From Actinomycetota bacterium (GTDB taxonomy: Bacteria > Actinomycetota > Actinomycetes > Nanopelagicales > Nanopelagicaceae), in NCBI GenBank assembly GCA_015660815.1, contig JACSDF010000003.1:62001-126000 (forward strand): 64,000 nucleotides of DNA. The letters run 5' to 3'. Of the stretch, positions 1 through 64,000 are shown one piece after another. Under the pieces are notes generated by a model. The model searched no databases. It was not told the DNA's origin and saw nothing but the letters and a program-made list of their open reading frames with translations. The position numbers were made by a program, and so were the translations under genes. How positions within the stretch are numbered: position 1 is the first letter of the stretch; each line of letters begins with the position of its first letter.

Positions 1-618
1 TAGTGCAAGTGAAGATCCGGCCAAAGCGCCTGCACCTAATGAACTAACAGAAGTACGCGACAACCAATCATCTATTCGATCAAGATCTCGAGCAAATGCA
101 TGTGCATGTTTTGCAAGCTCGTGGCCGAATGAGACGGGCTGAGCATGTTGAATATGGGTGAATCCCGGGGCTGGATCATTAACGTATTCCGTTGCTTTAC
201 TTAGGATTGCATCTTGAAGTTTAGTAATTAGCATCGCTATCTCTAACATGTGATCGATTGCAAAGAGACGAAGATCGGTTGTGACTTGATCATTGCGAGA
301 GCGGCCGGCACGCAGAGCTCCCCCGATTTCGCCAAGTTTTTCAGTTAATCCACGCTCTAGTGCGCTATGAACATCTTCATCACTTGCGATGGGTTGAAAT
401 TCACCATTGGCAACCTCGACGGCAAGGGCTTTAAGTCCGGCAAGAATTGCAGCGGCATCATCGCCATTAATCAATCCATTCTTTTTCAGGACTGCTAAAT
501 GCGCTATTGAGGAGCGAAGGTCATACGGAGCTAAACGCCAGTCGAAATGAATACTCCTGGAGAGAGCAAACACTGAGTCTTCGGGTCCTTGACTGAAACG
601 TCCACCCCAGAGCGCCAT
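1..618 (-). CDS. argH: Argininosuccinate lyase, N-terminal part (cut by window edge)
   Basis: Cleaves argininosuccinate to arginine and fumarate, the last step of arginine synthesis, in the cytoplasm. The first 206 codons are present; the rest lies beyond base 1. The protein opens MALWGGRFSQGPEDS, the usual start of the ArgH/fumarase superfamily, and continues with the RSRNDQV and HIQHAQP motifs of the substrate site. Its ATG shares one base with the argR stop (TAATG), so translation is probably coupled. In many actinobacteria argG sits just before argH; here argR is directly upstream. Function is secure, the C-terminal half unseen. Confidence 0.95.
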   Translation of the reverse strand, partial: MALWGGRFSQGPEDSVFALSRSIHFDWRLAPYDLRSSIAHLAVLKKNGLINGDDAAAILAGLKALAVEVANGEFQPIASDEDVHSALERGLTEKLGEIGGALRAGRSRNDQVTTDLRLFAIDHMLEIAMLITKLQDAILSKATEYVNDPAPGFTHIQHAQPVSFGHELAKHAHAFARDLDRIDDWLSRTSVSSLGAGALAGSSLAL

Positions 619-1100
619 TATTTCCTCTTTCCATCGCCACGTGCATAAGCAAGCAATTCTTTCGCTAAATTCGCTCCGCCCGTTGCTTTCTTGGATACCA
701 AAATTATCGTGTCGTCACCAGCGATAGTCCCTATTACTCCCGTCAGGTTAGCGTGATCGAGTGAACTGGCTAGAAACTGGGCCGCACCAGGTGGAGTATG
801 AATTACAGCTAAATTCGCACTGTGATCAACTGAGAGAATGAGTTGAGAAGGCACCGGCGTGCTTCGAACGATTGCATCATCTGAACTTTCACGAATTTCA
901 TAGGTTGATTCACCTACGGTGTTTCGAGCACGGATTGCGCCGATCTCCTCTAAATCTCTACTGGCAGTAGCTTGAGTTACTTTGTAGCCAGCTTTCTTAA
1001 GTAGGACTACTAAATCAGATTGCGAATGAACTAATCCCTCTTGAATGAGCGAGATCGCTTTAGCTCTGCGTGCTGCAACAGATTGTGCGCTAACTGACAT
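618..1100 (-). CDS. argR: Arginine repressor ArgR
   Basis: Hexameric arginine-sensing repressor of arginine synthesis genes. The 160-residue form is chosen because ATG at 1100 follows a GAAAGG ribosome site; an upstream in-frame ATG would run 16 residues into argD with no site. The N-terminal winged helix carries the recognition motif QATASRDLEEIG (about residues 43-54). The C-terminal oligomerisation and arginine-binding domain carries GTIAGDDTI. It overlaps the end of argD by 11 bases and lies inside the operon it should control. Two ARG-box-like palindromes precede argC, its likely target. Family assignment is firm; the target is inferred. Confidence 0.93.
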   Translation of the reverse strand: MSVSAQSVAARRAKAISLIQEGLVHSQSDLVVLLKKAGYKVTQATASRDLEEIGAIRARNTVGESTYEIRESSDDAIVRSTPVPSQLILSVDHSANLAVIHTPPGAAQFLASSLDHANLTGVIGTIAGDDTIILVSKKATGGANLAKELLAYARGDGKRK

Positions 1101-2259
1101 CGCTGAGTACCTTTCGAAAAATTGAAATAAACTTTTTGATTTGAGCATCTGTGACGATCAATGCAGGTGCTATTCGAATAGTTGAATCCGTGGCCGCATT
1201 TACTAGAACACCCTTTTCTTCAAGGGCGCGTGCAACGTGGCCAGCTTCGAGGCTGACCAGCTCAATTCCTAGCAATAAACCGGCACCGCGAACCTCTTTG
1301 ACTCCTGGGATTAACGCAAGCTCTTGCATTAAATACTCCCCCTGCACTTTTACCGTAGCAAGCAGATCTTTGTTTTCGATGAACTTAATCGCCGCAAGAC
1401 CAGCCGCGGTCGTAACTGGATTTCCACCAAAAGTTGAACCGTGATCTCCGGGATTAAATAAATTAGCGGCCTTACCGAGTGCAATCATTGCGCCAAGTGG
1501 AAGTCCTCCACCTAGCCCTTTAGCTAAGGTAATTACATCGGGTGTGATCCCGGAGTATTCATAACCAAACCAATCCCCCGTGCGACCCATTCCGGTTTGA
1601 ACTGCATCAAAGACAAGTAGAGCGCCCTTTTCATCACATAATTTACGAAGTTCTTGCAAATATCCGGGTGGCGGAACAATGACCCCTGCTTCACCCATTA
1701 TTGGTTCAATGATTACCATTGCAGTTTTCTTAGTGACGGCTTTTCGCATCGCGGAAATATCGCCATAAGGCACGTGTTTCACGCCTTTAATTAACGGCAG
1801 AAATGCTTCGCGCTTTGAAGGTTGCCCAGTTAAAGATAGGGCTCCCATTGTTCGACCATGAAATGCCCCCTGCGCCGCAACAACACGAACTTTCCCAGTT
1901 TTGCGTGAGAGTTTAAAGGCCGCTTCATTGGCTTCGGCCCCTGACTGACAAAAGAAGACTTTTCCACTTTCGGCACCCGTCATTGCGATGAGTTTTTCGG
2001 CAAGTTCTACAACATTAGGATGCGCATAGAAATTGCTTACATGAGAGAGCATGGAAATCTGTTTACTAACGGCCTTTACGATAGCTGGATGCGCATGTCC
2101 AAGAAGATTTGTAGAAATCCCGCCTAGAAAATCTAAATAGGGTTTTCCATCAGCATCTGTAACGACAATTCCTTTACCCTTTACAAGCGCAATTCTTGGA
2201 ACGCCGTAGTTATTTTGAATGGCCGAGCTCCAACGTTGTGAGAAATCACTATTTTTCAT
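1090..2259 (-). CDS. argD: Acetylornithine aminotransferase
   Basis: PLP enzyme that transaminates N-acetylglutamate semialdehyde to N-acetylornithine. The 389 residues match the class III aminotransferase fold. Visible are the GxxGRTMGALSLTG phosphate region, FDAVQTGMGRTG with the cofactor aspartate, and the Schiff-base lysine in ITLAKGLGGGLPLG. The start overlaps the argB stop by four bases (ATGA). The downstream neighbour is argR rather than argF. Related class III enzymes such as succinyldiaminopimelate or ornithine aminotransferase look similar, but the operon decides for ArgD; a dual role in lysine synthesis is possible. Confidence 0.95.
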   Translation of the reverse strand: MKNSDFSQRWSSAIQNNYGVPRIALVKGKGIVVTDADGKPYLDFLGGISTNLLGHAHPAIVKAVSKQISMLSHVSNFYAHPNVVELAEKLIAMTGAESGKVFFCQSGAEANEAAFKLSRKTGKVRVVAAQGAFHGRTMGALSLTGQPSKREAFLPLIKGVKHVPYGDISAMRKAVTKKTAMVIIEPIMGEAGVIVPPPGYLQELRKLCDEKGALLVFDAVQTGMGRTGDWFGYEYSGITPDVITLAKGLGGGLPLGAMIALGKAANLFNPGDHGSTFGGNPVTTAAGLAAIKFIENKDLLATVKVQGEYLMQELALIPGVKEVRGAGLLLGIELVSLEAGHVARALEEKGVLVNAATDSTIRIAPALIVTDAQIKKFISIFRKVLSDVS

Positions 2260-3041
2260 GCGACCACCAATGTTCCGCCTGTGCCAGCCAGGGCAGCGGC
2301 AAAGCTTTCAGGATCAGTTCCGTCAATAATCCTGACGGCTTTAGCACCGTTGGCAATTGCATCGAGTGCGGACTGCACTTTTGGCGCCATTCCCTGCGCA
2401 AAAATATTCTTGATCTCTGAGAGTTCTGTTGATGAGATCACTTCTATAAGTGAAGCCTTGTCAGGCCATTGCCTATAAATGCCAGGAACGTCGGTCATGA
2501 TAATGAGCGCCGATGCACCGAGAGCGCCGGCCAAGGCCGCTGCCGCTAAATCGGCATTTACATTTAAACCATTGTCAGAATCAATATCTGCAGAAATCGG
2601 CGCTACCACCGGAACAATGTTGCTATCCACCAATGCAAGAATCTCTGAAGCATCAACACTGACTACATCTCCAACTAATCCCAGGTCGGCAGTAGTACCG
2701 TCAACGAGAAACGTTCTTTTTCGGGATACAAAGGTTGGCAAAGTGCGACCCGAAATTGCTTTGGCCTTTATTCCAAAAGTATTGAGAGTGTGGGCGACGT
2801 TCGGACCGACTTCTTCAGTTAGAACCGCTTCAACCACAGCGAAAACTTCAGGAGAAGTAACTCGAAAACCACCGACAAATTCGCTGGTAATTCCCGCTTT
2901 TTCGAGGGCTTGGTCTATCTGAGGTCCGCCTCCGTGAACTACAACTACCGTTTCGCCCATTTTTTGGGCGGCTTCAATCGCCTTAGCAAAATTTCCGGTT
3001 TCATCTACCATCGCATGACCGCCAAATTTAACGACAATCAT
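2256..3041 (-). CDS. argB: Acetylglutamate kinase (short form)
   Basis: Phosphorylates N-acetylglutamate with ATP, normally the controlled step of the pathway. The 261 residues begin directly at the first strand, MIVVKFGGHAM, followed by VVHGGGPQID and the late NVNADLAAAALAGAL segment. Most actinobacterial and other arginine-inhibited enzymes are nearer 295 residues, with an N-terminal helix that builds the arginine-sensitive hexamer. That helix is absent here, so this looks like the E. coli-type dimer. The start overlaps argJ by four bases, so no room is apparent for a longer start. Insensitivity to arginine is inference. Confidence 0.93.
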   Translation of the reverse strand: MIVVKFGGHAMVDETGNFAKAIEAAQKMGETVVVVHGGGPQIDQALEKAGITSEFVGGFRVTSPEVFAVVEAVLTEEVGPNVAHTLNTFGIKAKAISGRTLPTFVSRKRTFLVDGTTADLGLVGDVVSVDASEILALVDSNIVPVVAPISADIDSDNGLNVNADLAAAALAGALGASALIIMTDVPGIYRQWPDKASLIEVISSTELSEIKNIFAQGMAPKVQSALDAIANGAKAVRIIDGTDPESFAAALAGTGGTLVVA

Positions 3042-4180
3042 GTGGAGTAAGCCGAATTCTCGTGAACGTAATCATGGGACAAATCATTGGTCACAATAAC
3101 TGCAGAATGGGCGCCACAATTCATGTTGATTTCGATTTCTACTAGCCTATGAGAGAAATCAACTAAGTTTTTGTCGGCATCCGGTGCGCTATTAGTGGCT
3201 ACCTGAACGCCATTTAGTTTGACGCCAATTGCAAAAGGGTCCATGTGGGCGTCGGCGGTACCGACGGCAGCAAGTACTCGTCCCCAGTTAGGATCTCCAC
3301 CAAATATTGCCGCTTTCAATAAGTTATTTCGTGCACAGGCACGTCCAATTTCCACAGCATCACTCTCTGAAGCGGCATTTGAAACATGTATCGCTACGGT
3401 CTTGGTTGAGCCCTCAGCATCGGCGATAAGTTGCTCTGATAGCGATCCGCAAACCTCCATAAGTAGCTCTTCAAGTTGATCGTCATTTAATTCAATTCCA
3501 CTAGCCCCTGATGACATCAATAAAACCGTGTCGTTAGTAGATGTACAGCCATCAGAGTCAATACGATTAAAGGTTCGATCAATTGCCTTGGAAAATACGT
3601 TCTGAATATTTTCAGAAACAACTGCATCAGTCATTACCACAGACAACATAGTGGCAAGTGCCGGTGCCAACATCCCCGCGCCCTTTGCAATTCCGGAAAA
3701 TTCAACGCCATACTTTTTTGCACTAGCGATCTTGGGGACAGAATCAGTGGTCATGATCGCCTGTGCACTTGCTAACAATCCATCATTACTTAACTGTGGT
3801 GCAATAACTTCTAAGCCAGTGAGAATTTTTGACATTGGCAGAAGTTCGCCAATTAATCCCGTTGAACAAACGACTACTTCGCCCGCAGATACATTGAGCA
3901 GTTCACCAACGAATTCAGCCGTCTTATGCGTATCGGCAAAGCCCTGCGGGCCCGTACATGCATTTGCCCCGCCTGAGTTAAGAACTACTGCTCGAACAAT
4001 TCCTTCCTTGGCAACCTGGCGAGACCAAATAACCGGTGCTGCAACTACTTTATTGCTCGTAAAAACCGCGGCAGCGTCAAAGCGCGGACCGAAATTTTCT
4101 ATGACTGTTAAATCGAGTGCGCCTGAACTCTTTAACCCTGCAGCGGTTGCGCCCGACCTAAAACCTTGTGGCAGCTTCAT
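3038..4180 (-). CDS. argJ: Glutamate N-acetyltransferase / amino-acid acetyltransferase ArgJ
   Basis: Moves the acetyl group from acetylornithine back to glutamate, giving a cyclic pathway that needs no ArgE. The 380 residues contain the self-cleavage site LATMLSVVMTDA, where Thr177 would become the N-terminal nucleophile of the beta chain. KGAGMLAP precedes it, and the C-terminal NDLSHDYVHENSAYST ends like other ArgJ proteins. It lies between argC and argB with four-base overlaps on both sides. Whether it also uses acetyl-CoA (bifunctional form) cannot be read from sequence. Confidence 0.95.
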   Translation of the reverse strand: MKLPQGFRSGATAAGLKSSGALDLTVIENFGPRFDAAAVFTSNKVVAAPVIWSRQVAKEGIVRAVVLNSGGANACTGPQGFADTHKTAEFVGELLNVSAGEVVVCSTGLIGELLPMSKILTGLEVIAPQLSNDGLLASAQAIMTTDSVPKIASAKKYGVEFSGIAKGAGMLAPALATMLSVVMTDAVVSENIQNVFSKAIDRTFNRIDSDGCTSTNDTVLLMSSGASGIELNDDQLEELLMEVCGSLSEQLIADAEGSTKTVAIHVSNAASESDAVEIGRACARNNLLKAAIFGGDPNWGRVLAAVGTADAHMDPFAIGVKLNGVQVATNSAPDADKNLVDFSHRLVEIEINMNCGAHSAVIVTNDLSHDYVHENSAYST

Positions 4181-5199
4181 GCTCCAAACCCATCATGGTC
4201 GATTCCGGTTTTCTCATCCAACCCACATATCAAATTCGCATTTTGAATCGCCTGTCCGGCTGCGCCTTTACCTAAATTATCAATGGCGACAGAGACGATC
4301 AAGCGATGAGTGTGCTCATCAACGGCCACTTGAATCTGCGCCTTATTGCTACCAGTTAAAGCACTCGTCTTAGGCATCTGACCAAGTGGCAGTACATCTA
4401 TGAAGTACTCGTCACCGTAGGCCTTCGTATACATTGCATGCGCTTCGAGCGTGGAAAGTGGTTTAACTAATTTGGCAGTGATCGTCGAAAGAATTCCACG
4501 CGGCATTGGAGCAAGAATTGGTGTGAAAGAAATTTTCGCAGGTTTTTGCGCCACAGCGGATATCGCTTGCTCAATTTCAGGCGTGTGCTGGTGAACTCCA
4601 CCGAATTTGTATGAGGTCAGCGAGCCCATAACTTCACTTGCAATCAGATTTATTCTTGCGCTTCTTCCGGCTCCTGTAGTACCCGAAGCTGCAACGACCA
4701 CGATGTCTGACACATCGATAAAGTCAACAGCAGGAACGATTCCGAGTGAAATTGAGGTTGCGTAGCAACCGGGGTTTGCCACTCTACTTTCGCTTTTGAT
4801 TGCATCACGTTGACCAGATGCGAGCTCTGGTAATCCATAGACCCAAGCACCGGCATGGACGCCTCCGTAATATTTTCCCCATTGGCTTGCATCCTCTAAT
4901 CTGAAATCTGCACCTAAATCAACAATCTTTACTCTCGAAGGAATCGTTGAAATCAGAGCCGCTGATTCACCGTGCGGAAGGGCAAGAAAAACAAGATCGA
5001 TATTGGAGAAATCTATTGAATCAACGGTGGCAAATAAGCGTCCTGCATAACTGCGAAGTTGAGGATGTACCGAGGTGACAAGCTCTCCGGCATTTGAATG
5101 CGCACTAACGGTTACAACTTCAAAATGTGGATGTCCCGATAAAATCCGCAGGAGTTCTCCCCCGGCATAGCCGCTACCACCAATAACCGCTGTTTTCAT
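4177..5199 (-). CDS. argC: N-acetyl-gamma-glutamyl-phosphate reductase
   Basis: NADPH-dependent reduction of N-acetylglutamyl phosphate to the semialdehyde. The start MKTAVIGGSGYAGGELLR opens the dinucleotide-binding fold. It is preferred over an ATG eight codons upstream because a -10 element (TATGCT) sits six bases before this ATG with a TTGCAT -35 17 bases further up, as for a leaderless transcript. The catalytic cysteine is Cys145 in NPGCYATS, with the histidine pair in GGVHQHTPEIE. At 340 residues it has normal length. First gene of the arginine operon, probably repressed by ArgR at the boxes overlapping its promoter. Confidence 0.95.
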   Translation of the reverse strand: MKTAVIGGSGYAGGELLRILSGHPHFEVVTVSAHSNAGELVTSVHPQLRSYAGRLFATVDSIDFSNIDLVFLALPHGESAALISTIPSRVKIVDLGADFRLEDASQWGKYYGGVHAGAWVYGLPELASGQRDAIKSESRVANPGCYATSISLGIVPAVDFIDVSDIVVVAASGTTGAGRSARINLIASEVMGSLTSYKFGGVHQHTPEIEQAISAVAQKPAKISFTPILAPMPRGILSTITAKLVKPLSTLEAHAMYTKAYGDEYFIDVLPLGQMPKTSALTGSNKAQIQVAVDEHTHRLIVSVAIDNLGKGAAGQAIQNANLICGLDEKTGIDHDGFGA

Positions 5200-5205
5200 T
5201 AAGTC

Positions 5206-5252
5206 AGCATAAATCAAAAGCAATATTTATGCAAACGCATGCATATTTATGC
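5206..5252 (-). promoter_or_regulatory. argC promoter with two ARG-box-like palindromes
   Basis: On the minus strand a -35 element TTGCAT (5229-5234) and a -10 element TATGCT (5206-5211) are separated by exactly 17 bases; the -10 ends six bases before the argC ATG. Two near-identical AT-rich palindromes lie at 5220-5232 (GCATAAATATTGC) and 5241-5252 (GCATAAATATGC, perfect), offset by 20 bases, about two helical turns. This is the geometry of paired ARG boxes bound by an ArgR hexamer. The first box overlaps the -35 and spacer; the second overlaps the pheT stop codon. Assignment to ArgR is inference from position and form. Confidence 0.75.
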
Positions 5253-7703
5253 GGTACGAACTACCGCTCCACATTTAGCAGTTGCCACCGCAGTAGCCGC
5301 CTCACGCATAGCTGAAACCTCATCGCCTGTGAGCGTTCTATCAGGTGCGCGAAAAGTTAGCGTGAAGGCTAGTGAAACCTTCCCTTCCCCAATCTTGTCG
5401 TAGCGATCAAAACAGGTAATTGATTCAAGAAGGGCTCCAGCACCTTCGCGAAGTGCAGCCTCTACAGATTGGGCACTTACAGTTGAGTCAACAATAAGTG
5501 CGACATCCTGAAGCGCCGCAGGCATTGTCCCAACTTGAGTTGGTCGCACTAACTGCGAATGCGGCAAAACGCTCAGGCCTACTGCAAATGCCACTGAGCG
5601 CGCGGGCAAACCATATGCCTCGAGAATACGGGGATGAAGCTCACCTGCATGTGCCACGGCTTTGCCGTCAATAATCAATTCGGCACAGCGACCTGGATGC
5701 CAAGGCGCAAAATCAGAACGTGCTACCGTCCACTTTAAATTGCACAGATCCAAAATATCTTCAGCAAAGGCGATTGCATCGCTCCAGTTGTAATCGCGCG
5801 CCTTACCCTGCCAATTCTCATTCTCTATTTTTCCTACTAAAACACCGGCAACGTGATACCCCTGTGGCGGTACGCTCGCAAAAATCTCTTCAATCAATTT
5901 CTGCTCAGGTCGCACTGAAAGCTCGGGAGAAATTGCGGTGGGTAACTTCTTAGAGCTACGGAAAATCGAGCCCATCTCAAAGATTGCAAAATTTTTTGCA
6001 CCACGATTGATATTGCGCTGTGCAACTTCAATCAAACCAGGGACGAGGTGTACTCGCATAAGAGGAAACTCTTCAGACATTGGGTTGGCGATGCGGTACG
6101 TGGCAGCGCGTTCTCCGATGAAACCCATCGAATCAATTGTTGCTTGATTGGTGAATGGAAATGTTTGCACTTCAGCTAAACCACGGCTGGCAAGCATAGA
6201 AGCTATCGCCCTTCGACGCTTTTGGTTGTTCGTCAAGGTTGCATGGAATGGACGTGGCGGAAGAATCGATGGAATTGAGTCGTAACCAATCATTCGCGCG
6301 ACTTCTTCAGCAAAATCTGAAACCGTTACAAGGTCAAAGCGCCACGATGGAGGGTCAACGGCAAACTCTTTTTCGTCAACATCACAACCGATTACACGCA
6401 AAACTTCCGCTATTTTTTTCGGCGGGATTTCAATGCCAAGAATCGCTGAAATTTTTGCAGGATCTATGGTTACTACTGGCGCATAGCGTGGTTCTCCAGC
6501 AACGACGGTTGCCACATGCGTAGCCGAACTATGCGCACTTAAAAGTTGAACGCATCGAGCAGTGGCAAACTCGGCCAAAGATGGATCAACGCTGCGTTCA
6601 AATCTGCGCGAAGCTTCAGAGGAGATTTTGTGACGACGTGAATTCTTTGCAATTAAAGTTGGATCAAAGCGAACTGCTTCGAGGGCAATCTCCGTGGTGG
6701 CTTCAGAGATTTCAGAGAAAGCCCCACCCATTGTGCCTGCAAGGGCTAATGGTTTTTCATCATCACAAACCATCAAATCATCGGTATCCAACTGGCGTAC
6801 CTGACCATCCAAAGTTGTAAAAGCTTGGGCAGAGCCGGCCCGCTTAACGATCAAGCCACCTTTAATCTTTGAGGCATCAAAAGCATGCAAGGGTTGCCCA
6901 AGTTCGAGCATGACGTAGTTTGTAACGTCGACCACTAATGAGATTGAGCGCATCCCCATTTTTTCGATTCGCCGACGCATCCACAGCGGTGTTGTTGCCT
7001 TCGGATCAAAGTTAGTAAGAGTTCGTAGATAGAAAACCGATGCCGTGGAAGGGTCAGCGATTTTTGCGCTAACTCCCTTGCCAGTTTCCGTGAACTCAAG
7101 ATTGCGTAACGCCTCAACTGGGTCTCTAAATGTGAGGCCGAGTGAACCGGCAACTTCACGGGCCATGCCTCGAATACTGAGGGCGTAACCGCGATCTGGA
7201 TTAATTGATACATCGAAAATTACATCGTTAATCTGCAAACCCTCAATGGCATTTGCGCCAATTTCAACTTCACCACCGTGTAAAACCATGATCCCAGCGT
7301 GGTCATCACCGATGCCCAATTCACGCACCGAGCAGATCATTCCATTTGAAGTTTTGCCATATGTTTCTCGCGCTGTGATAGTGAAATCACCCGGCAAGAC
7401 CGCGCCAGGAAGGGCTGCTACAACCATATCCCCTACAACAAAGTTCGTTGCACCACAAATGACATAACGCGTTGTACCTTCACCGCAATCAATTCCGACG
7501 TAGCGAATTGGCTTTTTAAACTCAGTAATCTCTTCAATCGAGAGAACTTTTGCAAACACAAGTGGTCCGGTTAAATCTGCACCCTGTTCAATAATCTCTT
7601 CAACTTCAAAACCGACTCGAATAAGTGCATCAGATATCTCCTGAGCCGTTATTGAAGCAGGAATATCAACAAACTCTTTTATCCACGACAAAGGTGTCAG
7701 CAT
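5247..7703 (-). CDS. pheT: Phenylalanyl-tRNA synthetase beta subunit
   Basis: Beta chain of the alpha2-beta2 enzyme that charges tRNA-Phe. At 818 residues it has the full bacterial length: N-terminal EMAP-like tRNA-binding domain (about 40-150), B3/B4 editing domain, B5 domain, catalytic-like core, and the C-terminal anticodon-binding fold ending in FRAPDRTLTGDEVS. Its ATG overlaps the pheS stop by one base. Only 47 bases separate its stop from argC, and one ARG box overlaps that stop, so read-through from the phe genes into argC could add basal arginine-operon expression. Confidence 0.97.
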   Translation of the reverse strand: MLTPLSWIKEFVDIPASITAQEISDALIRVGFEVEEIIEQGADLTGPLVFAKVLSIEEITEFKKPIRYVGIDCGEGTTRYVICGATNFVVGDMVVAALPGAVLPGDFTITARETYGKTSNGMICSVRELGIGDDHAGIMVLHGGEVEIGANAIEGLQINDVIFDVSINPDRGYALSIRGMAREVAGSLGLTFRDPVEALRNLEFTETGKGVSAKIADPSTASVFYLRTLTNFDPKATTPLWMRRRIEKMGMRSISLVVDVTNYVMLELGQPLHAFDASKIKGGLIVKRAGSAQAFTTLDGQVRQLDTDDLMVCDDEKPLALAGTMGGAFSEISEATTEIALEAVRFDPTLIAKNSRRHKISSEASRRFERSVDPSLAEFATARCVQLLSAHSSATHVATVVAGEPRYAPVVTIDPAKISAILGIEIPPKKIAEVLRVIGCDVDEKEFAVDPPSWRFDLVTVSDFAEEVARMIGYDSIPSILPPRPFHATLTNNQKRRRAIASMLASRGLAEVQTFPFTNQATIDSMGFIGERAATYRIANPMSEEFPLMRVHLVPGLIEVAQRNINRGAKNFAIFEMGSIFRSSKKLPTAISPELSVRPEQKLIEEIFASVPPQGYHVAGVLVGKIENENWQGKARDYNWSDAIAFAEDILDLCNLKWTVARSDFAPWHPGRCAELIIDGKAVAHAGELHPRILEAYGLPARSVAFAVGLSVLPHSQLVRPTQVGTMPAALQDVALIVDSTVSAQSVEAALREGAGALLESITCFDRYDKIGEGKVSLAFTLTFRAPDRTLTGDEVSAMREAATAVATAKCGAVVRTA

Positions 7704-8710
7704 TACAGGCCAACTCCAAACTGGCGGGTGAAACGAAGATCGCCTTCGACAATATCGTGCATATCGGTAATGCCGTGACGAACCATGAGCGTTCTTTCTA
7801 GCCCCATTCCGAAAGCAAAACCGCTATAAAGATCGGTATCGATTCCGCATGTTGCAAGCACCATTGGATTTACCATTCCGCAACCGCCCCATTCAATCCA
7901 ACGATTGTTAAAGAAAATATCTACTTCAGCACTTGGTTCGGTGAATGGAAAAAATGATGGACGAAGTCGAGTTGTAACACCTGGGCCGAACATATGGCGT
8001 GCAAAGTTATCTAGTGTTCCTTTTAAGTGCGCCATCGTGATGCCTTTATCAACGACTAAGCCTTCTACCTGGTGAAAAACTGGACTGTGTGTGGCATCGA
8101 GCTCATCGGCTCGAAATGTGCGCCCTGGACAAATTATGTAAATAGGTGGTGTCTGGGTCAGCATCGTGCGAATCTGTACGGGCGACGTATGCGTGCGCAA
8201 AACCATGCCAGATTCAACGGGCTCAATAAAAAATGTATCCTGCATAGTTCGTGCTGGGTGATCTGCAGGCATGTTTAGCGCATCAAAGTTGAGCCAGCCT
8301 GATTCAAGCTCAGGACCTTCCTCAACAGAGAATCCCTGCTCTATAAAGAAATCTGTGACTTCATTTCTGATAATTGAAATTGGATGAAGTCCCCCGCGGT
8401 GGGCGCGTTGCACGGGCAAAGTAACGTCGACTACTTCTTCGAGCAAAACTTTTCGGTCGCGTTCAGCCTCTAATGCGGCCGTTGCCCCTGCTAATGCAGA
8501 AGCGATCGCAGCCTTGGCATCACCTATTAACTTTCCAAAACTTGCCTTATCTTCTGGAGCCATGCCTCCGAGCGCGCGTGATGCTAAAGAAATCGGAGAT
8601 TTATCTCCGGTGTGCGCTAATCGGACAATTTTGAGGGCATCGAGATCAATCGCGCCATCAAAAGCGGTGCGGGCATCTGAAATCCAGACACTAATCTCCT
8701 CAACGCGCAT
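7703..8710 (-). CDS. pheS: Phenylalanyl-tRNA synthetase alpha subunit
   Basis: Catalytic subunit of PheRS. The 335 residues show an N-terminal coiled-coil tRNA-binding region (about 1-90) and class II motifs: motif 2 around FRADELDATHSPVFHQVEG, and motif 3 in GFAFGMGLERTLMVRHGI near the C-terminus. The EGPELESGWLNFDALN segment lines the phenylalanine site. It follows the methyltransferase gene by 25 bases on the same strand, continuing the infC-rpmI-rplT run, the order known from M. tuberculosis and Streptomyces. Confidence 0.97.
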   Translation of the reverse strand: MRVEEISVWISDARTAFDGAIDLDALKIVRLAHTGDKSPISLASRALGGMAPEDKASFGKLIGDAKAAIASALAGATAALEAERDRKVLLEEVVDVTLPVQRAHRGGLHPISIIRNEVTDFFIEQGFSVEEGPELESGWLNFDALNMPADHPARTMQDTFFIEPVESGMVLRTHTSPVQIRTMLTQTPPIYIICPGRTFRADELDATHSPVFHQVEGLVVDKGITMAHLKGTLDNFARHMFGPGVTTRLRPSFFPFTEPSAEVDIFFNNRWIEWGGCGMVNPMVLATCGIDTDLYSGFAFGMGLERTLMVRHGITDMHDIVEGDLRFTRQFGVGL

Positions 8711-8735
8711 AGGGCTGAGTCTATCGGGTCGAACT

Positions 8736-9521
8736 TTAGAAGGAGCGCATATTTGCTAAGTGGTACATGGTTATAGATGCCGCCGCCGAAAGGTTCAGAG
8801 ATTCAGCCGATCCGGGCATCGGGATATGTACGGATTCAATTGTGGATAGAGATTGATTACTATCTAATCCTCGGGCCTCGTTACCAAAAATCGCTAAACA
8901 ATCACCTTTGGTCTTGAAATCAGCTAAGGGTTTTGAACCGCTGGCACCGAGAGCAAACGCATGAAGTTGCTTCGATGTGAGAAGCTCTTGGAGATCAAGA
9001 GATTCAAAAACTGGAATATGCCAGAGAGAGCCGGCAGTACTTCGAACTACTTTTGGTGAGTACATATCTACGCTACCCGGTGAAGTAATAACGGCATCCA
9101 TACCAAAAGCATCGGCCGAACGTAAAATCGTTCCAGCATTTCCCGGATCTTGAACTTCTGAGAGATAAATAAATTTTCTTGTTCCATCAAGCGGTATGGA
9201 TTCCAAAGAGTTTTTTGGGATCTCGCAAATAGCAAGAATGCCTTGAGGAGTAATCGTTTCTGACATTGCACGCATAACTTCATCAGAAACATCAAAAGTT
9301 TGTAAGAGTGATAGATCGGTGAATTCATCGATTTTAACTCGAGCGCTTTCAGTTAAATAAAGTGTCGATATTCGTGGACCTTGATTCGAATTAATAGCTT
9401 CGCGAAAACATTGCAGACCTTCGGCAACAAATGCACCTGCTGCTCTTCGTTCACGCGAACCCTTAGAACCAATAAGAGCCTTAACTCGCGCAACATGTGG
9501 CGAATTAAGGCTCTCAATCAT
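8736..9521 (-). CDS. TrmH/SpoU-family RNA 2'-O-methyltransferase
   Basis: SAM-dependent ribose methyltransferase of the SPOUT class acting on rRNA or tRNA. At 261 residues it has an N-terminal substrate-binding domain (about 1-90) and the knotted catalytic domain with the three SpoU motifs: motif 1 at DPGNAGTILRSADAFG, motif 2 at AIFGNEARGL, motif 3 at HIPMPGSAESLNLSAAAS. It lies seven bases after rplT and before pheS, the slot often annotated tsnR in actinobacteria. The exact target nucleotide cannot be told from sequence; a thiostrepton-resistance role should not be assumed. Confidence 0.9.
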   Translation of the reverse strand: MIESLNSPHVARVKALIGSKGSRERRAAGAFVAEGLQCFREAINSNQGPRISTLYLTESARVKIDEFTDLSLLQTFDVSDEVMRAMSETITPQGILAICEIPKNSLESIPLDGTRKFIYLSEVQDPGNAGTILRSADAFGMDAVITSPGSVDMYSPKVVRSTAGSLWHIPVFESLDLQELLTSKQLHAFALGASGSKPLADFKTKGDCLAIFGNEARGLDSNQSLSTIESVHIPMPGSAESLNLSAAASITMYHLANMRSF

Positions 9522-9528
9522 TGGCTAT

Positions 9529-9888
9529 TTACAAAGAGACGAGGCTCTTACGAGCAACATCTACAAGGGTCTTAAACGTGGCTGGATCATTAGTTGCTAG
9601 ATCCGATAGAACACGACGATCTACTTCAACACCGGCAGCTTTTAGGCCTTGGATGAAACGGTTGTAAGTCAAACCATGTGCACGGCAACCAGCATTAATG
9701 CGTTGAATCCATAGGCGACGGAAATCGCCTTTTTTATCTTTACGGTCATTGAATGCGTAGACCATTGAGTGCGTAACTTGCTCCTTCGCCTTAGTGAAAA
9801 GACGTGAACGTTGTCCGCGATAACCGCTGGCACGCTCTAAAGTTGTACGGCGCTTCTTAGCTGCATGTACTCCACGTTTTACTCTCAT
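9529..9888 (-). CDS. rplT: 50S ribosomal protein L20
   Basis: Large-subunit protein needed for early 50S assembly. The 119 residues are of normal length, with the basic N-terminal extension [14 protein letters not shown] that threads into 23S rRNA and the globular C-terminal half ending in [12 protein letters not shown]. It follows rpmI by 14 bases in the conserved infC-rpmI-rplT operon. In several bacteria L20 or IF3 controls this operon; the long infC leader here is a candidate site. Confidence 0.98.
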
Positions 9889-9902
9889 TTAATCCACGTT
9901 CC

Positions 9903-10100
9903 TTACTTCAAGCCAAGCATGCGCTTGGCTGTCATTGTGACGGTCGGCTTTGCTGACTGCTCGGTTGAGAGACGGCGTGTAATGCGTGAAGATTTACGCT
10001 CGAGTAAGTGTCGCTTGCCAGCGCGCTCGTGCATGATCTTTCCGGTACCTGTAACGCGGAAAGTCTTCTTAGCTCCGCTGTGCGTTTTCATCTTTGGCAT
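9903..10100 (-). CDS. rpmI: 50S ribosomal protein L35
   Basis: Small basic large-subunit protein. Its 65 residues match the family: [20 protein letters not shown] at the start, then [18 protein letters not shown] follows a GGAG site located across the infC stop, two bases after infC ends. Middle gene of infC-rpmI-rplT. Confidence 0.97.
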
Positions 10101-10102
10101 CT

Positions 10103-10693
10103 TTATGCTCCATCCGTTGTCTCTGCCGCTGCATCTGCTTTGGCTTTACGTGCCGCCTTGGCCTCTGCAACTGCTTCCGTTTTCTTCTTTGTCGGTCCAA
10201 TCACCATTGTCATATTTCGTCCCTCTTGCTTTGGGGCGAATTCAATGAATCCAAACTCTGCAATATCTGTTGCCAAACGTTGCAGCATTTTGTATCCAAG
10301 CTCTGGCCTCGTTTGCTCTCGACCTCGAAACTTCATCGTCACCTTCACCTTGTCGCCACCCTTGAGAAACTTCTCAACTTGATTACGTTTAGTTTCATAA
10401 TCATGGGTCTCGATCTTTGGTGTTAAACGCACTTCCTTCACCACAATGTGGGTCTGGTTCTGTCGCGCCTCCCGTGCCTTTTGTGCAACTTCGTACTTAT
10501 ATTTTCCGAAGTCCATAATCTTGCAAACGGGTGGATTGGCCTCTGCTGCGATCTCGACTAAGTCCAGACCTACTTCATCTGCCATTTTTAACGCGGTATC
10601 AATATCGACTACTCCAATTTGTTGGCCGGTATGTCCGATCAAACGAATTTGGGGTGTGCGAATTCGATCATTAATGCGTGGTTCAGTGCTGAC
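10103..10693 (-). CDS. infC: Translation initiation factor IF-3 with non-AUG start
   Basis: Binds the 30S subunit and checks the start codon and initiator tRNA. The conserved N-terminus [17 protein letters not shown] lies upstream of the first usual start (TTG, 10642), and an in-frame TAA ends at 10709. Between them are no AUG, GUG, UUG or CUG codons, only GTC and three ATT. GTC at 10693-10691 stands six bases after a strong AAGGAG (10705-10700), giving VSTEPRIND and 196 residues; this is my choice, with ATT at 10675 the alternative. IF3 genes are known for unusual starts that allow self-control. The C-terminal domain [14 protein letters not shown] is intact. Confidence 0.93.
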
Positions 10694-10905
10694 TGTGTGC
10701 TCCTTCGGTTAAGTAAACGCTTTGGTGTTACAGCGCTGCTCAAGAAAACCGCAAGGATGCAGAAAACAAATTACATCCGACGAACCAGCTCGCACGAGTG
10801 GCGAAGAAGGTGGGAGCGGTAACTCCTCTTGCAGTGAACTGTTAGGCCACTGGTCTGTGGGAAAGGATACCTGAAGGCTGCGAAAGCAGGAAATCGGGCG
10901 AGTTC
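10694..10905 (-). promoter_or_regulatory. infC leader region
   Basis: About 210 bases without a gene lie between fabI and infC, long for this window. Near its upstream end is a possible -10 (TATCCT, 10869-10864) with only a weak -35. The leader holds short inverted repeats: CAGTG/CACTG arms at 10832-10836 and 10848-10852, and GGAG/CTCC arms at 10813-10816 and 10823-10826, the latter able to mask a Shine-Dalgarno-like run. The real AAGGAG site is at 10700-10705. An autoregulatory leader is plausible by analogy with IF3/L20 control elsewhere, but I do not recognise a specific family. Confidence 0.4.
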
Positions 10906-11676
10906 TTAAGCGCCCATCGCGTGTAGACCACCATCGACGTGGATGATTTCAGCGGTGGTCTTTGGAAACCAGTCTGATAGCAGCGCTACCGCAGCTTGGG
11001 CTGCTGGGACTGGATCGGTGGTATCCCATGCTAGAGGTGCGCGCTCATTCCATACTTTTTCAAACTCATCAAAGCCGGGTATTGATTTAGCGGCCATGGT
11101 GCGGATCGGGCCTGCAGCGATTAAATTGATGCGAATATTCTCAGCCCCTAAATCACGAGCCAGATAGCGTGAGGTCGATTCCAGCGCGGCCTTGGCCACT
11201 CCCATCCAGTCGTACTTTGGCCAGGCAACGGCGGCATCGAAATCTAAGCCGACTACTGATCCACCACCATTGAACAAGGGGCGCGCAGCCATCGTGAGAG
11301 CTTTAAGTGAATATGCCGAAACATGCAGCGCCGTTGAAACATCTTCCCACGAAGTATTTAAAAAATTTCCACCGAGGGCGGCTTCAGGTGCAAAACCAAT
11401 TGAGTGGACAACACCATCTAGACCTTCTGGGAAGTGTTCGCGTACGCGAGCCTCTAACGCATTTAAATCCTCGGCATTTGTAACATCAAGTTGCACAATC
11501 GGTGCAGGCTTAGGAAGTCGACCTGCGATGCGAGTTGTTAAAGAGAGCACGCGGCCATAAGAGGAGAGCACAACGTCAGCTCCTTGCTCTTGAGCAATGC
11601 GCGCAATATGAAAGGCAATTGATGCATCGGTTAAAACTCCGGTAACAAGTATTTTTTTGCCGTCGAGGATTCCCAT
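10906..11676 (-). CDS. fabI: Enoyl-ACP reductase (InhA/FabI type)
   Basis: NADH-dependent reduction of trans-2-enoyl-ACP, the last step of each fatty-acid elongation round. The 256 residues belong to the short-chain dehydrogenase superfamily, with the divergent nucleotide motif GVLTDASIAFHIARIAQEQG of FabI and InhA. The catalytic Tyr155 and Lys162 (YDWMGVAK) have the Y-x6-K spacing typical of this enzyme, not the Y-x3-K of FabG. It overlaps fabG by one base (TAATG); the pair corresponds to mycobacterial mabA-inhA. Confidence 0.95.
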   Translation of the reverse strand: MGILDGKKILVTGVLTDASIAFHIARIAQEQGADVVLSSYGRVLSLTTRIAGRLPKPAPIVQLDVTNAEDLNALEARVREHFPEGLDGVVHSIGFAPEAALGGNFLNTSWEDVSTALHVSAYSLKALTMAARPLFNGGGSVVGLDFDAAVAWPKYDWMGVAKAALESTSRYLARDLGAENIRINLIAAGPIRTMAAKSIPGFDEFEKVWNERAPLAWDTTDPVPAAQAAVALLSDWFPKTTAEIIHVDGGLHAMGA

Positions 11677-12380
11677 TAGTGTCCCATGCCTAATCCGCCA
11701 TCAACTGGGATTATCGCCCCGGTTATATAGCTTGCTTGTGGTGATGCGATGAATGCAACAACATCAGCTATCTCTTCTGCACTGCAGAATCGTCCTAGCG
11801 GAACAGATGCTGCAATCTCATTTCGGCGCTTTTCATCCAAAGTTGCCGTCATATCGGTTTCGACAAAACCCGGAGCTATTACATTTGAAGTAATTCCGCG
11901 GCTTCCAATTTCACGTGCAAAGGATCTCGCCATCCCAACTAGACCAGATTTGCTAGAGGCATAGTTAACTTGACCAGCAGAACCCATTGCTCCAACTACT
12001 GAACCTACGAAAATTAAGCGACCTCGTTTTAGTTTGAGCAGGCCCCGTGTTGCACGCCGAGCGACACGAAAAGCGCCCGTGAGATTTGCGTTAATTACAT
12101 CGTCAAAGTCGGCATCGCTCATACGCATTACAAGACCATCTTTAGTGATCCCTGCATTAGCAACGATTATCTCTGGAACTCCCCATTGGCTCTCAATCGA
12201 ATCAAAGGCGCTATCTACGCTTTCGGTAGATGTGACATCCATGACAACACAGTTAAAACCAACGGGAGCTGGACCGCTTCTATATGTGATTACAACCTCA
12301 TGTCCGGCCGATTTAAGAGCCTTCGCAATCGCCAAACCGATTCCACGATTGCCGCCAGTGACAAGGGCAAGTGAACTCAT
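11676..12380 (-). CDS. fabG: 3-oxoacyl-ACP reductase FabG
   Basis: NADPH-dependent reduction of beta-ketoacyl-ACP. The 234-residue SDR protein has the TGGNRGIG cofactor loop at 8-15, the NAG motif at 75-77, and the catalytic Ser127, Tyr140 and Lys144. The C-terminus VDGGLGMGH is typical of FabG/MabA. A TAGATT box lies seven bases before the ATG with TTGAAT 16 bases further up, and no ribosome site is visible, so the mRNA is probably leaderless. Together with fabI it forms two reductive steps of type II fatty-acid synthesis. Confidence 0.94.
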   Translation of the reverse strand: MSSLALVTGGNRGIGLAIAKALKSAGHEVVITYRSGPAPVGFNCVVMDVTSTESVDSAFDSIESQWGVPEIIVANAGITKDGLVMRMSDADFDDVINANLTGAFRVARRATRGLLKLKRGRLIFVGSVVGAMGSAGQVNYASSKSGLVGMARSFAREIGSRGITSNVIAPGFVETDMTATLDEKRRNEIAASVPLGRFCSAEEIADVVAFIASPQASYITGAIIPVDGGLGMGH

Positions 12381-12454
12381 GAACTTTAATCTAGTGGCTA
12401 CCGCTAGGTATTCAAAAGATGCAGAGCTGCGTGGCTAGCAATAGGCTTGACAGT
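12381..12454. promoter_or_regulatory. Divergent promoter region fabG / DUF3099 gene
   Basis: 74 bases between divergent starts. On the minus strand TAGATT (12393-12388) lies seven bases before the fabG ATG, with TTGAAT (12415-12410) as a possible -35. On the plus strand TAGGCT (12442-12447) lies seven bases before the DUF3099-gene ATG, without a clear -35. Neither gene has a convincing Shine-Dalgarno. Both arrangements match leaderless transcription as known in actinobacteria. Confidence 0.5.
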
Positions 12455-12727
12455 ATGGCCGCTGAGAAGGAGTTCTTTGATATTACCAACGCTCCAAGAG
12501 CGTTAAGTAGTGATCAAGCATCTCGTCAAAAAAGATACTTCATCTCAATGATGGTACGTACCGCCTGTTTTATTTTGGCGGTTATTTTGCCTAGCCCTTA
12601 TCGCTGGTTTGCGTTATTCGGAGCGGTTGTTCTTCCTTATTTTGCGGTGGTGATTGCCAATGCGGGTCGCGAAACGATAACCCCCGGCGCACACATACGC
12701 GATGAGAAACCGCGTGCCATTTCTTAA
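12455..12727 (+). CDS. DUF3099 small membrane protein
   Basis: Function unknown. The start at 12455 (MAAEKEFFDITNAP) is preferred over an ATG 12 codons upstream because a TAGGCT -10-like box lies seven bases before it. The 90 residues carry a soluble N-terminus with RQKRYFISMMVRT, then two hydrophobic segments (about 34-50 and 54-70) separated by PSPYRW, and the conserved VVIANAGRE end typical of DUF3099, a family found mainly in actinobacteria. It precedes the SURF1 gene by 14 bases, suggesting co-expression with cytochrome oxidase maturation, which is inference only. Confidence 0.8.
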   Translation: MAAEKEFFDITNAPRALSSDQASRQKRYFISMMVRTACFILAVILPSPYRWFALFGAVVLPYFAVVIANAGRETITPGAHIRDEKPRAIS

Positions 12728-12741
12728 ACTAAAGTAGGAGA

Positions 12742-13431
12742 ATGCAACGCGAGCCTTGGGCAATCTTCAAATCGCTTGTAGCCCTGGGGCTTATTGCCCT
12801 GTGTTTATGGGCGGCCCAATGGCAGTATCAACGGGGGGTGGATCGCCACGCGCGTAATTCAATGATTGCCGAGCACATTGCACTGCCACCAACTCCACTT
12901 ATTAAAGTAGCCACAGAGCCAACACGATTTGAATGGCAGAAAGTCACAACCTCTGGAAAGTTCAACCCAGATGAACAAATACTTTTACGCAATAGATACT
13001 CAGAAGGCGTTTATGGTTTCGAGGTACTAACGCTCTTTACTTCGATCGATGATAGAACTTTTTGGGTGGATCGTGGTTGGGTGAAGGCGGGTAAAACAGC
13101 GACGGAGCCCCCGGTAGTAACACCTATCCCAACAGAGATTGTGGAGATAACCGGAAGATTGCGCTTAGATTCATCGCTTCCGCGCGGTTCATTTTTTGCT
13201 CTACCGGCAAGTGGCACGGGATTAGTAGGCGAACTCAACGCCCAATCACGTATCGGTACCGAGAAATTTTACCTGGATCTTCTGAGCGGATCACTGCCAG
13301 ACCTCACACCAGAAGTTACGGCGCAATTACCTGAACTCAGCGATGGTCCACATATGGCATATGCCCTTCAATGGATATTTTTTGGTGGCCTAATTGTTTA
13401 CGGAAGAATTCTAATTCGCCGAACCCGTTAA
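12742..13431 (+). CDS. SURF1-family cytochrome oxidase assembly protein
   Basis: Helps insert haem A into subunit I of aa3-type cytochrome oxidase at the membrane. The 229 residues have the SURF1 layout: an N-terminal membrane helix (about 9-24), an extracytoplasmic beta-rich domain with LLRNRYSEGVYGFEVLT and FWVDRGWVKAG, and a C-terminal helix (about 208-224). ATG follows a good AGGAG site. Its last 21 bases overlap the end of the opposing ABC transporter gene. ctaA about 8 kb away supports an aa3 oxidase in this organism. Confidence 0.85.
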   Translation: MQREPWAIFKSLVALGLIALCLWAAQWQYQRGVDRHARNSMIAEHIALPPTPLIKVATEPTRFEWQKVTTSGKFNPDEQILLRNRYSEGVYGFEVLTLFTSIDDRTFWVDRGWVKAGKTATEPPVVTPIPTEIVEITGRLRLDSSLPRGSFFALPASGTGLVGELNAQSRIGTEKFYLDLLSGSLPDLTPEVTAQLPELSDGPHMAYALQWIFFGGLIVYGRILIRRTR

Positions 13432-15282
13432 ATCTTGACGGTTATAGAGATCGGCATACAACCCCCCGAGAGCAACAAGTTCATCATGCTTTCCTCGTTC
13501 AATAATTGAACCATTTTCCAATACAAGAATTTGATCTGCATCTCGAACAGTACTTAAACGGTGCGCAATAACAATACTTGTACGTCCTTTAAGTGCATTC
13601 TCTAAAGCGGCATGCACAAGCGCTTCATTTTCCGAATCCAAATGCGCGGTCGCCTCATCGAGAATAACGAGCGCAGGTGATTTAAGAAGCAATCGAGCAA
13701 TTGCTAACCTCTGCTTTTCGCCGCCCGACAGACGATGTCCACGCTCTCCAACCATTGTGTCAAAGCCGTTAGGCAATGACTCAATAAGTTTCCAGATTTG
13801 TGCAGCTTCACATGCTGCCTGCATCTCTTCTAGAGTCGCATCGTTTTTGGCATAACGCAGATTCTCTGCAATAGTTTCGTGAAATAGATGTGCATCTTGC
13901 ATTACTACACCAATGGAGTCTCTCAATGACTCTAAAGTTAAATCCCTAATATCGTGACCATCGATAGAGATAGAACCACTAGTAACATCGTAGAGGCGGG
14001 GTATCAAGGCGCTTATTGTTGTTTTGCCGGCACCTGATGGTCCGACAAGTGCGGTTAAAGTACCGGGTTCGGCGGTGAAAGAGAGATTCTTGAGAACTTC
14101 ACCACTCTCAACGGTCTCTGGCTTGGCCGCAGACTCTAACGATGCCAGTGATATTTCATGTGCACGCGGATAAGCAAAGCCAACATTAGTAAAAGTTAAT
14201 TGGGGATTACGGCCACTGTAAATCTGGGCAGCTTCGCGATCTTTAACCATCGGCTCTAGATCCAAGACTTCAAAGACGCGTTCGAATGAGACTAATGAGG
14301 TCATTACATCGATGCGCACATTAGATAGGGCGGTTAAGGGGCCATAAAGACGCGCCAAGAGCGCAGTGATGGCGAGCAAAGTTCCAACGGTGACTGCCCC
14401 ATTAATCGCTAGATGTCCACCTATGCCATAGGCAAATGCAGTAGCAATAGCTGCAACGCTAGTGAGAGCAATGAAGAAGAGTCGGTTAAGCATTGCAGTT
14501 TTAATTCCAATGTCTGCAACACGTCGTGCTCGTGAACGGAAATACTCTCGTTCGCGAGCTGGCTGGCCATAGAGCGCGACCAACATGGCACCTGAAACAT
14601 TGAAGCGCTCGGTCATTGTGCTCGACATTTGCGCATTAACATCAAAGGACTCACGAGTTAAAGCCTGCAATTTTCGGCCGACCCATTTAGTCGGAATAAG
14701 GAAAAGCGGTAAAAGCAAGAGCGAGAAGATTGTTATTTGCCAGGACAAAATCAGCATGGTTATACCGACTAAAACTAGTGAAACAACATTACTTACTACT
14801 CCGGAAAGGGTTGCAGTAAATGCTTGCTGAGCACCCATAACATCAGAGTTGATGCGTGAAATTAATGCTCCGGTTTGAGTTCGCGTAAAGAATGCAATTG
14901 ATTGTCGTTGAACATGAGCGAAAACCAAGGATCGCAAATCATAAATTAACCCTTCCCCGATTCGAGAGGAAAAGTAGCGTCCCAACATGCTTACTGCGGC
15001 ATCTGCGATAGCTAGCAGGCCAACCAGAAGTGCCAGTTCTGTAACTAGCGCTCCATTTTTAGGGATAACACCGTCATCTATTAATCGCAGAAGCAATAGC
15101 GGTGTCGCAACTATGAATCCGGCATCAACCACAACTGTGGCAAGAAAAATAAGAATGCTTTTACGATAAGGCTTAGCAAAAGCAAAAATTCGCTTAACCG
15201 TGCCTGGCTTTAACTTGACTTCCTTAACCGATTGGTCGGCGGTCATGGAGCGATGGGTCATCCAAGCGGCATGCATTGACAT
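13411..15282 (-). CDS. ABC exporter, fused permease and ATPase
   Basis: Half-transporter of the MsbA/multidrug type, probably acting as a homodimer; substrate unknown. At 623 residues it has six membrane helices in the first 340, then a nucleotide-binding domain with Walker A GPSGAGKTTIS, Q-loop QDAHLF, signature LSGGEKQR, Walker B LVILDEATAHLD and the switch histidine in IAHRLST. An insert of about 25 residues (AHEISLASLESAAK) precedes the Walker A. Several ATGs lie near the start, so the first 13 residues are uncertain. Convergent with the SURF1 gene and overlapping it by 21 bases. Confidence 0.9.
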   Translation of the reverse strand: MSMHAAWMTHRSMTADQSVKEVKLKPGTVKRIFAFAKPYRKSILIFLATVVVDAGFIVATPLLLLRLIDDGVIPKNGALVTELALLVGLLAIADAAVSMLGRYFSSRIGEGLIYDLRSLVFAHVQRQSIAFFTRTQTGALISRINSDVMGAQQAFTATLSGVVSNVVSLVLVGITMLILSWQITIFSLLLLPLFLIPTKWVGRKLQALTRESFDVNAQMSSTMTERFNVSGAMLVALYGQPAREREYFRSRARRVADIGIKTAMLNRLFFIALTSVAAIATAFAYGIGGHLAINGAVTVGTLLAITALLARLYGPLTALSNVRIDVMTSLVSFERVFEVLDLEPMVKDREAAQIYSGRNPQLTFTNVGFAYPRAHEISLASLESAAKPETVESGEVLKNLSFTAEPGTLTALVGPSGAGKTTISALIPRLYDVTSGSISIDGHDIRDLTLESLRDSIGVVMQDAHLFHETIAENLRYAKNDATLEEMQAACEAAQIWKLIESLPNGFDTMVGERGHRLSGGEKQRLAIARLLLKSPALVILDEATAHLDSENEALVHAALENALKGRTSIVIAHRLSTVRDADQILVLENGSIIERGKHDELVALGGLYADLYNRQDLTGSAN

Positions 15283-15306
15283 GGCTCTAGCCTATGGATT
15301 CAGTGC

Positions 15307-15618
15307 TTAAACCGTAAATCCAAGGGCGCGAAGTTGATCACGACCATCATCTGAAATCTTATCTGGGCCCCATGGTGGCATCCAGACCCAATTAATCTTT
15401 ACATCGCTGGTCATTCCGGCCAAGGCTTGACGAGTTTGATCCTCAATAACATCTTGAAGTGGGCAAGCCGCCGATGTAAGCGTCATATTTAAGATTGCAA
15501 TATTTGCATCATCTACCATTACGTCATAAATTAAACCAAGATCGACAACATTTATGCCGAGTTCTGGGTCGACAACATCTTTCATCGCCTCTGTTACATC
15601 ATCTACGCTCGTTGTCAT
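15307..15618 (-). CDS. MIP18/DUF59-family Fe-S assembly factor (SufT-like)
   Basis: Auxiliary factor for iron-sulfur cluster maturation. The 103 residues form a single DUF59 domain with the conserved DPELGINVVDLGLIYDV segment and the cysteine in SAACPLQDVIEDQ, which is the reactive residue in the family. It is the last gene of the SUF operon, eight bases after sufU, the common actinobacterial position. The PaaD branch of the same fold acts in phenylacetate breakdown, but no paa genes are near, so the Fe-S role is favoured. Confidence 0.88.
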   Translation of the reverse strand: MTTSVDDVTEAMKDVVDPELGINVVDLGLIYDVMVDDANIAILNMTLTSAACPLQDVIEDQTRQALAGMTSDVKINWVWMPPWGPDKISDDGRDQLRALGFTV

Positions 15619-15626
15619 ATCTCTCC

Positions 15627-16067
15627 TTAGTTCTTTGCCTGGGCTTGAATTGCTACGTCCTTATATGCCATCCAGCCAAGAAGTGCGCACTTTACACGAC
15701 CTGGAAACTTCGAAACTCCTGCAAATGCAACGGCATCCTCTAAAATCTCTGGATCTCCCGCCGAGGTGCCCTTACTAGACATAAGCTGAGAGAAAGAATT
15801 AACGACGATTAAAGCCTCATTCAACGTCTTTCCGATCAACAAATCACTCATGACTGAGACACTCGCCTGAGATATTGAGCATCCCTGTCCATCCCACGAT
15901 AGCGAGGTAATGCAATCGCCATCCAAATTAATATTCAATGTAATTTCATCACCACAACTCGTATTGACATGATGGACTTGCGCATCAAATGTGGAGCTTA
16001 AGCCCTTGTGTTGAGGGTGCTTATAGTGATCGAGAATCACCTCTTGGTAGAGCGAATCTAACTCCAT
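15627..16067 (-). CDS. sufU: SufU-type sulfur-transfer protein
   Basis: Zinc-bound partner that accepts sulfur from SufS. The 146-residue form starts MELDSLYQEVILDHYKHP at an ATG one base after the sufS stop; a longer frame reading into sufS is not believed. The three cysteines of the family are visible: Cys38 (TSCGDE), Cys63 (GQGCSIS) and Cys127 (RVKCALLGW), with Asp40 as further metal ligand. The segment between the second and third cysteine carries the SufU-type insertion, distinguishing it from the IscU scaffold. Confidence 0.93.
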   Translation of the reverse strand: MELDSLYQEVILDHYKHPQHKGLSSTFDAQVHHVNTSCGDEITLNINLDGDCITSLSWDGQGCSISQASVSVMSDLLIGKTLNEALIVVNSFSQLMSSKGTSAGDPEILEDAVAFAGVSKFPGRVKCALLGWMAYKDVAIQAQAKN

Positions 16068-16068
16068 T

Positions 16069-17325
16069 TTAACGCCCCCCAAAATACTTTGAAGCGCCTT
16101 GTATCGCATCGATGAGTACATCACAGTCAGACTCATCGTTATAAACATAGAGCGACGCCCTAGTTGTTGCGGGCACTTGCATGCGTTTAGCCAATGGCCA
16201 AGCACAGTGATGGCCAGTTCTAACGGCTACGCCTTGGCTATCTAAATATTGGCCAACATCATGGGGATGAATATTGCCAAGGGTAAATGAGATTGCACTA
16301 CCTCGTGAAAGATTATTAGTGGGACCTACAACTGTGAGATCAGAAATCAAACTCATTTTTTCGAGTAAATATCCTGTTAAAGCATGCTCGTGTGCGCTCA
16401 CATTATCCATACCGAGCTGCGTTAAATATTTCAGGGCCACGCCAAGTCCAACTGCTTGTGCCATATTAGGAACACCAGCTTCAAATTTCTGTGGAACCGC
16501 AGCCCATGTAGCACCTGTCATGTCTACGCTTTGCACCATAGATCCGCCATAGAGAAATGGGGGTAGTTCATCGAGTAAATCTTTGCGGCCCCACAAAATA
16601 CCAACACCAGTTGGTCCTAAAGTTTTGTGACCAGAAAAGGCTAAGAAATCAACACCTAAGGTTTCTACATTCACGGCCATATGTGGGACCGATTGACAGG
16701 CATCGAGAACTACTATTGCACCAACTTCATGGGCTCGAGTGGTTATTTCTGAGAGCGGATTTATTGTTCCGAGAACATTCGATTGATGTGTCAAACTGAC
16801 GACTTTAGTGTTAGGTGTAATGACTTCATTAATATTCGACAGATCTAAACGTCCATCGTCGGTGACGCCAAACCAGGCTAAATCTGCACCTGTTCGAGCG
16901 CAAAGTTGCTGCCATGGAACGAGATTTGCATGGTGCTCCATCTCGGTCACGACAATTCGATCGCCGTTCTTTAATGCAAATCGATTCCCGATTGGCGCAT
17001 TACCCATTGCATAAGCGAGCAGGTTAAGGGATTCGGTTGCACTCTTTGTAAAGATAATTTCATCAGCGCCCCCTGGAGCACCTAAGAAATCCGCCACAAT
17101 CTGACGTGCGCCTTCATAGGCATCTGTGGCTTCTTCGGCAAGCTGATGCGCTCCACGATGAACTGCAGCGTTATGTAACTTATAGAAATCACTTTCAGCA
17201 TCTATGACACTAATAGGTTTCTGGCTCGTTGCTCCGCTATCTAAATAGACCAATCTTTTTCCTCCACGAACCGTGCGTTCAAATATTGGAAAATCTTTAC
17301 GGATCTGCGAAGCGGAAAATGACAT
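16069..17325 (-). CDS. sufS: Cysteine desulfurase SufS
   Basis: PLP enzyme that removes sulfur from cysteine as a persulfide for cluster assembly. The 418 residues include the cofactor lysine Lys234 in SGHKTLGPTG and the catalytic Cys374 in RTGHHCAWPL, on the short active-site loop of group II desulfurases. The aspartate-glutamine pair LDACQSVPH supports the PLP ring. It lies between sufC and sufU, its sulfur acceptor. Confidence 0.96.
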   Translation of the reverse strand: MSFSASQIRKDFPIFERTVRGGKRLVYLDSGATSQKPISVIDAESDFYKLHNAAVHRGAHQLAEEATDAYEGARQIVADFLGAPGGADEIIFTKSATESLNLLAYAMGNAPIGNRFALKNGDRIVVTEMEHHANLVPWQQLCARTGADLAWFGVTDDGRLDLSNINEVITPNTKVVSLTHQSNVLGTINPLSEITTRAHEVGAIVVLDACQSVPHMAVNVETLGVDFLAFSGHKTLGPTGVGILWGRKDLLDELPPFLYGGSMVQSVDMTGATWAAVPQKFEAGVPNMAQAVGLGVALKYLTQLGMDNVSAHEHALTGYLLEKMSLISDLTVVGPTNNLSRGSAISFTLGNIHPHDVGQYLDSQGVAVRTGHHCAWPLAKRMQVPATTRASLYVYNDESDCDVLIDAIQGASKYFGGR

Positions 17326-17331
17326 TATTTC

Positions 17332-18084
17332 TTACTTGCTCACATAATCTGCGTAGCCGTTGGCCTCCAACTTATCTGCAAGGTCAGCTCCACCCTCTTC
17401 AACAATGTGTCCATTAGCAAAGACGTGAACAAAATCCGGCTTTATATATTTCAGGATACGTGTGTAGTGAGTGATTAATAGAACACCAAGATTATTGTTC
17501 TCCTTAGCGCGATTGACTCCCTCTGAAACGATACGGAGAGCATCTACATCTAGACCTGAGTCAGTCTCATCGAGAATTGCGATCTTTGGCCGCAAGAGTT
17601 CAAGCTGCACAATTTCATGACGCTTCTTTTCGCCGCCAGAGAAGCCTTCATTGACGTTTCTAGATGCGAATGCAGGATCCATGTTCAGAGACTCCATCGC
17701 CTCTTTGACCTCAGCTACCCAGGTCCGAAGTTTTGGTGCTTCACCACGAAGGGCGGTTGCGGCAGTACGAAGAAAATTTGAGACCGAGACGCCAGGAACT
17801 TCAACGGGATACTGCATAGCTAAAAAGAGTCCCGCTCTTGCCCGCTCATCGACGGTCATTTCTAAGACATCTGCTCCATCAAGAGTGACGCTACCCTCAA
17901 CAATTGCATATTTTGGGTGGCCCGCAATTGAGTATGCGAGCGTAGATTTTCCGGAACCATTTGGTCCCATAATGGCATGGGTTTCACCTGATTTTATGGT
18001 GAGATCTACGCCTTTAAGAATCTCAACGGCACCATTTTCCGTATTTACAGAAACATGAAGGTTGCGAATTTCTAATGTGCTCAT
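17332..18084 (-). CDS. sufC: SUF ATPase SufC
   Basis: Cytoplasmic ABC-type ATPase of the SufBC2D scaffold. The 250 residues carry Walker A MGPNGSGKSTLAY, signature FSGGEKKRHEI, Walker B IAILDETDSGLD and the LLITHYTRIL switch region. FSGGEKKR and ETDSGLD separate SufC from transport ATPases, and no permease is nearby. It sits between the Rieske ferredoxin gene and sufS. Confidence 0.97.
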   Translation of the reverse strand: MSTLEIRNLHVSVNTENGAVEILKGVDLTIKSGETHAIMGPNGSGKSTLAYSIAGHPKYAIVEGSVTLDGADVLEMTVDERARAGLFLAMQYPVEVPGVSVSNFLRTAATALRGEAPKLRTWVAEVKEAMESLNMDPAFASRNVNEGFSGGEKKRHEIVQLELLRPKIAILDETDSGLDVDALRIVSEGVNRAKENNNLGVLLITHYTRILKYIKPDFVHVFANGHIVEEGGADLADKLEANGYADYVSK

Positions 18085-18100
18085 TGTTTTCTCTTCTCTC

Positions 18101-18397
18101 TTAAATCTCTACTGTTACGGAATTTGCGTCGATTCTTACGGGGTATGTTGCTAGTGCAATATTGGCTGGAAGAGTGATTGCCTCACCTGTTCGCAGATCA
18201 AACTCGGCTCCATGTAGCCAGCATTCAATTTTGAATCCACTTACTTCTCCTTCAGAAAGCGAGGCCTCTGAGTGCGAGCATGTGTCATCAATTGCGAAAA
18301 CTTCATCACCGACACGGGTCACACAAATACTTTTACCCGCCTTTTCGAGCTTAACCGGCTTTCCTGATTCGAGTTGATCAAACGTGAAATCCGACAT
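18101..18397 (-). CDS. Rieske-type ferredoxin of the SUF operon
   Basis: Small electron carrier with a 2Fe-2S cluster bound by two cysteines and two histidines. The 98 residues show both ligand motifs, CSH in DDTCSHSEASL and CWLH in IECWLHGAEF. It resembles the ferredoxin component of ring-hydroxylating dioxygenases, but its place between sufD and sufC is the usual actinobacterial one, so it probably supplies electrons to, or matures with, the SUF machine. No membrane segment or signal peptide is seen. Confidence 0.9.
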   Translation of the reverse strand: MSDFTFDQLESGKPVKLEKAGKSICVTRVGDEVFAIDDTCSHSEASLSEGEVSGFKIECWLHGAEFDLRTGEAITLPANIALATYPVRIDANSVTVEI

Positions 18398-19480
18398 CTA
18401 GGCACCTGCTCTTTCAAGTTCAAAATCAATTCGATTCATTAAACGTTCCTGAATCGCTTCAATTCCGATCTCAATTACGATTTCATTGAAGAAGCCTCGC
18501 ACAACCAGACGACGTGCATCTTCGAGGGCAATACCACGTGACATTAAATAAAATAGTTGCTCATCATCGAAGCGTCCTGTAGTGCTTGCGTGTCCCGCTC
18601 CGACGATTTCTCCTGTTTCAATCTCTAAATTAGGAACTGAGTCTGCTCGTGCACCATCGCTGAGCAATAGATTGCGGTTGAGCTCATATGTATCGGTTCC
18701 TTCAGCAACGGCGCGAATGAGAACATCACCAATCCATACAGTGTGTGCATCTCGACCAGAGAGAGCACCCTTAAAATTAACCCTCGATTTCGCTTTTGGA
18801 ACGGCGTGATCAACATGCATACGGTGTTCAAAGAATTGCCCTGCCGTTGCAAAATACACACCAAGGAGTTCGGCAGATCCACCGGGTGCAATGAACTCAA
18901 CCGTTGGCAAAATACGAACTACATCTCCCCCAACTGTTACCGTTACAGATTTAAAAACTGCATCCCTGTCGATTACGGCGTGATGACGAGCGGCATAGAC
19001 ACTCTTAGATTCAAACTCCTGAAGCGTAATAAAAGTCAGAGAAGATCCAGGAGCTAAAGAGATCTCTAAATCCTCGGCAAGAATCGTATCGCCAGTGTTT
19101 TCCACAACAACTGTTGCCACCGCGTGAGCTCCTAATGAAATTCGCACACGAGATAACTCAGCGCTATCGAGTGCCCCTGTTAATCGACCTAAATGAATAG
19201 GGGCTTCGAGCTCGGTATTTGCAGAGATGGAAAGGTGAGCTACTTCTGGAGAATTTCCCCGAATACGTTCGATGATGATGTCATCACTTGTTGCAAGCGG
19301 GGGAAGTTCTTCGCGCACAAAACTTACGCCACTGGGTAATAGTTCTTTTACAATTAGTGAGGAGCGCAAACTAATCTCGGCAGTGCCATCATGGAGTCCA
19401 CGCAAACGTTTGAGTGGCGTAAAACGCCAGGCCTCTTCACGCCCAGTCGGTGTTAAGTAATTAGTAGTTAAAAGTGACAT
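18398..19480 (-). CDS. sufD: SUF scaffold subunit SufD
   Basis: Non-ATPase partner of SufB and SufC in the cluster scaffold. At 360 residues it has the family's right-handed beta-helix core, and the C-terminal helical region with [20 protein letters not shown] followed by RLVVRGFFNEI, which binds SufC. The N-terminal half is more divergent, starting TPTGREEAWRFTPLKRL. It follows sufB with a one-base junction and precedes the ferredoxin gene. Confidence 0.95.
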   Translation of the reverse strand: MSLLTTNYLTPTGREEAWRFTPLKRLRGLHDGTAEISLRSSLIVKELLPSGVSFVREELPPLATSDDIIIERIRGNSPEVAHLSISANTELEAPIHLGRLTGALDSAELSRVRISLGAHAVATVVVENTGDTILAEDLEISLAPGSSLTFITLQEFESKSVYAARHHAVIDRDAVFKSVTVTVGGDVVRILPTVEFIAPGGSAELLGVYFATAGQFFEHRMHVDHAVPKAKSRVNFKGALSGRDAHTVWIGDVLIRAVAEGTDTYELNRNLLLSDGARADSVPNLEIETGEIVGAGHASTTGRFDDEQLFYLMSRGIALEDARRLVVRGFFNEIVIEIGIEAIQERLMNRIDFELERAGA

Positions 19481-20889
19481 TAACCAACGGCGCCTTCCAT
19501 TTGAAGCTCAATTAGTCGGTTGAGCTCAAGTGCGTACTCCATTGGAAGTTCACGTGCGATAGGTTCGATAAAGCCTCGAACGATCATTGCCATTGCTTCA
19601 TCTTCGGTCAAACCGCGAGACATAAGATAGAAAAGCTGATCATCGCTGATTTTCGAAACCGTTGCCTCATGACCCATAGATACATCGTCTTCACGAATAT
19701 CAACATAGGGATAGGTGTCAGATCTTGAAATCGTATCTACTAGTAGTGCATCACACTTAACCGTGCTCTTAGAGTGATGTGCGCCTTCTTGCACTTGTAC
19801 AAGTCCGCGATAGGAAGTTCGTCCACCGTTACGTGCAACAGATTTCGAAATAACTGATGATGAGGTGTAAGGCGCGGCATGAACCATTTTTGCACCTGAA
19901 TCTTGGTGTTGACCCTCGCCGGCAAATGCCAAAGAGAGAGTTTCGCCTTTCGCGTGTGCTCCCATCAAAAAGATCGCAGGGTATTTCATTGTTACTTTCG
20001 AACCGATATTTCCATCGACCCACTCCATAGTTGCACCTTCTGCACATGTTGCGCGCTTTGTAACTAAGTTATAAACATTGTTCGACCAGTTCTGAATTGT
20101 TGTGTATCGAACGCGCGCGCCTTTCTTCACGATAATTTCAACTACTGCAGAGTGCAGGGAATCTGATTTATAAATCGGAGCAGTGCATCCCTCAACGTAG
20201 TGAATATACGAATCCTCATCTGCGATGATTAAAGTGCGCTCGAATTGACCCATATTTTCAGTATTAATGCGGAAATATGCCTGTAAAGGTATATCGACAT
20301 GGACTCCCTTTGGCACATAGATAAATGATCCACCCGACCATACCGAGGTATTAAGGGCGGCAAATTTATTATCGCCCACTGGAATAACCGTCGCGAAATA
20401 CTCTTTAAATAACTCTGGGTGCTCCTTGAGCGCGGTGTCAGTATCTAAGAAAATAACTCCTTGAGCCGCTAAATCTTCGCGAATTGAGTGGTAGACAACT
20501 TCTGATTCATACTGCGCAGCTACACCAGAAACTAGGCGTTGTTTTTCCGCTTCCGGAATACCTAATCGATCGTACGTATTTTTAATCTCTTCAGGAAGGT
20601 CATCCCACGTTGCCGCCTGTTTTTCAGTCGAGCGTACGAAGTATTTAATCGTGTCGAAGAAGATTCCTGAAAGATCTGAACCCCAATTTGGCATAGGCTT
20701 TTTTTCGAAGAGCGCTAAACCTTTTAGTCGAAGATCGAGCATCCACTGCGGCTCGGATTTCTTTTCAGAAATATCGCGAACAACATCTTCATTGATGCCA
20801 CGGCGTGCATTTGTGCCAACTTCACTTTTATCAGACCAGCCGTATTCATAATTTCCGAGGCCTTCGAGTTCTGGATGTGCGATTGTCAT
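19480..20889 (-). CDS. sufB: SUF scaffold subunit SufB
   Basis: Main scaffold on which the nascent Fe-S cluster is built. The start [18 protein letters not shown] is taken at an ATG overlapping the sufR stop (ATGA) and preceded by AAAGG; a frame running 19 residues further up has no site. The 469 residues are of normal length, with [17 protein letters not shown], the cysteine in YVEGCTAP and the C-terminal [20 protein letters not shown] that contacts SufC. Confidence 0.96.
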
Positions 20890-21575
20890 GCACGTACCTT
20901 TCTGTTGGTGATGCCAGTTTGTGGAGTAGGAATAAAAGTCGTACATACGCCATCGCCATGAGCTATGGTCGCTAAACGCTGCACGTGGGTACCAAGTAAG
21001 CGCGAGAGTGCTTCCGTTTCGGCCTCACATAGTTGAGGAAACTCCGATGCCACGTGGGCGATAGGACAGTGATGCTGGCAAAGCTCTTCACCCATCGGGC
21101 GAACTTCAATGCTCGCTGCATATCCCTGCTCAGTTAAAAACTGCGCGAGCTCGGCACTCTTGTTTCCTTTTTTGGTCAGAACAAGTGCGGCTTTACGTTC
21201 AATCTCTTCAGCACGGTTTTTTGCAAAACCGGCAACTAAGTGCTCCCCCATTTGGGCCGACATAAACTTAAGGGCCGAGACTGCAAGGTCATCGTATGAG
21301 TGTTCAAATTTTTCGCGCCCAGAATCTGACATAAGGAAAACTTTTGAGGGACGACCGCGGCCGCGCACGACGGCGGAGTGAGGTTGGCGTGCCTCCAAAA
21401 TGCCATCTGCCACCAAGCGATCTAAATGGCGGCGAATACCGGCCGGAGTGAGTCCTAATCGAATGGCCAGAGTTGGAGCACTTGATGGTCCATTTTCAAG
21501 GATTGAGCGAGCGACGAGTTCACGGGTGCGTGGATCATCGGATTTACCCGTTGCCTGGATGCTCGATAATTTCAC
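20886..21575 (-). CDS. sufR: Fe-S cluster-sensing regulator SufR
   Basis: Repressor of the SUF operon that reads cluster status. It has an N-terminal winged helix ([19 protein letters not shown], wing with [10 protein letters not shown]) and a C-terminal domain whose cysteines [19 protein letters not shown] (C-x3-C-x12-C) can hold a cluster. The GTG start at 21575 gives 229 residues; the open frame runs 30 codons further into the ctaA start region, which is unlikely. Two inverted repeats flank this start. Its stop overlaps sufB. Family assignment is strong, the start moderately sure. Confidence 0.88.
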
Positions 21576-21601
21576 AACACTATTGTGTCTTAATTCGACA
21601 C
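21573..21601. promoter_or_regulatory. Candidate SufR operator
   Basis: Two perfect inverted repeats overlap here: CACAA-N5-TTGTG (21573-21587), covering the sufR GTG start, and GTGTC-N7-GACAC (21585-21601). The first resembles in layout the ACACT-N5-TGTGA-type site I recall for mycobacterial SufR. The position, between sufR and divergent ctaA, fits autoregulation. Binding is inferred. Confidence 0.5.
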
Positions 21602-21649
21602 CTTTGGCCACTTCAACCCCGAAGCCACGCTGGGCAATAGGGTTAGGCC

Positions 21650-22537
21650 ATGAGTACATCTGCAAGATTTTCCGCGCGGATCCTCGCCCCAGCTACGGCA
21701 ATTCTCCTTTTTTTGCAGGGTTTCATCGTTGTAACGGGCGGAGCGGTTCGATTAACAGGCTCAGGTCTGGGTTGTCCCACCTGGCCCGAGTGCACCGAAG
21801 GCTCTTATACACCTGTAGATGGCCAGATTGAAGGTCAGTTCCACTCATGGATTGAGTTTGCCAACAGGTTATTGACCTTCGTGCTCGTTTTAGCCGCACT
21901 TGTAACACTCATCGCCGTTGTACGCGCCGGTCGCAGAGATCTACGCGTTCTAGCCGTTGGACAGTTCTTAGGAATCTTTGGTCAAGGCGTTTTAGGTGGC
22001 ATCACTGTTCTTACAGATCTAAATCCTCTTACAGTTGCAGCTCATTTTCTGCTGTCAACGATCTTGATCGCGGCTGCAACATCTCTCTTTACACGGCGGC
22101 ATCAACCAGCTCGCAAAAAAGAATCTCAACGAACTCCCGATATTTTTTCTCGTCTGCATCTATCACTTACTGCCATCGTCATTATTCTTGGAACTCTTGT
22201 TACTGGAGCTGGACCGCACGCAGGAGACTTAGATACTCCACGACTTGATCTTCGAATTCAAAGTGTGACATTAGCTCATGGAGTAGCTGTAGCGATTCTC
22301 TTAGTGTTGACCTTATTCTTTTTCTTATCCCCTCTCACTGAAGAGATTACTAAAAAACGATTGGCACTCTTTGCACTATTAACGTTTGCTCAAGGCGCAG
22401 TTGGACTTATTCAGTACATTCAAGGAGTACCTGAACTTTTAGTTGCAGCACATATTCTCGGATCGGTCATTATCTGGATTAGCGCGTGGAGTATTTGGTT
22501 ATCTGTTCAACGAGAAGAAATGGACATAATGAAATGA
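21650..22537 (+). CDS. ctaA: Haem A synthase (COX15/CtaA family)
   Basis: Converts haem O to haem A in the membrane for aa3 oxidase. The 295 residues form eight predicted helices in two similar halves. Visible are the first-half GGAVRLTGSGLGCPTWPEC with its cysteine pair, the haem-ligand histidine in FHSWIEFANR, and matching histidines in LTVAAHFLLS, VTLAHGVAV and LVAAHILGS. A TAGGGT box lies six bases before the ATG, suggesting leaderless transcription. The stop overlaps tkt (ATGA). The partner ctaB, often adjacent to tkt in actinobacteria, is not here. Confidence 0.93.
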   Translation: MSTSARFSARILAPATAILLFLQGFIVVTGGAVRLTGSGLGCPTWPECTEGSYTPVDGQIEGQFHSWIEFANRLLTFVLVLAALVTLIAVVRAGRRDLRVLAVGQFLGIFGQGVLGGITVLTDLNPLTVAAHFLLSTILIAAATSLFTRRHQPARKKESQRTPDIFSRLHLSLTAIVIILGTLVTGAGPHAGDLDTPRLDLRIQSVTLAHGVAVAILLVLTLFFFLSPLTEEITKKRLALFALLTFAQGAVGLIQYIQGVPELLVAAHILGSVIIWISAWSIWLSVQREEMDIMK

Positions 22538-24579
22538 CGGTGATGGCGGATTGGAATGAACTCGATGATCGCGCAGTTGCATATGCTCGAGCACTCGCCG
22601 CTGACTCAGTACAAAAAGTCGGCAATGGACATCCAGGAACTGCAATGTCGTTAGCACCCGTTGCATATTTACTATTTCAACGCCATTTAATTCATGATCC
22701 CTCCGACCCTACCTGGCTTGGTAGAGATAGATTTATTCTCTCGTGCGGACACTCCTCCCTTACGCTCTACACTCAACTTTTTTTTAGTGGCTACGGATTA
22801 GAGATGGAAGATCTTAAAGCCTTCAGGACGTGGGGCTCATTGACACCAGGACATCCTGAGTTTGGTCATACTGCCGGTGTTGAAATGACTACTGGTCCAC
22901 TGGGGCAAGGAGTTGCAACGGCGGTAGGAATGGCGATGGCGGCGCGATATGAACGTGGGCTACTGGATTCAAAGGCCCCTGCATACACATCTATTTTTGA
23001 TCACACTATCTGGTCCATCTGCTCTGATGGTGATTTGCAAGAGGGAGTAAGTGCAGAAGCCTCATCGCTTGCTGGAACGCAAGAGCTTGGAAATCTCAAT
23101 GTAATTTATGATGATAACCGCATTTCGATTGAGGGCGATACACATAACGCCTTTACTGAAGATGTTTCAATGCGATATCGAGCATATGGTTGGCATGTCA
23201 TTGAAGTTGACGCTGCCAGTGATGGAAGCGTCGATATTATCGCTCTGGATGCTGCGATGATTGCCGCAAAAAATGAAAGGACAAGGCCCTCACTCATTCG
23301 TTTGAAAACAGTTATTGCCTGGCCCGCGCCAACTCTTCGCGGAACTGGCAAGTCTCATGGTTCGGCACTTGGTGATGAAGAAGTTGCTGCGACAAAAGTT
23401 TTACTGGGTTTAGATCCGAATGAAAAATTTGCAATGCCCGATGAAGTATTAGCTCATGTTAGAGCGGTGAAAGTCCGAGGCAACACCCAGCACGCGGAGT
23501 GGAAAATCGCTTTTAGTCAGTGGGAAGAAGAAAATACTGAAAAAGCGGCGCTATTAACCCGACTTCGAAACCGCACACTGCCTGAAAATTGGGCATCTGG
23601 CATTCCAGTTTTTGTGCCAGGAAAAGAGATTGCAACACGTGCTGCATCTGGCGAGGTGATTAATGCAATCGCACAAACACTGCCAGAGTTTTGGGGCGGA
23701 TCTGCAGATTTAGCAGGTTCAAATAATACAAGCATCGATGGGGGCGGTTCATTCTTACCGGCAACAAGTGCCATAAAAGGTGCAGATCCATACGGCAGAA
23801 TAATTCATTTCGGTATTCGCGAGCATGCGATGGCCGCAATACTAAATGGAATCACACTGCATGGATTGACTCGTTCATTTGGTGGAACTTTTGCCGTCTT
23901 TAGCGACTACATGCGACCTGCAGTTCGTCTTGCCGCCCTGATGAAAATCGCGTCAACTTTTGTATGGACGCATGATTCCATCGGCGTTGGAGAAGATGGT
24001 CCAACGCATCAGCCAATCGAACACTTTGCCGCTCTTCGAGCAATTCCAGGTTTGGATGTCATTAGACCTGGCGATGCAAATGAGGTTGCTGAAGCGTGGA
24101 AAGCGATAATTATTCGAAATCGTCCAGCTGGAATTTTACTCTCTCGCCAGAACTTGCCAGTTATTGATAGGAGTATTACTTCTCCTGCATCTGGCACGGC
24201 CAAGGGTGCGTACGTATTAAAGGACTCTGAAAATCCAGTTGCGATTTTAATTGCAACGGGCTCTGAACTCTCATTAGCTTTAGATGTTCAAAGCGCGCTT
24301 GAAGCCGATGGAATCGGTGTGCGGGTAGTAAGTGCGCCATGTTTGGAGTGGTTTGCTGAGCAAGAACTTTCCTACAGAGAGTCAGTACTGACACCACACA
24401 TTGCTTTGAAAGTCAGTATTGAAGTTGGAATCGCTCAGGGATGGCGAGAGCTCATTGGAGATGCAGGTATATCAATTTCGCTAGAGCATTACGGAGCATC
24501 TGCCGACGCAAAACGCCTCTTTAATGAGTTTGGATTCAACGTTGACGCTATTGTGAAACGGATTAAGGCGGCCCTGTAA
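22534..24579 (+). CDS. tkt: Transketolase
   Basis: Thiamine-diphosphate enzyme moving two-carbon units in the pentose phosphate pathway. At 681 residues it carries GNGHPGTAMSLAP near the N-terminus, the cofactor motif SDGDLQEGVSAEASSLAG with the D-D-N end at VIYDDNRIS, and FVWTHDSIGVGEDGPTHQP in the pyrimidine-binding domain. The start is taken at the ATG overlapping the ctaA stop; another ATG three codons later is possible. Tightly linked to tal and pgi downstream. Confidence 0.95.
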   Translation: MTVMADWNELDDRAVAYARALAADSVQKVGNGHPGTAMSLAPVAYLLFQRHLIHDPSDPTWLGRDRFILSCGHSSLTLYTQLFFSGYGLEMEDLKAFRTWGSLTPGHPEFGHTAGVEMTTGPLGQGVATAVGMAMAARYERGLLDSKAPAYTSIFDHTIWSICSDGDLQEGVSAEASSLAGTQELGNLNVIYDDNRISIEGDTHNAFTEDVSMRYRAYGWHVIEVDAASDGSVDIIALDAAMIAAKNERTRPSLIRLKTVIAWPAPTLRGTGKSHGSALGDEEVAATKVLLGLDPNEKFAMPDEVLAHVRAVKVRGNTQHAEWKIAFSQWEEENTEKAALLTRLRNRTLPENWASGIPVFVPGKEIATRAASGEVINAIAQTLPEFWGGSADLAGSNNTSIDGGGSFLPATSAIKGADPYGRIIHFGIREHAMAAILNGITLHGLTRSFGGTFAVFSDYMRPAVRLAALMKIASTFVWTHDSIGVGEDGPTHQPIEHFAALRAIPGLDVIRPGDANEVAEAWKAIIIRNRPAGILLSRQNLPVIDRSITSPASGTAKGAYVLKDSENPVAILIATGSELSLALDVQSALEADGIGVRVVSAPCLEWFAEQELSYRESVLTPHIALKVSIEVGIAQGWRELIGDAGISISLEHYGASADAKRLFNEFGFNVDAIVKRIKAAL

Positions 24580-25664
24580 TGAGTATTGAGGATTTGGCCA
24601 GAGCTGGAACTTCCATTTGGTTGGATGATTTATCGAGAGCAAAGATCTCAGGAAGCGATGCACACTCGCTACCATCTCGAATCGCGCATTCTGGTGTTGT
24701 CGGAGTTACAACTAATCCAAGTATTTTTGCCGCTGCGATTGCTGGAGCCGATGAGTATGCCCAAGATATTTCACGCTTAAAAGATATGAGCGTTGAAGAG
24801 TGTGTACAACGTTTGACGACCGATGATGTTCGTAGCGCCTGCGATCTTTTTAGAGATATTTTTCGAAATAGTAAGGGCGTTGACGGACGCGTGAGCATTG
24901 AAGTAGATCCCCGTTTAGCTAACGACACCGAGGGGACTATCGCTGCTGGAAAAGAACTGTGGAAAATCATCGATCGCCCAAATCTGATGATAAAAGTTCC
25001 TGCCACTATCGAAGGACTTCCGGCTATTACTGCGCTACTAGCTTCAGGTATTTCGGTGAATGTGACTTTAATTTTTTCAGTCAAGCGTTACGGCGCAGTC
25101 ATAGATGCATACATGGCTGGAATAGAAGCCGCTAGTAATCCATCCCATGTTCACTCCGTTGCCTCTTTTTTTGTAAGTCGAATCGATTCAGCCGTAGATG
25201 CACTTCTTAAAAGCGACGCAAGTGAGGCGGCAATAAAACTTCTGGGAAAGGCCGCCATTGCTAATGCCCACTTGGCATATCAATTATTTGAAGAGAAGTT
25301 TGCTTCACCGCGCTGGCTGGTTCAGGCAGAGCGAGGCGCGTATAAACAACGCCCACTGTGGGCATCTACCGGCGTAAAAGACCCGACCTACGATGATACG
25401 CGTTATGTTGTTGAGTTAGTTGCACCAGATACGGTCAACACGATGCCACAAAACACTCTTGATGCTCTTATTGACCACGGGATAGTACGTGGCGACACGA
25501 TTACCGCCAACTATGCACAGGCAGTTGAGGTTTTTAAATCACTATCTGAACTCAATATCTCTATCAATGCGGTAACCACAGCGTTAGAAATCGATGGAGT
25601 TAAAAAATTTGCACAGGCTTGGGAAGAGCTTCTGGCCACGGTAGCGAAAGCACAAAATCAGTGA
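24579..25664 (+). CDS. tal: Transaldolase
   Basis: Moves a dihydroxyacetone unit between sugar phosphates, linking pentose phosphates to glycolysis. The 361-residue TIM barrel shows GVTTNPSIFAAAI at the phosphate side and the Schiff-base lysine in LMIKVPATIEGLPAI; PLWASTGVKDPTYDDTRYV lies near the C-terminus. Length and motifs match the long actinobacterial type. It shares one base with the tkt stop and overlaps pgi by four bases (GTGA). Confidence 0.95.
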   Translation: MSIEDLARAGTSIWLDDLSRAKISGSDAHSLPSRIAHSGVVGVTTNPSIFAAAIAGADEYAQDISRLKDMSVEECVQRLTTDDVRSACDLFRDIFRNSKGVDGRVSIEVDPRLANDTEGTIAAGKELWKIIDRPNLMIKVPATIEGLPAITALLASGISVNVTLIFSVKRYGAVIDAYMAGIEAASNPSHVHSVASFFVSRIDSAVDALLKSDASEAAIKLLGKAAIANAHLAYQLFEEKFASPRWLVQAERGAYKQRPLWASTGVKDPTYDDTRYVVELVAPDTVNTMPQNTLDALIDHGIVRGDTITANYAQAVEVFKSLSELNISINAVTTALEIDGVKKFAQAWEELLATVAKAQNQ

Positions 25665-27187
25665 GTAGTTTACGTGGCAGAGTAATTTCACAGATTGATA
25701 GAACCGATCCTCGTTATGTAGCTCTTTGCGATTTTCATAATCGACTTGCGCTTAAAGATTCTTCTATGTGGGGCTCGGATGCTCAGGCAGAGGCGATGCT
25801 CCGATTAAACTGGATTGATTTACCTGAGTTATCTAGAGATTTATTGCCCCAATTAGATGCGCTATCGGCCAAGCATCGCGACAAATTGCATGTCGTTCTG
25901 TGTGGCATGGGTGGTTCATCACTTGGTCCAGAGGTTATCGCTAAAAGCTTTAAACGCGATCTCTTTGTATTGGATTCAACTGATCCTAACTATATAAGCC
26001 ATGCTCTCTCATTTGATTTAAATAAAACCTTAGTTATTGTAAGTTCAAAATCAGGATCTACTATTGAGACTGCTTCGCAACGCGCACTCTTTGAAAAAGC
26101 ATTTACAGATGCAGGTTTAAAACCTACAGATCACATCGTAATTGTCACGGATCCAGATTCACCACTGGATAGACAGGCGCGTGCTGGTGGATTCATGGTT
26201 GTAAATGCCGACCCACATGTCGGAGGTCGCTTTAGCGTATTAAGTGCATTTGGTTTAGTCCCGGCTTCACTTATTGGCGTGGATGTTTCGGTATTGCTCG
26301 ATAATGCAAGTGATACAAAGGCTGCATTTCTAAAAGATTCAACACTTGTTGTAGATATGGCATATGCAATCTCATATCTTTCTGGTCAATATATGTCTTA
26401 CTCTGATAGCGGTTGCGATATGCCAGGTCTTAGTGATTGGGCCGAACAATTAGTTGCCGAATCAACTGGAAAAAATCAAGTTGGACGTCTACCGATAGTT
26501 GTTGAAGAAGGAATCGAGAGTGAATTCTTTTCGATCGCCTTCAGTGGAACTGCAGATTTAGTTCTGGAAGCAGATCTAGCCTCGCAGTTCATAATTTGGG
26601 AGTGGGTCACAGCCCTTGTCGGCGCCGCCCTTGGAATCGATCCATTTAACCAGCCCAATGTGACTGAGGCGAAAGAGGCGACCGCTGCGCTCTTGCATGA
26701 GTGGAATGGAGTTTTACCAAACTTCTCCCCCGATGCAATCGATGGCGCAGTAGAGATATTCGGTGCTGGTTCTACAATCGCCAATAGCCTCACACGTTTT
26801 ATTGATTTAATTCCTGAGGATGGTTACGTCGCTGTAATGGCCTATTTAGATCGCCGCGATGATGCTGCAATTCTTGAACTTCGCGCTCTGCTGTCGCAAA
26901 AAACTGGGCGGCCAGTTACTTTCGGTTGGGGTCCACGTTTTCTACATTCAACGGGACAGTTTCATAAGGGTGGCCAACAAAACGGCGCTTTCTTGCAGAT
27001 TACTGGTGATGTAGATCGAGATTATGAAATCCCAGGTCAAAACTTCGGCTTTAAGACACTTCTTGCAGCTCAAGCTTTAGGCGATGGAAATGCGCTGGCT
27101 TCAAGAAAATACCCACTGCTTCGATTTAACTTAACCAATCGGAGTGTGGGTATTCAAGAAATTCTAAAATCTCTAAAAACTAATTAA
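25661..27187 (+). CDS. pgi: Glucose-6-phosphate isomerase, transaldolase-linked type
   Basis: Interconverts glucose 6-phosphate and fructose 6-phosphate. The GTG start at 25661 (VSSLRGRVISQID) overlaps the tal stop; a frame running 14 codons further back into tal is a shadow. At 508 residues it has the SIS sugar-isomerase domains with VLCGMGGSSLGPEVI and VSSKSGSTIET, and GWGPRFLHSTGQFHKGG towards the end. This resembles the Pgi half of the tal-pgi fusion proteins of some bacteria; here they are separate genes. Its stop overlaps the convergent rbpA stop. Confidence 0.92.
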   Translation: MSSLRGRVISQIDRTDPRYVALCDFHNRLALKDSSMWGSDAQAEAMLRLNWIDLPELSRDLLPQLDALSAKHRDKLHVVLCGMGGSSLGPEVIAKSFKRDLFVLDSTDPNYISHALSFDLNKTLVIVSSKSGSTIETASQRALFEKAFTDAGLKPTDHIVIVTDPDSPLDRQARAGGFMVVNADPHVGGRFSVLSAFGLVPASLIGVDVSVLLDNASDTKAAFLKDSTLVVDMAYAISYLSGQYMSYSDSGCDMPGLSDWAEQLVAESTGKNQVGRLPIVVEEGIESEFFSIAFSGTADLVLEADLASQFIIWEWVTALVGAALGIDPFNQPNVTEAKEATAALLHEWNGVLPNFSPDAIDGAVEIFGAGSTIANSLTRFIDLIPEDGYVAVMAYLDRRDDAAILELRALLSQKTGRPVTFGWGPRFLHSTGQFHKGGQQNGAFLQITGDVDRDYEIPGQNFGFKTLLAAQALGDGNALASRKYPLLRFNLTNRSVGIQEILKSLKTN

Positions 27188-27522
27188 TCATCTTCTCCGC
27201 GAAGTTTACGTAGGGCATCTTCAAGTAGACGTTCCCCCTCGGCGTCGGTACGACGCTCCTTTACATAGGCCAGGTGTGTCTTGTATGGCTCATTTTTGAT
27301 TGGGTTTGGTGGATTATTGCGGTCGCGGCCTGCTGGGTATCCACACTTTGGGCAATCCCATTCAGCTGGAATTACAACGGTCTCTTCAACGGCAAATGAG
27401 GGACGAACTTCGTGACCATTAGCACAAAAGTACGAGACGTAAGCACGAGCGATTGAATCACCGCGCTCGGCTTCACCCATTGGTCCTGCGCCGACTCGGC
27501 TTCCGCGAATTGCACTTGCCAT
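27184..27522 (-). CDS. rbpA: RNA polymerase-binding protein RbpA
   Basis: Actinobacteria-specific factor that binds the housekeeping sigma factor and promoter DNA and stabilises open complexes. The 112 residues comprise the basic N-terminal tail MASAIRGSRVGAGPMGEAE, a zinc core with FCANGHEV and WDCPKCGYPAG, the basic linker, and the C-terminal sigma-interaction domain KTHLAYVKERRTDAEGERLL. A good AAGGAG site precedes the ATG. It is the last gene of the gap-pgk-tpiA-secG run and converges with pgi, overlapping by four bases. It is strong evidence for the phylum. Confidence 0.96.
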   Translation of the reverse strand: MASAIRGSRVGAGPMGEAERGDSIARAYVSYFCANGHEVRPSFAVEETVVIPAEWDCPKCGYPAGRDRNNPPNPIKNEPYKTHLAYVKERRTDAEGERLLEDALRKLRGEDD

Positions 27523-27559
27523 TAACTACTCCTTAAAAAATAAATGAGATGGAAAAGAA

Positions 27560-27787
27560 TTACTTAAGCACAAGGCTTAGTGCAACTACAAAGGCAAACC
27601 AAAGGCCACCGGCCACGATTGTGATGCGGTCAAGGTTGCGTTCAACGACCGAAGAGCCTCCGTAGTTAGATGAGACTCCGCCACCAAAGAGATCGGAGAG
27701 TCCGCTTCCCTTTCCCTTATGCAAAAGGACGAGAAGAATCATTAGAACGCTCGTAATAATGAGCAAGATTGAGAGAGCTAGTTTCAC
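27560..27787 (-). CDS. secG: Preprotein translocase subunit SecG
   Basis: Accessory membrane subunit of SecYEG. The 75 residues form two hydrophobic helices (about 2-20 and 53-72) around the GKGSGLSDLFGGG loop, typical of SecG. It starts with GTG, preceded by AAGGAG ten bases away. It lies between tpiA and rbpA, the common actinobacterial place. Confidence 0.92.
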   Translation of the reverse strand: MKLALSILLIITSVLMILLVLLHKGKGSGLSDLFGGGVSSNYGGSSVVERNLDRITIVAGGLWFAFVVALSLVLK

Positions 27788-27849
27788 GGTTCGTAAACTC
27801 CTTATTTCGTAGAGGGTAAGGATACCTTTAAATTGGTGGTCAGAACTAC

Positions 27850-28623
27850 TTAAACCTGAGCGTAGAACTTTACAATCTTTGCTAACTCTTCAGGATCTAG
27901 GCTTGCACCACCGATAAGTGCCCCATCTACATCGGGTTTAGCCATGATTTCAGCGACGTTAGAGGATTTCACTGATCCACCATAGAGAATTCTCATCGCA
28001 ACGGCGATTTCCGCCGAGCCAATATTTTCAACCTCTTCACGAATTGCAGCACAGACCTCTTGAGCATCCTCTGGGGTTGCAACTTTGCCGGTCCCAATAG
28101 CCCACACTGGTTCGTAGGCGATAACAATCTTTTTTAACTCTGGCTTACTTAAGCCCTCTAATCCGGCGCGGATCTGACGAATAACATGCGAGACATGCGC
28201 CCCAGATTCGCGCACGGCAAGCTCTTCACCAACACAGAAAATCGGAACCATTTCATGGGCAAGTGCCGCTTTTATTTTGCGGTTTACAAGCGCATCGCTC
28301 TCTGAGTGGATTGAGCGGCGCTCAGAGTGGCCGACTAAAACAAATGTGCATCCAAGCTTGTGCAGCATTGATCCAGAAATATCTCCAGTGAATGCGCCAC
28401 TTGCTTCAGGTGAAAGATCTTGAGCACCGTAGGTCAAACGCAAGCGATCGCCATCGATTAACGTTTGAACTGAACGTATATCGGTAAATGGCGGAATGAT
28501 TGCGACATCTACTGCGTCATAATCCTTATCATCGAGTGAGTAGACCAGTTTCTGAGTAACGGCAATCGCTTCAAGATGATTTAAATTCATCTTCCAATTA
28601 CCTGCCATCAAAGGTTTACGCAT
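27850..28623 (-). CDS. tpiA: Triosephosphate isomerase
   Basis: Interconverts dihydroxyacetone phosphate and glyceraldehyde 3-phosphate. The 257 residues start [13 protein letters not shown] with the active-site lysine, followed by the catalytic histidine in LVGHSERR, the glutamate in [11 protein letters not shown] and the phosphate loop YGGSV. A GGGGGAG ribosome site precedes the ATG. It follows pgk by eight bases. Confidence 0.97.
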
Positions 28624-28631
28624 ATCTCCCC

Positions 28632-29818
28632 CTATAACCCCAAAGCTAATAGGCCAGGAAGTTCCTTGCCCTCTAGATACTCAAGTGATGCTCCACCACC
28701 TGTAGAAATATAACCAAAATCAGAGTCGGCAAAGCCTAGGGCGCGAACTGCCGCCGCTGAATCGCCTCCACCCACAACCGAAATTCCTGAAACCTTAGTA
28801 AGCGCCGTTGCAACGGTTTTGGTACCCGCAGCAAAGTTTGGAAATTCGAAAACACCCATTGGTCCATTCCAAAAGACTGTAGCGCATTTTTCAATTTCAT
28901 CTGCAAAGGCTTTGGCCGAAACAGGTCCTATATCTAACCCCATCTGGTCAACTGGAATATCATCGACGGAAACTAAAGTTGGAAGCGCATCTGCACTAAA
29001 CTGCGAAGCGACGACAATATCCGTTGGAAGAACGAGTTTTACGCCCTTCTCGTCTGCGCTTTTAATCAGCGCCTTCACGACATCAATCATCTCCATCTCA
29101 ACTAAGGATGTGCCAATCTCTTTACCGAGTGCAGCTAGAAAAGTGAAGACCATTCCTCCGCCAATCGCTAATGTATCGACCTTGTTTAATAGATTTTCGA
29201 TAACACCTAATTTATCTGACACCTTCGCGCCACCCAAAACAACTCCGTACGGGCGTGCTGGATTGTGAGTTAATTTTTTCAAAACATCGACTTCGGCTTC
29301 AACGAGTAACCCAGGTGCATGTGGCAACAGCTGTGGTAAGTCAAAGACCGATGCATGTTTGCGATGTACCGCGCCAAAACCATCGCCCACATATACATCT
29401 GCGAGTTCTGCTAATTGCGCGGCAAAAACCTGTCGCTCGCTCTCATCCTTGCTTGTCTCTGCTGGATTAAAGCGAATATTTTCAAGGAGAAGAATTTCTC
29501 CAGCTTTTAATGAATGTGCCGCTGCGCTCACGTCCTCAGTGCTGGAATTTCCAATGAAGCGTATCTCCTGTTCAAGAAGCTCACCTAAGCGCACTGCTAC
29601 TGGCGCTAATGAAAACTCTGAGAGGTTATCGCCCTTAGGTCGACCTAGGTGCGCCGCGATTACTATCGATGCACCTTTATTGAGCAAGAGCGAAATAGTT
29701 GGAAGCGAGGCTTTAATTCGACCATCATCTTTTATGGTTCCATTTTTTAATGGAACATTTAGATCACATCGAAGAAATACTCGCTTACCACCTACATCAA
29801 ATGAATCTAGGGATGACA

Positions 29819-29819
<1 letters not shown>
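28632..29819 (-). CDS. pgk: Phosphoglycerate kinase
   Basis: Makes ATP from 1,3-bisphosphoglycerate. The start [21 protein letters not shown] shares one base with the gap stop (TAATG); a longer frame into gap is not credible. The 395 residues include AAHLGRPKG, the second-domain [24 protein letters not shown] and the nucleotide loop GGGDSAAAV. Lacks no key motif. Confidence 0.97.
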
Positions 29820-30835
<1,016 letters not shown>

Positions 30836-30846
30836 TTAAGGGGCTA

Positions 30847-30900
30847 GAAATAAAAAAGCCCAACCGTTGGAAGTCTATTAAAACTGCCACAACGTTGGGG
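30847..30900 (-). terminator. Intrinsic terminator after whiA / in the gap leader
   Basis: On the minus strand CCCCAACGTTG (30900-30890) pairs with CAACGGTTGGGC (30869-30858), with one bulge and a loop of about 20 bases, followed directly by TTTTTTATTT. This is a classical Rho-independent form placed after whiA. A possible -10 (TAGGAT, 30917-30912) lies just upstream of it, in which case the hairpin would sit in the gap leader. Confidence 0.75.
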
Positions 30901-30963
30901 TCTTGAGGCTAATCCTAGCAGTGGCTATCTGGTGAACACTGCGTGCCGATGAGTTAAGGCGCT

Positions 30964-31941
30964 CTAATTCAATAAATCAGGTGAAAGTCCGCTCTCCGTA
31001 TCAGGTATTCCAAGTTCACTGGCACGTTTATCGGCCATTGCAAGCAATCGCCGGATTCGACCCGCGATGGCATCTTTAGTCATGGGCGGTACCGCTAAAG
31101 AGCCGAGCTCTTCTAGAGATGCCTGACCATGATTTATGCGCAACTCCCCCGCCTCCTTTAAATGGGCAGGAATTGTCGCGCCAAGGATTTCCATCGCACG
31201 GGCAACTCGGGCCGATGCAGCAACGGCGGCCCGTGCTGAGCGCCGAAGATTTGCATCATCGAAGTTAGCAAGACGATTAGCAGTTGCCCGCACTTCGCGG
31301 CGCATCCGACGCTCTTCCCATGCAAGAACGGATTCATGTGCACCCAGACGGGTAAGTAATACACCGATTGCATCTCCATCACGAATCACAACTCGATCAA
31401 CTCCACGAACTTCTCGCGCCTTCGCCACAATTCCCATGCGACGTGCCGCTCCAACAAGTGCTAAAGCCGCTTCTGGTCCAGGACATGTGATTTCGAGCGA
31501 CGATGAACGTCCGGGTTCGGTGAGCGAGCCATGTGCAATAAATGCTCCACGCCATGCCGCTTCTGAATCACAGATTGCTGCAGAGACAACTTGCGGTGGA
31601 AGTCCGCGTACAGGTCGACCATGAGAATCTACGAGTCCAGTTTGTCTGGCCAATGAATCTCCAGCTTCGATAACGCGAACAACATAACGAGAGCCTTTTC
31701 GCAAACCGCCTGAAGAGAGAACAGCTAAATCAGAGCCATGACCATAAATATCTGCGATGTCTTTGCGCAATCGACGTGCACTCTGGGATGTTTCTAACTC
31801 AACTTCAATCAATATCTTTCCCGCAGCGATATGTAAACCACCAGCAAAGCGAAGGAGAGATGAGACCTCGGCCTTGCGGCAACATGGTTTAGTAATAGAG
31901 ATTCGACTGAGTTCGTCTTTAACCGCTGCCGTCATTGCCAT
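30964..31941 (-). CDS. whiA: DNA-binding protein WhiA
   Basis: Gram-positive regulator with a LAGLIDADG-like fold joined to a C-terminal helix-turn-helix. In Streptomyces it acts with WhiB on cell-division genes. The 325 residues from [13 protein letters not shown] are very close to the Streptomyces protein, with [30 protein letters not shown] and the HTH region [23 protein letters not shown]. The ATG at 31941 is chosen over an upstream TTG by this family start. It follows yvcK by four bases. In a non-sporulating organism its likely role is division control, which is inference. Confidence 0.96.
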
Positions 31942-31945
31942 GGGA

Positions 31946-32890
31946 CTATCCAACCAAACTTTGGCGCATAATGTGGCCCAAATGAAGAGCTAATCGTGTG
32001 ACATCGTGATGGACACTTCCGGGCGCTTTGCGAATATCGACGGCAACTACCTGTCCGCCTAGTTTTCTAGCAATTGCCGCCAAGGCTGGCTCATCTCGGA
32101 CAACACACGTATCGACTAAGAAGTAATCAATTTTTAACTCTGGAGCATATCGGGCGAAGAATTCAAGGTGTTCCTCAGGAGTCGATCCGGCAAACTCATC
32201 ACCAGAAGTATTAGCGTGGGCATCTAAATTTAGAATCATTATCTTCTTCGCCGTAGTTCTAACTAATGCATCCAACTGCATTGGAACTAATAAATGCGGC
32301 ATAACACTTGAAAACCAAGAGCCTGGGCCCATAGTTATCCAATCAGCTACGCGAATTGCAGTGAGCGCCTCAATTCGTGCAGGTGGATTTTCGGGGATTA
32401 TTCGAAGGGATTCAATCCGACCTCGCGCAGTGGCTACCTCTTTTTGCCCTCTCACAAGAATGCGACCGGTTGATGTATTGAAACTCGCTTCAATATCTAA
32501 TGGAACTGCCGCCATGGGAAGGACTCGTCCAATAACTTTTAATAGTGAACCAACTCGATCCAAGCCAATAACAGGGTCTTGATCTTGGCTCCATAGAGAG
32601 GCTAGAAGTAAATTCCCCATGGCATGCCCATCGAGAGCCCCATCGCTGACAAAGCGCATCTGCATAATGTCGGCCCAGGTGCGACCCCATTCATCATCGG
32701 CACATAGCGCAGCTAGCGCCATTCTCAAATCTCCAGGAGGAAAAATTGGAAATTCCTCTCTCAATCTTCCACTTGAACCACCATTATCGGCGACTGTAAC
32801 AATCGCCGTAATTTCCGAGGTGATTTCACGCAACGCCGATAACACTGCCGCTAAACCATGACCACCACCGAGGGCGACAACTTTGCTCAC
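31946..32890 (-). CDS. yvcK: YvcK-like protein (gluconeogenesis factor, CofD-related)
   Basis: Binds UDP-sugars in characterised relatives and affects carbon metabolism and cell shape; the exact reaction is unknown. The 314 residues start [18 protein letters not shown], the nucleotide-sugar binding loop, followed by [15 protein letters not shown] and [12 protein letters not shown], then [15 protein letters not shown]. It lies between rapZ and whiA, the conserved trio in Gram-positive bacteria. Confidence 0.92.
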
Positions 32891-32892
32891 GG

Positions 32893-33756
32893 TTATTCGC
32901 GTCCCACATCTCGGTGAGTGGGATAAGCGGAAAGACCTATGTCCAGAGCGTTAAGTTGTTTAGAAATCTCCTGCGTAATCGCAACACTGCGATGTTTTCC
33001 GCCTGTACACCCCACGGAGATTGTCAAGTACTTTTTACCTTCATGCATATATCCAGGAATCATTGATGCAACTAATGCCACATAGTTTCTAACAAACTCT
33101 TCTACACCAGTATTTCCCAAAACTTTTTCGCTCACTTGAGTTGTTAGACCTGTCAATGATCGAAGCTCAGGAATCCAGTGCGGGTTAGGTATGAAACGAC
33201 AATCTAAAACTAAATCAGAGTCAACCGGGATTCCATATTTATATCCAAAAGAGAGAACGTTGATTCGAACTCCCTGTATTTTTCCTCCCCCAAAAATCTC
33301 ACCGATGCGTTTTTCCAATTGATGAACATTCAAATTTGACGTATCAATTGTTACGTCACACTGAGCTCTTAAATCATCTAACTTATCGCGCTCTCTAGCA
33401 ATACCATCAACGATTCGATCGCTGCCTTGAAGTGGATGGGGTCTCCGCGTAGATTCAAAACGTTGCACTAAAGCTTGATCTGTGGCATCCAAAAAGACCA
33501 AACGGTAATGAAAACCATTCTTCTTAAGTTCTTCCAGCGCTTGTTTTAACTCGTCAAAAAAACGACCCCCACGCACATCCACAACGACGGCGTACTCTTT
33601 GCCATCTGGTCCGGTGCCTTTGCTTACTAGTGCTGGCAACAAAGATGGTGGCAGATTATCAACTACGTACCATCCCAAATCCTCTAAGGCATGAGCAACA
33701 GTTGAGCGACCAGCACCTGACATGCCGGTTAAAATTAAGATCTCATTGCTATTCAT
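32893..33756 (-). CDS. rapZ: RapZ/YvcJ nucleotide-binding protein
   Basis: P-loop protein; the E. coli member binds small RNAs and directs RNase E, while Gram-positive roles are less clear. The 287 residues have a Walker A variant GMSGAGRSTVA at 12-22, with arginine in place of the usual lysine as is common in actinobacteria, VVVDVRGG in the middle, and the C-terminal domain with ISVGCTGGKHRSVAIT. It overlaps uvrC by four bases upstream and precedes yvcK by two bases. Confidence 0.93.
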   Translation of the reverse strand: MNSNEILILTGMSGAGRSTVAHALEDLGWYVVDNLPPSLLPALVSKGTGPDGKEYAVVVDVRGGRFFDELKQALEELKKNGFHYRLVFLDATDQALVQRFESTRRPHPLQGSDRIVDGIARERDKLDDLRAQCDVTIDTSNLNVHQLEKRIGEIFGGGKIQGVRINVLSFGYKYGIPVDSDLVLDCRFIPNPHWIPELRSLTGLTTQVSEKVLGNTGVEEFVRNYVALVASMIPGYMHEGKKYLTISVGCTGGKHRSVAITQEISKQLNALDIGLSAYPTHRDVGRE

Positions 33757-35723
33757 GGCTTAATCCTCTTACCTCTGTCAAGTACAGCTTGCCCATTGAT
33801 GATTTCTGGCCCACTGATAATTTCGCCAGTTGTGATATCTATTTTTTGCGATGTTATGGAATTCAAATACTCCTCGATAACCGATGCTGTTCTAGTTCCT
33901 ATGCCGGGAGTCGCCGCAATCTCCTCTCGACTGGCCTTTCGAATTGCCGCCACTGACCCAAAACGTTCAAGTAATGCACGGCGGCGCACCTGGCCCAGTT
34001 GTGGGATCTCATCTAAAACTGACTCCAACATTATTTTTGAACGTCTCGATCGATGGAAAGTAATGGCGAATCGATGCGCTTCATCCCTAATTCGCTGCAA
34101 GAGATAGAGGCCTTCACTTGATCTAGGCAGGATTAATGGATCGGGTGAGCCGGGAAGCCAGACTTCTTCTAGCCGCTTAGCCAGTCCACACAAGGCAATA
34201 TCTGTAATGCCAAGTTCACTCAGCGCGCGGGCGGCGGCGTTAACCTGTGGTGCACCGCCATCGACAACGATGAGTTGGGGCGGATATGAAAACTTACTCA
34301 TCTTTCCTCCCAACTCTGCCACCTCAGCCGAATCTACCGCTCGATCATCAATCAGACGCTTTAATCTGCGAGTAATCACTTGATGCATCGCACGAGTGTC
34401 ATCAAAACCTTCGTCAGTATTAATGATGAATCTGCGATACTCACTCTTCTTAGCGAGTCCATCTTCAAATACGACCATCGATGCGACTACAGAAGTACCT
34501 GAAATATTTGAGATATCGAAACACTCTATGCGAAGCGGAGGTTTTGCGAGATTCAGAGTCTGCTGTATCTCTATCAACGCTTTACCACTCACCGCGGCAT
34601 CGGTTGAGCGCTTGCTTAAAAACTGGATAAGCGAATATTGAGCGTTACGTTTAACAGTTGCTAAGAGCTCAACCTTTTCTCCGCGCTGTGGAACTTTGAT
34701 ATCGACCTTGGTCGAACCAATTTCACCAAGCCACTGCTCTAACTGTTCCTTATCAGCTGGTTCCGAGTTGATATAAATATTGCGCGGAACCGGGATTGCT
34801 CCAGTTCCATAGATTGAGTACAACAGTGCGGTTAATTCATCTTGGCCTTCAAGTGCCATCTCTTGATCAACTATCCATGATCGAGAACCCTTCACTGATC
34901 CGCGCTGCATTGAAAAAATTGAGCCTGCGGCGTGGAAACCATCGTGATAGATAGAGATGAAATCGCCATCTAGATCATCAGAGAAATTACCTTCAGTTGA
35001 TTTTTGCGCCTTCTCAAATGATTCAATCTGATCTCTAAGACGCGCCGCTCTTTCAAACTCCTCATTGGCTGCGGCTGCACTCATCTCCTCATGCAACTTG
35101 GGCAGGATATTTTCCATCCCGGACTCCATGAATTCATTGAGTCGTTCAGCCAATTTCTTGTGATCCTCTTTTGAGATCCATCCAACACATGGTGCAGCAC
35201 ATTTACCGATGTCGCCTAGCAGGCACTGCCTTTTGCTGCGTTGTGCACGTGTGAAGTTTGAAGACGAGCATGATCTGACCGGAAAAACCTTGAGTAGGAC
35301 TTCGAAAGTGTTTCGAAGCGCCCATGCATTTGTATACGGACCAAAGTACTTCAACCCAGGTCGCTTGTCTTTACGGGTAATGAAAATCAATGGATATTCA
35401 TCATTGAGGGACAAGGCCAAGTAAGGATAAGACTTGTCATCTTTGAATTGAACGTTGTACTTTGGTTGATACTGCTTGATCCAACTAAACTCCAGCGCCA
35501 ACGCCTCTAGCTCCGTACTGACAATTGTCCAATCAACACGAACGGCTTCATGAACCATGCGATGCGTCTTGGTAGCCAAATTTGCCTGGAAGTAATTACT
35601 GAGGCGATTTTTTAGACTCTTTGCCTTTCCTACGTAAATCACTTTGTCTTGTTCGTTATAAAAGCGGTACACGCCAGGGTGTTCGGGAATGTTGGTTGGC
35701 CGATAACTTTGAGGATTTGCCAT
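33753..35723 (-). CDS. uvrC: Excinuclease ABC subunit C
   Basis: Dual nuclease that cuts both sides of a lesion bound by UvrB. The 656 residues show the N-terminal GIY-YIG domain (PGVYRFYNEQDKVIYVGKAK), a cysteine cluster region (CSSSNF, CLLGDIGKCAAPCVG), the UvrB-binding motif around EEFERAARLRDQIESFEKA, the RNase H-like second nuclease with CFDISNISGT and VVDGGAPQV, and tandem helix-hairpin-helix at the end. It is adjacent to uvrA, so the three excinuclease genes are contiguous. Confidence 0.96.
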   Translation of the reverse strand: MANPQSYRPTNIPEHPGVYRFYNEQDKVIYVGKAKSLKNRLSNYFQANLATKTHRMVHEAVRVDWTIVSTELEALALEFSWIKQYQPKYNVQFKDDKSYPYLALSLNDEYPLIFITRKDKRPGLKYFGPYTNAWALRNTFEVLLKVFPVRSCSSSNFTRAQRSKRQCLLGDIGKCAAPCVGWISKEDHKKLAERLNEFMESGMENILPKLHEEMSAAAANEEFERAARLRDQIESFEKAQKSTEGNFSDDLDGDFISIYHDGFHAAGSIFSMQRGSVKGSRSWIVDQEMALEGQDELTALLYSIYGTGAIPVPRNIYINSEPADKEQLEQWLGEIGSTKVDIKVPQRGEKVELLATVKRNAQYSLIQFLSKRSTDAAVSGKALIEIQQTLNLAKPPLRIECFDISNISGTSVVASMVVFEDGLAKKSEYRRFIINTDEGFDDTRAMHQVITRRLKRLIDDRAVDSAEVAELGGKMSKFSYPPQLIVVDGGAPQVNAAARALSELGITDIALCGLAKRLEEVWLPGSPDPLILPRSSEGLYLLQRIRDEAHRFAITFHRSRRSKIMLESVLDEIPQLGQVRRRALLERFGSVAAIRKASREEIAATPGIGTRTASVIEEYLNSITSQKIDITTGEIISGPEIINGQAVLDRGKRIKP

Positions 35724-35727
35724 CGCC

Positions 35728-38586
35728 TTACTTCTTAACTGCTACTTTTCGGTTTGTAGCAAGCATGGGGGCTAAGTATTGACCCGTATAGCTAGCGCTC
35801 ACTTTCGCGACATCCTCAGGGGTTCCTTCTGCTACTACTAATCCCCCTCGGAATCCGCCTTCAGGTCCCATATCAATTACCCAGTCGGAGCATTTGATGA
35901 CATCTAAATTGTGTTCAATCACAATAACTGTATTTCCAGTATCAACCAGACGATTGAGAACGATAAGGAGCTTGCTTACATCTTCAAAATGTAGCCCGGT
36001 AGTCGGTTCATCTAAAACATATATTGTGCGGCCAGTTGAACGGCGCTGTAATTCAGTCGCAAGTTTGACGCGCTGGGCTTCTCCACCTGAAAGTGTTGGT
36101 GCCGACTGACCTAAGCGAACATACCCAAGTCCAACATCATTGAGAGTCTTCAAGAAACGCGCAATATTTGGAACAGATTCAAAGAAGTTATGAGCCTCTT
36201 CAATTGACATATGTAAAACATCGGCAATCGTCTTGCCTTTGTAGTGAACCTCTAAAGTTTCGCGGTTATAACGCGCACCATGGCAAACCTCGCAAGGAAC
36301 GTAAACATCTGGAAGGAAGTTCATTTCGATTGTTATCGTGCCATCGCCCGAACAGTTCTCGCACCGGCCGCCTTTAACATTGAATGAGAAGCGTCCCTGT
36401 TGGTAGCCGCGAATTTTCGCTTCGGTTGTTTCAGAAAATAAGGCACGAACTTTATCGAATAAACCCGTATATGTTGCTGGGTTGGATCTAGGGGTTCGAC
36501 CAATAGGAGATTGATCAACGTGCACAACTTTATCGAGTAAGTCGATGCCCGAAACACTGCGGTGGCGACCTGGTACCAATCGGGCACCATTTAGTTTGTT
36601 GGCAAGAGTTGTGTACAAAATGTCGTTTACGAGCGTTGATTTGCCGGATCCGCTTACACCGGTGACTGAGACAAATACACCGAGTGGAATCTGCACATCA
36701 ATGTTCTGCAAGTTATTCTCTTTTGCCCCTTTGACCGTCAACACCCGTTTAGTATCAATTGGCCGGCGAACTTCTGGAATTGAAATCGACTTTCGGCCCG
36801 ATAAATATGCACCTGTGATTGATTCTTTAGATGCAATCAACTCCTCATAGCTGCCAGATACAACTACATGTCCCCCATGCTCACCAGCACCAGGACCAAT
36901 ATCTACAATCCAATCGGCAGTACGAATAGTCTCTTCATCGTGTTCGACAACAATTAAAGTATTTCCTAGGTCTCGCAGGTGTGTGAGCGTTTCAATTAAG
37001 CGACGGTTATCGCGCTGGTGCAGACCAATACTGGGTTCATCAAGAACATAGAGAACTCCGACAAGCCCACTGCCGATCTGGGTTGCTAAACGGATTCGCT
37101 GCGCTTCTCCACCAGACAGTGTGGCTGCAGGGCGAGCAAGAGATAAGTAATCCAGACCGACATCGAGGAGAAATCCCAAGCGGGCGTGTACTTCTTTCAT
37201 TACGCGCTCTGCAATCTGAGCCTCGCGCTTAGTTAATTTGATGTTTTTTAGAAACTCAGCGCACTCTGAAATTGAAAGTTCAGTTATCTCCGAAATGTTT
37301 TTGTTGCCAATGGTTACAGCTAGTACTTCAGGTTTTAATCGCGCACCTGAACATACATGACAGGGAATTTGGCGCATATATGCTTCGTACTTATCACGGC
37401 TGTAATCGCTATCAGTCTCACTATGGCGGCGGTGAATAAATGGAACAACACCTTCAAAACCGGTCGTGTAGTTCTTGGTACCGTAGCGACCCTTGTACTT
37501 CATCTTAATTTCATACTCATAGCCATTAATAATGGCCTCTCTGGCCTTCACTGAAATCTTCTTCCATGGGATGTCCAGCGAGAAAGGCATATCTTTTGCA
37601 AGGGCTTCCAGCAATCGCAAGAAATAATCAGATGACTGCCCACCTGACCAAGGCGCAATTGCACCATCATTTATGGATATTGAATCATCGGGAATTATGA
37701 GCTCTTCATCTACCTCTAGCTTTGTACCGATGCCAGAGCATTCGGCGCAGGCTCCAAAGGGTGAGTTGAAGGAGAACGATCGGGGCTCTAACTCTTCAAA
37801 GGATAAGTTGCAGTCATGGCACGCTAAGTGCTCACTGAAGGTTCGCTCTTTATCTTCCAACTTCGAATCTACAAAATCCAGAATTACTATCCCCGATGCC
37901 AATCTCAGCGCAGTTTCAATTGAATCCGTAAGTCGGGTCTTGCTTTCAACTTTGGCAGTTAAGCGATCAACAACTACTTCGATAGTGTGCTTTTCCTGTT
38001 TTTTTAACTTTGGAACATCTGTTAATGCTAAGACCGTGCCATCGACACGGGCACGTGAATAACCTTGTGTGATTAGCTCTGCGAAAAGATCGACGAACTC
38101 GCCTTTGCGTGCACGAACCACCGGTGCTAAAACTTGAAATTTTGTTGTTGCGGGCATCGCCAGGATTTGATCCACAATCTGCTGCGGTGATTGGCGAGAA
38201 ACAGCTTTGCCACAGTTAGGACAGTGCGGGCGCCCCGCACGAGCAAATAGAAGGCGAAGGTAGTCATAGACCTCGGTGATTGTGCCGACAGTTGAGCGGG
38301 GATTTCGATTTGTGGATTTTTGATCAATTGAGACGGCAGGTGATAACCCCTCGATAAAATCAACATCGGGCTTGTCCATTTGACCTAAGAATTGGCGAGC
38401 ATAGGCCGAAAGAGATTCAACATAGCGGCGCTGACCTTCAGCAAATATCGTGTCAAAGGCCAGCGATGATTTACCTGAACCAGATAGACCAGTAAAAACA
38501 ATCAGGGCATTGCGGGGAAGCTCAATTGAAACATCTTTAAGATTATGCTCGCGCGCTCCACGAACAACTAGTTTTTCAATACTCAC
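35728..38586 (-). CDS. uvrA: Excinuclease ABC subunit A
   Basis: ATP-dependent damage sensor. At 952 residues it has two ABC modules: Walker [15 protein letters not shown] and [14 protein letters not shown], signature [12 protein letters not shown] and [12 protein letters not shown], and Walker [14 protein letters not shown] and [12 protein letters not shown]. Zinc modules are [12 protein letters not shown]...CAEC and CENCSGDG...CEVC. It starts with GTG overlapping the uvrB stop (TAGTG). All expected parts are present. Confidence 0.97.
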
Positions 38587-40667
38587 TAGACCCCTGCCTC
38601 TTCCATTGCACGAAGCTCACGCTTCAAAATCTTAATCTCATCACGCAGGCGCGCAGCGACTTCGAACTGAAGTTCGGCGGCAGCATTCTTCATCTGATCA
38701 GTGAGGGAGCCTATCAATGCCATGAGATCTTGTCGCGGAAGGGAGATAGCTCCCTTTGAATAGAGCCCAACCGATGTTGACTGCTTTTGATTGGCTTTCT
38801 TGCTAGTTGCTAATAACTCTTCGGTATCTTCAGATTCTCGGTTAATTAGATCTGTGATGTCGGCAATCTTTTTGCGTAAAGGTTGTGGATCAACACCACG
38901 TTCTAAATTGTAGGCAACTTGTTTGGCACGTCGGCGATTGGTCTCATCTATAGCTTTAGCCATTGAATCTGTAATGTTGTCGGCATACATATGCACCTCA
39001 CCGGATACATTTCTAGCGGCACGTCCAATAGTCTGAATAAGCGAGGTTGCAGATCGCAAGAAACCCTCTTTATCTGCATCTAAAATCGCAACGAGTGAAA
39101 CTTCAGGTAGATCTAACCCCTCACGAAGCAGGTTTATACCAATTAAAACATCGTATTCGCCCGTGCGAAGTTCACGCAGAAGTTCTACGCGTCGCAATGT
39201 ATCTACTTCAGAGTGTAAGTAACGAACTCGTACTCCTTTTTCCTGCATATATTCCGTAAGGTCCTCTGACATTTTTTTAGTCAATGTTGTGACTAATACA
39301 CGTTCATTCTTTTCGGCGCGGATTGAAATTTCATGCAAAAGATCATCGATTTGACCTTTAATTGGCTTAATTACGATTTGGGGATCGACTAATCCAGTTG
39401 GTCGAATCACTTGTTCAACTACATCGCCATCGACTTTAGCCATCTCATACTTACCAGGCGTGGCCGAAAGATAGAGTTTTTGGCCGGTGCGCTCTAAAAA
39501 CTCCGGAAACTTCAGTGGTCGGTTATCTAAAGCGCTCGGCAAACGAAAACCATGTTCGACAAGGGTTCGCTTTCTTGATGCATCGCCTTCGAACATTGCA
39601 CCAAGTTGTGGAACTGTCACATGGCTTTCATCAATAACAACTAGAAAATCCTCCGGGAAGTAATCCAGCAAACAGTTTGGAGCAGATCCGGCTGCCCGGC
39701 CGTCTAAATGCCGTGAATAGTTTTCAATTCCACTACAAAAACCGATCTGTTCCATCATTTCAACATCAAATGTCGTGCGCATGCGCAATCGTTGGGCTTC
39801 AAGTAACTTGCCTTGATTTTCAAAGGTTTTTAACTGAATCTGTAGCTCGTCTTCAATATCTCCAATGGAGCGTTTAATTGTCTCAGGACCGGCGGCGTAA
39901 TGTGTCGCTGGAAAAATATACATCTCTGTTTCATCTCGAATTATCTCTCCAGTAAGTGGATGCAGAGTTGAGATTTTTTCAATCTCGTCTCCAAACATCT
40001 CAATCCGAATCGCCAGCTCTTCATACATTGGAATGATTTCGATGGTGTCACCGCGAACTCTGAAAGTGCCTCTTTCAAATGCAACATCATTGCGCTTGTA
40101 CTGTACGTCAACAAATCGTCGCAGTAGTGCATTGCGCTCTATTTCCTCCCCTACTCGAAGGGTGACCATCCGATCTATGTACTCCTGAGGAGTACCAAGT
40201 CCATATATGCAAGAAACCGTTGCGACGACAATGACATCCCGGCGTGTTAAAAGTGAGTTAGTGGCCGAGTGACGTAAGCGCTCGACTTCATCGTTAACGC
40301 TTGAATCTTTCTCGATGAAGGTATCGGTCTGCGGAACGTAGGCCTCTGGCTGGTAATAGTCATAATACGAAACGAAATATTCAACGGCATTATTGGGCAA
40401 AAGTTCGCGAAACTCATTGGCTAACTGAGCAGCTAACAGTTTATTTGGAGCTAAAACAAGAGTTGGTCGCTGCAGCTTTTCAATCAACCAAGCGGTAGTA
40501 GCCGACTTTCCAGTACCCGTTGCACCGAGAAGAACCACATCCTGCTCCCCTGCAGCAAATCGTCGAGCAATTTCAGCAATTGCTTCGGGCTGATCTCCTG
40601 CCGGGACAAAATCGCTTACAACTTGAAAGGGCTCGACCGTTCGCTGTAAATCCGATATCGGGCGCAT
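38586..40667 (-). CDS. uvrB: Excinuclease ABC subunit B
   Basis: Helicase-like protein that verifies damage and recruits UvrC. The 693 residues contain Walker [16 protein letters not shown], the beta-hairpin region [20 protein letters not shown], the DEAD-type box [14 protein letters not shown], helicase motif [11 protein letters not shown] and the C-terminal UvrC-binding helix pair. A TAGAAT box, which includes the coaE stop, lies six bases before the ATG without a ribosome site, suggesting a separate leaderless start in addition to read-through from coaE. Confidence 0.97.
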
Positions 40668-40676
40668 TGGGTAATT

Positions 40677-41273
40677 CTAGTTAGATGTGTGGCTTAAACC
40701 ATCCCAAATATTTTCCACTTGGCGAAGCAGGTCATCCCTAGAGCCGTTGTTTTCTATGACGAAGTCGGCGATGGAAACCCTCTCCTCTCGTGAGGCTTGT
40801 GCGGCTATGCGAGCCTCAATCTCGGAAAGGTGTAACCCTTTTTCTCGCAGCCGTTCGATGCGCTTGTCCATCTGCGCCTCAACGGTTATGACGGTTTCAA
40901 AGCGATTGGCACCGCCAGTTTCAAAGAGAAGCGGAATCTCATAAACCAAAGTTTGATTTCCGCTCAAAGAGAGAACGGCTGCCTCGAACTCGCTTCGCAC
41001 CCATGGATGAATAATCGCTTCCAACGCAGCTTTTTTAGTGGGATCTTTAAAGACTAATTCACCCAAAGCTCGACGATCTATATCGCCGTCTTTCAAAATT
41101 GAATCGCCAAATATCGTTACAACTTCATCGAAACCTTTCGATCCGCGTTCAATAGCCGCTCGTGCTAATTGATCGGCATCGATAACTATGGCTCCGAGAT
41201 CTGCGAAGTATTCGGCCGCCAGAGATTTACCACTTCCAATTCCGCCAGTTAAGCCTATGACGCGCATGCGCAA
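40677..41273 (-). CDS. coaE: Dephospho-CoA kinase
   Basis: Last step of coenzyme A synthesis. The 198 residues have the P-loop GLTGGIGSGKSLAAEYF at 7-23, VIDADQLAR, and the VYEIPLLFETG segment of the CoA site. Two ATGs lie two codons apart at the start; the nearest AGGAG is 20 bases up, so initiation is uncertain. The common actinobacterial order rpsA-coaE-uvrB is kept. It stands downstream of the rpsA terminator and a long hairpin. Confidence 0.93.
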   Translation of the reverse strand: MRMRVIGLTGGIGSGKSLAAEYFADLGAIVIDADQLARAAIERGSKGFDEVVTIFGDSILKDGDIDRRALGELVFKDPTKKAALEAIIHPWVRSEFEAAVLSLSGNQTLVYEIPLLFETGGANRFETVITVEAQMDKRIERLREKGLHLSEIEARIAAQASREERVSIADFVIENNGSRDDLLRQVENIWDGLSHTSN

Positions 41274-41300
41274 AGAATAGCGTCAATCTCCTGCACACTT

Positions 41301-41370
41301 TTAAAGGAGTCCAGTGAAGACGTGAGCTGTATCTTTTTAACCTCACTTACTTCTACTGGACTCTCTTTAA
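41301..41370. repeat. Long imperfect hairpin element between coaE and rpsA
   Basis: A 70-base inverted repeat bounded by TTAA at both ends. Outer arms of 15 pairs (TTAAAG plus GAGTCCAGT, with one bulged base) continue into GAAG/CTTC and GTGAG/CTCAC, leaving a 15-base T-rich loop; about 24 pairs in all. It lies between the rpsA terminator and coaE. It is followed by no T run on the minus strand, so it is not an obvious terminator. It could be a processing site, a small RNA or a palindromic mobile repeat. Confidence 0.65.
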
Positions 41371-41374
41371 AAAT

Positions 41375-41402
41375 GAAAAAGGCTCGGCAGTTATGCCGAG
41401 CC
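41375..41402 (-). terminator. Intrinsic terminator after rpsA
   Basis: On the minus strand a nine-pair GC-rich stem GGCTCGGCA/TGCCGAGCC (arms 41402-41394 and 41389-41381, loop of four bases) runs straight into TTTTTCATTTTT. It stands 16 bases after the rpsA stop. Strongest terminator in the window. Confidence 0.92.
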
Positions 41403-41417
41403 CCGTTCATAACTTCT

Positions 41418-42794
41418 TTATTCTGCAGCAACAACCTCTTGCGCGACCTCAACAACACCATCTTCTGGTGTAGCTGCTGCATCAGCGGCTTTAGCTTCAG
41501 CCTTTTGTTTCTTATGTGCCAAGAAACGCTCTTGAGCCTGGGTGTACTGAAGCTCCCACTCTTCGCGCTGCTTTTCATGTCCTGGCTTCCACTCTTGGGT
41601 CTCAGAATCAAAACCTTCTGGGTAGATGAAGTTTCCTTCTGCATCGTAGCGAGCGGCCATTCCATATTGGGTTGGATCAAAGGCTTCGATTTCGATCTCA
41701 TGTCCCTCATTAGCTTGCTTAAGAGATAGTGAGATGCGACGACGCTCGAGATCAATGTCGATAATCTTTACAAAGAGCTCATCGTCAACTGCAACGACCT
41801 GCTCTGGAATCTCGACATGGCGCTCAGCAAGTTCAGAGATGTGAACAAGACCTTCAATGCCCTCATGTACACGGATGAAAGCTCCGAAAGGAACGAGCTT
41901 TGTGACAACACCTGGTACGACCTGGTGGATTGTGTGTGTGCGAGCAAATGCCTGCCATGGATCTTCTTGAGTTGCTTTGAGTGAGAGTGATACACGCTCG
42001 CGCTCGAAATCTACTTCAAGAACTTCAACGGTTACTTCATCGCCAACTTCAACAACTTCACCTGGATGATCAATGTGCTTCCATGAGAGTTCAGAGACGT
42101 GGACAAGTCCATCGACTCCGCCAAGATCTACGAAAGCACCAAAGTTTACGATTGATGAAACGACACCTGTACGAACTTGACCCTTTTGAAGCTGGTTAAG
42201 GAATGTTGTGCGTGACTCTGATTGAGTCTGCTCGAGGAATGCACGACGCGAAAGAACTACGTTATTACGATTCTTATCTAACTCAATGATTCGTGCTTCG
42301 ACCTGCTTACCAATGTATGGTGTTAAATCACGGACGCGACGCATTTCAACAAGGGATGCGGGCAAGAAGCCACGAAGTCCGATATCAACAATAAGTCCAC
42401 CCTTAACAACCTCAATAACAGTTCCGATGACAACTTCGTCACGCTCTTTCTTGCCCTCGATGTCTCCCCATGCACGCTCGTACTGTGCGCGCTTCTTTGA
42501 AAGGATGAGACGACCCTCTTTATCTTCCTTTTGAAGCACAAGAGCTTCAATACTCTCTCCGACTTTTACAATCTCATGTGGATCTACATCGTGGCGAATT
42601 GAAAGCTCGCGTGAAGGAATTACACCCTCTGTTTTGTATCCGATGTCAACGAGAACTTCCTCGCGACCAACTTGAACGATTGTTCCGGTGACGAGATCTC
42701 CGTCATTAAAATTTCTAATTGTTCCTTCAATTGCGGCTAGAAAATCAGCTGCTGATCCAATGTCATTTACTGCAATTACTGGTGTTGTAGACAA
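41418..42794 (-). CDS. rpsA: 30S ribosomal protein S1
   Basis: Helps bind mRNA to the 30S subunit. The 458 residues contain four S1 RNA-binding repeats (about 35-105, 120-190, 205-277 and 290-365), with VSELSWKHIDHPGEVVEVG and HISELAERHVEIPEQVV in the last two, and an acidic alanine-rich tail. It starts with TTG, five bases after GGAG, and no ATG is near. A terminator follows. The six-repeat form of E. coli is longer; four repeats are usual in actinobacteria. Confidence 0.96.
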   Translation of the reverse strand: MSTTPVIAVNDIGSAADFLAAIEGTIRNFNDGDLVTGTIVQVGREEVLVDIGYKTEGVIPSRELSIRHDVDPHEIVKVGESIEALVLQKEDKEGRLILSKKRAQYERAWGDIEGKKERDEVVIGTVIEVVKGGLIVDIGLRGFLPASLVEMRRVRDLTPYIGKQVEARIIELDKNRNNVVLSRRAFLEQTQSESRTTFLNQLQKGQVRTGVVSSIVNFGAFVDLGGVDGLVHVSELSWKHIDHPGEVVEVGDEVTVEVLEVDFERERVSLSLKATQEDPWQAFARTHTIHQVVPGVVTKLVPFGAFIRVHEGIEGLVHISELAERHVEIPEQVVAVDDELFVKIIDIDLERRRISLSLKQANEGHEIEIEAFDPTQYGMAARYDAEGNFIYPEGFDSETQEWKPGHEKQREEWELQYTQAQERFLAHKKQKAEAKAADAAATPEDGVVEVAQEVVAAE

Positions 42795-42827
42795 GTGTGC
42801 TCCGTAGGGATAGATGAATAGAAGTTC

Positions 42828-42879
42828 CCGCTTTCGCGGCTGGAGGGCAAGGGTACGGTTTCTGCGTACTGCAGAGCAA
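42828..42879 (-). promoter_or_regulatory. rpsA promoter and leader hairpin
   Basis: On the minus strand TTGCTC (42879-42874) and TACCCT (42855-42850) stand 18 bases apart, a reasonable housekeeping promoter. Just downstream a CCGC-GAAA-GCGG hairpin (42839-42828) with a GNRA tetraloop would lie near the 5' end of the message, about 35 bases before the TTG start; it could stabilise the transcript. Confidence 0.5.
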
Positions 42880-42923
42880 ATCCACGCCTGGAATACCGCG
42901 CTTTGGTTAGACTTATTCTCATT

Positions 42924-44150
42924 ATGAATCGCTACCGCCAGTTATTTGCCATGCCCAATGTTTGGGTTCTGGTTTTGGCGGCTTTTCCTGCTCGGGTTGC
43001 ATATGGAATGGTCGGTCTAGCGCTGTTTTTTAAGGCTGAGCAGGAGACTGGATCGATTGCATTAGCGGGTTTAGTAATTGGTTTGAATTCATTTGCAAGC
43101 TCGGTCACTGCCGGATTTCGAGGTTCTTTGATCGACAAGTTCGGACAAAAATGGCCACTGAGAATCCTCGTGCCCGCATATGCATCGATGATGATCATGG
43201 TCAATATTTCCCACTCGGCGACAATCATTGTTGTATTGGCGACCATTATGGGGTTAACCGCACCACCAATAAGTTTATCCATCCGCCCTCTCTGGAAAAC
43301 TATCGTCCCTGTTGATTTTCTCCGTACTGCTTATGCTGTTGATACTTCGGTGATGAATACAACAGGAGTTATTGGTCCAGTCATTGCCACATCTTTAGCG
43401 CTATCAATGTTTCCAGGAAGTCCTTTAGTTATTGCAGCGATCTTAATGAGTCTGGGTGGAGGAGCGCTAGCAATCGCACCGGTTTCACGAGATTGGAAAC
43501 CGGAAAAGAGAGAGAGTGGCGCGCAGTCGCTTTGGCGAAATCCCGCATTTCGTTTAATGCTGCTTGAAGGCTCATTTATTGGTTTCGGCTGGGGACTCTT
43601 TGATATTGCAGTGCCGGCATTTGCAACTTTAGAAAATGTCGCTCATCGCACTGCTTGGGTTTTTGCTGCCATGGGCATCTCTAGCATCATTGGTGGATTA
43701 ATTGCCGGTCTACTGTCAAAGCGCATCTCTTCGCTCTCTGCCATGCGAAAAACATATTTCTTATGGTTTCTAGTTTCTATACCAATTGCATTTACTTATC
43801 CTGGATGGTCCATGGCAATCGCCGGCGCTTTCTTAGGGTTTGTTGGAGGAGCAATACAGGTTTTCTATTGGGAGGTCATGGAGGCTGTGCGACCAAAGGG
43901 TTCGGCAGTTTCGTACTTGGCCTGGCTTTGGACGGTTGAGGGAAGTGTTATGTCACTTGGTGCTGCCGTTGGTGGAATCCTCTCTGAGAGAATTTCACCA
44001 CAGTTCTGTTTAGCTCTAACTGCAGTCTCCATTGGACTTGGCAATCTCATACTGACGATTGGCAAGAAGCGTCTGAGCGCTGCGAATCGAATTCCTACCG
44101 AGGAAGAGGACCTTAAGGCGATGGAAGATAATTCACCTACTACTGTTTAG
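42924..44150 (+). CDS. MFS transporter
   Basis: Membrane protein of the major facilitator superfamily with about 12 predicted helices in 408 residues; substrate unknown. The GSLIDKFGQKWPLRI loop between helices 2 and 3 is the usual MFS motif A position, and a long cytoplasmic linker (VSRDWKPEKRESGAQSLWRNP) joins the halves. The start at 42924 (MNRYRQLFAMPNVW) has no ribosome site; an in-frame TTG lies seven codons up. Divergent from rpsA and convergent with polA, four bases apart. Possibly a drug or metabolite exporter. Confidence 0.85.
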   Translation: MNRYRQLFAMPNVWVLVLAAFPARVAYGMVGLALFFKAEQETGSIALAGLVIGLNSFASSVTAGFRGSLIDKFGQKWPLRILVPAYASMMIMVNISHSATIIVVLATIMGLTAPPISLSIRPLWKTIVPVDFLRTAYAVDTSVMNTTGVIGPVIATSLALSMFPGSPLVIAAILMSLGGGALAIAPVSRDWKPEKRESGAQSLWRNPAFRLMLLEGSFIGFGWGLFDIAVPAFATLENVAHRTAWVFAAMGISSIIGGLIAGLLSKRISSLSAMRKTYFLWFLVSIPIAFTYPGWSMAIAGAFLGFVGGAIQVFYWEVMEAVRPKGSAVSYLAWLWTVEGSVMSLGAAVGGILSERISPQFCLALTAVSIGLGNLILTIGKKRLSAANRIPTEEEDLKAMEDNSPTTV

Positions 44151-44154
44151 TTGG

Positions 44155-46743
44155 TTAATGCGCCGCCTCATGCCACGACAGACCTAAACCTGCACTGACA
44201 TTTAACGGTGCTCTCAGTGGATATGCATCACCCATCTCACGTTTGACAAGTGTTGTAATTTTCTCCTCTTCACCTTTAACAACTTCAACAATTAATTCGT
44301 CGTGAATCTGGAGCAGTAATCGTGATTTAAGTTGTTCTTTTTTAATTTCTGCATCAACTTTTAACATGGCCAACTTAATAATGTCAGCTGCAGATCCTTG
44401 TATTGGAGCATTCAGCGCCATTCGCTCTGCCACCTCACGTCGCTGGCGATTATCACTCATTAAATCCGGCAAATACCGTCTGCGTCCCATGATTGTCTGC
44501 GTGTAACCTACCTTTCTTGCATCTTCAACAACCGTGCTTAAGTAATCACGGATACCGCCAAAACGTTGAAAATATGTATCCATTAGCCCTTGAGCTTCAC
44601 CCGGACTAATCCCTAACTGCGCCGACAAACCATACGATGAAAGCCCATAGGCAAGACCGTAGGACATAGCTTTAATCTGCCTTCGCATCTCCGGATCCAC
44701 ATCATTGGCCTGTACTCCAAAAATAACTGCAGCGATTGTTGCGTGTAGATCCTCCCCCGATTCAAATGCTGACAAAAGTTTTTCATCATTAGAAAGATGT
44801 GCCATTATGCGCATTTCAATTTGGCTGTAATCAGCGGTAAGTAGTGCTACGTAGCCCTTGCCTGGGATAAAGGCGCTTCTAATCGTACGACCTTCTTCTG
44901 TACGCACTGGAATATTTTGCAAATTAGGTCCAGTCGATGAAAGACGGCCAGTCGAAGTCACAGTCTGGCCAAAATGAGTGTGTATTCGCCCATCGCGGGC
45001 AATTTCAGAGATCAACCCCTCTACGGTTGAGCCCAGCTTTTTTACCTCTCTTATTCGTAGAAGATGGGTTAAGAGCGCATGGCCAGTTTTTTGATGAAGC
45101 CAATCCAAGCTTTCGGCATCAGTTGTATATCCAGTTTTGATTTTCTTAGTCTTAGGCAATCCTAGTTCGTCAAATAAAACTACTTGAAGTTGTTTAGGAG
45201 AAGCGACATTGAATTCATGTCCTGCTGATTCATGTGCCAACTTTGTTTCGCGCGCAGCTTCATCGTCGAAGAAAGCTTGCAATTTCTCTAACTCTCTTCG
45301 ATCAACAGCGATACCAATGCTCTCCATATCGGCCAAGAGTTCGGCGATTGGAAGTTCGAGTGACGTAAAGAGTTCAAACAACCCGCGTTCGGTTAACTCG
45401 CGCGTAAGAGAGTCACGGAGAGAAAATAACGCTCGTGCACTAGTCAATAACTCTTGCTCAGGTGTAGCAACATTAATGGTCGAGCCATCGCCCCAACGCT
45501 CTTGTAAATCTTTAAACTCTTGCGCACGTACCCCTGGATTTACAAGATATGCCGCTATCGCAGTATCAAACTCAACTCCGGAAAAAGGATAGTTCCGAGC
45601 AAGGGATTTAGCGTCGTGTGCAATCTTTTTAATACTGGTATCAGTTGCCCAACTGCCCATAGAGGATGAATGCACCAAGAAAATATCCTCAGGAGAAAAT
45701 GCCACCGCATATCGATGGAGTTTTTCTTCAAGAAGTGAAAAGGTGACTGCTATTGGTCCTGTGTGGTTCGCAATTCTGAGATCGACCTCTTCTGGTGTTA
45801 ATACTCCTTCAGCCATCTCATCGGCAAAGAGTGAGAGCTCCGGTTCGATCACTGGAGCAGTTGTACCCTTTAGAAGAATCGGCTTCATTCGATCCTTGAG
45901 AGTTTTAAACTCTAAAACATCAAATAGTGGATTAGTCTGGTTCTCATCTGCTCCGGTCCAAGACAAATCATCGATCACAAATTCAAGGGGGACTTCAGTG
46001 ATTAACGCGGTCAACTCACTATTGAGAATCACGCTATCGATCGAATCTCGCAGCGATTGACCCACTTTGCCCGGCAATTTATCTGCATTGGAAATGAGCT
46101 CTTTGAGCGAGCCATACTCAACTATCCATTTTGCAGCAGTCTTTTCACCCACCCCAGGAACTGAAGGTAAATTATCGCTCGGGTCTCCACGCAGTGCGGC
46201 AAAATCTGGATACTGAGCCGGGGACATTCCATATTTTTCTTGAACTGCATCCGGAGTCATACGTGCCATTTCGCTGACCCCACGCTTTGGATAAAGGATT
46301 GTGGTTTTTTCATTGACTAGCTGAAAGGAGTCGCGGTCCCCTGTGCAAATTAACGTTTCAAAACCTTCACGCTCTGCGCGTTTTGCTATCGTTGCCAAAA
46401 TGTCGTCGGCTTCATAGCCCTCGATTTCGAAACTAGAAATTCCAAAAGCCTTTACGAGCTCGTGCAAATACGACATCTGAGAACGAAATTCATCGGGAGT
46501 TTTTGCGCGATTTGCTTTGTACTCTGGAAATATTTCAGAGCGGAAAGTCTTTCTCGAAACATCAAAAGCCACGGCAACATGTGTTGGCTTTTCACTAGTG
46601 AGCAGGGAGAGCAACATTGTGGCAAATCCATATATGGCATTCGTATGTTGACCGCTTGCTGTTGTGAAGTTTTCTGCGGGAAGTGCGAAAAAGGCGCGAT
46701 ATGCCATCGAATGCCCATCAATAAGTAATAGGCGTTTGCTCAT
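44155..46743 (-). CDS. polA: DNA polymerase I
   Basis: Repair and Okazaki-fragment processing. The 862 residues have an N-terminal 5' nuclease domain (LLIDGHSMAYRAFFAL, with VPGVGEKTAAKWI), a middle exonuclease-like domain and the polymerase domain: motif A LLTADYSQIEMRI, motif B KAMSYGLAYG, motif C LLQIHDELIVEV. The middle domain lacks the DxE metal ligands of the 3'-5' exonuclease, so proofreading is probably absent, as in mycobacteria. Tyrosine replaces E. coli Phe762 in motif B, which in relatives removes discrimination against dideoxynucleotides. A TAGTAT box lies six bases before ATG. Confidence 0.96.
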   Translation of the reverse strand: MSKRLLLIDGHSMAYRAFFALPAENFTTASGQHTNAIYGFATMLLSLLTSEKPTHVAVAFDVSRKTFRSEIFPEYKANRAKTPDEFRSQMSYLHELVKAFGISSFEIEGYEADDILATIAKRAEREGFETLICTGDRDSFQLVNEKTTILYPKRGVSEMARMTPDAVQEKYGMSPAQYPDFAALRGDPSDNLPSVPGVGEKTAAKWIVEYGSLKELISNADKLPGKVGQSLRDSIDSVILNSELTALITEVPLEFVIDDLSWTGADENQTNPLFDVLEFKTLKDRMKPILLKGTTAPVIEPELSLFADEMAEGVLTPEEVDLRIANHTGPIAVTFSLLEEKLHRYAVAFSPEDIFLVHSSSMGSWATDTSIKKIAHDAKSLARNYPFSGVEFDTAIAAYLVNPGVRAQEFKDLQERWGDGSTINVATPEQELLTSARALFSLRDSLTRELTERGLFELFTSLELPIAELLADMESIGIAVDRRELEKLQAFFDDEAARETKLAHESAGHEFNVASPKQLQVVLFDELGLPKTKKIKTGYTTDAESLDWLHQKTGHALLTHLLRIREVKKLGSTVEGLISEIARDGRIHTHFGQTVTSTGRLSSTGPNLQNIPVRTEEGRTIRSAFIPGKGYVALLTADYSQIEMRIMAHLSNDEKLLSAFESGEDLHATIAAVIFGVQANDVDPEMRRQIKAMSYGLAYGLSSYGLSAQLGISPGEAQGLMDTYFQRFGGIRDYLSTVVEDARKVGYTQTIMGRRRYLPDLMSDNRQRREVAERMALNAPIQGSAADIIKLAMLKVDAEIKKEQLKSRLLLQIHDELIVEVVKGEEEKITTLVKREMGDAYPLRAPLNVSAGLGLSWHEAAH

Positions 46744-46778
46744 GTGCTCATACTAGATTGAAGGGTAGACTACGCGGC
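46744..46778. promoter_or_regulatory. Divergent leaderless promoters polA / thioesterase
   Basis: Only 35 bases separate the two divergent ATGs. TAGTAT (46755-46750) lies six bases before polA, and TAGACT (46766-46771) seven bases before the thioesterase gene. No Shine-Dalgarno or clear -35 is seen on either side. The two -10 boxes are ten bases apart, so the two polymerases would compete. Confidence 0.5.
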
Positions 46779-47189
46779 ATGGACAATGAAGAGTTGCTTA
46801 AAATTTATCATGATCGAGGTGAAGGCGCGTTGGATAAAAAAATGGGAATTAAAATAATCCTCGCCGAACCCGGCCGAATGGTTGGAACGATGCCTGTGGA
46901 GGGCAACACGCAACCCATGGGAATCTTGCACGGAGGAGCGAGCGTTGTTTTAGCTGAAACTTTGGGCTCCTTTGGAACGTGGATACACGCTGGCGCAGAC
47001 CGAAAAGTAGTAGGTATTGAGATAAACGCAACGCATCATAAAGCTGCAACTTCTGGACTTATCACTGGCACGGCTACTGCGGTTTCTCTAGGAAAAACTC
47101 TGTGTTGCTGGGACATTGTTCTCACTAACGAGGCTGGAGAGAGAACCTGTACCGCACGTCTGACATGTTTGATTCTGGCAGAGCGTTAA
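46779..47189 (+). CDS. Hotdog-fold acyl-CoA thioesterase (PaaI/YdiI-like)
   Basis: Probably hydrolyses an acyl-CoA thioester in the cytoplasm; substrate unknown. The 136 residues form one hotdog domain with the family signature MGILHGGASVVLAETLGS, where the histidine-glycine-glycine turn and Glu are at the active site, and a GTATAVSLGKTLCCWDIVL strand. YdiI and MenI relatives act on DHNA-CoA in menaquinone synthesis, but no men genes are near. The ATG is chosen over an upstream in-frame TTG because of the TAGACT box. Confidence 0.85.
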   Translation: MDNEELLKIYHDRGEGALDKKMGIKIILAEPGRMVGTMPVEGNTQPMGILHGGASVVLAETLGSFGTWIHAGADRKVVGIEINATHHKAATSGLITGTATAVSLGKTLCCWDIVLTNEAGERTCTARLTCLILAER

Positions 47190-47193
47190 AAAT

Positions 47194-47916
47194 TTAGCTG
47201 TGGGCTCCAGTACCTAAATATGCCTCACGCACCGCGGGATCGTTGAGAAGATCGGCAGCTGCCGCCTCTTTGACGACATTGCCTGTCTCTAAAATATAGG
47301 CACGATGTGCTCGTTGCAGAGCTTGTTGGGCATTTTGCTCAACGAGCAGAATAGTTACGCCGGTTTTATTAATCTCGGTAATGATGCGAAAGATATTTGC
47401 AATCATTTGAGGAGCAAGTCCCATTGATGGTTCATCGAGGAGTAAAACTTTAGGACGGGCCATCAAGGCGCGACCAATGGCTAACATCTGCTGCTCTCCC
47501 CCAGATAATGTGCCACCTGCCTGAGATGTACGCTCCTTTAAACGGGGAAACAGTGCATAAATTTTATCAAGATCTTCATTCATCTCATGTCGACGATTTT
47601 TGCGATGAAACTTTCCCATTTCAAGATTTTCTAAAACAGTCATACCAGGAAAAATTCCGCGACCCTCTGGAGCTTGTGAGATACCAAGATCTACTCTCTC
47701 ATGTGCAGGAACTTTGGAGATATCTTGACCGTCAAACAAAATTGCACCGCTTGAGACTTTACGAAGACCCGATACCGTCTTTAGTGTGGTAGTTTTCCCT
47801 GCGCCATTAGCACCGATTAAAGTAACAATTTCACCTTGATTAACTACGACTGAGATTCCTTTTATAGCTTCAATCTTGCCATAGTGGACGTGAAGATCTT
47901 TAATTTCAAGACGCAT
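47194..47916 (-). CDS. livF: Branched-chain amino-acid-type ABC transporter ATPase LivF
   Basis: One of two ATPases of a HAAT-family importer. The 240 residues carry Walker A GANGAGKTTTLKTVSG, signature LSGGEQQMLAIGRALM, Walker B VLLLDEPSMGLAP and the VEQNAQQAL switch region characteristic of LivF. It overlaps livG by 11 bases and converges with the thioesterase gene. Confidence 0.93.
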   Translation of the reverse strand: MRLEIKDLHVHYGKIEAIKGISVVVNQGEIVTLIGANGAGKTTTLKTVSGLRKVSSGAILFDGQDISKVPAHERVDLGISQAPEGRGIFPGMTVLENLEMGKFHRKNRRHEMNEDLDKIYALFPRLKERTSQAGGTLSGGEQQMLAIGRALMARPKVLLLDEPSMGLAPQMIANIFRIITEINKTGVTILLVEQNAQQALQRAHRAYILETGNVVKEAAAADLLNDPAVREAYLGTGAHS

Positions 47917-48682
47917 CTGCAGGTACTCCTAAATAGGCCTCAATAACTTTGGGATCGTTTTGAACTTTGCTAGGCAGATCATCTGCGATCTTGATACCGA
48001 AATCTAAAACGGCAACCCGATCAGAAATCCCCATAATCAGCGACATATCGTGCTCAATGAGAAGGACGGTATATCCAGCATCACGAATCTTCTTAATCAA
48101 CGTGGCTAGTTCTACTTTTTCTGCAGGGTTAAAACCAGCTGCGGGTTCATCCAGTAGCAGTAGTTTTGGAGAGGTTCCCATTGCGCGGGCGATTTCTAAC
48201 CGTCGTTGAACTCCATATGGAAGATTCTTAGCCAAGCGATCGGAGTACTCATCGATACCGATGAATTTCAAAATCTCATGAGCCCGAGCGCGATTCTCCG
48301 TTTCTTCACGGCGTGCTCGTGGAATGCCAAATAACGCTCCAACTAGTCCGCTTTTTTTATGAACATCAGTCGCGGTAATGACGTTTTCAAGAGTTGTCAT
48401 ATCTCCCCACAGGCGGATGTTCTGAAATGTACGTGCTATTCCTAGCGCAGTGATTTGAAAACGCTTTTGATTTTTCAGCGCAATACCGTCAAAAGTAATT
48501 GTGCCACTTGTGGGCTTATATACGCCGGTAATCACATTGAATACCGTTGTTTTGCCAGCACCATTTGGGCCAATGAGTGCAAGAATTTCACCCTTTTTAA
48601 CCTCAAGGTTTACATCTCCAAGGGCTGTAACGCCGCCGAATTTCATGGTTAAGTTTTGAATCGAAAGAATGACCTCAGACAT
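47906..48682 (-). CDS. livG: Branched-chain amino-acid-type ABC transporter ATPase LivG
   Basis: Second ATPase of the importer. The 258 residues have Walker A GPNGAGKTTVFNVITG, the FQNIRLWGDMTTLENV Q-loop region, YGVQRRLEIARAM in place of the strict LSGGQ signature (usual for LivG), Walker B LLLLDEPAAGFNP and IEHDMSLIM. Directly follows livM (TAAATG). Confidence 0.93.
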   Translation of the reverse strand: MSEVILSIQNLTMKFGGVTALGDVNLEVKKGEILALIGPNGAGKTTVFNVITGVYKPTSGTITFDGIALKNQKRFQITALGIARTFQNIRLWGDMTTLENVITATDVHKKSGLVGALFGIPRARREETENRARAHEILKFIGIDEYSDRLAKNLPYGVQRRLEIARAMGTSPKLLLLDEPAAGFNPAEKVELATLIKKIRDAGYTVLLIEHDMSLIMGISDRVAVLDFGIKIADDLPSKVQNDPKVIEAYLGVPADAS

Positions 48683-49720
48683 TTATGCGCTCACCTCTCT
48701 CTTGACAATTGCCTTCTCACGTTTTTTACGTGGCAAGAGACCATCAGGCCTAAAGTTCATTACAACCACTAGTACTAAACCGAAAACTAATAAACGTGCA
48801 TCGGAGATGAAACGGATTCGATCCGGTAAATATCCGAGAATCGTCGCACCAACAACTACTCCCCAAATGTTTCCAATTCCACCAAAAACAACGCAGGAGA
48901 GAATCAAAATCGATACGTTAAGCGTAAACATTTCAGGTGCGATAAATAGATTTTTAGATGCGTACAGAACACCAGCAGCACCACCAATAGCAGCACCTAA
49001 TGTGAATGACCAAATCTTATATTTAAGAGTCGGCACGCCCATAAGTTCAGCTGCATCTTCATCCTGTCTAATTGCCTCCCAAGCACGACCCGGGCGGCGA
49101 ATACTAAGTCGTCGAATCATCCAAATCGTTAGCAAAATCATTACTACAACGACCCAAAAGAAAACCTTTTGATCATCTAATTTAAACTTAAGAGGTCCGA
49201 TATCCGGTGGCATTGGAATATTTGCAATTCCATTTGGGCCTTTAGTCCACGTTGAATTTAGGGCTATAAGGCGAACAATTTCACCAAAGCCCAAAGTTAC
49301 AATCGCTAAATAATCACCACGAAGTCGAAGCGTCGGCAGTCCAAGTAGGACGCCTGCCAACATCGCAAAGGCAATTCCAAAAGGCATAATCTCCCAGGTA
49401 TTTAGACTGGTAAGAGTGCCCATAAGCGCCATTGTGTAAGCGCCGATTGCAAAGAATGCTACATATCCCAAATCCAGCATTCCAGATTTTCCTACGACGA
49501 TGTTGAGGCCAAGTGCCATTAAAACAAAGATTCCAACTGGATACACCAGAACTGCGTCATAGGATGCGATTGGAGTTGCTAAAAAGCTAGCGCCTGCAAA
49601 AGGCAAAAGGCCAACTAAAAATATGGAGATGAGCGCAATGCCTACGCGTTGAAGACGATTGGATCGTTCCCAAATGCCGGCACCAAAGTCGCGAAGATTA
49701 AAGAAACTTCGTATTTTCAT
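48683..49720 (-). CDS. livM: Branched-chain amino-acid-type ABC transporter permease LivM
   Basis: Membrane subunit. The start MKIRSFFNLRDFG at 49720 lies four bases after livH; a frame running 15 codons into livH is dismissed. The 345 residues have about eight to ten helices with GKSGMLDLGYVAFFAIGAYT and TLGFGEIVRLIALN, and the coupling region RRPGRAWEAIRQDEDAAELMG that contacts the ATPases. Confidence 0.92.
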   Translation of the reverse strand: MKIRSFFNLRDFGAGIWERSNRLQRVGIALISIFLVGLLPFAGASFLATPIASYDAVLVYPVGIFVLMALGLNIVVGKSGMLDLGYVAFFAIGAYTMALMGTLTSLNTWEIMPFGIAFAMLAGVLLGLPTLRLRGDYLAIVTLGFGEIVRLIALNSTWTKGPNGIANIPMPPDIGPLKFKLDDQKVFFWVVVVMILLTIWMIRRLSIRRPGRAWEAIRQDEDAAELMGVPTLKYKIWSFTLGAAIGGAAGVLYASKNLFIAPEMFTLNVSILILSCVVFGGIGNIWGVVVGATILGYLPDRIRFISDARLLVFGLVLVVVMNFRPDGLLPRKKREKAIVKREVSA

Positions 49721-49724
49721 ATTC

Positions 49725-50675
49725 TTAAGCCCTCGTCTGCTGGACGGCTTCACCAAATAGACCATTTGGCTTAAAGAGAAGCACTAGTACAAGTACCACG
49801 AAGACTGTCACCGCCTTCCATTGGGTGCCGAGCACGGCAGAGGCATAGACTTCAAGAAGACCTAGGCTTATTCCTCCATAAAAAGCGCCTCTAATATTTC
49901 CGATTCCACCAAGAACGGCTGCCGTAAATGCGGCCAATCCCATCGTAAATCCGATGTTGAACTTTGTGTATTCAAAGACAGTTGTATAGAAGAAAGCTGC
50001 GGCTCCTGTAGCAAGGCCCCCAACTAAGAAAGTCGTCGTGATAACACGGTTTAAATTAACGCCCATTAACTTCGCAGCATCTTCATTTTGCGAAACGGCG
50101 CGAATTGCTTTGCCCATGCGAGATAATTTAATAAACCGTTCAAGAATGAAAAAGATTACTGCCGCCGCAATAATTGTAATAATTGTGTCGAGACGCAAAT
50201 TTGCGCCCCATACTTCAGCCAAAATAATCTTTTCTAAAACTCGAGGCGAACCTACTGGGCGAGAATCGGTTAGTAAACGCATTACTTCTTGGAGAACTAT
50301 TGAGATTCCAATGGCTGAGATCAAAGTAGCCAGACGGTTAGTACCCTTCATACGCAAGCGACGATAAGCAACAAACTCTACAAAAACTGCGGTCAACCCG
50401 GCAATGAACATCGACATGAGTAAAGCTGTTATCAGAACGAGGGCTAGCTTCCACCCTGTTGCAGGCTCCGAAGTCTGGGTGTAATTATAAAGATCACGAT
50501 TTGTAATGACCGTTCCAAAAGTTCCCCACATAAAGATTTCTGAGTTAGCGAAGTTAATCATTCGCAGAACTCCGTAGACCATGGTGTAGCCGAGCGAGAT
50601 TAGAACATAGATAAAACCGAGTGCGAGTCCAGCGATCGTTAATGACCAGAACTGGTCGATCAAAACTACAAACAT
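49725..50675 (-). CDS. livH: Branched-chain amino-acid-type ABC transporter permease LivH
   Basis: Membrane subunit of 316 residues. Visible are SLGYTMVYGVLRMINFANSE near the N-terminus and the coupling loop GKAIRAVSQNEDAAKLMGVN, both typical of LivH, with about eight hydrophobic segments. A good AAGGAG site precedes ATG. It is separated from livK by 139 bases that hold a long hairpin. Confidence 0.93.
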   Translation of the reverse strand: MFVVLIDQFWSLTIAGLALGFIYVLISLGYTMVYGVLRMINFANSEIFMWGTFGTVITNRDLYNYTQTSEPATGWKLALVLITALLMSMFIAGLTAVFVEFVAYRRLRMKGTNRLATLISAIGISIVLQEVMRLLTDSRPVGSPRVLEKIILAEVWGANLRLDTIITIIAAAVIFFILERFIKLSRMGKAIRAVSQNEDAAKLMGVNLNRVITTTFLVGGLATGAAAFFYTTVFEYTKFNIGFTMGLAAFTAAVLGGIGNIRGAFYGGISLGLLEVYASAVLGTQWKAVTVFVVLVLVLLFKPNGLFGEAVQQTRA

Positions 50676-50726
50676 TGCACTCCTTAAGGCTGTTGATCGA
50701 ATAGGTAAATGTAATGCATCTACATG

Positions 50727-50783
50727 TAAGTAGTGGGTGTTTCGGGGCTCTCTAGAGAGATTTCCGAAACACCCACTTACTTA
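50727..50783. repeat. Long stable hairpin between livK and livH
   Basis: Arms of 19-20 bases, TAAGTAGTGGGTGTTTCGG and CCGAAACACCCACTTACTTA, pair with one bulged base; the loop contains a further 12-base palindrome CTCTCTAGAGAG (50748-50759). No T run follows on the minus strand. The place, directly after a highly used binding-protein gene and before its permease genes, fits an mRNA-stabilising or processing hairpin that raises livK over livH-M-G-F. Function is inferred. Confidence 0.7.
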
Positions 50784-50814
50784 TAAGCGTTGTAGTTGAG
50801 TAGCTAAGAAATAA

Positions 50815-51966
50815 CTACTTAACGATGCCTGTATTGACTAGAACGCCGCCCTTTGAAGTGAAGCCAGCAAAGAGTCCGTATGAAATGTCGCCATTTGCAT
50901 CGAACTTAATAGTGTTTCCACTGACGCTCTTACCCTTGTATGCCTTAACCCACTTAAGCATCTTGGCACGGGTGGTGTTACCTTTCTTGATACCCTCAAG
51001 CAAGATATTTGCAGCATCATAAGATTCAACTGAGTAAACTCCTGAAGAGACACCCATCTGCTTCTTGAAATCTGCTTCTAGCTTTGGGCTGATACCAGCT
51101 AATCCACCTACACCAGTAATGCGTGAACCTTCAGCTGCAGTACCTGCAAGCTTTGGGAACTCCTGGTTGAAGACTCCGTCGCCACCAGCAAATATTGCTT
51201 TTGAACCTGAGTCACGGAGCTGCTTAATGAAAATTGCAGCTGCAGAGTAGTAACCGGTATAGATAACTACAGTTGCTCCAGAAGTTGCAATCTTTGCAAT
51301 TGTTGGGCTGTAATCAGTTGCTGTATTTGGAACTGAATCTCCACCAACAAGTGACGCTCCAGCAACCTTGGTCAAACCAGCTTCAACGTAGCCACGTAGT
51401 GGTACGGCATATGCTGATTGATCATCGAAAACAAATACCTTTGCATTTGAAACACCCTTAGTTGCATATTTAGCCAACGCTGGACCTTGTAGATCATCTT
51501 TACCAACAACACGGTGGAACACTGGTCCGCCGAAGTCAGGAGATGTTGGATCTGTAAGTGATACACGTGTTGCAGATGGTGAGATAAGAACTAATCCACC
51601 AGCCTTGTAATATGGAAGTGATGCGATTGTTGCACCTGAGTAAGCAGGTCCAACTACGCCAAGTACATTCTTGTTAGAACCAATTCCTGGAGCAACTGTT
51701 GATGCAACAGCTGGATCTCCCTGGTCATCTACTGAAACTACCTTGACGTTGAACTTACCTTTGTTCTTTGCATTGAAAAGCTTGACTGCATACTTGACTG
51801 CATTCTGCTCATCGATACCAGTTGATGCTTCTCCACCTGAAAGAGGACCTTGGTATGCGATGTAGAGAACCTTTGCAGCTGCCTGTGCTGTCGATGCTGA
51901 CGCAACTCCGAAAACGAGAGCGGCGGCAGATACAACGGCAAGTGAACGCTGAATCTTTCTGTTCAT
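50815..51966 (-). CDS. livK: Branched-chain amino-acid-type substrate-binding protein LivK
   Basis: Exported receptor of the importer. The 383 residues begin with a Sec signal (MNRKIQRS, hydrophobic core, cleavage near ASTAQA-AA at about 28-30) without a lipobox cysteine. The type I periplasmic-binding fold follows, with YIAYQGPLSGGEASTG, NVLGVVGPAYSGATI and LVLISPSATR. The ligand may be leucine, isoleucine or valine, but the family also takes urea, amides or aromatic acids. AGGAAAGG lies seven bases before ATG. Confidence 0.9.
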   Translation of the reverse strand: MNRKIQRSLAVVSAAALVFGVASASTAQAAAKVLYIAYQGPLSGGEASTGIDEQNAVKYAVKLFNAKNKGKFNVKVVSVDDQGDPAVASTVAPGIGSNKNVLGVVGPAYSGATIASLPYYKAGGLVLISPSATRVSLTDPTSPDFGGPVFHRVVGKDDLQGPALAKYATKGVSNAKVFVFDDQSAYAVPLRGYVEAGLTKVAGASLVGGDSVPNTATDYSPTIAKIATSGATVVIYTGYYSAAAIFIKQLRDSGSKAIFAGGDGVFNQEFPKLAGTAAEGSRITGVGGLAGISPKLEADFKKQMGVSSGVYSVESYDAANILLEGIKKGNTTRAKMLKWVKAYKGKSVSGNTIKFDANGDISYGLFAGFTSKGGVLVNTGIVK

Positions 51967-52011
51967 TTATTGCCTTTCCTGTTCATTTCGTCCCGGGACA
52001 GGGAGGTGATG

Positions 52012-52041
52012 AGGGTAATGCCTAGTGCTAGCACTAGACAA
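52012..52041 (-). promoter_or_regulatory. livK promoter with 16-bp perfect palindrome
   Basis: On the minus strand a -35 TTGTCT (52041-52036) and a -10 TACCCT (52017-52012) are 18 bases apart; the rpsA promoter has the same -10 and spacing. The spacer is filled by the perfect palindrome CTAGTGCTAGCACTAG (52037-52022), which also touches the -35. A dimeric repressor bound there would block RNA polymerase. The regulator is not identifiable in this window. Confidence 0.6.
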
Positions 52042-52109
52042 GGTGAAAGTGAGGATTAAGTGTTTCAATTTCGTTATAAAGATGAGGTGATGACGGCAAA
52101 GCTGGGTAG

Positions 52110-52685
52110 TTATTGAAATGGGACCGCATCTGGGTTGATGACCGCCTCGGCCACTGCCTTCATACTCATTCGCCGGTCCATCGCCGCCCGCTGTATCCAT
52201 GAAAAGGCCTCAGGCTCGGGTAAATTCAGCGCAGTCATTAAAATCCCTTTGGCCCGATCGATTAATTTGCGGGTCTCAAGACGATCATGTAAATCTGCAA
52301 CTTCGGCAGCTAAAACGCTCATTTGCAGATGCCTACTTATTGCAATCTCAATTGCTGGAATTAAGTCACCAATTGTGAATGGTTTTACCACGTAGGCCAT
52401 AACCCCGGCATCTCGCGCACGATCAATGAGCTCCTTTTGCGAGAAGGCCGTAAGCATTAAAACCGGAGCTACATCAATAATCTTTTCAGCCGCGGAGATG
52501 CCATCTAAAACCGGCATTTTGACATCTAAAATAGCTAGATCGGGCTTGTGCAGAAGCGCTAAATCAATCGCCTCTTGCCCATTGGTTGCCTGCGCCACTA
52601 CTTCATAGCCGGCGCCTTGGAGCATTTCAACTAAATCCATGCGGATGAGCGCCTCATCTTCGGCAACCAGAATACGAACGCTCAT
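52110..52685 (-). CDS. pdtaR: ANTAR-domain response regulator (PdtaR-like)
   Basis: Response regulator that, in mycobacteria, binds RNA hairpins through its ANTAR domain to prevent transcription termination. The 191 residues have a receiver domain with acidic EDEAL, the phosphoacceptor Asp54 (AILDVKMPV) and Lys101 (YVVKPF), then a C-terminal ANTAR three-helix region with LIDRAKGILMTALN and EAFSWIQRAAMDRRMS. No kinase gene is beside it; the partner in relatives is unlinked. It lies downstream of the tRNA gene and pyk, the conserved actinobacterial order. Confidence 0.93.
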   Translation of the reverse strand: MSVRILVAEDEALIRMDLVEMLQGAGYEVVAQATNGQEAIDLALLHKPDLAILDVKMPVLDGISAAEKIIDVAPVLMLTAFSQKELIDRARDAGVMAYVVKPFTIGDLIPAIEIAISRHLQMSVLAAEVADLHDRLETRKLIDRAKGILMTALNLPEPEAFSWIQRAAMDRRMSMKAVAEAVINPDAVPFQ

Positions 52686-52723
52686 GTCCCATTCACCCCT
52701 TCAGGATGCAAATGCAGTGTGCG

Positions 52724-52796
52724 TGCCTCGAGTCGGATTCGAACCGACACTATGCAGTGTTTGAGACTGCCCTCTCTACCGTTGGAGTACCGAGGC
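52724..52796 (-). tRNA. Class I-shaped tRNA with anticodon CAA (Leu codon UUG)
   Basis: A full 73-base cloverleaf: acceptor GCCTCGG/TCGAGGC with one G-U pair, short D stem CTC/GAG with the GG loop, anticodon stem GCAGT/ACTGC with loop CTCAAAC giving anticodon CAA, a five-base variable region ATAGT, T stem GTCGG/CCGAC with loop TTCGAAT, and discriminator A. CCA is not encoded. The anticodon reads UUG (Leu), but the long variable arm of leucine tRNAs is absent. All tertiary bases checked (U8, A14, A15-U48, GG, C56) are present. A TAAGAT box lies 11 bases upstream, just after pyk. Confidence 0.88.
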
Positions 52797-52828
52797 GCTA
52801 CTGACAAATCTTAGCGGTGCGTTAGTGC

Positions 52829-54268
52829 TTATCGGTACGCAGGAGCTGCGCCGCCAACGGCATCGCCCACGCGGTGCACTCGCATCGCATTCGTCGAGCC
52901 TGGAATTCCTGGAGGAGCGCCAGCAACGATCATGACGTTGTCGCCGATCGTCGCCCTTCCGGATTCGATGAGCACGGTATCAACTAACTTCACCATCTCG
53001 TCGGTCGCCCCGACTACAGGGGTAAGCATTGATTCAACTCCCCACGATAGGGCCAACCGATTATATGTTCCGACCTCTGGAGTCATGGCAAGAATTGGAA
53101 TTGGTGAGCGAAGACGTGACATTCGACGAGCTGAATCACCACTTTGGGTAAATGCAACTAAATACTTAGCATCAACGATTGCGCCGACTTCGGTGGCAGC
53201 CTTTGTGATTGCGCCACCCTTTGTTCGAGGCGCGGTTTTGATAGGGCGTATTCGATCCAAGCCACCCTCTTCAGTTTTTTGAATAATACGCGCCATAGTT
53301 TGAACGGCCTCAATCGGAAACTCGCCAATGCTAGTTTCACCAGAGAGCATCAATGCGTCAGCGCCATCTAGAACCGCATTTGCGCAGTCAGTAGCTTCGG
53401 CACGTGTCGGACGCGAATTTGTAATCATGGATTCCAGCATTTGAGTTGCAACGATTACAGGCTTTGCCATATCACGAGCGAGTTCGACACATAGTTTTTG
53501 CACAAGCGGCACATCTTCGATTGGAAGCTCAACACCTAAATCTCCACGAGCAACCATAATTCCATCAAAGGCATCGACAATGGCAGCGATGTTTGCAACG
53601 GCTTGTGGTTTTTCAATTTTGGCAATGACGGGAAGGCGAATTCCTACCTCATCCATAATCTTATGAACATCATTGATATCGGTAGCGTTACGGACAAATG
53701 AAAGTGCAATGAAATCGGCACCGGCGCGAAGACCCCACCGTAAATCTTCAATATCTTTCTCAGACAATGCAGGAACAGATACGGCTACTCCGGGGAGATT
53801 GATTCCTTTATTATTACTGACTGTGCCCGGATAAATTACCTTTGTTATGACATCAGAGCCTTTAACTTCAATAACTTCGACGGTCACCTTTCCATCATCG
53901 ATTAAAATGTGGTCTCCGATTTTGCAATCTCCTGGCAGGCCTTTATACGTGGTTCCAACGCGCTCTTGTGTGCCCTCAATCTCATCGGTCGTGATTGTAA
54001 AGATCTCTCCACGAGCTAAATCATGTGGGCCAGCAGAAAATCGTGCGAGTCGAATCTTTGGACCTTGAAGATCCACAAGGATTGCAACTGGCCGTCCCGC
54101 TGCCTTAGCTGCAGCTCTGACTAGATCGAGACGCACTTGATGCTCTTCATAAGAACCATGTGAAAGATTTAATCTAGCCATATTCATGCCGGCATCAATG
54201 AGAGCTTTGACTTGCTCTGGGGATTCAACCGCTGGCCCTAACGTGCACACAATCTTTGCTCTACGCAT
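52829..54268 (-). CDS. pyk: Pyruvate kinase
   Basis: Last step of glycolysis, making ATP and pyruvate. The 479 residues show ARLNLSHGSYEEH, the catalytic lysine in PVIAKIEKPQAV, MVARGDLGVELP, TQMLESMITNSRPTRAEATD and LSGETSIGEFP, with the allosteric C-domain following. Full length and intact. It lies between gltD and the tRNA gene, close to pdtaR as in other actinobacteria. Confidence 0.97.
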   Translation of the reverse strand: MRRAKIVCTLGPAVESPEQVKALIDAGMNMARLNLSHGSYEEHQVRLDLVRAAAKAAGRPVAILVDLQGPKIRLARFSAGPHDLARGEIFTITTDEIEGTQERVGTTYKGLPGDCKIGDHILIDDGKVTVEVIEVKGSDVITKVIYPGTVSNNKGINLPGVAVSVPALSEKDIEDLRWGLRAGADFIALSFVRNATDINDVHKIMDEVGIRLPVIAKIEKPQAVANIAAIVDAFDGIMVARGDLGVELPIEDVPLVQKLCVELARDMAKPVIVATQMLESMITNSRPTRAEATDCANAVLDGADALMLSGETSIGEFPIEAVQTMARIIQKTEEGGLDRIRPIKTAPRTKGGAITKAATEVGAIVDAKYLVAFTQSGDSARRMSRLRSPIPILAMTPEVGTYNRLALSWGVESMLTPVVGATDEMVKLVDTVLIESGRATIGDNVMIVAGAPPGIPGSTNAMRVHRVGDAVGGAAPAYR

Positions 54269-54277
54269 GAGGCAACC

Positions 54278-55732
54278 TTAAACCATCAACTGACGGGTAG
54301 TGGGTTCGATTGGATATGGAAGTTGGGTATCACCCGTGAGATATCTATCAACTGCCGATGCCGCACTTCGGCCCTCTGCTATTGCCCACACTATTAATGA
54401 TTGCCCACGTCCAGCATCGCCGGCAACGAATACACCATCATCATTTGCTGCAAAATTCTTGTCCCGGACAATGTTACCGCGATCATCAATCTGAACTTCA
54501 AGTTGAGTCAAGAGTGGAGATTGTTCTGGGCCGGTGAAACCCATTGCAAGAAAAACAAAATCGGCTGGTATCTCTTTTTCGCTACCAGCGATTGGTTCAA
54601 ATCTACCATTGACGTACTCTGTTTCAACGATTCGTATTGCTCGCACATTGCCTAACTCGTCACCTAAGAACTCCTGCGTACTCACTGAAAAGATTCGGTT
54701 ATCACTCTCTTCATGTGCACTGGAGACACGAAAAATCATTGGATACATTGGCCAAGGCGCGGTTGTTGGACGCTCATCACTTGGCCTTGGCATGATCTCT
54801 AATTGAGTAACACTCGCGGCACCTTGGCGAATCGAAGTTCCAAGGCAATCAGCGCCCGTATCGCCACCACCCAAAATTACGACATGTTTACCCTCAACAT
54901 TTATATCCGGAGTTTTAACTTCGCCAAGTGCTTGTCGGTTTCCCCAAGGTAGGAACTCCATTGCTTGATAGACACCTGTTAAGTCGCGGCCCGGAACGGG
55001 CAATTCACGCCAATTAGTCGCACCCACCGCTAAAACTATTGCATCGTATTTTTTACGAAGTGCAGATCCTGTGAGCTCTCCCCCTACATCTACTCCAGGT
55101 CGAAAGCGTGTTCCCTCTTTTTCCATCTGCTCAAGACGACGATCCAGAATATGTTTTTCCATTTTGAACTCAGGGATTCCGTAGCGAAGTAAGCCACCGA
55201 TTTTATCGGCTCGTTCGTACACTGCAACGGTGTGTCCTGCCCGAGTTAATTGTTGAGCAGCTGCCAAACCAGCAGGTCCAGATCCGATTACAGCGATTGT
55301 CTTGCCGGTTAAACGATCCGGAATGAGTGGTTTTACCTCGCCCGTTGCAAAAGCCTCTTCAATTGTTCGAAGTTCCACCTGCTTAATCGTTACCGCATCT
55401 TGATTTATAGCAACTACGCATGCCGTTTCACATGGAGCGGGACAAAGCCGTCCCGTGAACTCTGGAAAATTGTTAGTGGCATGTAATCGATTGATTGCCT
55501 CATGAGTATCGCCACGCCAGATTAAGTCATTCCACTCTGGAATCAAATTTCCGAGTGGGCAGCCAGAATGACAGAAAGGAATTCCGCAATCCATGCACCG
55601 TCCAGCCTGCTTTTGCAGATGTTCAAAGCTCTGAGGTTCATATACTTCACGCCAATCTTGAATACGCACATCTACAGGCCTGCGCGTTGGTGTTTCGCGA
55701 GGAGTAGTAAGAAATCCCTTTGGATCAGCCAT
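54278..55732 (-). CDS. gltD: Glutamate synthase small subunit
   Basis: FAD protein passing electrons from NADPH to GltB. The start [15 protein letters not shown] overlaps the gltB stop by eight bases; a longer frame into gltB is dismissed. The 484 residues carry N-terminal 4Fe-4S cysteines ([17 protein letters not shown] and CPAPCETAC), the FAD loop [17 protein letters not shown], the NADPH loop [11 protein letters not shown] and the C-terminal [20 protein letters not shown]. Confidence 0.96.
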
Positions 55733-58700
55733 GTGCTGCCACCTCCATAACATGCGCATCGGCAGGTAAACCTTCACGTGTAGCACGCGCCATTGCCTCG
55801 AGAACGCGTGCATAATCTCGTGGCATCACGAGTGAGATTCTCCTGAGGGAATTTTTCCAATCATCAAGAAGTTGCGTTGCAATCATCGAATCAGTCTGGA
55901 GTGCGAAGTTAGTAATAATCGCTCTTAGCTCCTCACTCTGATCACTCGGAACCGCTAAAACATCGACCATATCCATATTTACATGTGCAGGATTAATATC
56001 TAAAACAAAGGCGCGGCCGCCTGACATTCCTGCAGCAAAGTTTCGGCCCGTGTGGCCTAAGACAACTACGGTTCCGCCTGTCATGTATTCGCAACCATGA
56101 TCGCCGATGCCTTCTACAACTGCGGTGGCCCCAGAGTTGCGCACGCAGAATCGTTCACCAACAACTCCGCGAATAAGAATTTCTCCAGAAGTTGCGCCGT
56201 AACCGATAACATTTCCAGCGATAACATTCTCATGTGAGTTAAATGTTGAACTCATATCTGGTCGCACAATCACTCGACCTCCAGAAATTCCTTTACCAAC
56301 ATAGTCATTCGAATCGCCAAAGAGACGCAGAGTCAACCCAGAAGGAATAAATGCGCCGAGAGATTGTCCGGCAGATCCGAACAAAGTTATGTCGATACTT
56401 CCATCGGCAAGTCCAGCTCCGCCAAATAACCTAGTTATTTGAGCGCCGAGCATTGTTCCGACGGTTCGATTTACATTTCGGACAGGCATTTCAATTCGCA
56501 CTAACTGACCATTAGTAAGTGCTGGTTGGGAAAGAGCGATGAGTTCATTATCAAGGGCGGCATCTAGGCCGTGATCTTGTTCAGATACATTATGCAGGGC
56601 ACTTGAATTTTCCGGTCTGACAAGTAAAGGGGTCAAATCTAAACCGCTCGCCTTCCAGTGCTCGATGGCTCTTTTTACCTCTAAATACTCAACGTGCCCG
56701 ATGGCTTCACGTAGAGTTTTAAAACCGAGTTGCGCCAAAATCTCGCGAACTTCTTCGGCAATATACTCAAAAAATGTTTCAACGAACTCAGGCTTTCCGC
56801 TGAAACGAGCGCGCAGCTCTGGATTTTGCGTGGCAACACCGACTGGACATGTATCCAAATGACAGACTCGCATCATGATGCAGCCTGAAACAACAAGTGG
56901 AGCAGTTGCAAAACCAAACTCTTCTGCGCCAAGAAGGGCGGCAATTATTACATCGCGTCCAGTTTTTAATTGACCATCGGTCTGTACAACTATTCTCTCG
57001 CGCAAATTATTGAGTAATAGAGTTTGCTGCGTCTCAGCTAAGCCAAGCTCCCACGGTGCGCCAGCGTGCTTAAGCGAAGTCAGCGGTGAGGCACCTGTAC
57101 CACCATCGTGACCTGAAATGAGCACCACATCGGCATGGGCTTTACTAACACCTGCGGCAACAGTACCAACGCCCACTTCTGCAACAAGCTTGACATGGAT
57201 TCGTGCATTCTTATTAGCATTTTTTAAATCATGAATGAGCTGAGCTAAATCCTCAATCGAATAAATGTCGTGATGTGGAGGTGGTGAAATTAATCCAACT
57301 CCGGGAGTCGAATACCGCACCTTCGCGATCCATGGATAAACTTTGTTTCCAGGTAGCTGCCCACCTTCACCAGGTTTAGCTCCCTGTGCGATTTTAATTT
57401 GAATATCATCGGCATTTACTAAATATTCACTTGTAACGCCAAAGCGACCCGAGGCAACCTGTTTAATTGCAGATCGCTTTGAATCACCGTTTACTAATGG
57501 GATGAAGCGCGATGGATCTTCGCCTCCTTCGCCAGTATTTGATTTAGCACCGAGTCGATTCATTGCAATAGCTAGAGTTTCGTGAACCTCCTGAGAAACC
57601 GAACCGTAGGACATCGCACCGGTTGAAAATCGCTTGATTATCGCCGAGGCAGGCTCTACTTCATCAATTGAAATTGCAGCTTGAGGTTTAAATTCAAATA
57701 GCCCTCGCAAAGTCATGAGGCGAGTACTTTGATCATTTACCCGATTCGTATAGCGCTTAAAAACATCGTAACGCTTGCTGCGAGTTGAGTGCTGCAATGT
57801 AAAAACAGTTTCAGGGTCAAATAAGTGTGGTTCGCCCTCGCGGCGCCATTGATAGTCACCTCCAATTGGAAGTCGTTTAGTACCCGGAACTTCTCCCCCT
57901 GGCGGGTATGCAATGTGGTGGCGAGCGATAGTTTCCTGAGCAATCACATCGAGTGAAACGCCGCCTAACGCAGATGTCGTGCCCACAAAAAACTCATCAA
58001 CGACTTCTGCGCTCAAGCCAATCGCTTCAAATACTTGCGCTCCTGTATAGGAGGCAATGGTACTAATTCCCATTTTGGACATTACTTTAAGAACACCTTT
58101 GCCCAGAGATTTAATTAAGTTGCGAACTGCCTTTTCTGGTGTGATTCCAGTGATGACTCCTTGCAGAACTAGATCTTCTGCACTCTCCATTGCAAGATAC
58201 GGGTTCACCGCTGCCGCGCCATAGCCGATCAGTAGCGCCACATGGTGCACTTCTCGAACATCGCCTGCTTCAACGACCAAACCAACTTTAGTACGGGTTT
58301 TTTCACGGATTAAGTGGTGATGAACCGCCGAAGTAAGGAGAAGTGATGGAATCGCGGCTTCTTCAGTGTCGGCATCACGATCGGATAACACAATGATTCT
58401 GGCACCATCTTCTATCGCCTTGGAAACTTCGGCTGTAATTTCATTTAATCGTTCACGAAGTGAATCGCCGCCGTCGGCAACAAAAAAGAGGCCACGTATT
58501 ACATGAGCAGTTAAACCTGGGTGATCCCCATCTGCATTAACGTGAATAATCTTAGCTAACTCGTCATTATCAATTACTGGAAATGCAAGCGATATATGAC
58601 GACATGAAAATGGACCAGGATCAAGAAGGTTATGCTCTGGACCCATTGCAGTGCCAAGACTGGTCACTAACTCTTCACGAATTGCATCCAATGGTGGATT

Positions 58701-60236
58701 GGTGACTTGTGCAAAAAGTTGAGAAAAATAGTCAAATAGCAGACGTGGTTTTTCTGAGAGTGCAGCAATAGGCGTATCAGTTCCCATTGAACCAAGTGCC
58801 TCCATGCCATTTCGCGCCATCGGTGTGACGAGAAGTCTCAACTCTTCCTCTGTATATCCGAATGCACGTTGACGACGAACCACTGATGAGTGTGGGTAAA
58901 CAATATGCTCGCGTGATGGAAGTTCACTTAACTTTACGATGCCGGCATGAAGCCAATCACCATACGGTGCAGCACTAGCAAGTGAATTCTTAATCTCTTC
59001 ATCTTCAATAATTCGCCCTGCTTCAATATCTACAAGGAACATTTTTCCAGGTTGTAAGCGGCCCTTTCGAACAATATCGGCCGGAGCAATATCTAAGACA
59101 CCAACTTCGGAGGCAAGAACAACAAGTCCATCTTTAGTTACCCAGAAGCGTGAAGGGCGAAGACCATTTCGATCAAGTACTGCGCCAACTTGATGACCGT
59201 CGGTAAAAGTTACGCAGGCCGGTCCATCCCAAGGCTCCATCAATGAGGCGTGAAAGGCGTAGAAATCTCGACGCTCTTCAGACATTGAGCTGTGATTTTC
59301 CCAAGCTTCAGGAATCATCATTAACACTGCATGCGGGAGAGATCGTCCGCCTAAGTAAAGAAGTTCTAGAACCTCATCAAAAGATGCTGAATCACTTCCT
59401 GACATCTGAACAATTGGGAATAAACGTTTGAGATCCCCAGGTATTAAATCACTTTCTAAAAGTGATTCACGTGCGCGCATCCAGTTTCGATTACCCTTGA
59501 TTGTATTAATTTCACCATTGTGTGCAATAAATCGGTAAGGATGCGCAAGTGGCCAAGATGGGAAAGTATTTGTTGAAAAACGGGAGTGGACCAAGGCTAA
59601 AGGAGATTCGACACGCTCATCGCTTAAATCTGGAAAAAACTCTTCTAGCTGACCAGTTGTAAGCATGCCCTTATAAACAATTGTTTGACTGGAGAGCGAA
59701 GGAAAATAAATCGCCAGCGAATGCTCAAGACGTTTTCTTAGGCAGAAGGCCATTCTTTCAAGAATGAGTGCACTCTCATTATTGAGACCACTCACAAATA
59801 ACTGTCTAAAATCAGGCATAACTGAGAGAGCAGTTTTTCCAAGAGAGGTCGAGTTAGTAGGTAGCTCACGCCATCCTAGAACTTTCAAACCCTCTTCATG
59901 CGCAATGCGCGCAACTTCGGCCTCGACATCAACACCTTTTTCAATGAATGCGATACCCGTGGCATACGATCCAGATGTTGGCAGATCAAATTCAACTACT
60001 TCTTGGAAAAAGCGATCCGGAATTCGAATGAGAATTCCAGCTCCATCACCGCTATCTGGCTCAGCACCAGATGCTCCTCGGTGCTCGAGGTTGCGCAGTG
60101 CGGTCAGGGCCTTTTCTACAATTCCATGAGTTGCGATTTTATTGAGAGTTGCAACCATCGCAACACCACATGCATCATGTTCTTGAGCAGGGTTATAGAG
60201 CCCCTGTGCATGTGGATAGGCGGAAGGCAATGCCAT
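55725..60236 (-). CDS. gltB: Glutamate synthase large subunit
   Basis: Makes two glutamates from glutamine and 2-oxoglutarate. At 1503 residues it has the class II glutamine amidotransferase domain whose nucleophile Cys23 (EHDACGVAM) is exposed after loss of a 22-residue leader, a central domain, the FMN barrel with [14 protein letters not shown], the 3Fe-4S ligands in [15 protein letters not shown], and the C-terminal GXGXG beta-helix. GGAG lies nine bases before ATG. With gltD it forms the ammonium-assimilating GOGAT. Confidence 0.97.
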
Positions 60237-60362
60237 AACTGTTGAGCTCCGATTGTCGATGATAACTGTGGGACAACCTTGGCCCTAAGAATTTACTAGT
60301 GTGAATGTACCAACTACTCAATACGTGCAAAGAGTAGCAACAAAAACCTAAATGGCGAGAGT
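60237..60362 (-). promoter_or_regulatory. gltB upstream region
   Basis: 126 bases between the VIT-family gene and gltB. It holds the gltB GGAG site. Possible promoter elements are weak: TTGAGT and TAGTAA 17 bases apart. No strong inverted repeat or terminator for the upstream gene is seen. Confidence 0.3.
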
Positions 60363-61070
60363 TTAGATACCTGCAACTCGGGCAATCTGACCGATTCCTG
60401 CAGTAATGAGCATGCCGAGAGAGCCACCGAGAATTACTCGAAGCGTTGTTGCACGCACCTTAGAGCCGGCCGTTTTCGCACTGACTATGCCTGTGAGTAT
60501 TAAGCCCCCAATCGTGAAAGCAACGATGCTCCACGCCTTAGCCCCTGTTGTGGGAGCAAATGTGCCGATGAATGGGATGAGACCGCCAGCAGTAAATGAG
60601 ATTGCCGAGGCAATGGCCGCTTGTACTGGTCTTGCTTTGGTGTGTGGATGTTGACCAAGCTCATCGCGCAAATGCGCGGCAAGTGGATCTTGTGCATGCA
60701 TAGCCGTTGCAACTTGAAGGGAGAGCTCGGGAGTTAAACCACGGGCAATGTAAATATGTTGGAGCTCTAAGAGTTCACCTTCTGGGTCGGTTGCCAAGTG
60801 TTCCATTTCAAGGACTCGATCTGATTCCTCTACATCGTTTTGGGAGCGAACCGATACATACTCACCGACTGCCATCGACATCGCACCCGCGGTAATTCCA
60901 GCTAAGCCAGCGGTTACTAAAAACTCATTCTTCCCGGCTGCAACAACCCCAATCATCAACGATGCCATTGAAACTAAGCCATCATTGGCACCTAACACTG
61001 CCGCACGAAGCCAGCCAGCACGATGAGTCCGGTGTTGCATATTTCTGGCGCGAACTTCTTGAAGAGGCAT
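60363..61070 (-). CDS. VIT/CCC1-family membrane transporter
   Basis: Member of the VIT1/CCC1 family, whose studied members move iron or manganese out of the cytoplasm (into vacuoles in yeast and plants). The 235 residues have five likely helices: GWLRAAVLGANDGLVSMASLMIG at the N-terminus, then GAMSMAVGEYVSVRSQND, a soluble helical insert (about 80-150) with E-rich metal-binding character, and three C-terminal helices. The DG and EYVS motifs are family hallmarks. An alternative ATG lies ten codons in. The metal is unknown. Confidence 0.85.
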   Translation of the reverse strand: MPLQEVRARNMQHRTHRAGWLRAAVLGANDGLVSMASLMIGVVAAGKNEFLVTAGLAGITAGAMSMAVGEYVSVRSQNDVEESDRVLEMEHLATDPEGELLELQHIYIARGLTPELSLQVATAMHAQDPLAAHLRDELGQHPHTKARPVQAAIASAISFTAGGLIPFIGTFAPTTGAKAWSIVAFTIGGLILTGIVSAKTAGSKVRATTLRVILGGSLGMLITAGIGQIARVAGI

Positions 61071-61080
61071 AGAGGTAAGC

Positions 61081-61899
61081 CTACTCGATAACTTTTATAT
61101 TTTTTGTGCGCAATCTTCGATACACAATGAGCGCTCCAACTCCAACAACGCCTGCAACCCAAACATTAAGGCGCACACCAAAAAACTCATGTGCTTCATC
61201 GATTCGAATAGATTCAATACCTAGGCGACCTAAGCAGTAAGCAAAGACATAGAGCGCGAAAATCTGGCCTGGGAGAAATCTCTTTCCAAAGAAAATCAAC
61301 AGTAAAGCTATCGCTGTACTCCAGAGCGCTTCGTACAAAAACGTTGGATGAAAAGTTTCAAATCCACTAAAACCATTTGGTCGCTTCAAGGGCGGAACTG
61401 AAAGTGCCCACGGTGCATTGAGCGGTCTTCCAAATAACTCAATATTGAACCAGTTTCCAAAACGTCCTATGGCCTGAGCCAAAAGCACTCCAGGTGCAAG
61501 TGCATCCATAAAATAAGCAAAGCTTGGAAGATCCACCTTCTTGGTAAGTTGACGATAACGAATCCAAGCCGCCAACGATCCTAAGGAGATTGCGCCCCAG
61601 ATTCCGAGGCCACCCTCCCAAATCTTTAGAGCATCTATTGGGTGTCCACCGCTACCAAAATAATCATCGGGGGATGAAATTACGTGATAAATCCGCCCAC
61701 CGATAATTCCAATTGGGACCGCAGTAATTGCAACCTCTGAAACAACAGATGTTGCATGAGGTACAACGGCCCTGAAACGTTTATCACCGAGCCAAATTGC
61801 AACTGCTATACCAGTGATTATGCAAAGGGCGTAAAGATGAATTGTAAGTGGTCCGATTTCCAACGCCGAAACTGTTGGCGATGGAATCGAACGCAACAA
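61081..61899 (-). CDS. lgt: Prolipoprotein diacylglyceryl transferase
   Basis: Adds diacylglycerol to the lipobox cysteine of prelipoproteins in the membrane. The 272 residues form about seven helices with GGRIYHVISSPDDY (catalytic His-containing region) and the lgt signature IGRFGNWFNIELFGRPLNAP. It starts with TTG five bases after the broken DsbA-like gene. The trpA-side neighbourhood is usual for actinobacteria. Confidence 0.94.
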   Translation of the reverse strand: MLRSIPSPTVSALEIGPLTIHLYALCIITGIAVAIWLGDKRFRAVVPHATSVVSEVAITAVPIGIIGGRIYHVISSPDDYFGSGGHPIDALKIWEGGLGIWGAISLGSLAAWIRYRQLTKKVDLPSFAYFMDALAPGVLLAQAIGRFGNWFNIELFGRPLNAPWALSVPPLKRPNGFSGFETFHPTFLYEALWSTAIALLLIFFGKRFLPGQIFALYVFAYCLGRLGIESIRIDEAHEFFGVRLNVWVAGVVGVGALIVYRRLRTKNIKVIE

Positions 61900-61903
61900 A
61901 ATT

Positions 61904-62176
61904 TTAGCCTGCCTCTACGGCAAGGCGGAATTCGACGGGATCAAATGCATTTGATTTTCGAACCCACAACTTGTCATTAATAAAGACCGTCGGTGTTCCG
62001 GTGATGTTGTAACCAGCCATGGAATCTGCATGAGCCTTTACTAAATCCGCCTTTCCACCATTATTTACACAATCAATAAAGCTCTTGCTCTTTAATCCAG
62101 CATAATCACCGATTTTAATCAAATTCTCGCTAGTGAAAAAACCTGAGTTTTCTTGCACTGGTTGAACGATGTACAA
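61904..62176 (-). pseudogene. DsbA-like thioredoxin-fold protein, C-terminal fragment
   Basis: Second half of a split gene. The 90 residues hold the end of the thioredoxin fold, with the cis-proline motif GTPTVFIND, but no active-site cysteines. The frame is -1 relative to the upstream half; the open frame continues back through DFNKAL to the T run at 62193-62197, where an extra base would join the halves. Its own TTG start is only formal. It ends five bases before lgt. Confidence 0.7.
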
Positions 62177-62190
62177 AGCTTTATTAAAGT

Positions 62191-62577
62191 CTAAAAAGCG
62201 ACCGATTCATCGCCGAGAAAAGAGAGAACGTGGTAAACAAGAGTTGCCTTCTTAGTCCGAACTAACTCCTCAATATATTCACCGTTAGCTTCCTCAAATA
62301 ATCTGCATATTGGACACTGCGGATCTTCCCAAATGTCAATCTTTACTGGAGCCCCCGGATTAAGAACAAAACCGGAGCCTTGTGCAACATCGACGGTTGC
62401 CGTTACTGGTTCTCCCACAGTAAATCCTTTGAGAGCCGTGAATGACTCATTAGCTTTAGTCGATGAACCGATCATGGAGAAAACAACTCCAGTGATAACG
62501 ACGAGAGCGACCATTCCAATTACTAGCCAACGGGTGAAATGATCACCGCCAGAAGTTGCCTTTGCCTGTTTCGACAT
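62191..62577 (-). CDS. DsbA-like membrane-anchored oxidoreductase, N-terminal fragment
   Basis: Probable extracytoplasmic thiol-disulfide oxidoreductase of the DsbA/thioredoxin_4 type, interrupted. The 128 residues have a membrane anchor (about 16-37), then a thioredoxin strand with the active site CPIC at Cys88-Cys91 (EDPQCPICRLF), and stop at TAG right after SVAF. The remaining fold lies in another frame downstream. A good AGGAG precedes the ATG. Partner of the adjacent VKOR gene in oxidative folding. Either a pseudogene, a sequence error, or a slippage-expressed gene. Confidence 0.72.
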   Translation of the reverse strand: MSKQAKATSGGDHFTRWLVIGMVALVVITGVVFSMIGSSTKANESFTALKGFTVGEPVTATVDVAQGSGFVLNPGAPVKIDIWEDPQCPICRLFEEANGEYIEELVRTKKATLVYHVLSFLGDESVAF

Positions 62578-62620
62578 CTCTATCTCCTTGTCTTCGATGA
62601 CTAGCTTATCTTTTGAGAGT

Positions 62621-63241
62621 TTATAGTAATTTAAAAATTAATAGTAATGCGATAAGGGAATACACACCCGTTATAACAACGGCGTCCCAACCTGATAATA
62701 ACTTTTGCTGCAGTTTCGCCGTTCTTTCAGGGTTTAAGGGAAGGACCCCGTTGAGAGCGATAATCCTAAACATGCTCCCAAATACTGTGACGGTAGAAAT
62801 AGTAACTAGGAGGCACCATGGGCAGAAGGCTTTTATGACTAGATATGATTGAGAGAATAACCAGAAGGCGAAAAGTAAACCAATACCGTAGATGCTCAAG
62901 GCAACTCTCATAAAGTTTTTAGGGAATTGAACTCCAGAAAGACCAGCAACTGCAATCGTTATGACTACTGCCTCGCACATGAGACCCAGGAAAGCATTTG
63001 GGAATCCAAGCAGGTTGGATTGCCATGAAACTGCCACCTTGGCACAGGAGATTGCCGAGTTGATGTTACAAGCCAATGGGGCGTCGGCGTCCTTGGCAAG
63101 TTTGATTGCATCTATTGATAAGACAAGGGAAGCAACAAGACTAAAAAATGAGGAGACAAGCATTGTCAAGTAAGCCTTGAAGTGTGGAGGTTTTTTACTC
63201 GATGTAACTTCCTCGTTTATAATCTCATTATCCATTACCAT
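62621..63241 (-). CDS. Vitamin K epoxide reductase (VKOR) family protein
   Basis: Membrane enzyme that re-oxidises DsbA-like proteins and passes electrons to quinone, replacing DsbB. The 206 residues have four to five helices, the loop cysteines Cys58 and Cys66 (ACNINSAISCA), the SNLLGFPNAFLGL segment, and the active-site pair Cys140-Cys143 in FCPWCLL. It lies between trpA and the DsbA-like gene. The first of two nearby ATGs is taken. Confidence 0.92.
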   Translation of the reverse strand: MVMDNEIINEEVTSSKKPPHFKAYLTMLVSSFFSLVASLVLSIDAIKLAKDADAPLACNINSAISCAKVAVSWQSNLLGFPNAFLGLMCEAVVITIAVAGLSGVQFPKNFMRVALSIYGIGLLFAFWLFSQSYLVIKAFCPWCLLVTISTVTVFGSMFRIIALNGVLPLNPERTAKLQQKLLSGWDAVVITGVYSLIALLLIFKLL

Positions 63242-63250
63242 GAAATTTTT

Positions 63251-64000
63251 TCATCTCCCCTCTCGAACTCCCTTCGCTAAATCTTTAGCTAATTCTGAAA
63301 TTGCCATTAATCCACTCTTCTCATCATCGGCATTGAGCAATAGTTTAATGAAGGCAGATCCGACAATTACACCATCAGCGTACGCTGCAACCAATTTAGC
63401 TTGTTCGCGAGTGGAGACGCCAAGTCCCACAGCAACAGGAAGAGATGTGGCAGTGCGAACTCGACCAACTAATTCAGCGGCATCAACTGAAACGCTCGCG
63501 CGAGCTCCAGTTACGCCCATAATGCTTGCGGCATAAACAAAACCACCGGTTTTGGCGCTCACTTGTGCAATTCGCAAATCACTAGAACTTGGCGCGACTA
63601 CATAGATGGGATTGATTTTATGTGCCGAAACCGCCGCTAACCATTGATCTGACTCTTCGATTGGCAAATCGGGGGTTATGACACCTGAACCGCCATTTGC
63701 TGCGATCGATTCGGCAAATTTTTCTACTCCATATTTTTCAATTGGATTCCAATACGTCATTACAACGGCGGCAGTTCCAGAATCACTTGCTACTTTAAGC
63801 GCGGCGAAAACATCGGCAGCGTTCGTGCCAGCTTTGAGCGAAATATCTGCCGCCTCTTGAATAGTTGGACCATCCATAACTGGATCGCTATAAGGAAACC
63901 CAATTTCAATTGCGTCAACACCTGCCGCCACCAATGCTTTAATTGCGTTGGCACAACCTTCTTTACTAGGAAAACCAGCTGGAATATATGCAATTAACGC
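63251..64000 (-). CDS. trpA: Tryptophan synthase alpha subunit (5' end cut)
   Basis: Splits indole-glycerol phosphate into indole and glyceraldehyde 3-phosphate. The frame is open to the window edge; 249 residues are visible and about 15-25 are missing at the N-terminus. The catalytic glutamate lies in DAIEIGFPYSDPVMDGPTIQ, with the second acidic residue in that same run, followed by GVITPDLPIEES, VAPSSSD and GLGVSTREQA. Neighbouring trpB is presumably just outside. Confidence 0.95.
   Translation of the reverse strand, partial: ALIAYIPAGFPSKEGCANAIKALVAAGVDAIEIGFPYSDPVMDGPTIQEAADISLKAGTNAADVFAALKVASDSGTAAVVMTYWNPIEKYGVEKFAESIAANGGSGVITPDLPIEESDQWLAAVSAHKINPIYVVAPSSSDLRIAQVSAKTGGFVYAASIMGVTGARASVSVDAAELVGRVRTATSLPVAVGLGVSTREQAKLVAAYADGVIVGSAFIKLLLNADDEKSGLMAISELAKDLAKGVREGR

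Follow-up and report, generated by a model that had tools for sequence, protein, structure and literature searches.

The window, by which we mean the whole stretch of 64,000 nucleotides analysed, carries a CAA-anticodon tRNA gene without a long variable arm. Bacterial leucine tRNAs are, by the textbook rule, class II. Comparison with related sequences makes it highly probable that the product is nevertheless a functional leucine tRNA, which reads UUG from a class I body. At the same chromosomal place in other actinomycetes, class I and class II forms act as interchangeable alleles, and in Streptomyces they have replaced each other repeatedly.

A short-armed tRNA gene between pyk and pdtaR

tRNAs with a variable region of 4-5 nt were assigned to class I, those with 10 nt or more to class II. 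The features of the locus are the following:

52724..52796, minus strand: class I tRNA-Leu, anticodon CAA, 73 nt, CCA not encoded (ARAGORN, Rfam RF00005, minimum-energy fold, conservation)
52759..52765, minus strand: anticodon loop CTCAAAC, 7 nt, with the anticodon CAA at 52761-52763 (sequence)
52749..52753, minus strand: variable region ATAGT, positions 44-48, with U48 at 52749 (sequence)
52782..52782, minus strand: A15, which pairs with U48 (Levitt pair A15-U48; sequence comparison)
52724..52724, minus strand: discriminator A73 (constant in the class I and class II sets compared)
52110..52685, minus strand: pdtaR-like response regulator, the downstream neighbour (response-regulator matches, receiver domain)
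52829..54268, minus strand: pyk, pyruvate kinase, the upstream neighbour (NCBIfam NF004886/TIGR01064)

The gene called by ARAGORN, a tRNA-Leu(CAA), spans 52723-52796 of the minus strand, Rfam RF00005 matched 52724-52796 with 54.2 bits (gathering score 29), and the cloverleaf is the minimum-energy fold of 52724-52796. These results bear out the earlier note, which had described, with no strand named, an intact 73-nt CAA tRNA with a variable region of five nucleotides, a length that places the tRNA in class I and outside class II. The note had named absence from related genomes as grounds for refutation; instead, at least 30 further genomes of the genus, including two single-contig ones, contain the sequence at 95-100% identity. 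These copies rule out an assembly error as the origin of the short arm. Pseudogene decay is ruled out by the conservation together with the covariation described below, in line with the note's view that the gene is not decayed.

The ANTAR part of the regulator encoded at 52110..52685 was assigned from synteny and similarity. The assembly that contains the window has 1.59 Mb and is 98% complete. Judged by the pdtaR protein, Candidatus Planktophila versatilis and P. lacus are among its closest named relatives, and on this ground we place the genome in Candidatus Planktophila.

Covariation in class I Leu(CAA) sequences

Three sets of distinct sequences were compared: class I CAA (70), class I UAA (18) and class II CAA (46). 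The 70 class I CAA sequences all have paired acceptor and T stems and a paired D stem of three pairs, with compensatory changes. U8-A14 and a C13-A22 mismatch are constant (70/70 each), and one allele group has A-C at 31-39. At positions 15 and 48 there is A-U in 52 sequences and G-C in 18, with no mixed combination. The anticodon loop is CTCAAAC in 39 sequences, TTCAAAA in 25 and CTCAAAA in six. A73 is present in every sequence of the three sets (70/70, 18/18 and 46/46).

The window tRNA has the E. coli leucine identity elements A73, U8-A14, A15-U48 and G18-G19. Since 18 of the 70 class I sequences carry G15-C48, A15-U48 is no strict requirement in this set. Some tRNAs for Arg and Ala in the window's genome likewise combine A15-U48 with A73, and these two elements are therefore compatible with leucine identity without being unique to it.

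Class I tRNAs as the apparent sole readers of UUA and UUG

The single-contig Planktophila relative G014 has four leucine tRNAs, class II GAG and UAG and class I UAA and CAA, and the same four are found in the window's own genome. The tRNA listings of these two genomes, based on RF00005 searches, which might overlook a class II gene of strongly diverged sequence, contain no class II UAA or CAA tRNA; UUA and UUG are thus apparently read only by class I tRNAs. Judged by the complete relative G014, the window tRNA is the only dedicated UUG reader. The second class I leucine tRNA of the window's genome, UAA, lies downstream of a ppx-like gene (G000:C19:3901-3973, L024). Both genomes also contain odd tRNA-like genes for which the anticodon call is unusual or not clear-cut (L034 and L036 in the window's genome, L136 and L137 in G014), and those of G014 are low-scoring as well.

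The Streptomyces genome G054 presents the same picture for CAA. Its leucine tRNAs are class I CAA and class II UAG, GAG (two), CAG and UAA (bldA-like); no class II CAA was found, and the class I form is its only CAA tRNA. The normal class II CAA copy that the earlier note had proposed to look for was found in neither G014 nor G054; the class II form sits at the same locus in other species.

The meaning of the codons was read from three window genes, gltB, gltD and pyk, aligned with their E. coli homologues. TTG codons coincide with E. coli leucine 14 times (next commonest residue, 2) and TTA codons 29 times (next residue, 6); for comparison, CTT does so 23 times (next residue, 8). In these genes, then, TTG and TTA face an E. 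coli leucine no less often than CTN codons do. One LeuRS gene above the cut-off was found in each of the window's genome, G014 and G054.

Expected charging with leucine

The determinants of leucylation in E. coli have been reviewed (PMC9976931): A73 and A15-U48 are essential, G18-G19 and A20a are important as well, and leucylation does not depend on the long arm. Leucylation of the window tRNA is the reading to be expected from the core features it has kept. LeuRS would charge class I Leu(CAA) through A73, U8-A14, the 15-48 pair, G18-G19 and the 3-bp D stem. The long variable arm is then most likely dispensable for the LeuRS of these bacteria, and we propose that the arm is free to be lost or regained because the enzyme does not need it.

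The earlier note had also considered charging with another amino acid and a regulatory role. A class I body is unusual for leucine, and this is what speaks for a codon reassignment; we rejected the idea, which we regard as barely credible, because UUG and UUA align with leucine in the E. coli homologues. A73 and the core also agree with leucine tRNAs, and class II Leu(CAA) orthologues occupy the same locus. The conserved position next to a response regulator would suit a regulatory or otherwise non-translational tRNA-like RNA, but no other CAA tRNA was found in complete genomes (G014, G054), and ordinary class II leucine tRNAs are among the orthologues of the gene at this locus, which makes such a role very improbable. 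A leucine tRNA is what the note had put forward as well; its suggestion of a specialised one finds no support, as the gene is the only dedicated UUG reader, with no class II CAA tRNA found in G014 or G054.

One locus, two structural classes

In a scan of named actinomycete genomes tRNA-Leu(CAA) adjoined pdtaR in 80 of 80 loci, and pyk adjoined the tRNA in most of the loci examined. The pyk-pdtaR position is thus conserved in actinobacteria, as the earlier note had supposed. Class I forms were found at 39 of the 80 loci: 20 in Nanopelagicales or similar genomes, the others in Amycolatopsis, Bailinhaonella and many Streptomyces. The 41 class II loci belong to Arthrobacter and its relatives, Terrabacter, Ruania and the remaining Streptomyces. 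Both forms stand in the same locus beside pdtaR, which therefore represents one orthologous place, and at this place they act as interchangeable alleles. The class I form is fixed in the lineage of the window. Branched-chain amino-acid ABC transporter genes adjoin pdtaR in the window (48683-51966) and likewise in the Streptomyces locus L072.

Beyond the locus, a class I UUR-type motif, which catches both CAA and UAA forms, was present in 233 of the 297 genomes drawn from the Actinomycetes; the reversed pattern, run as a control, matched 0. Class I UAA tRNAs are also present in some members of the phylum outside the class Actinomycetes (L150-L154).

Switching between classes in Streptomyces

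The Streptomyces set consisted of 114 loci, 27 named and 87 further, with a few genomes apparently in both groups (e.g. L257/L302). All 114 carry Leu(CAA), which is class I in 75 and class II in 39. Genomes with class II at the locus (G184, G227) had no match in the search for the class I motif, whereas those with class I (G054, G163, G217) had one. As a control we searched for tRNA-Leu(CAG), and in most Streptomyces genomes the matches were full-length and class II, their identity being either 96-100% or 84-87%. The control is a weak one, because short forms may escape a class II query.

The class label was mapped on a tree of the flanking genes (pdtaR and pyk proteins of 84 Streptomyces loci), a quick tree with many weak branches. 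It requires 27 changes, at least 14 of them forced by well-supported branches; shuffled labels on the same tree require 24.3 on average. By this comparison tRNA class is without phylogenetic signal in Streptomyces. At this locus one class of tRNA has repeatedly taken the place of the other.

Closely related pairs of loci that differ in class show where the sequences diverge. Their collinear DNA, roughly 85-94% identical, ends 41-56 bp 5′ of the tRNA, with the exception of the pair L320/L239, in which it ends 72-78 bp 5′ of the tRNA. Same-class pairs (L296/L297, L300/L305) are collinear through the tRNA. On the other side the end of the divergent segment depends on an open reading frame next to the tRNA. 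Where both members of a discordant pair have this ORF, collinearity is lost across the tRNA and usually also across the N-terminal half of the ORF, and returns at around +375 to +600, or further on; in pairs with the ORF in one member only, collinearity returns beyond the ORF.

An endonuclease-like ORF linked to tRNA class

At most Streptomyces loci the ORF follows immediately on the 3′ side of the tRNA, in the same orientation, and is often about 275 codons long. It combines an HTH-like N-terminus with an LLGLYLGDG motif. Pfam LAGLIDADG_3 scored 20.8 bits on one such ORF (cut-off, 22.5) and gave weaker or no matches in others; endonuclease activity is thus a prediction from sequence resemblance. 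Examples are L072:2687-3247 and the ORFs of L211, L215 and L263. No LAGLIDADG-like ORF was found in the window. The first matches of the endonuclease query fell inside pyk and were rejected as antisense to it; only the N-terminal part of the ORF was informative.

Two N-terminal types, A and B, were defined on an initial group of loci, and the remaining loci were afterwards assigned to them. All scored class II loci have type B (29 B, no A), and class I loci mostly have type A (42 A, 9 B). The association is strong by Fisher's test, which ignores relatedness (p = 3e-14), and also holds for phylogenetically independent pairs, of which 9.2 agree with it and 0 contradict it (p about 0.004). The link is imperfect, as the nine class I loci with type B attest, and in 34 of the 114 Streptomyces loci the N-terminus is not recognisable.

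Short-armed leucine tRNAs in phages

Among 63 viral contigs matching the class I pattern, 60 have class I Leu(CAA). The viral genes (L360-L422) often stand in long tRNA arrays and encode the CCA. In Streptomyces phage GiJojo a class I CAA tRNA is found beside a class II UAG tRNA. Short-armed leucine tRNAs are therefore not unknown, since phages carry them, and phages are a possible source of the class I alleles. Escherichia phage mistaenkt, a phage of E. coli K-12, has a short-armed tRNA-Leu(UAG) directly beside an annotated HNH endonuclease gene (L423:1-377).

How the alleles may be exchanged

The breakpoints and the linkage of N-terminal type with tRNA class suggest, tentatively, that allele swapping in Streptomyces is driven by the endonuclease in a homing-like manner. 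The exchanged unit would be a cassette made up of the tRNA and the DNA-recognition half of the adjacent putative LAGLIDADG-like endonuclease gene, and the exchange would proceed by gene conversion. With similar reserve we suggest that the tRNA and the recognition half of the homing endonuclease form a mobile specificity cassette, which may repeatedly convert the sole UUG-specific tRNA-Leu between classes while LeuRS remains indifferent.

Plain homologous recombination with horizontal transfer, for instance of a phage-borne class I tRNA-Leu, is a serious if less probable account of the switching, in which the endonuclease-like gene would be a passenger. The viral class I Leu(CAA) genes, the one in GiJojo among them, fit such a source, and so do the 34 loci in which the endonuclease N-terminus is not recognisable. 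It does not lead one to expect that the breakpoints often lie within or just after the endonuclease ORF, or that its N-terminal type tracks the class of the tRNA. An unlikely further explanation is an arms race, in which losing the arm would shield the tRNA from nucleases of defence systems or toxins that recognise or cut variable arms, arms being gained and lost in turn; the other leucine tRNAs of G054, however, retain their arms. Endonuclease-driven swapping of the cassette thus remains the reading that we tentatively prefer.

Relation to known systems

Bacterial class II tRNA-Leu(CAA) shares with the class I form the anticodon, the pdtaR locus, A73, U8-A14, the 15-48 pair and a short D stem; the class I form differs in lacking the long arm and in the C13-A22 mismatch seen in 70 of 70 sequences. 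Mitochondrial tRNA-Leu(UUR) is likewise a class I leucine tRNA without the long arm (PMC9976931), but it is served by its own LeuRS, whereas here a chromosomal tRNA of free-living bacteria occurs with a standard bacterial LeuRS gene. The phages GiJojo, Kykar and mistaenkt have class I genes annotated as tRNA-Leu, with the anticodons CAA, UAA and UAG; those are phage genes, whereas the gene described here lies on the host chromosome and supplies its only CAA tRNA. A tRNA-Leu(TAG) of a mycobacterial tRNA cluster also has a short variable loop and also comes from an actinobacterium (PMC6582537), but is an extra copy in a cluster beside the normal isoacceptor, whereas the gene described here is present once, at a conserved locus. 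T4 SegB resembles the Streptomyces ORF in position, being a free-standing endonuclease beside tRNA genes that favours inheritance of the tRNA region (PMC2988022); SegB is a phage GIY-YIG enzyme, whereas the ORF is chromosomal and would encode a putative LAGLIDADG-like enzyme. In the open literature, most subscription journals lying outside the search, we found no description of actinobacteria in which UUR is normally read by a chromosomal tRNA-Leu of class I, and no report of in-place switching between class I and class II at a chromosomal locus.

The rule that bacterial leucine tRNAs are class II fails for UUR tRNAs across much of the Actinomycetes. Two class alleles at one locus of closely related Streptomyces amount to a natural experiment on LeuRS recognition and on the importance of the arm. 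If the link with the endonuclease is true, a selfish element rewrites a tRNA gene of free-living bacteria, which would have consequences for annotation tools that infer structural class from isotype.
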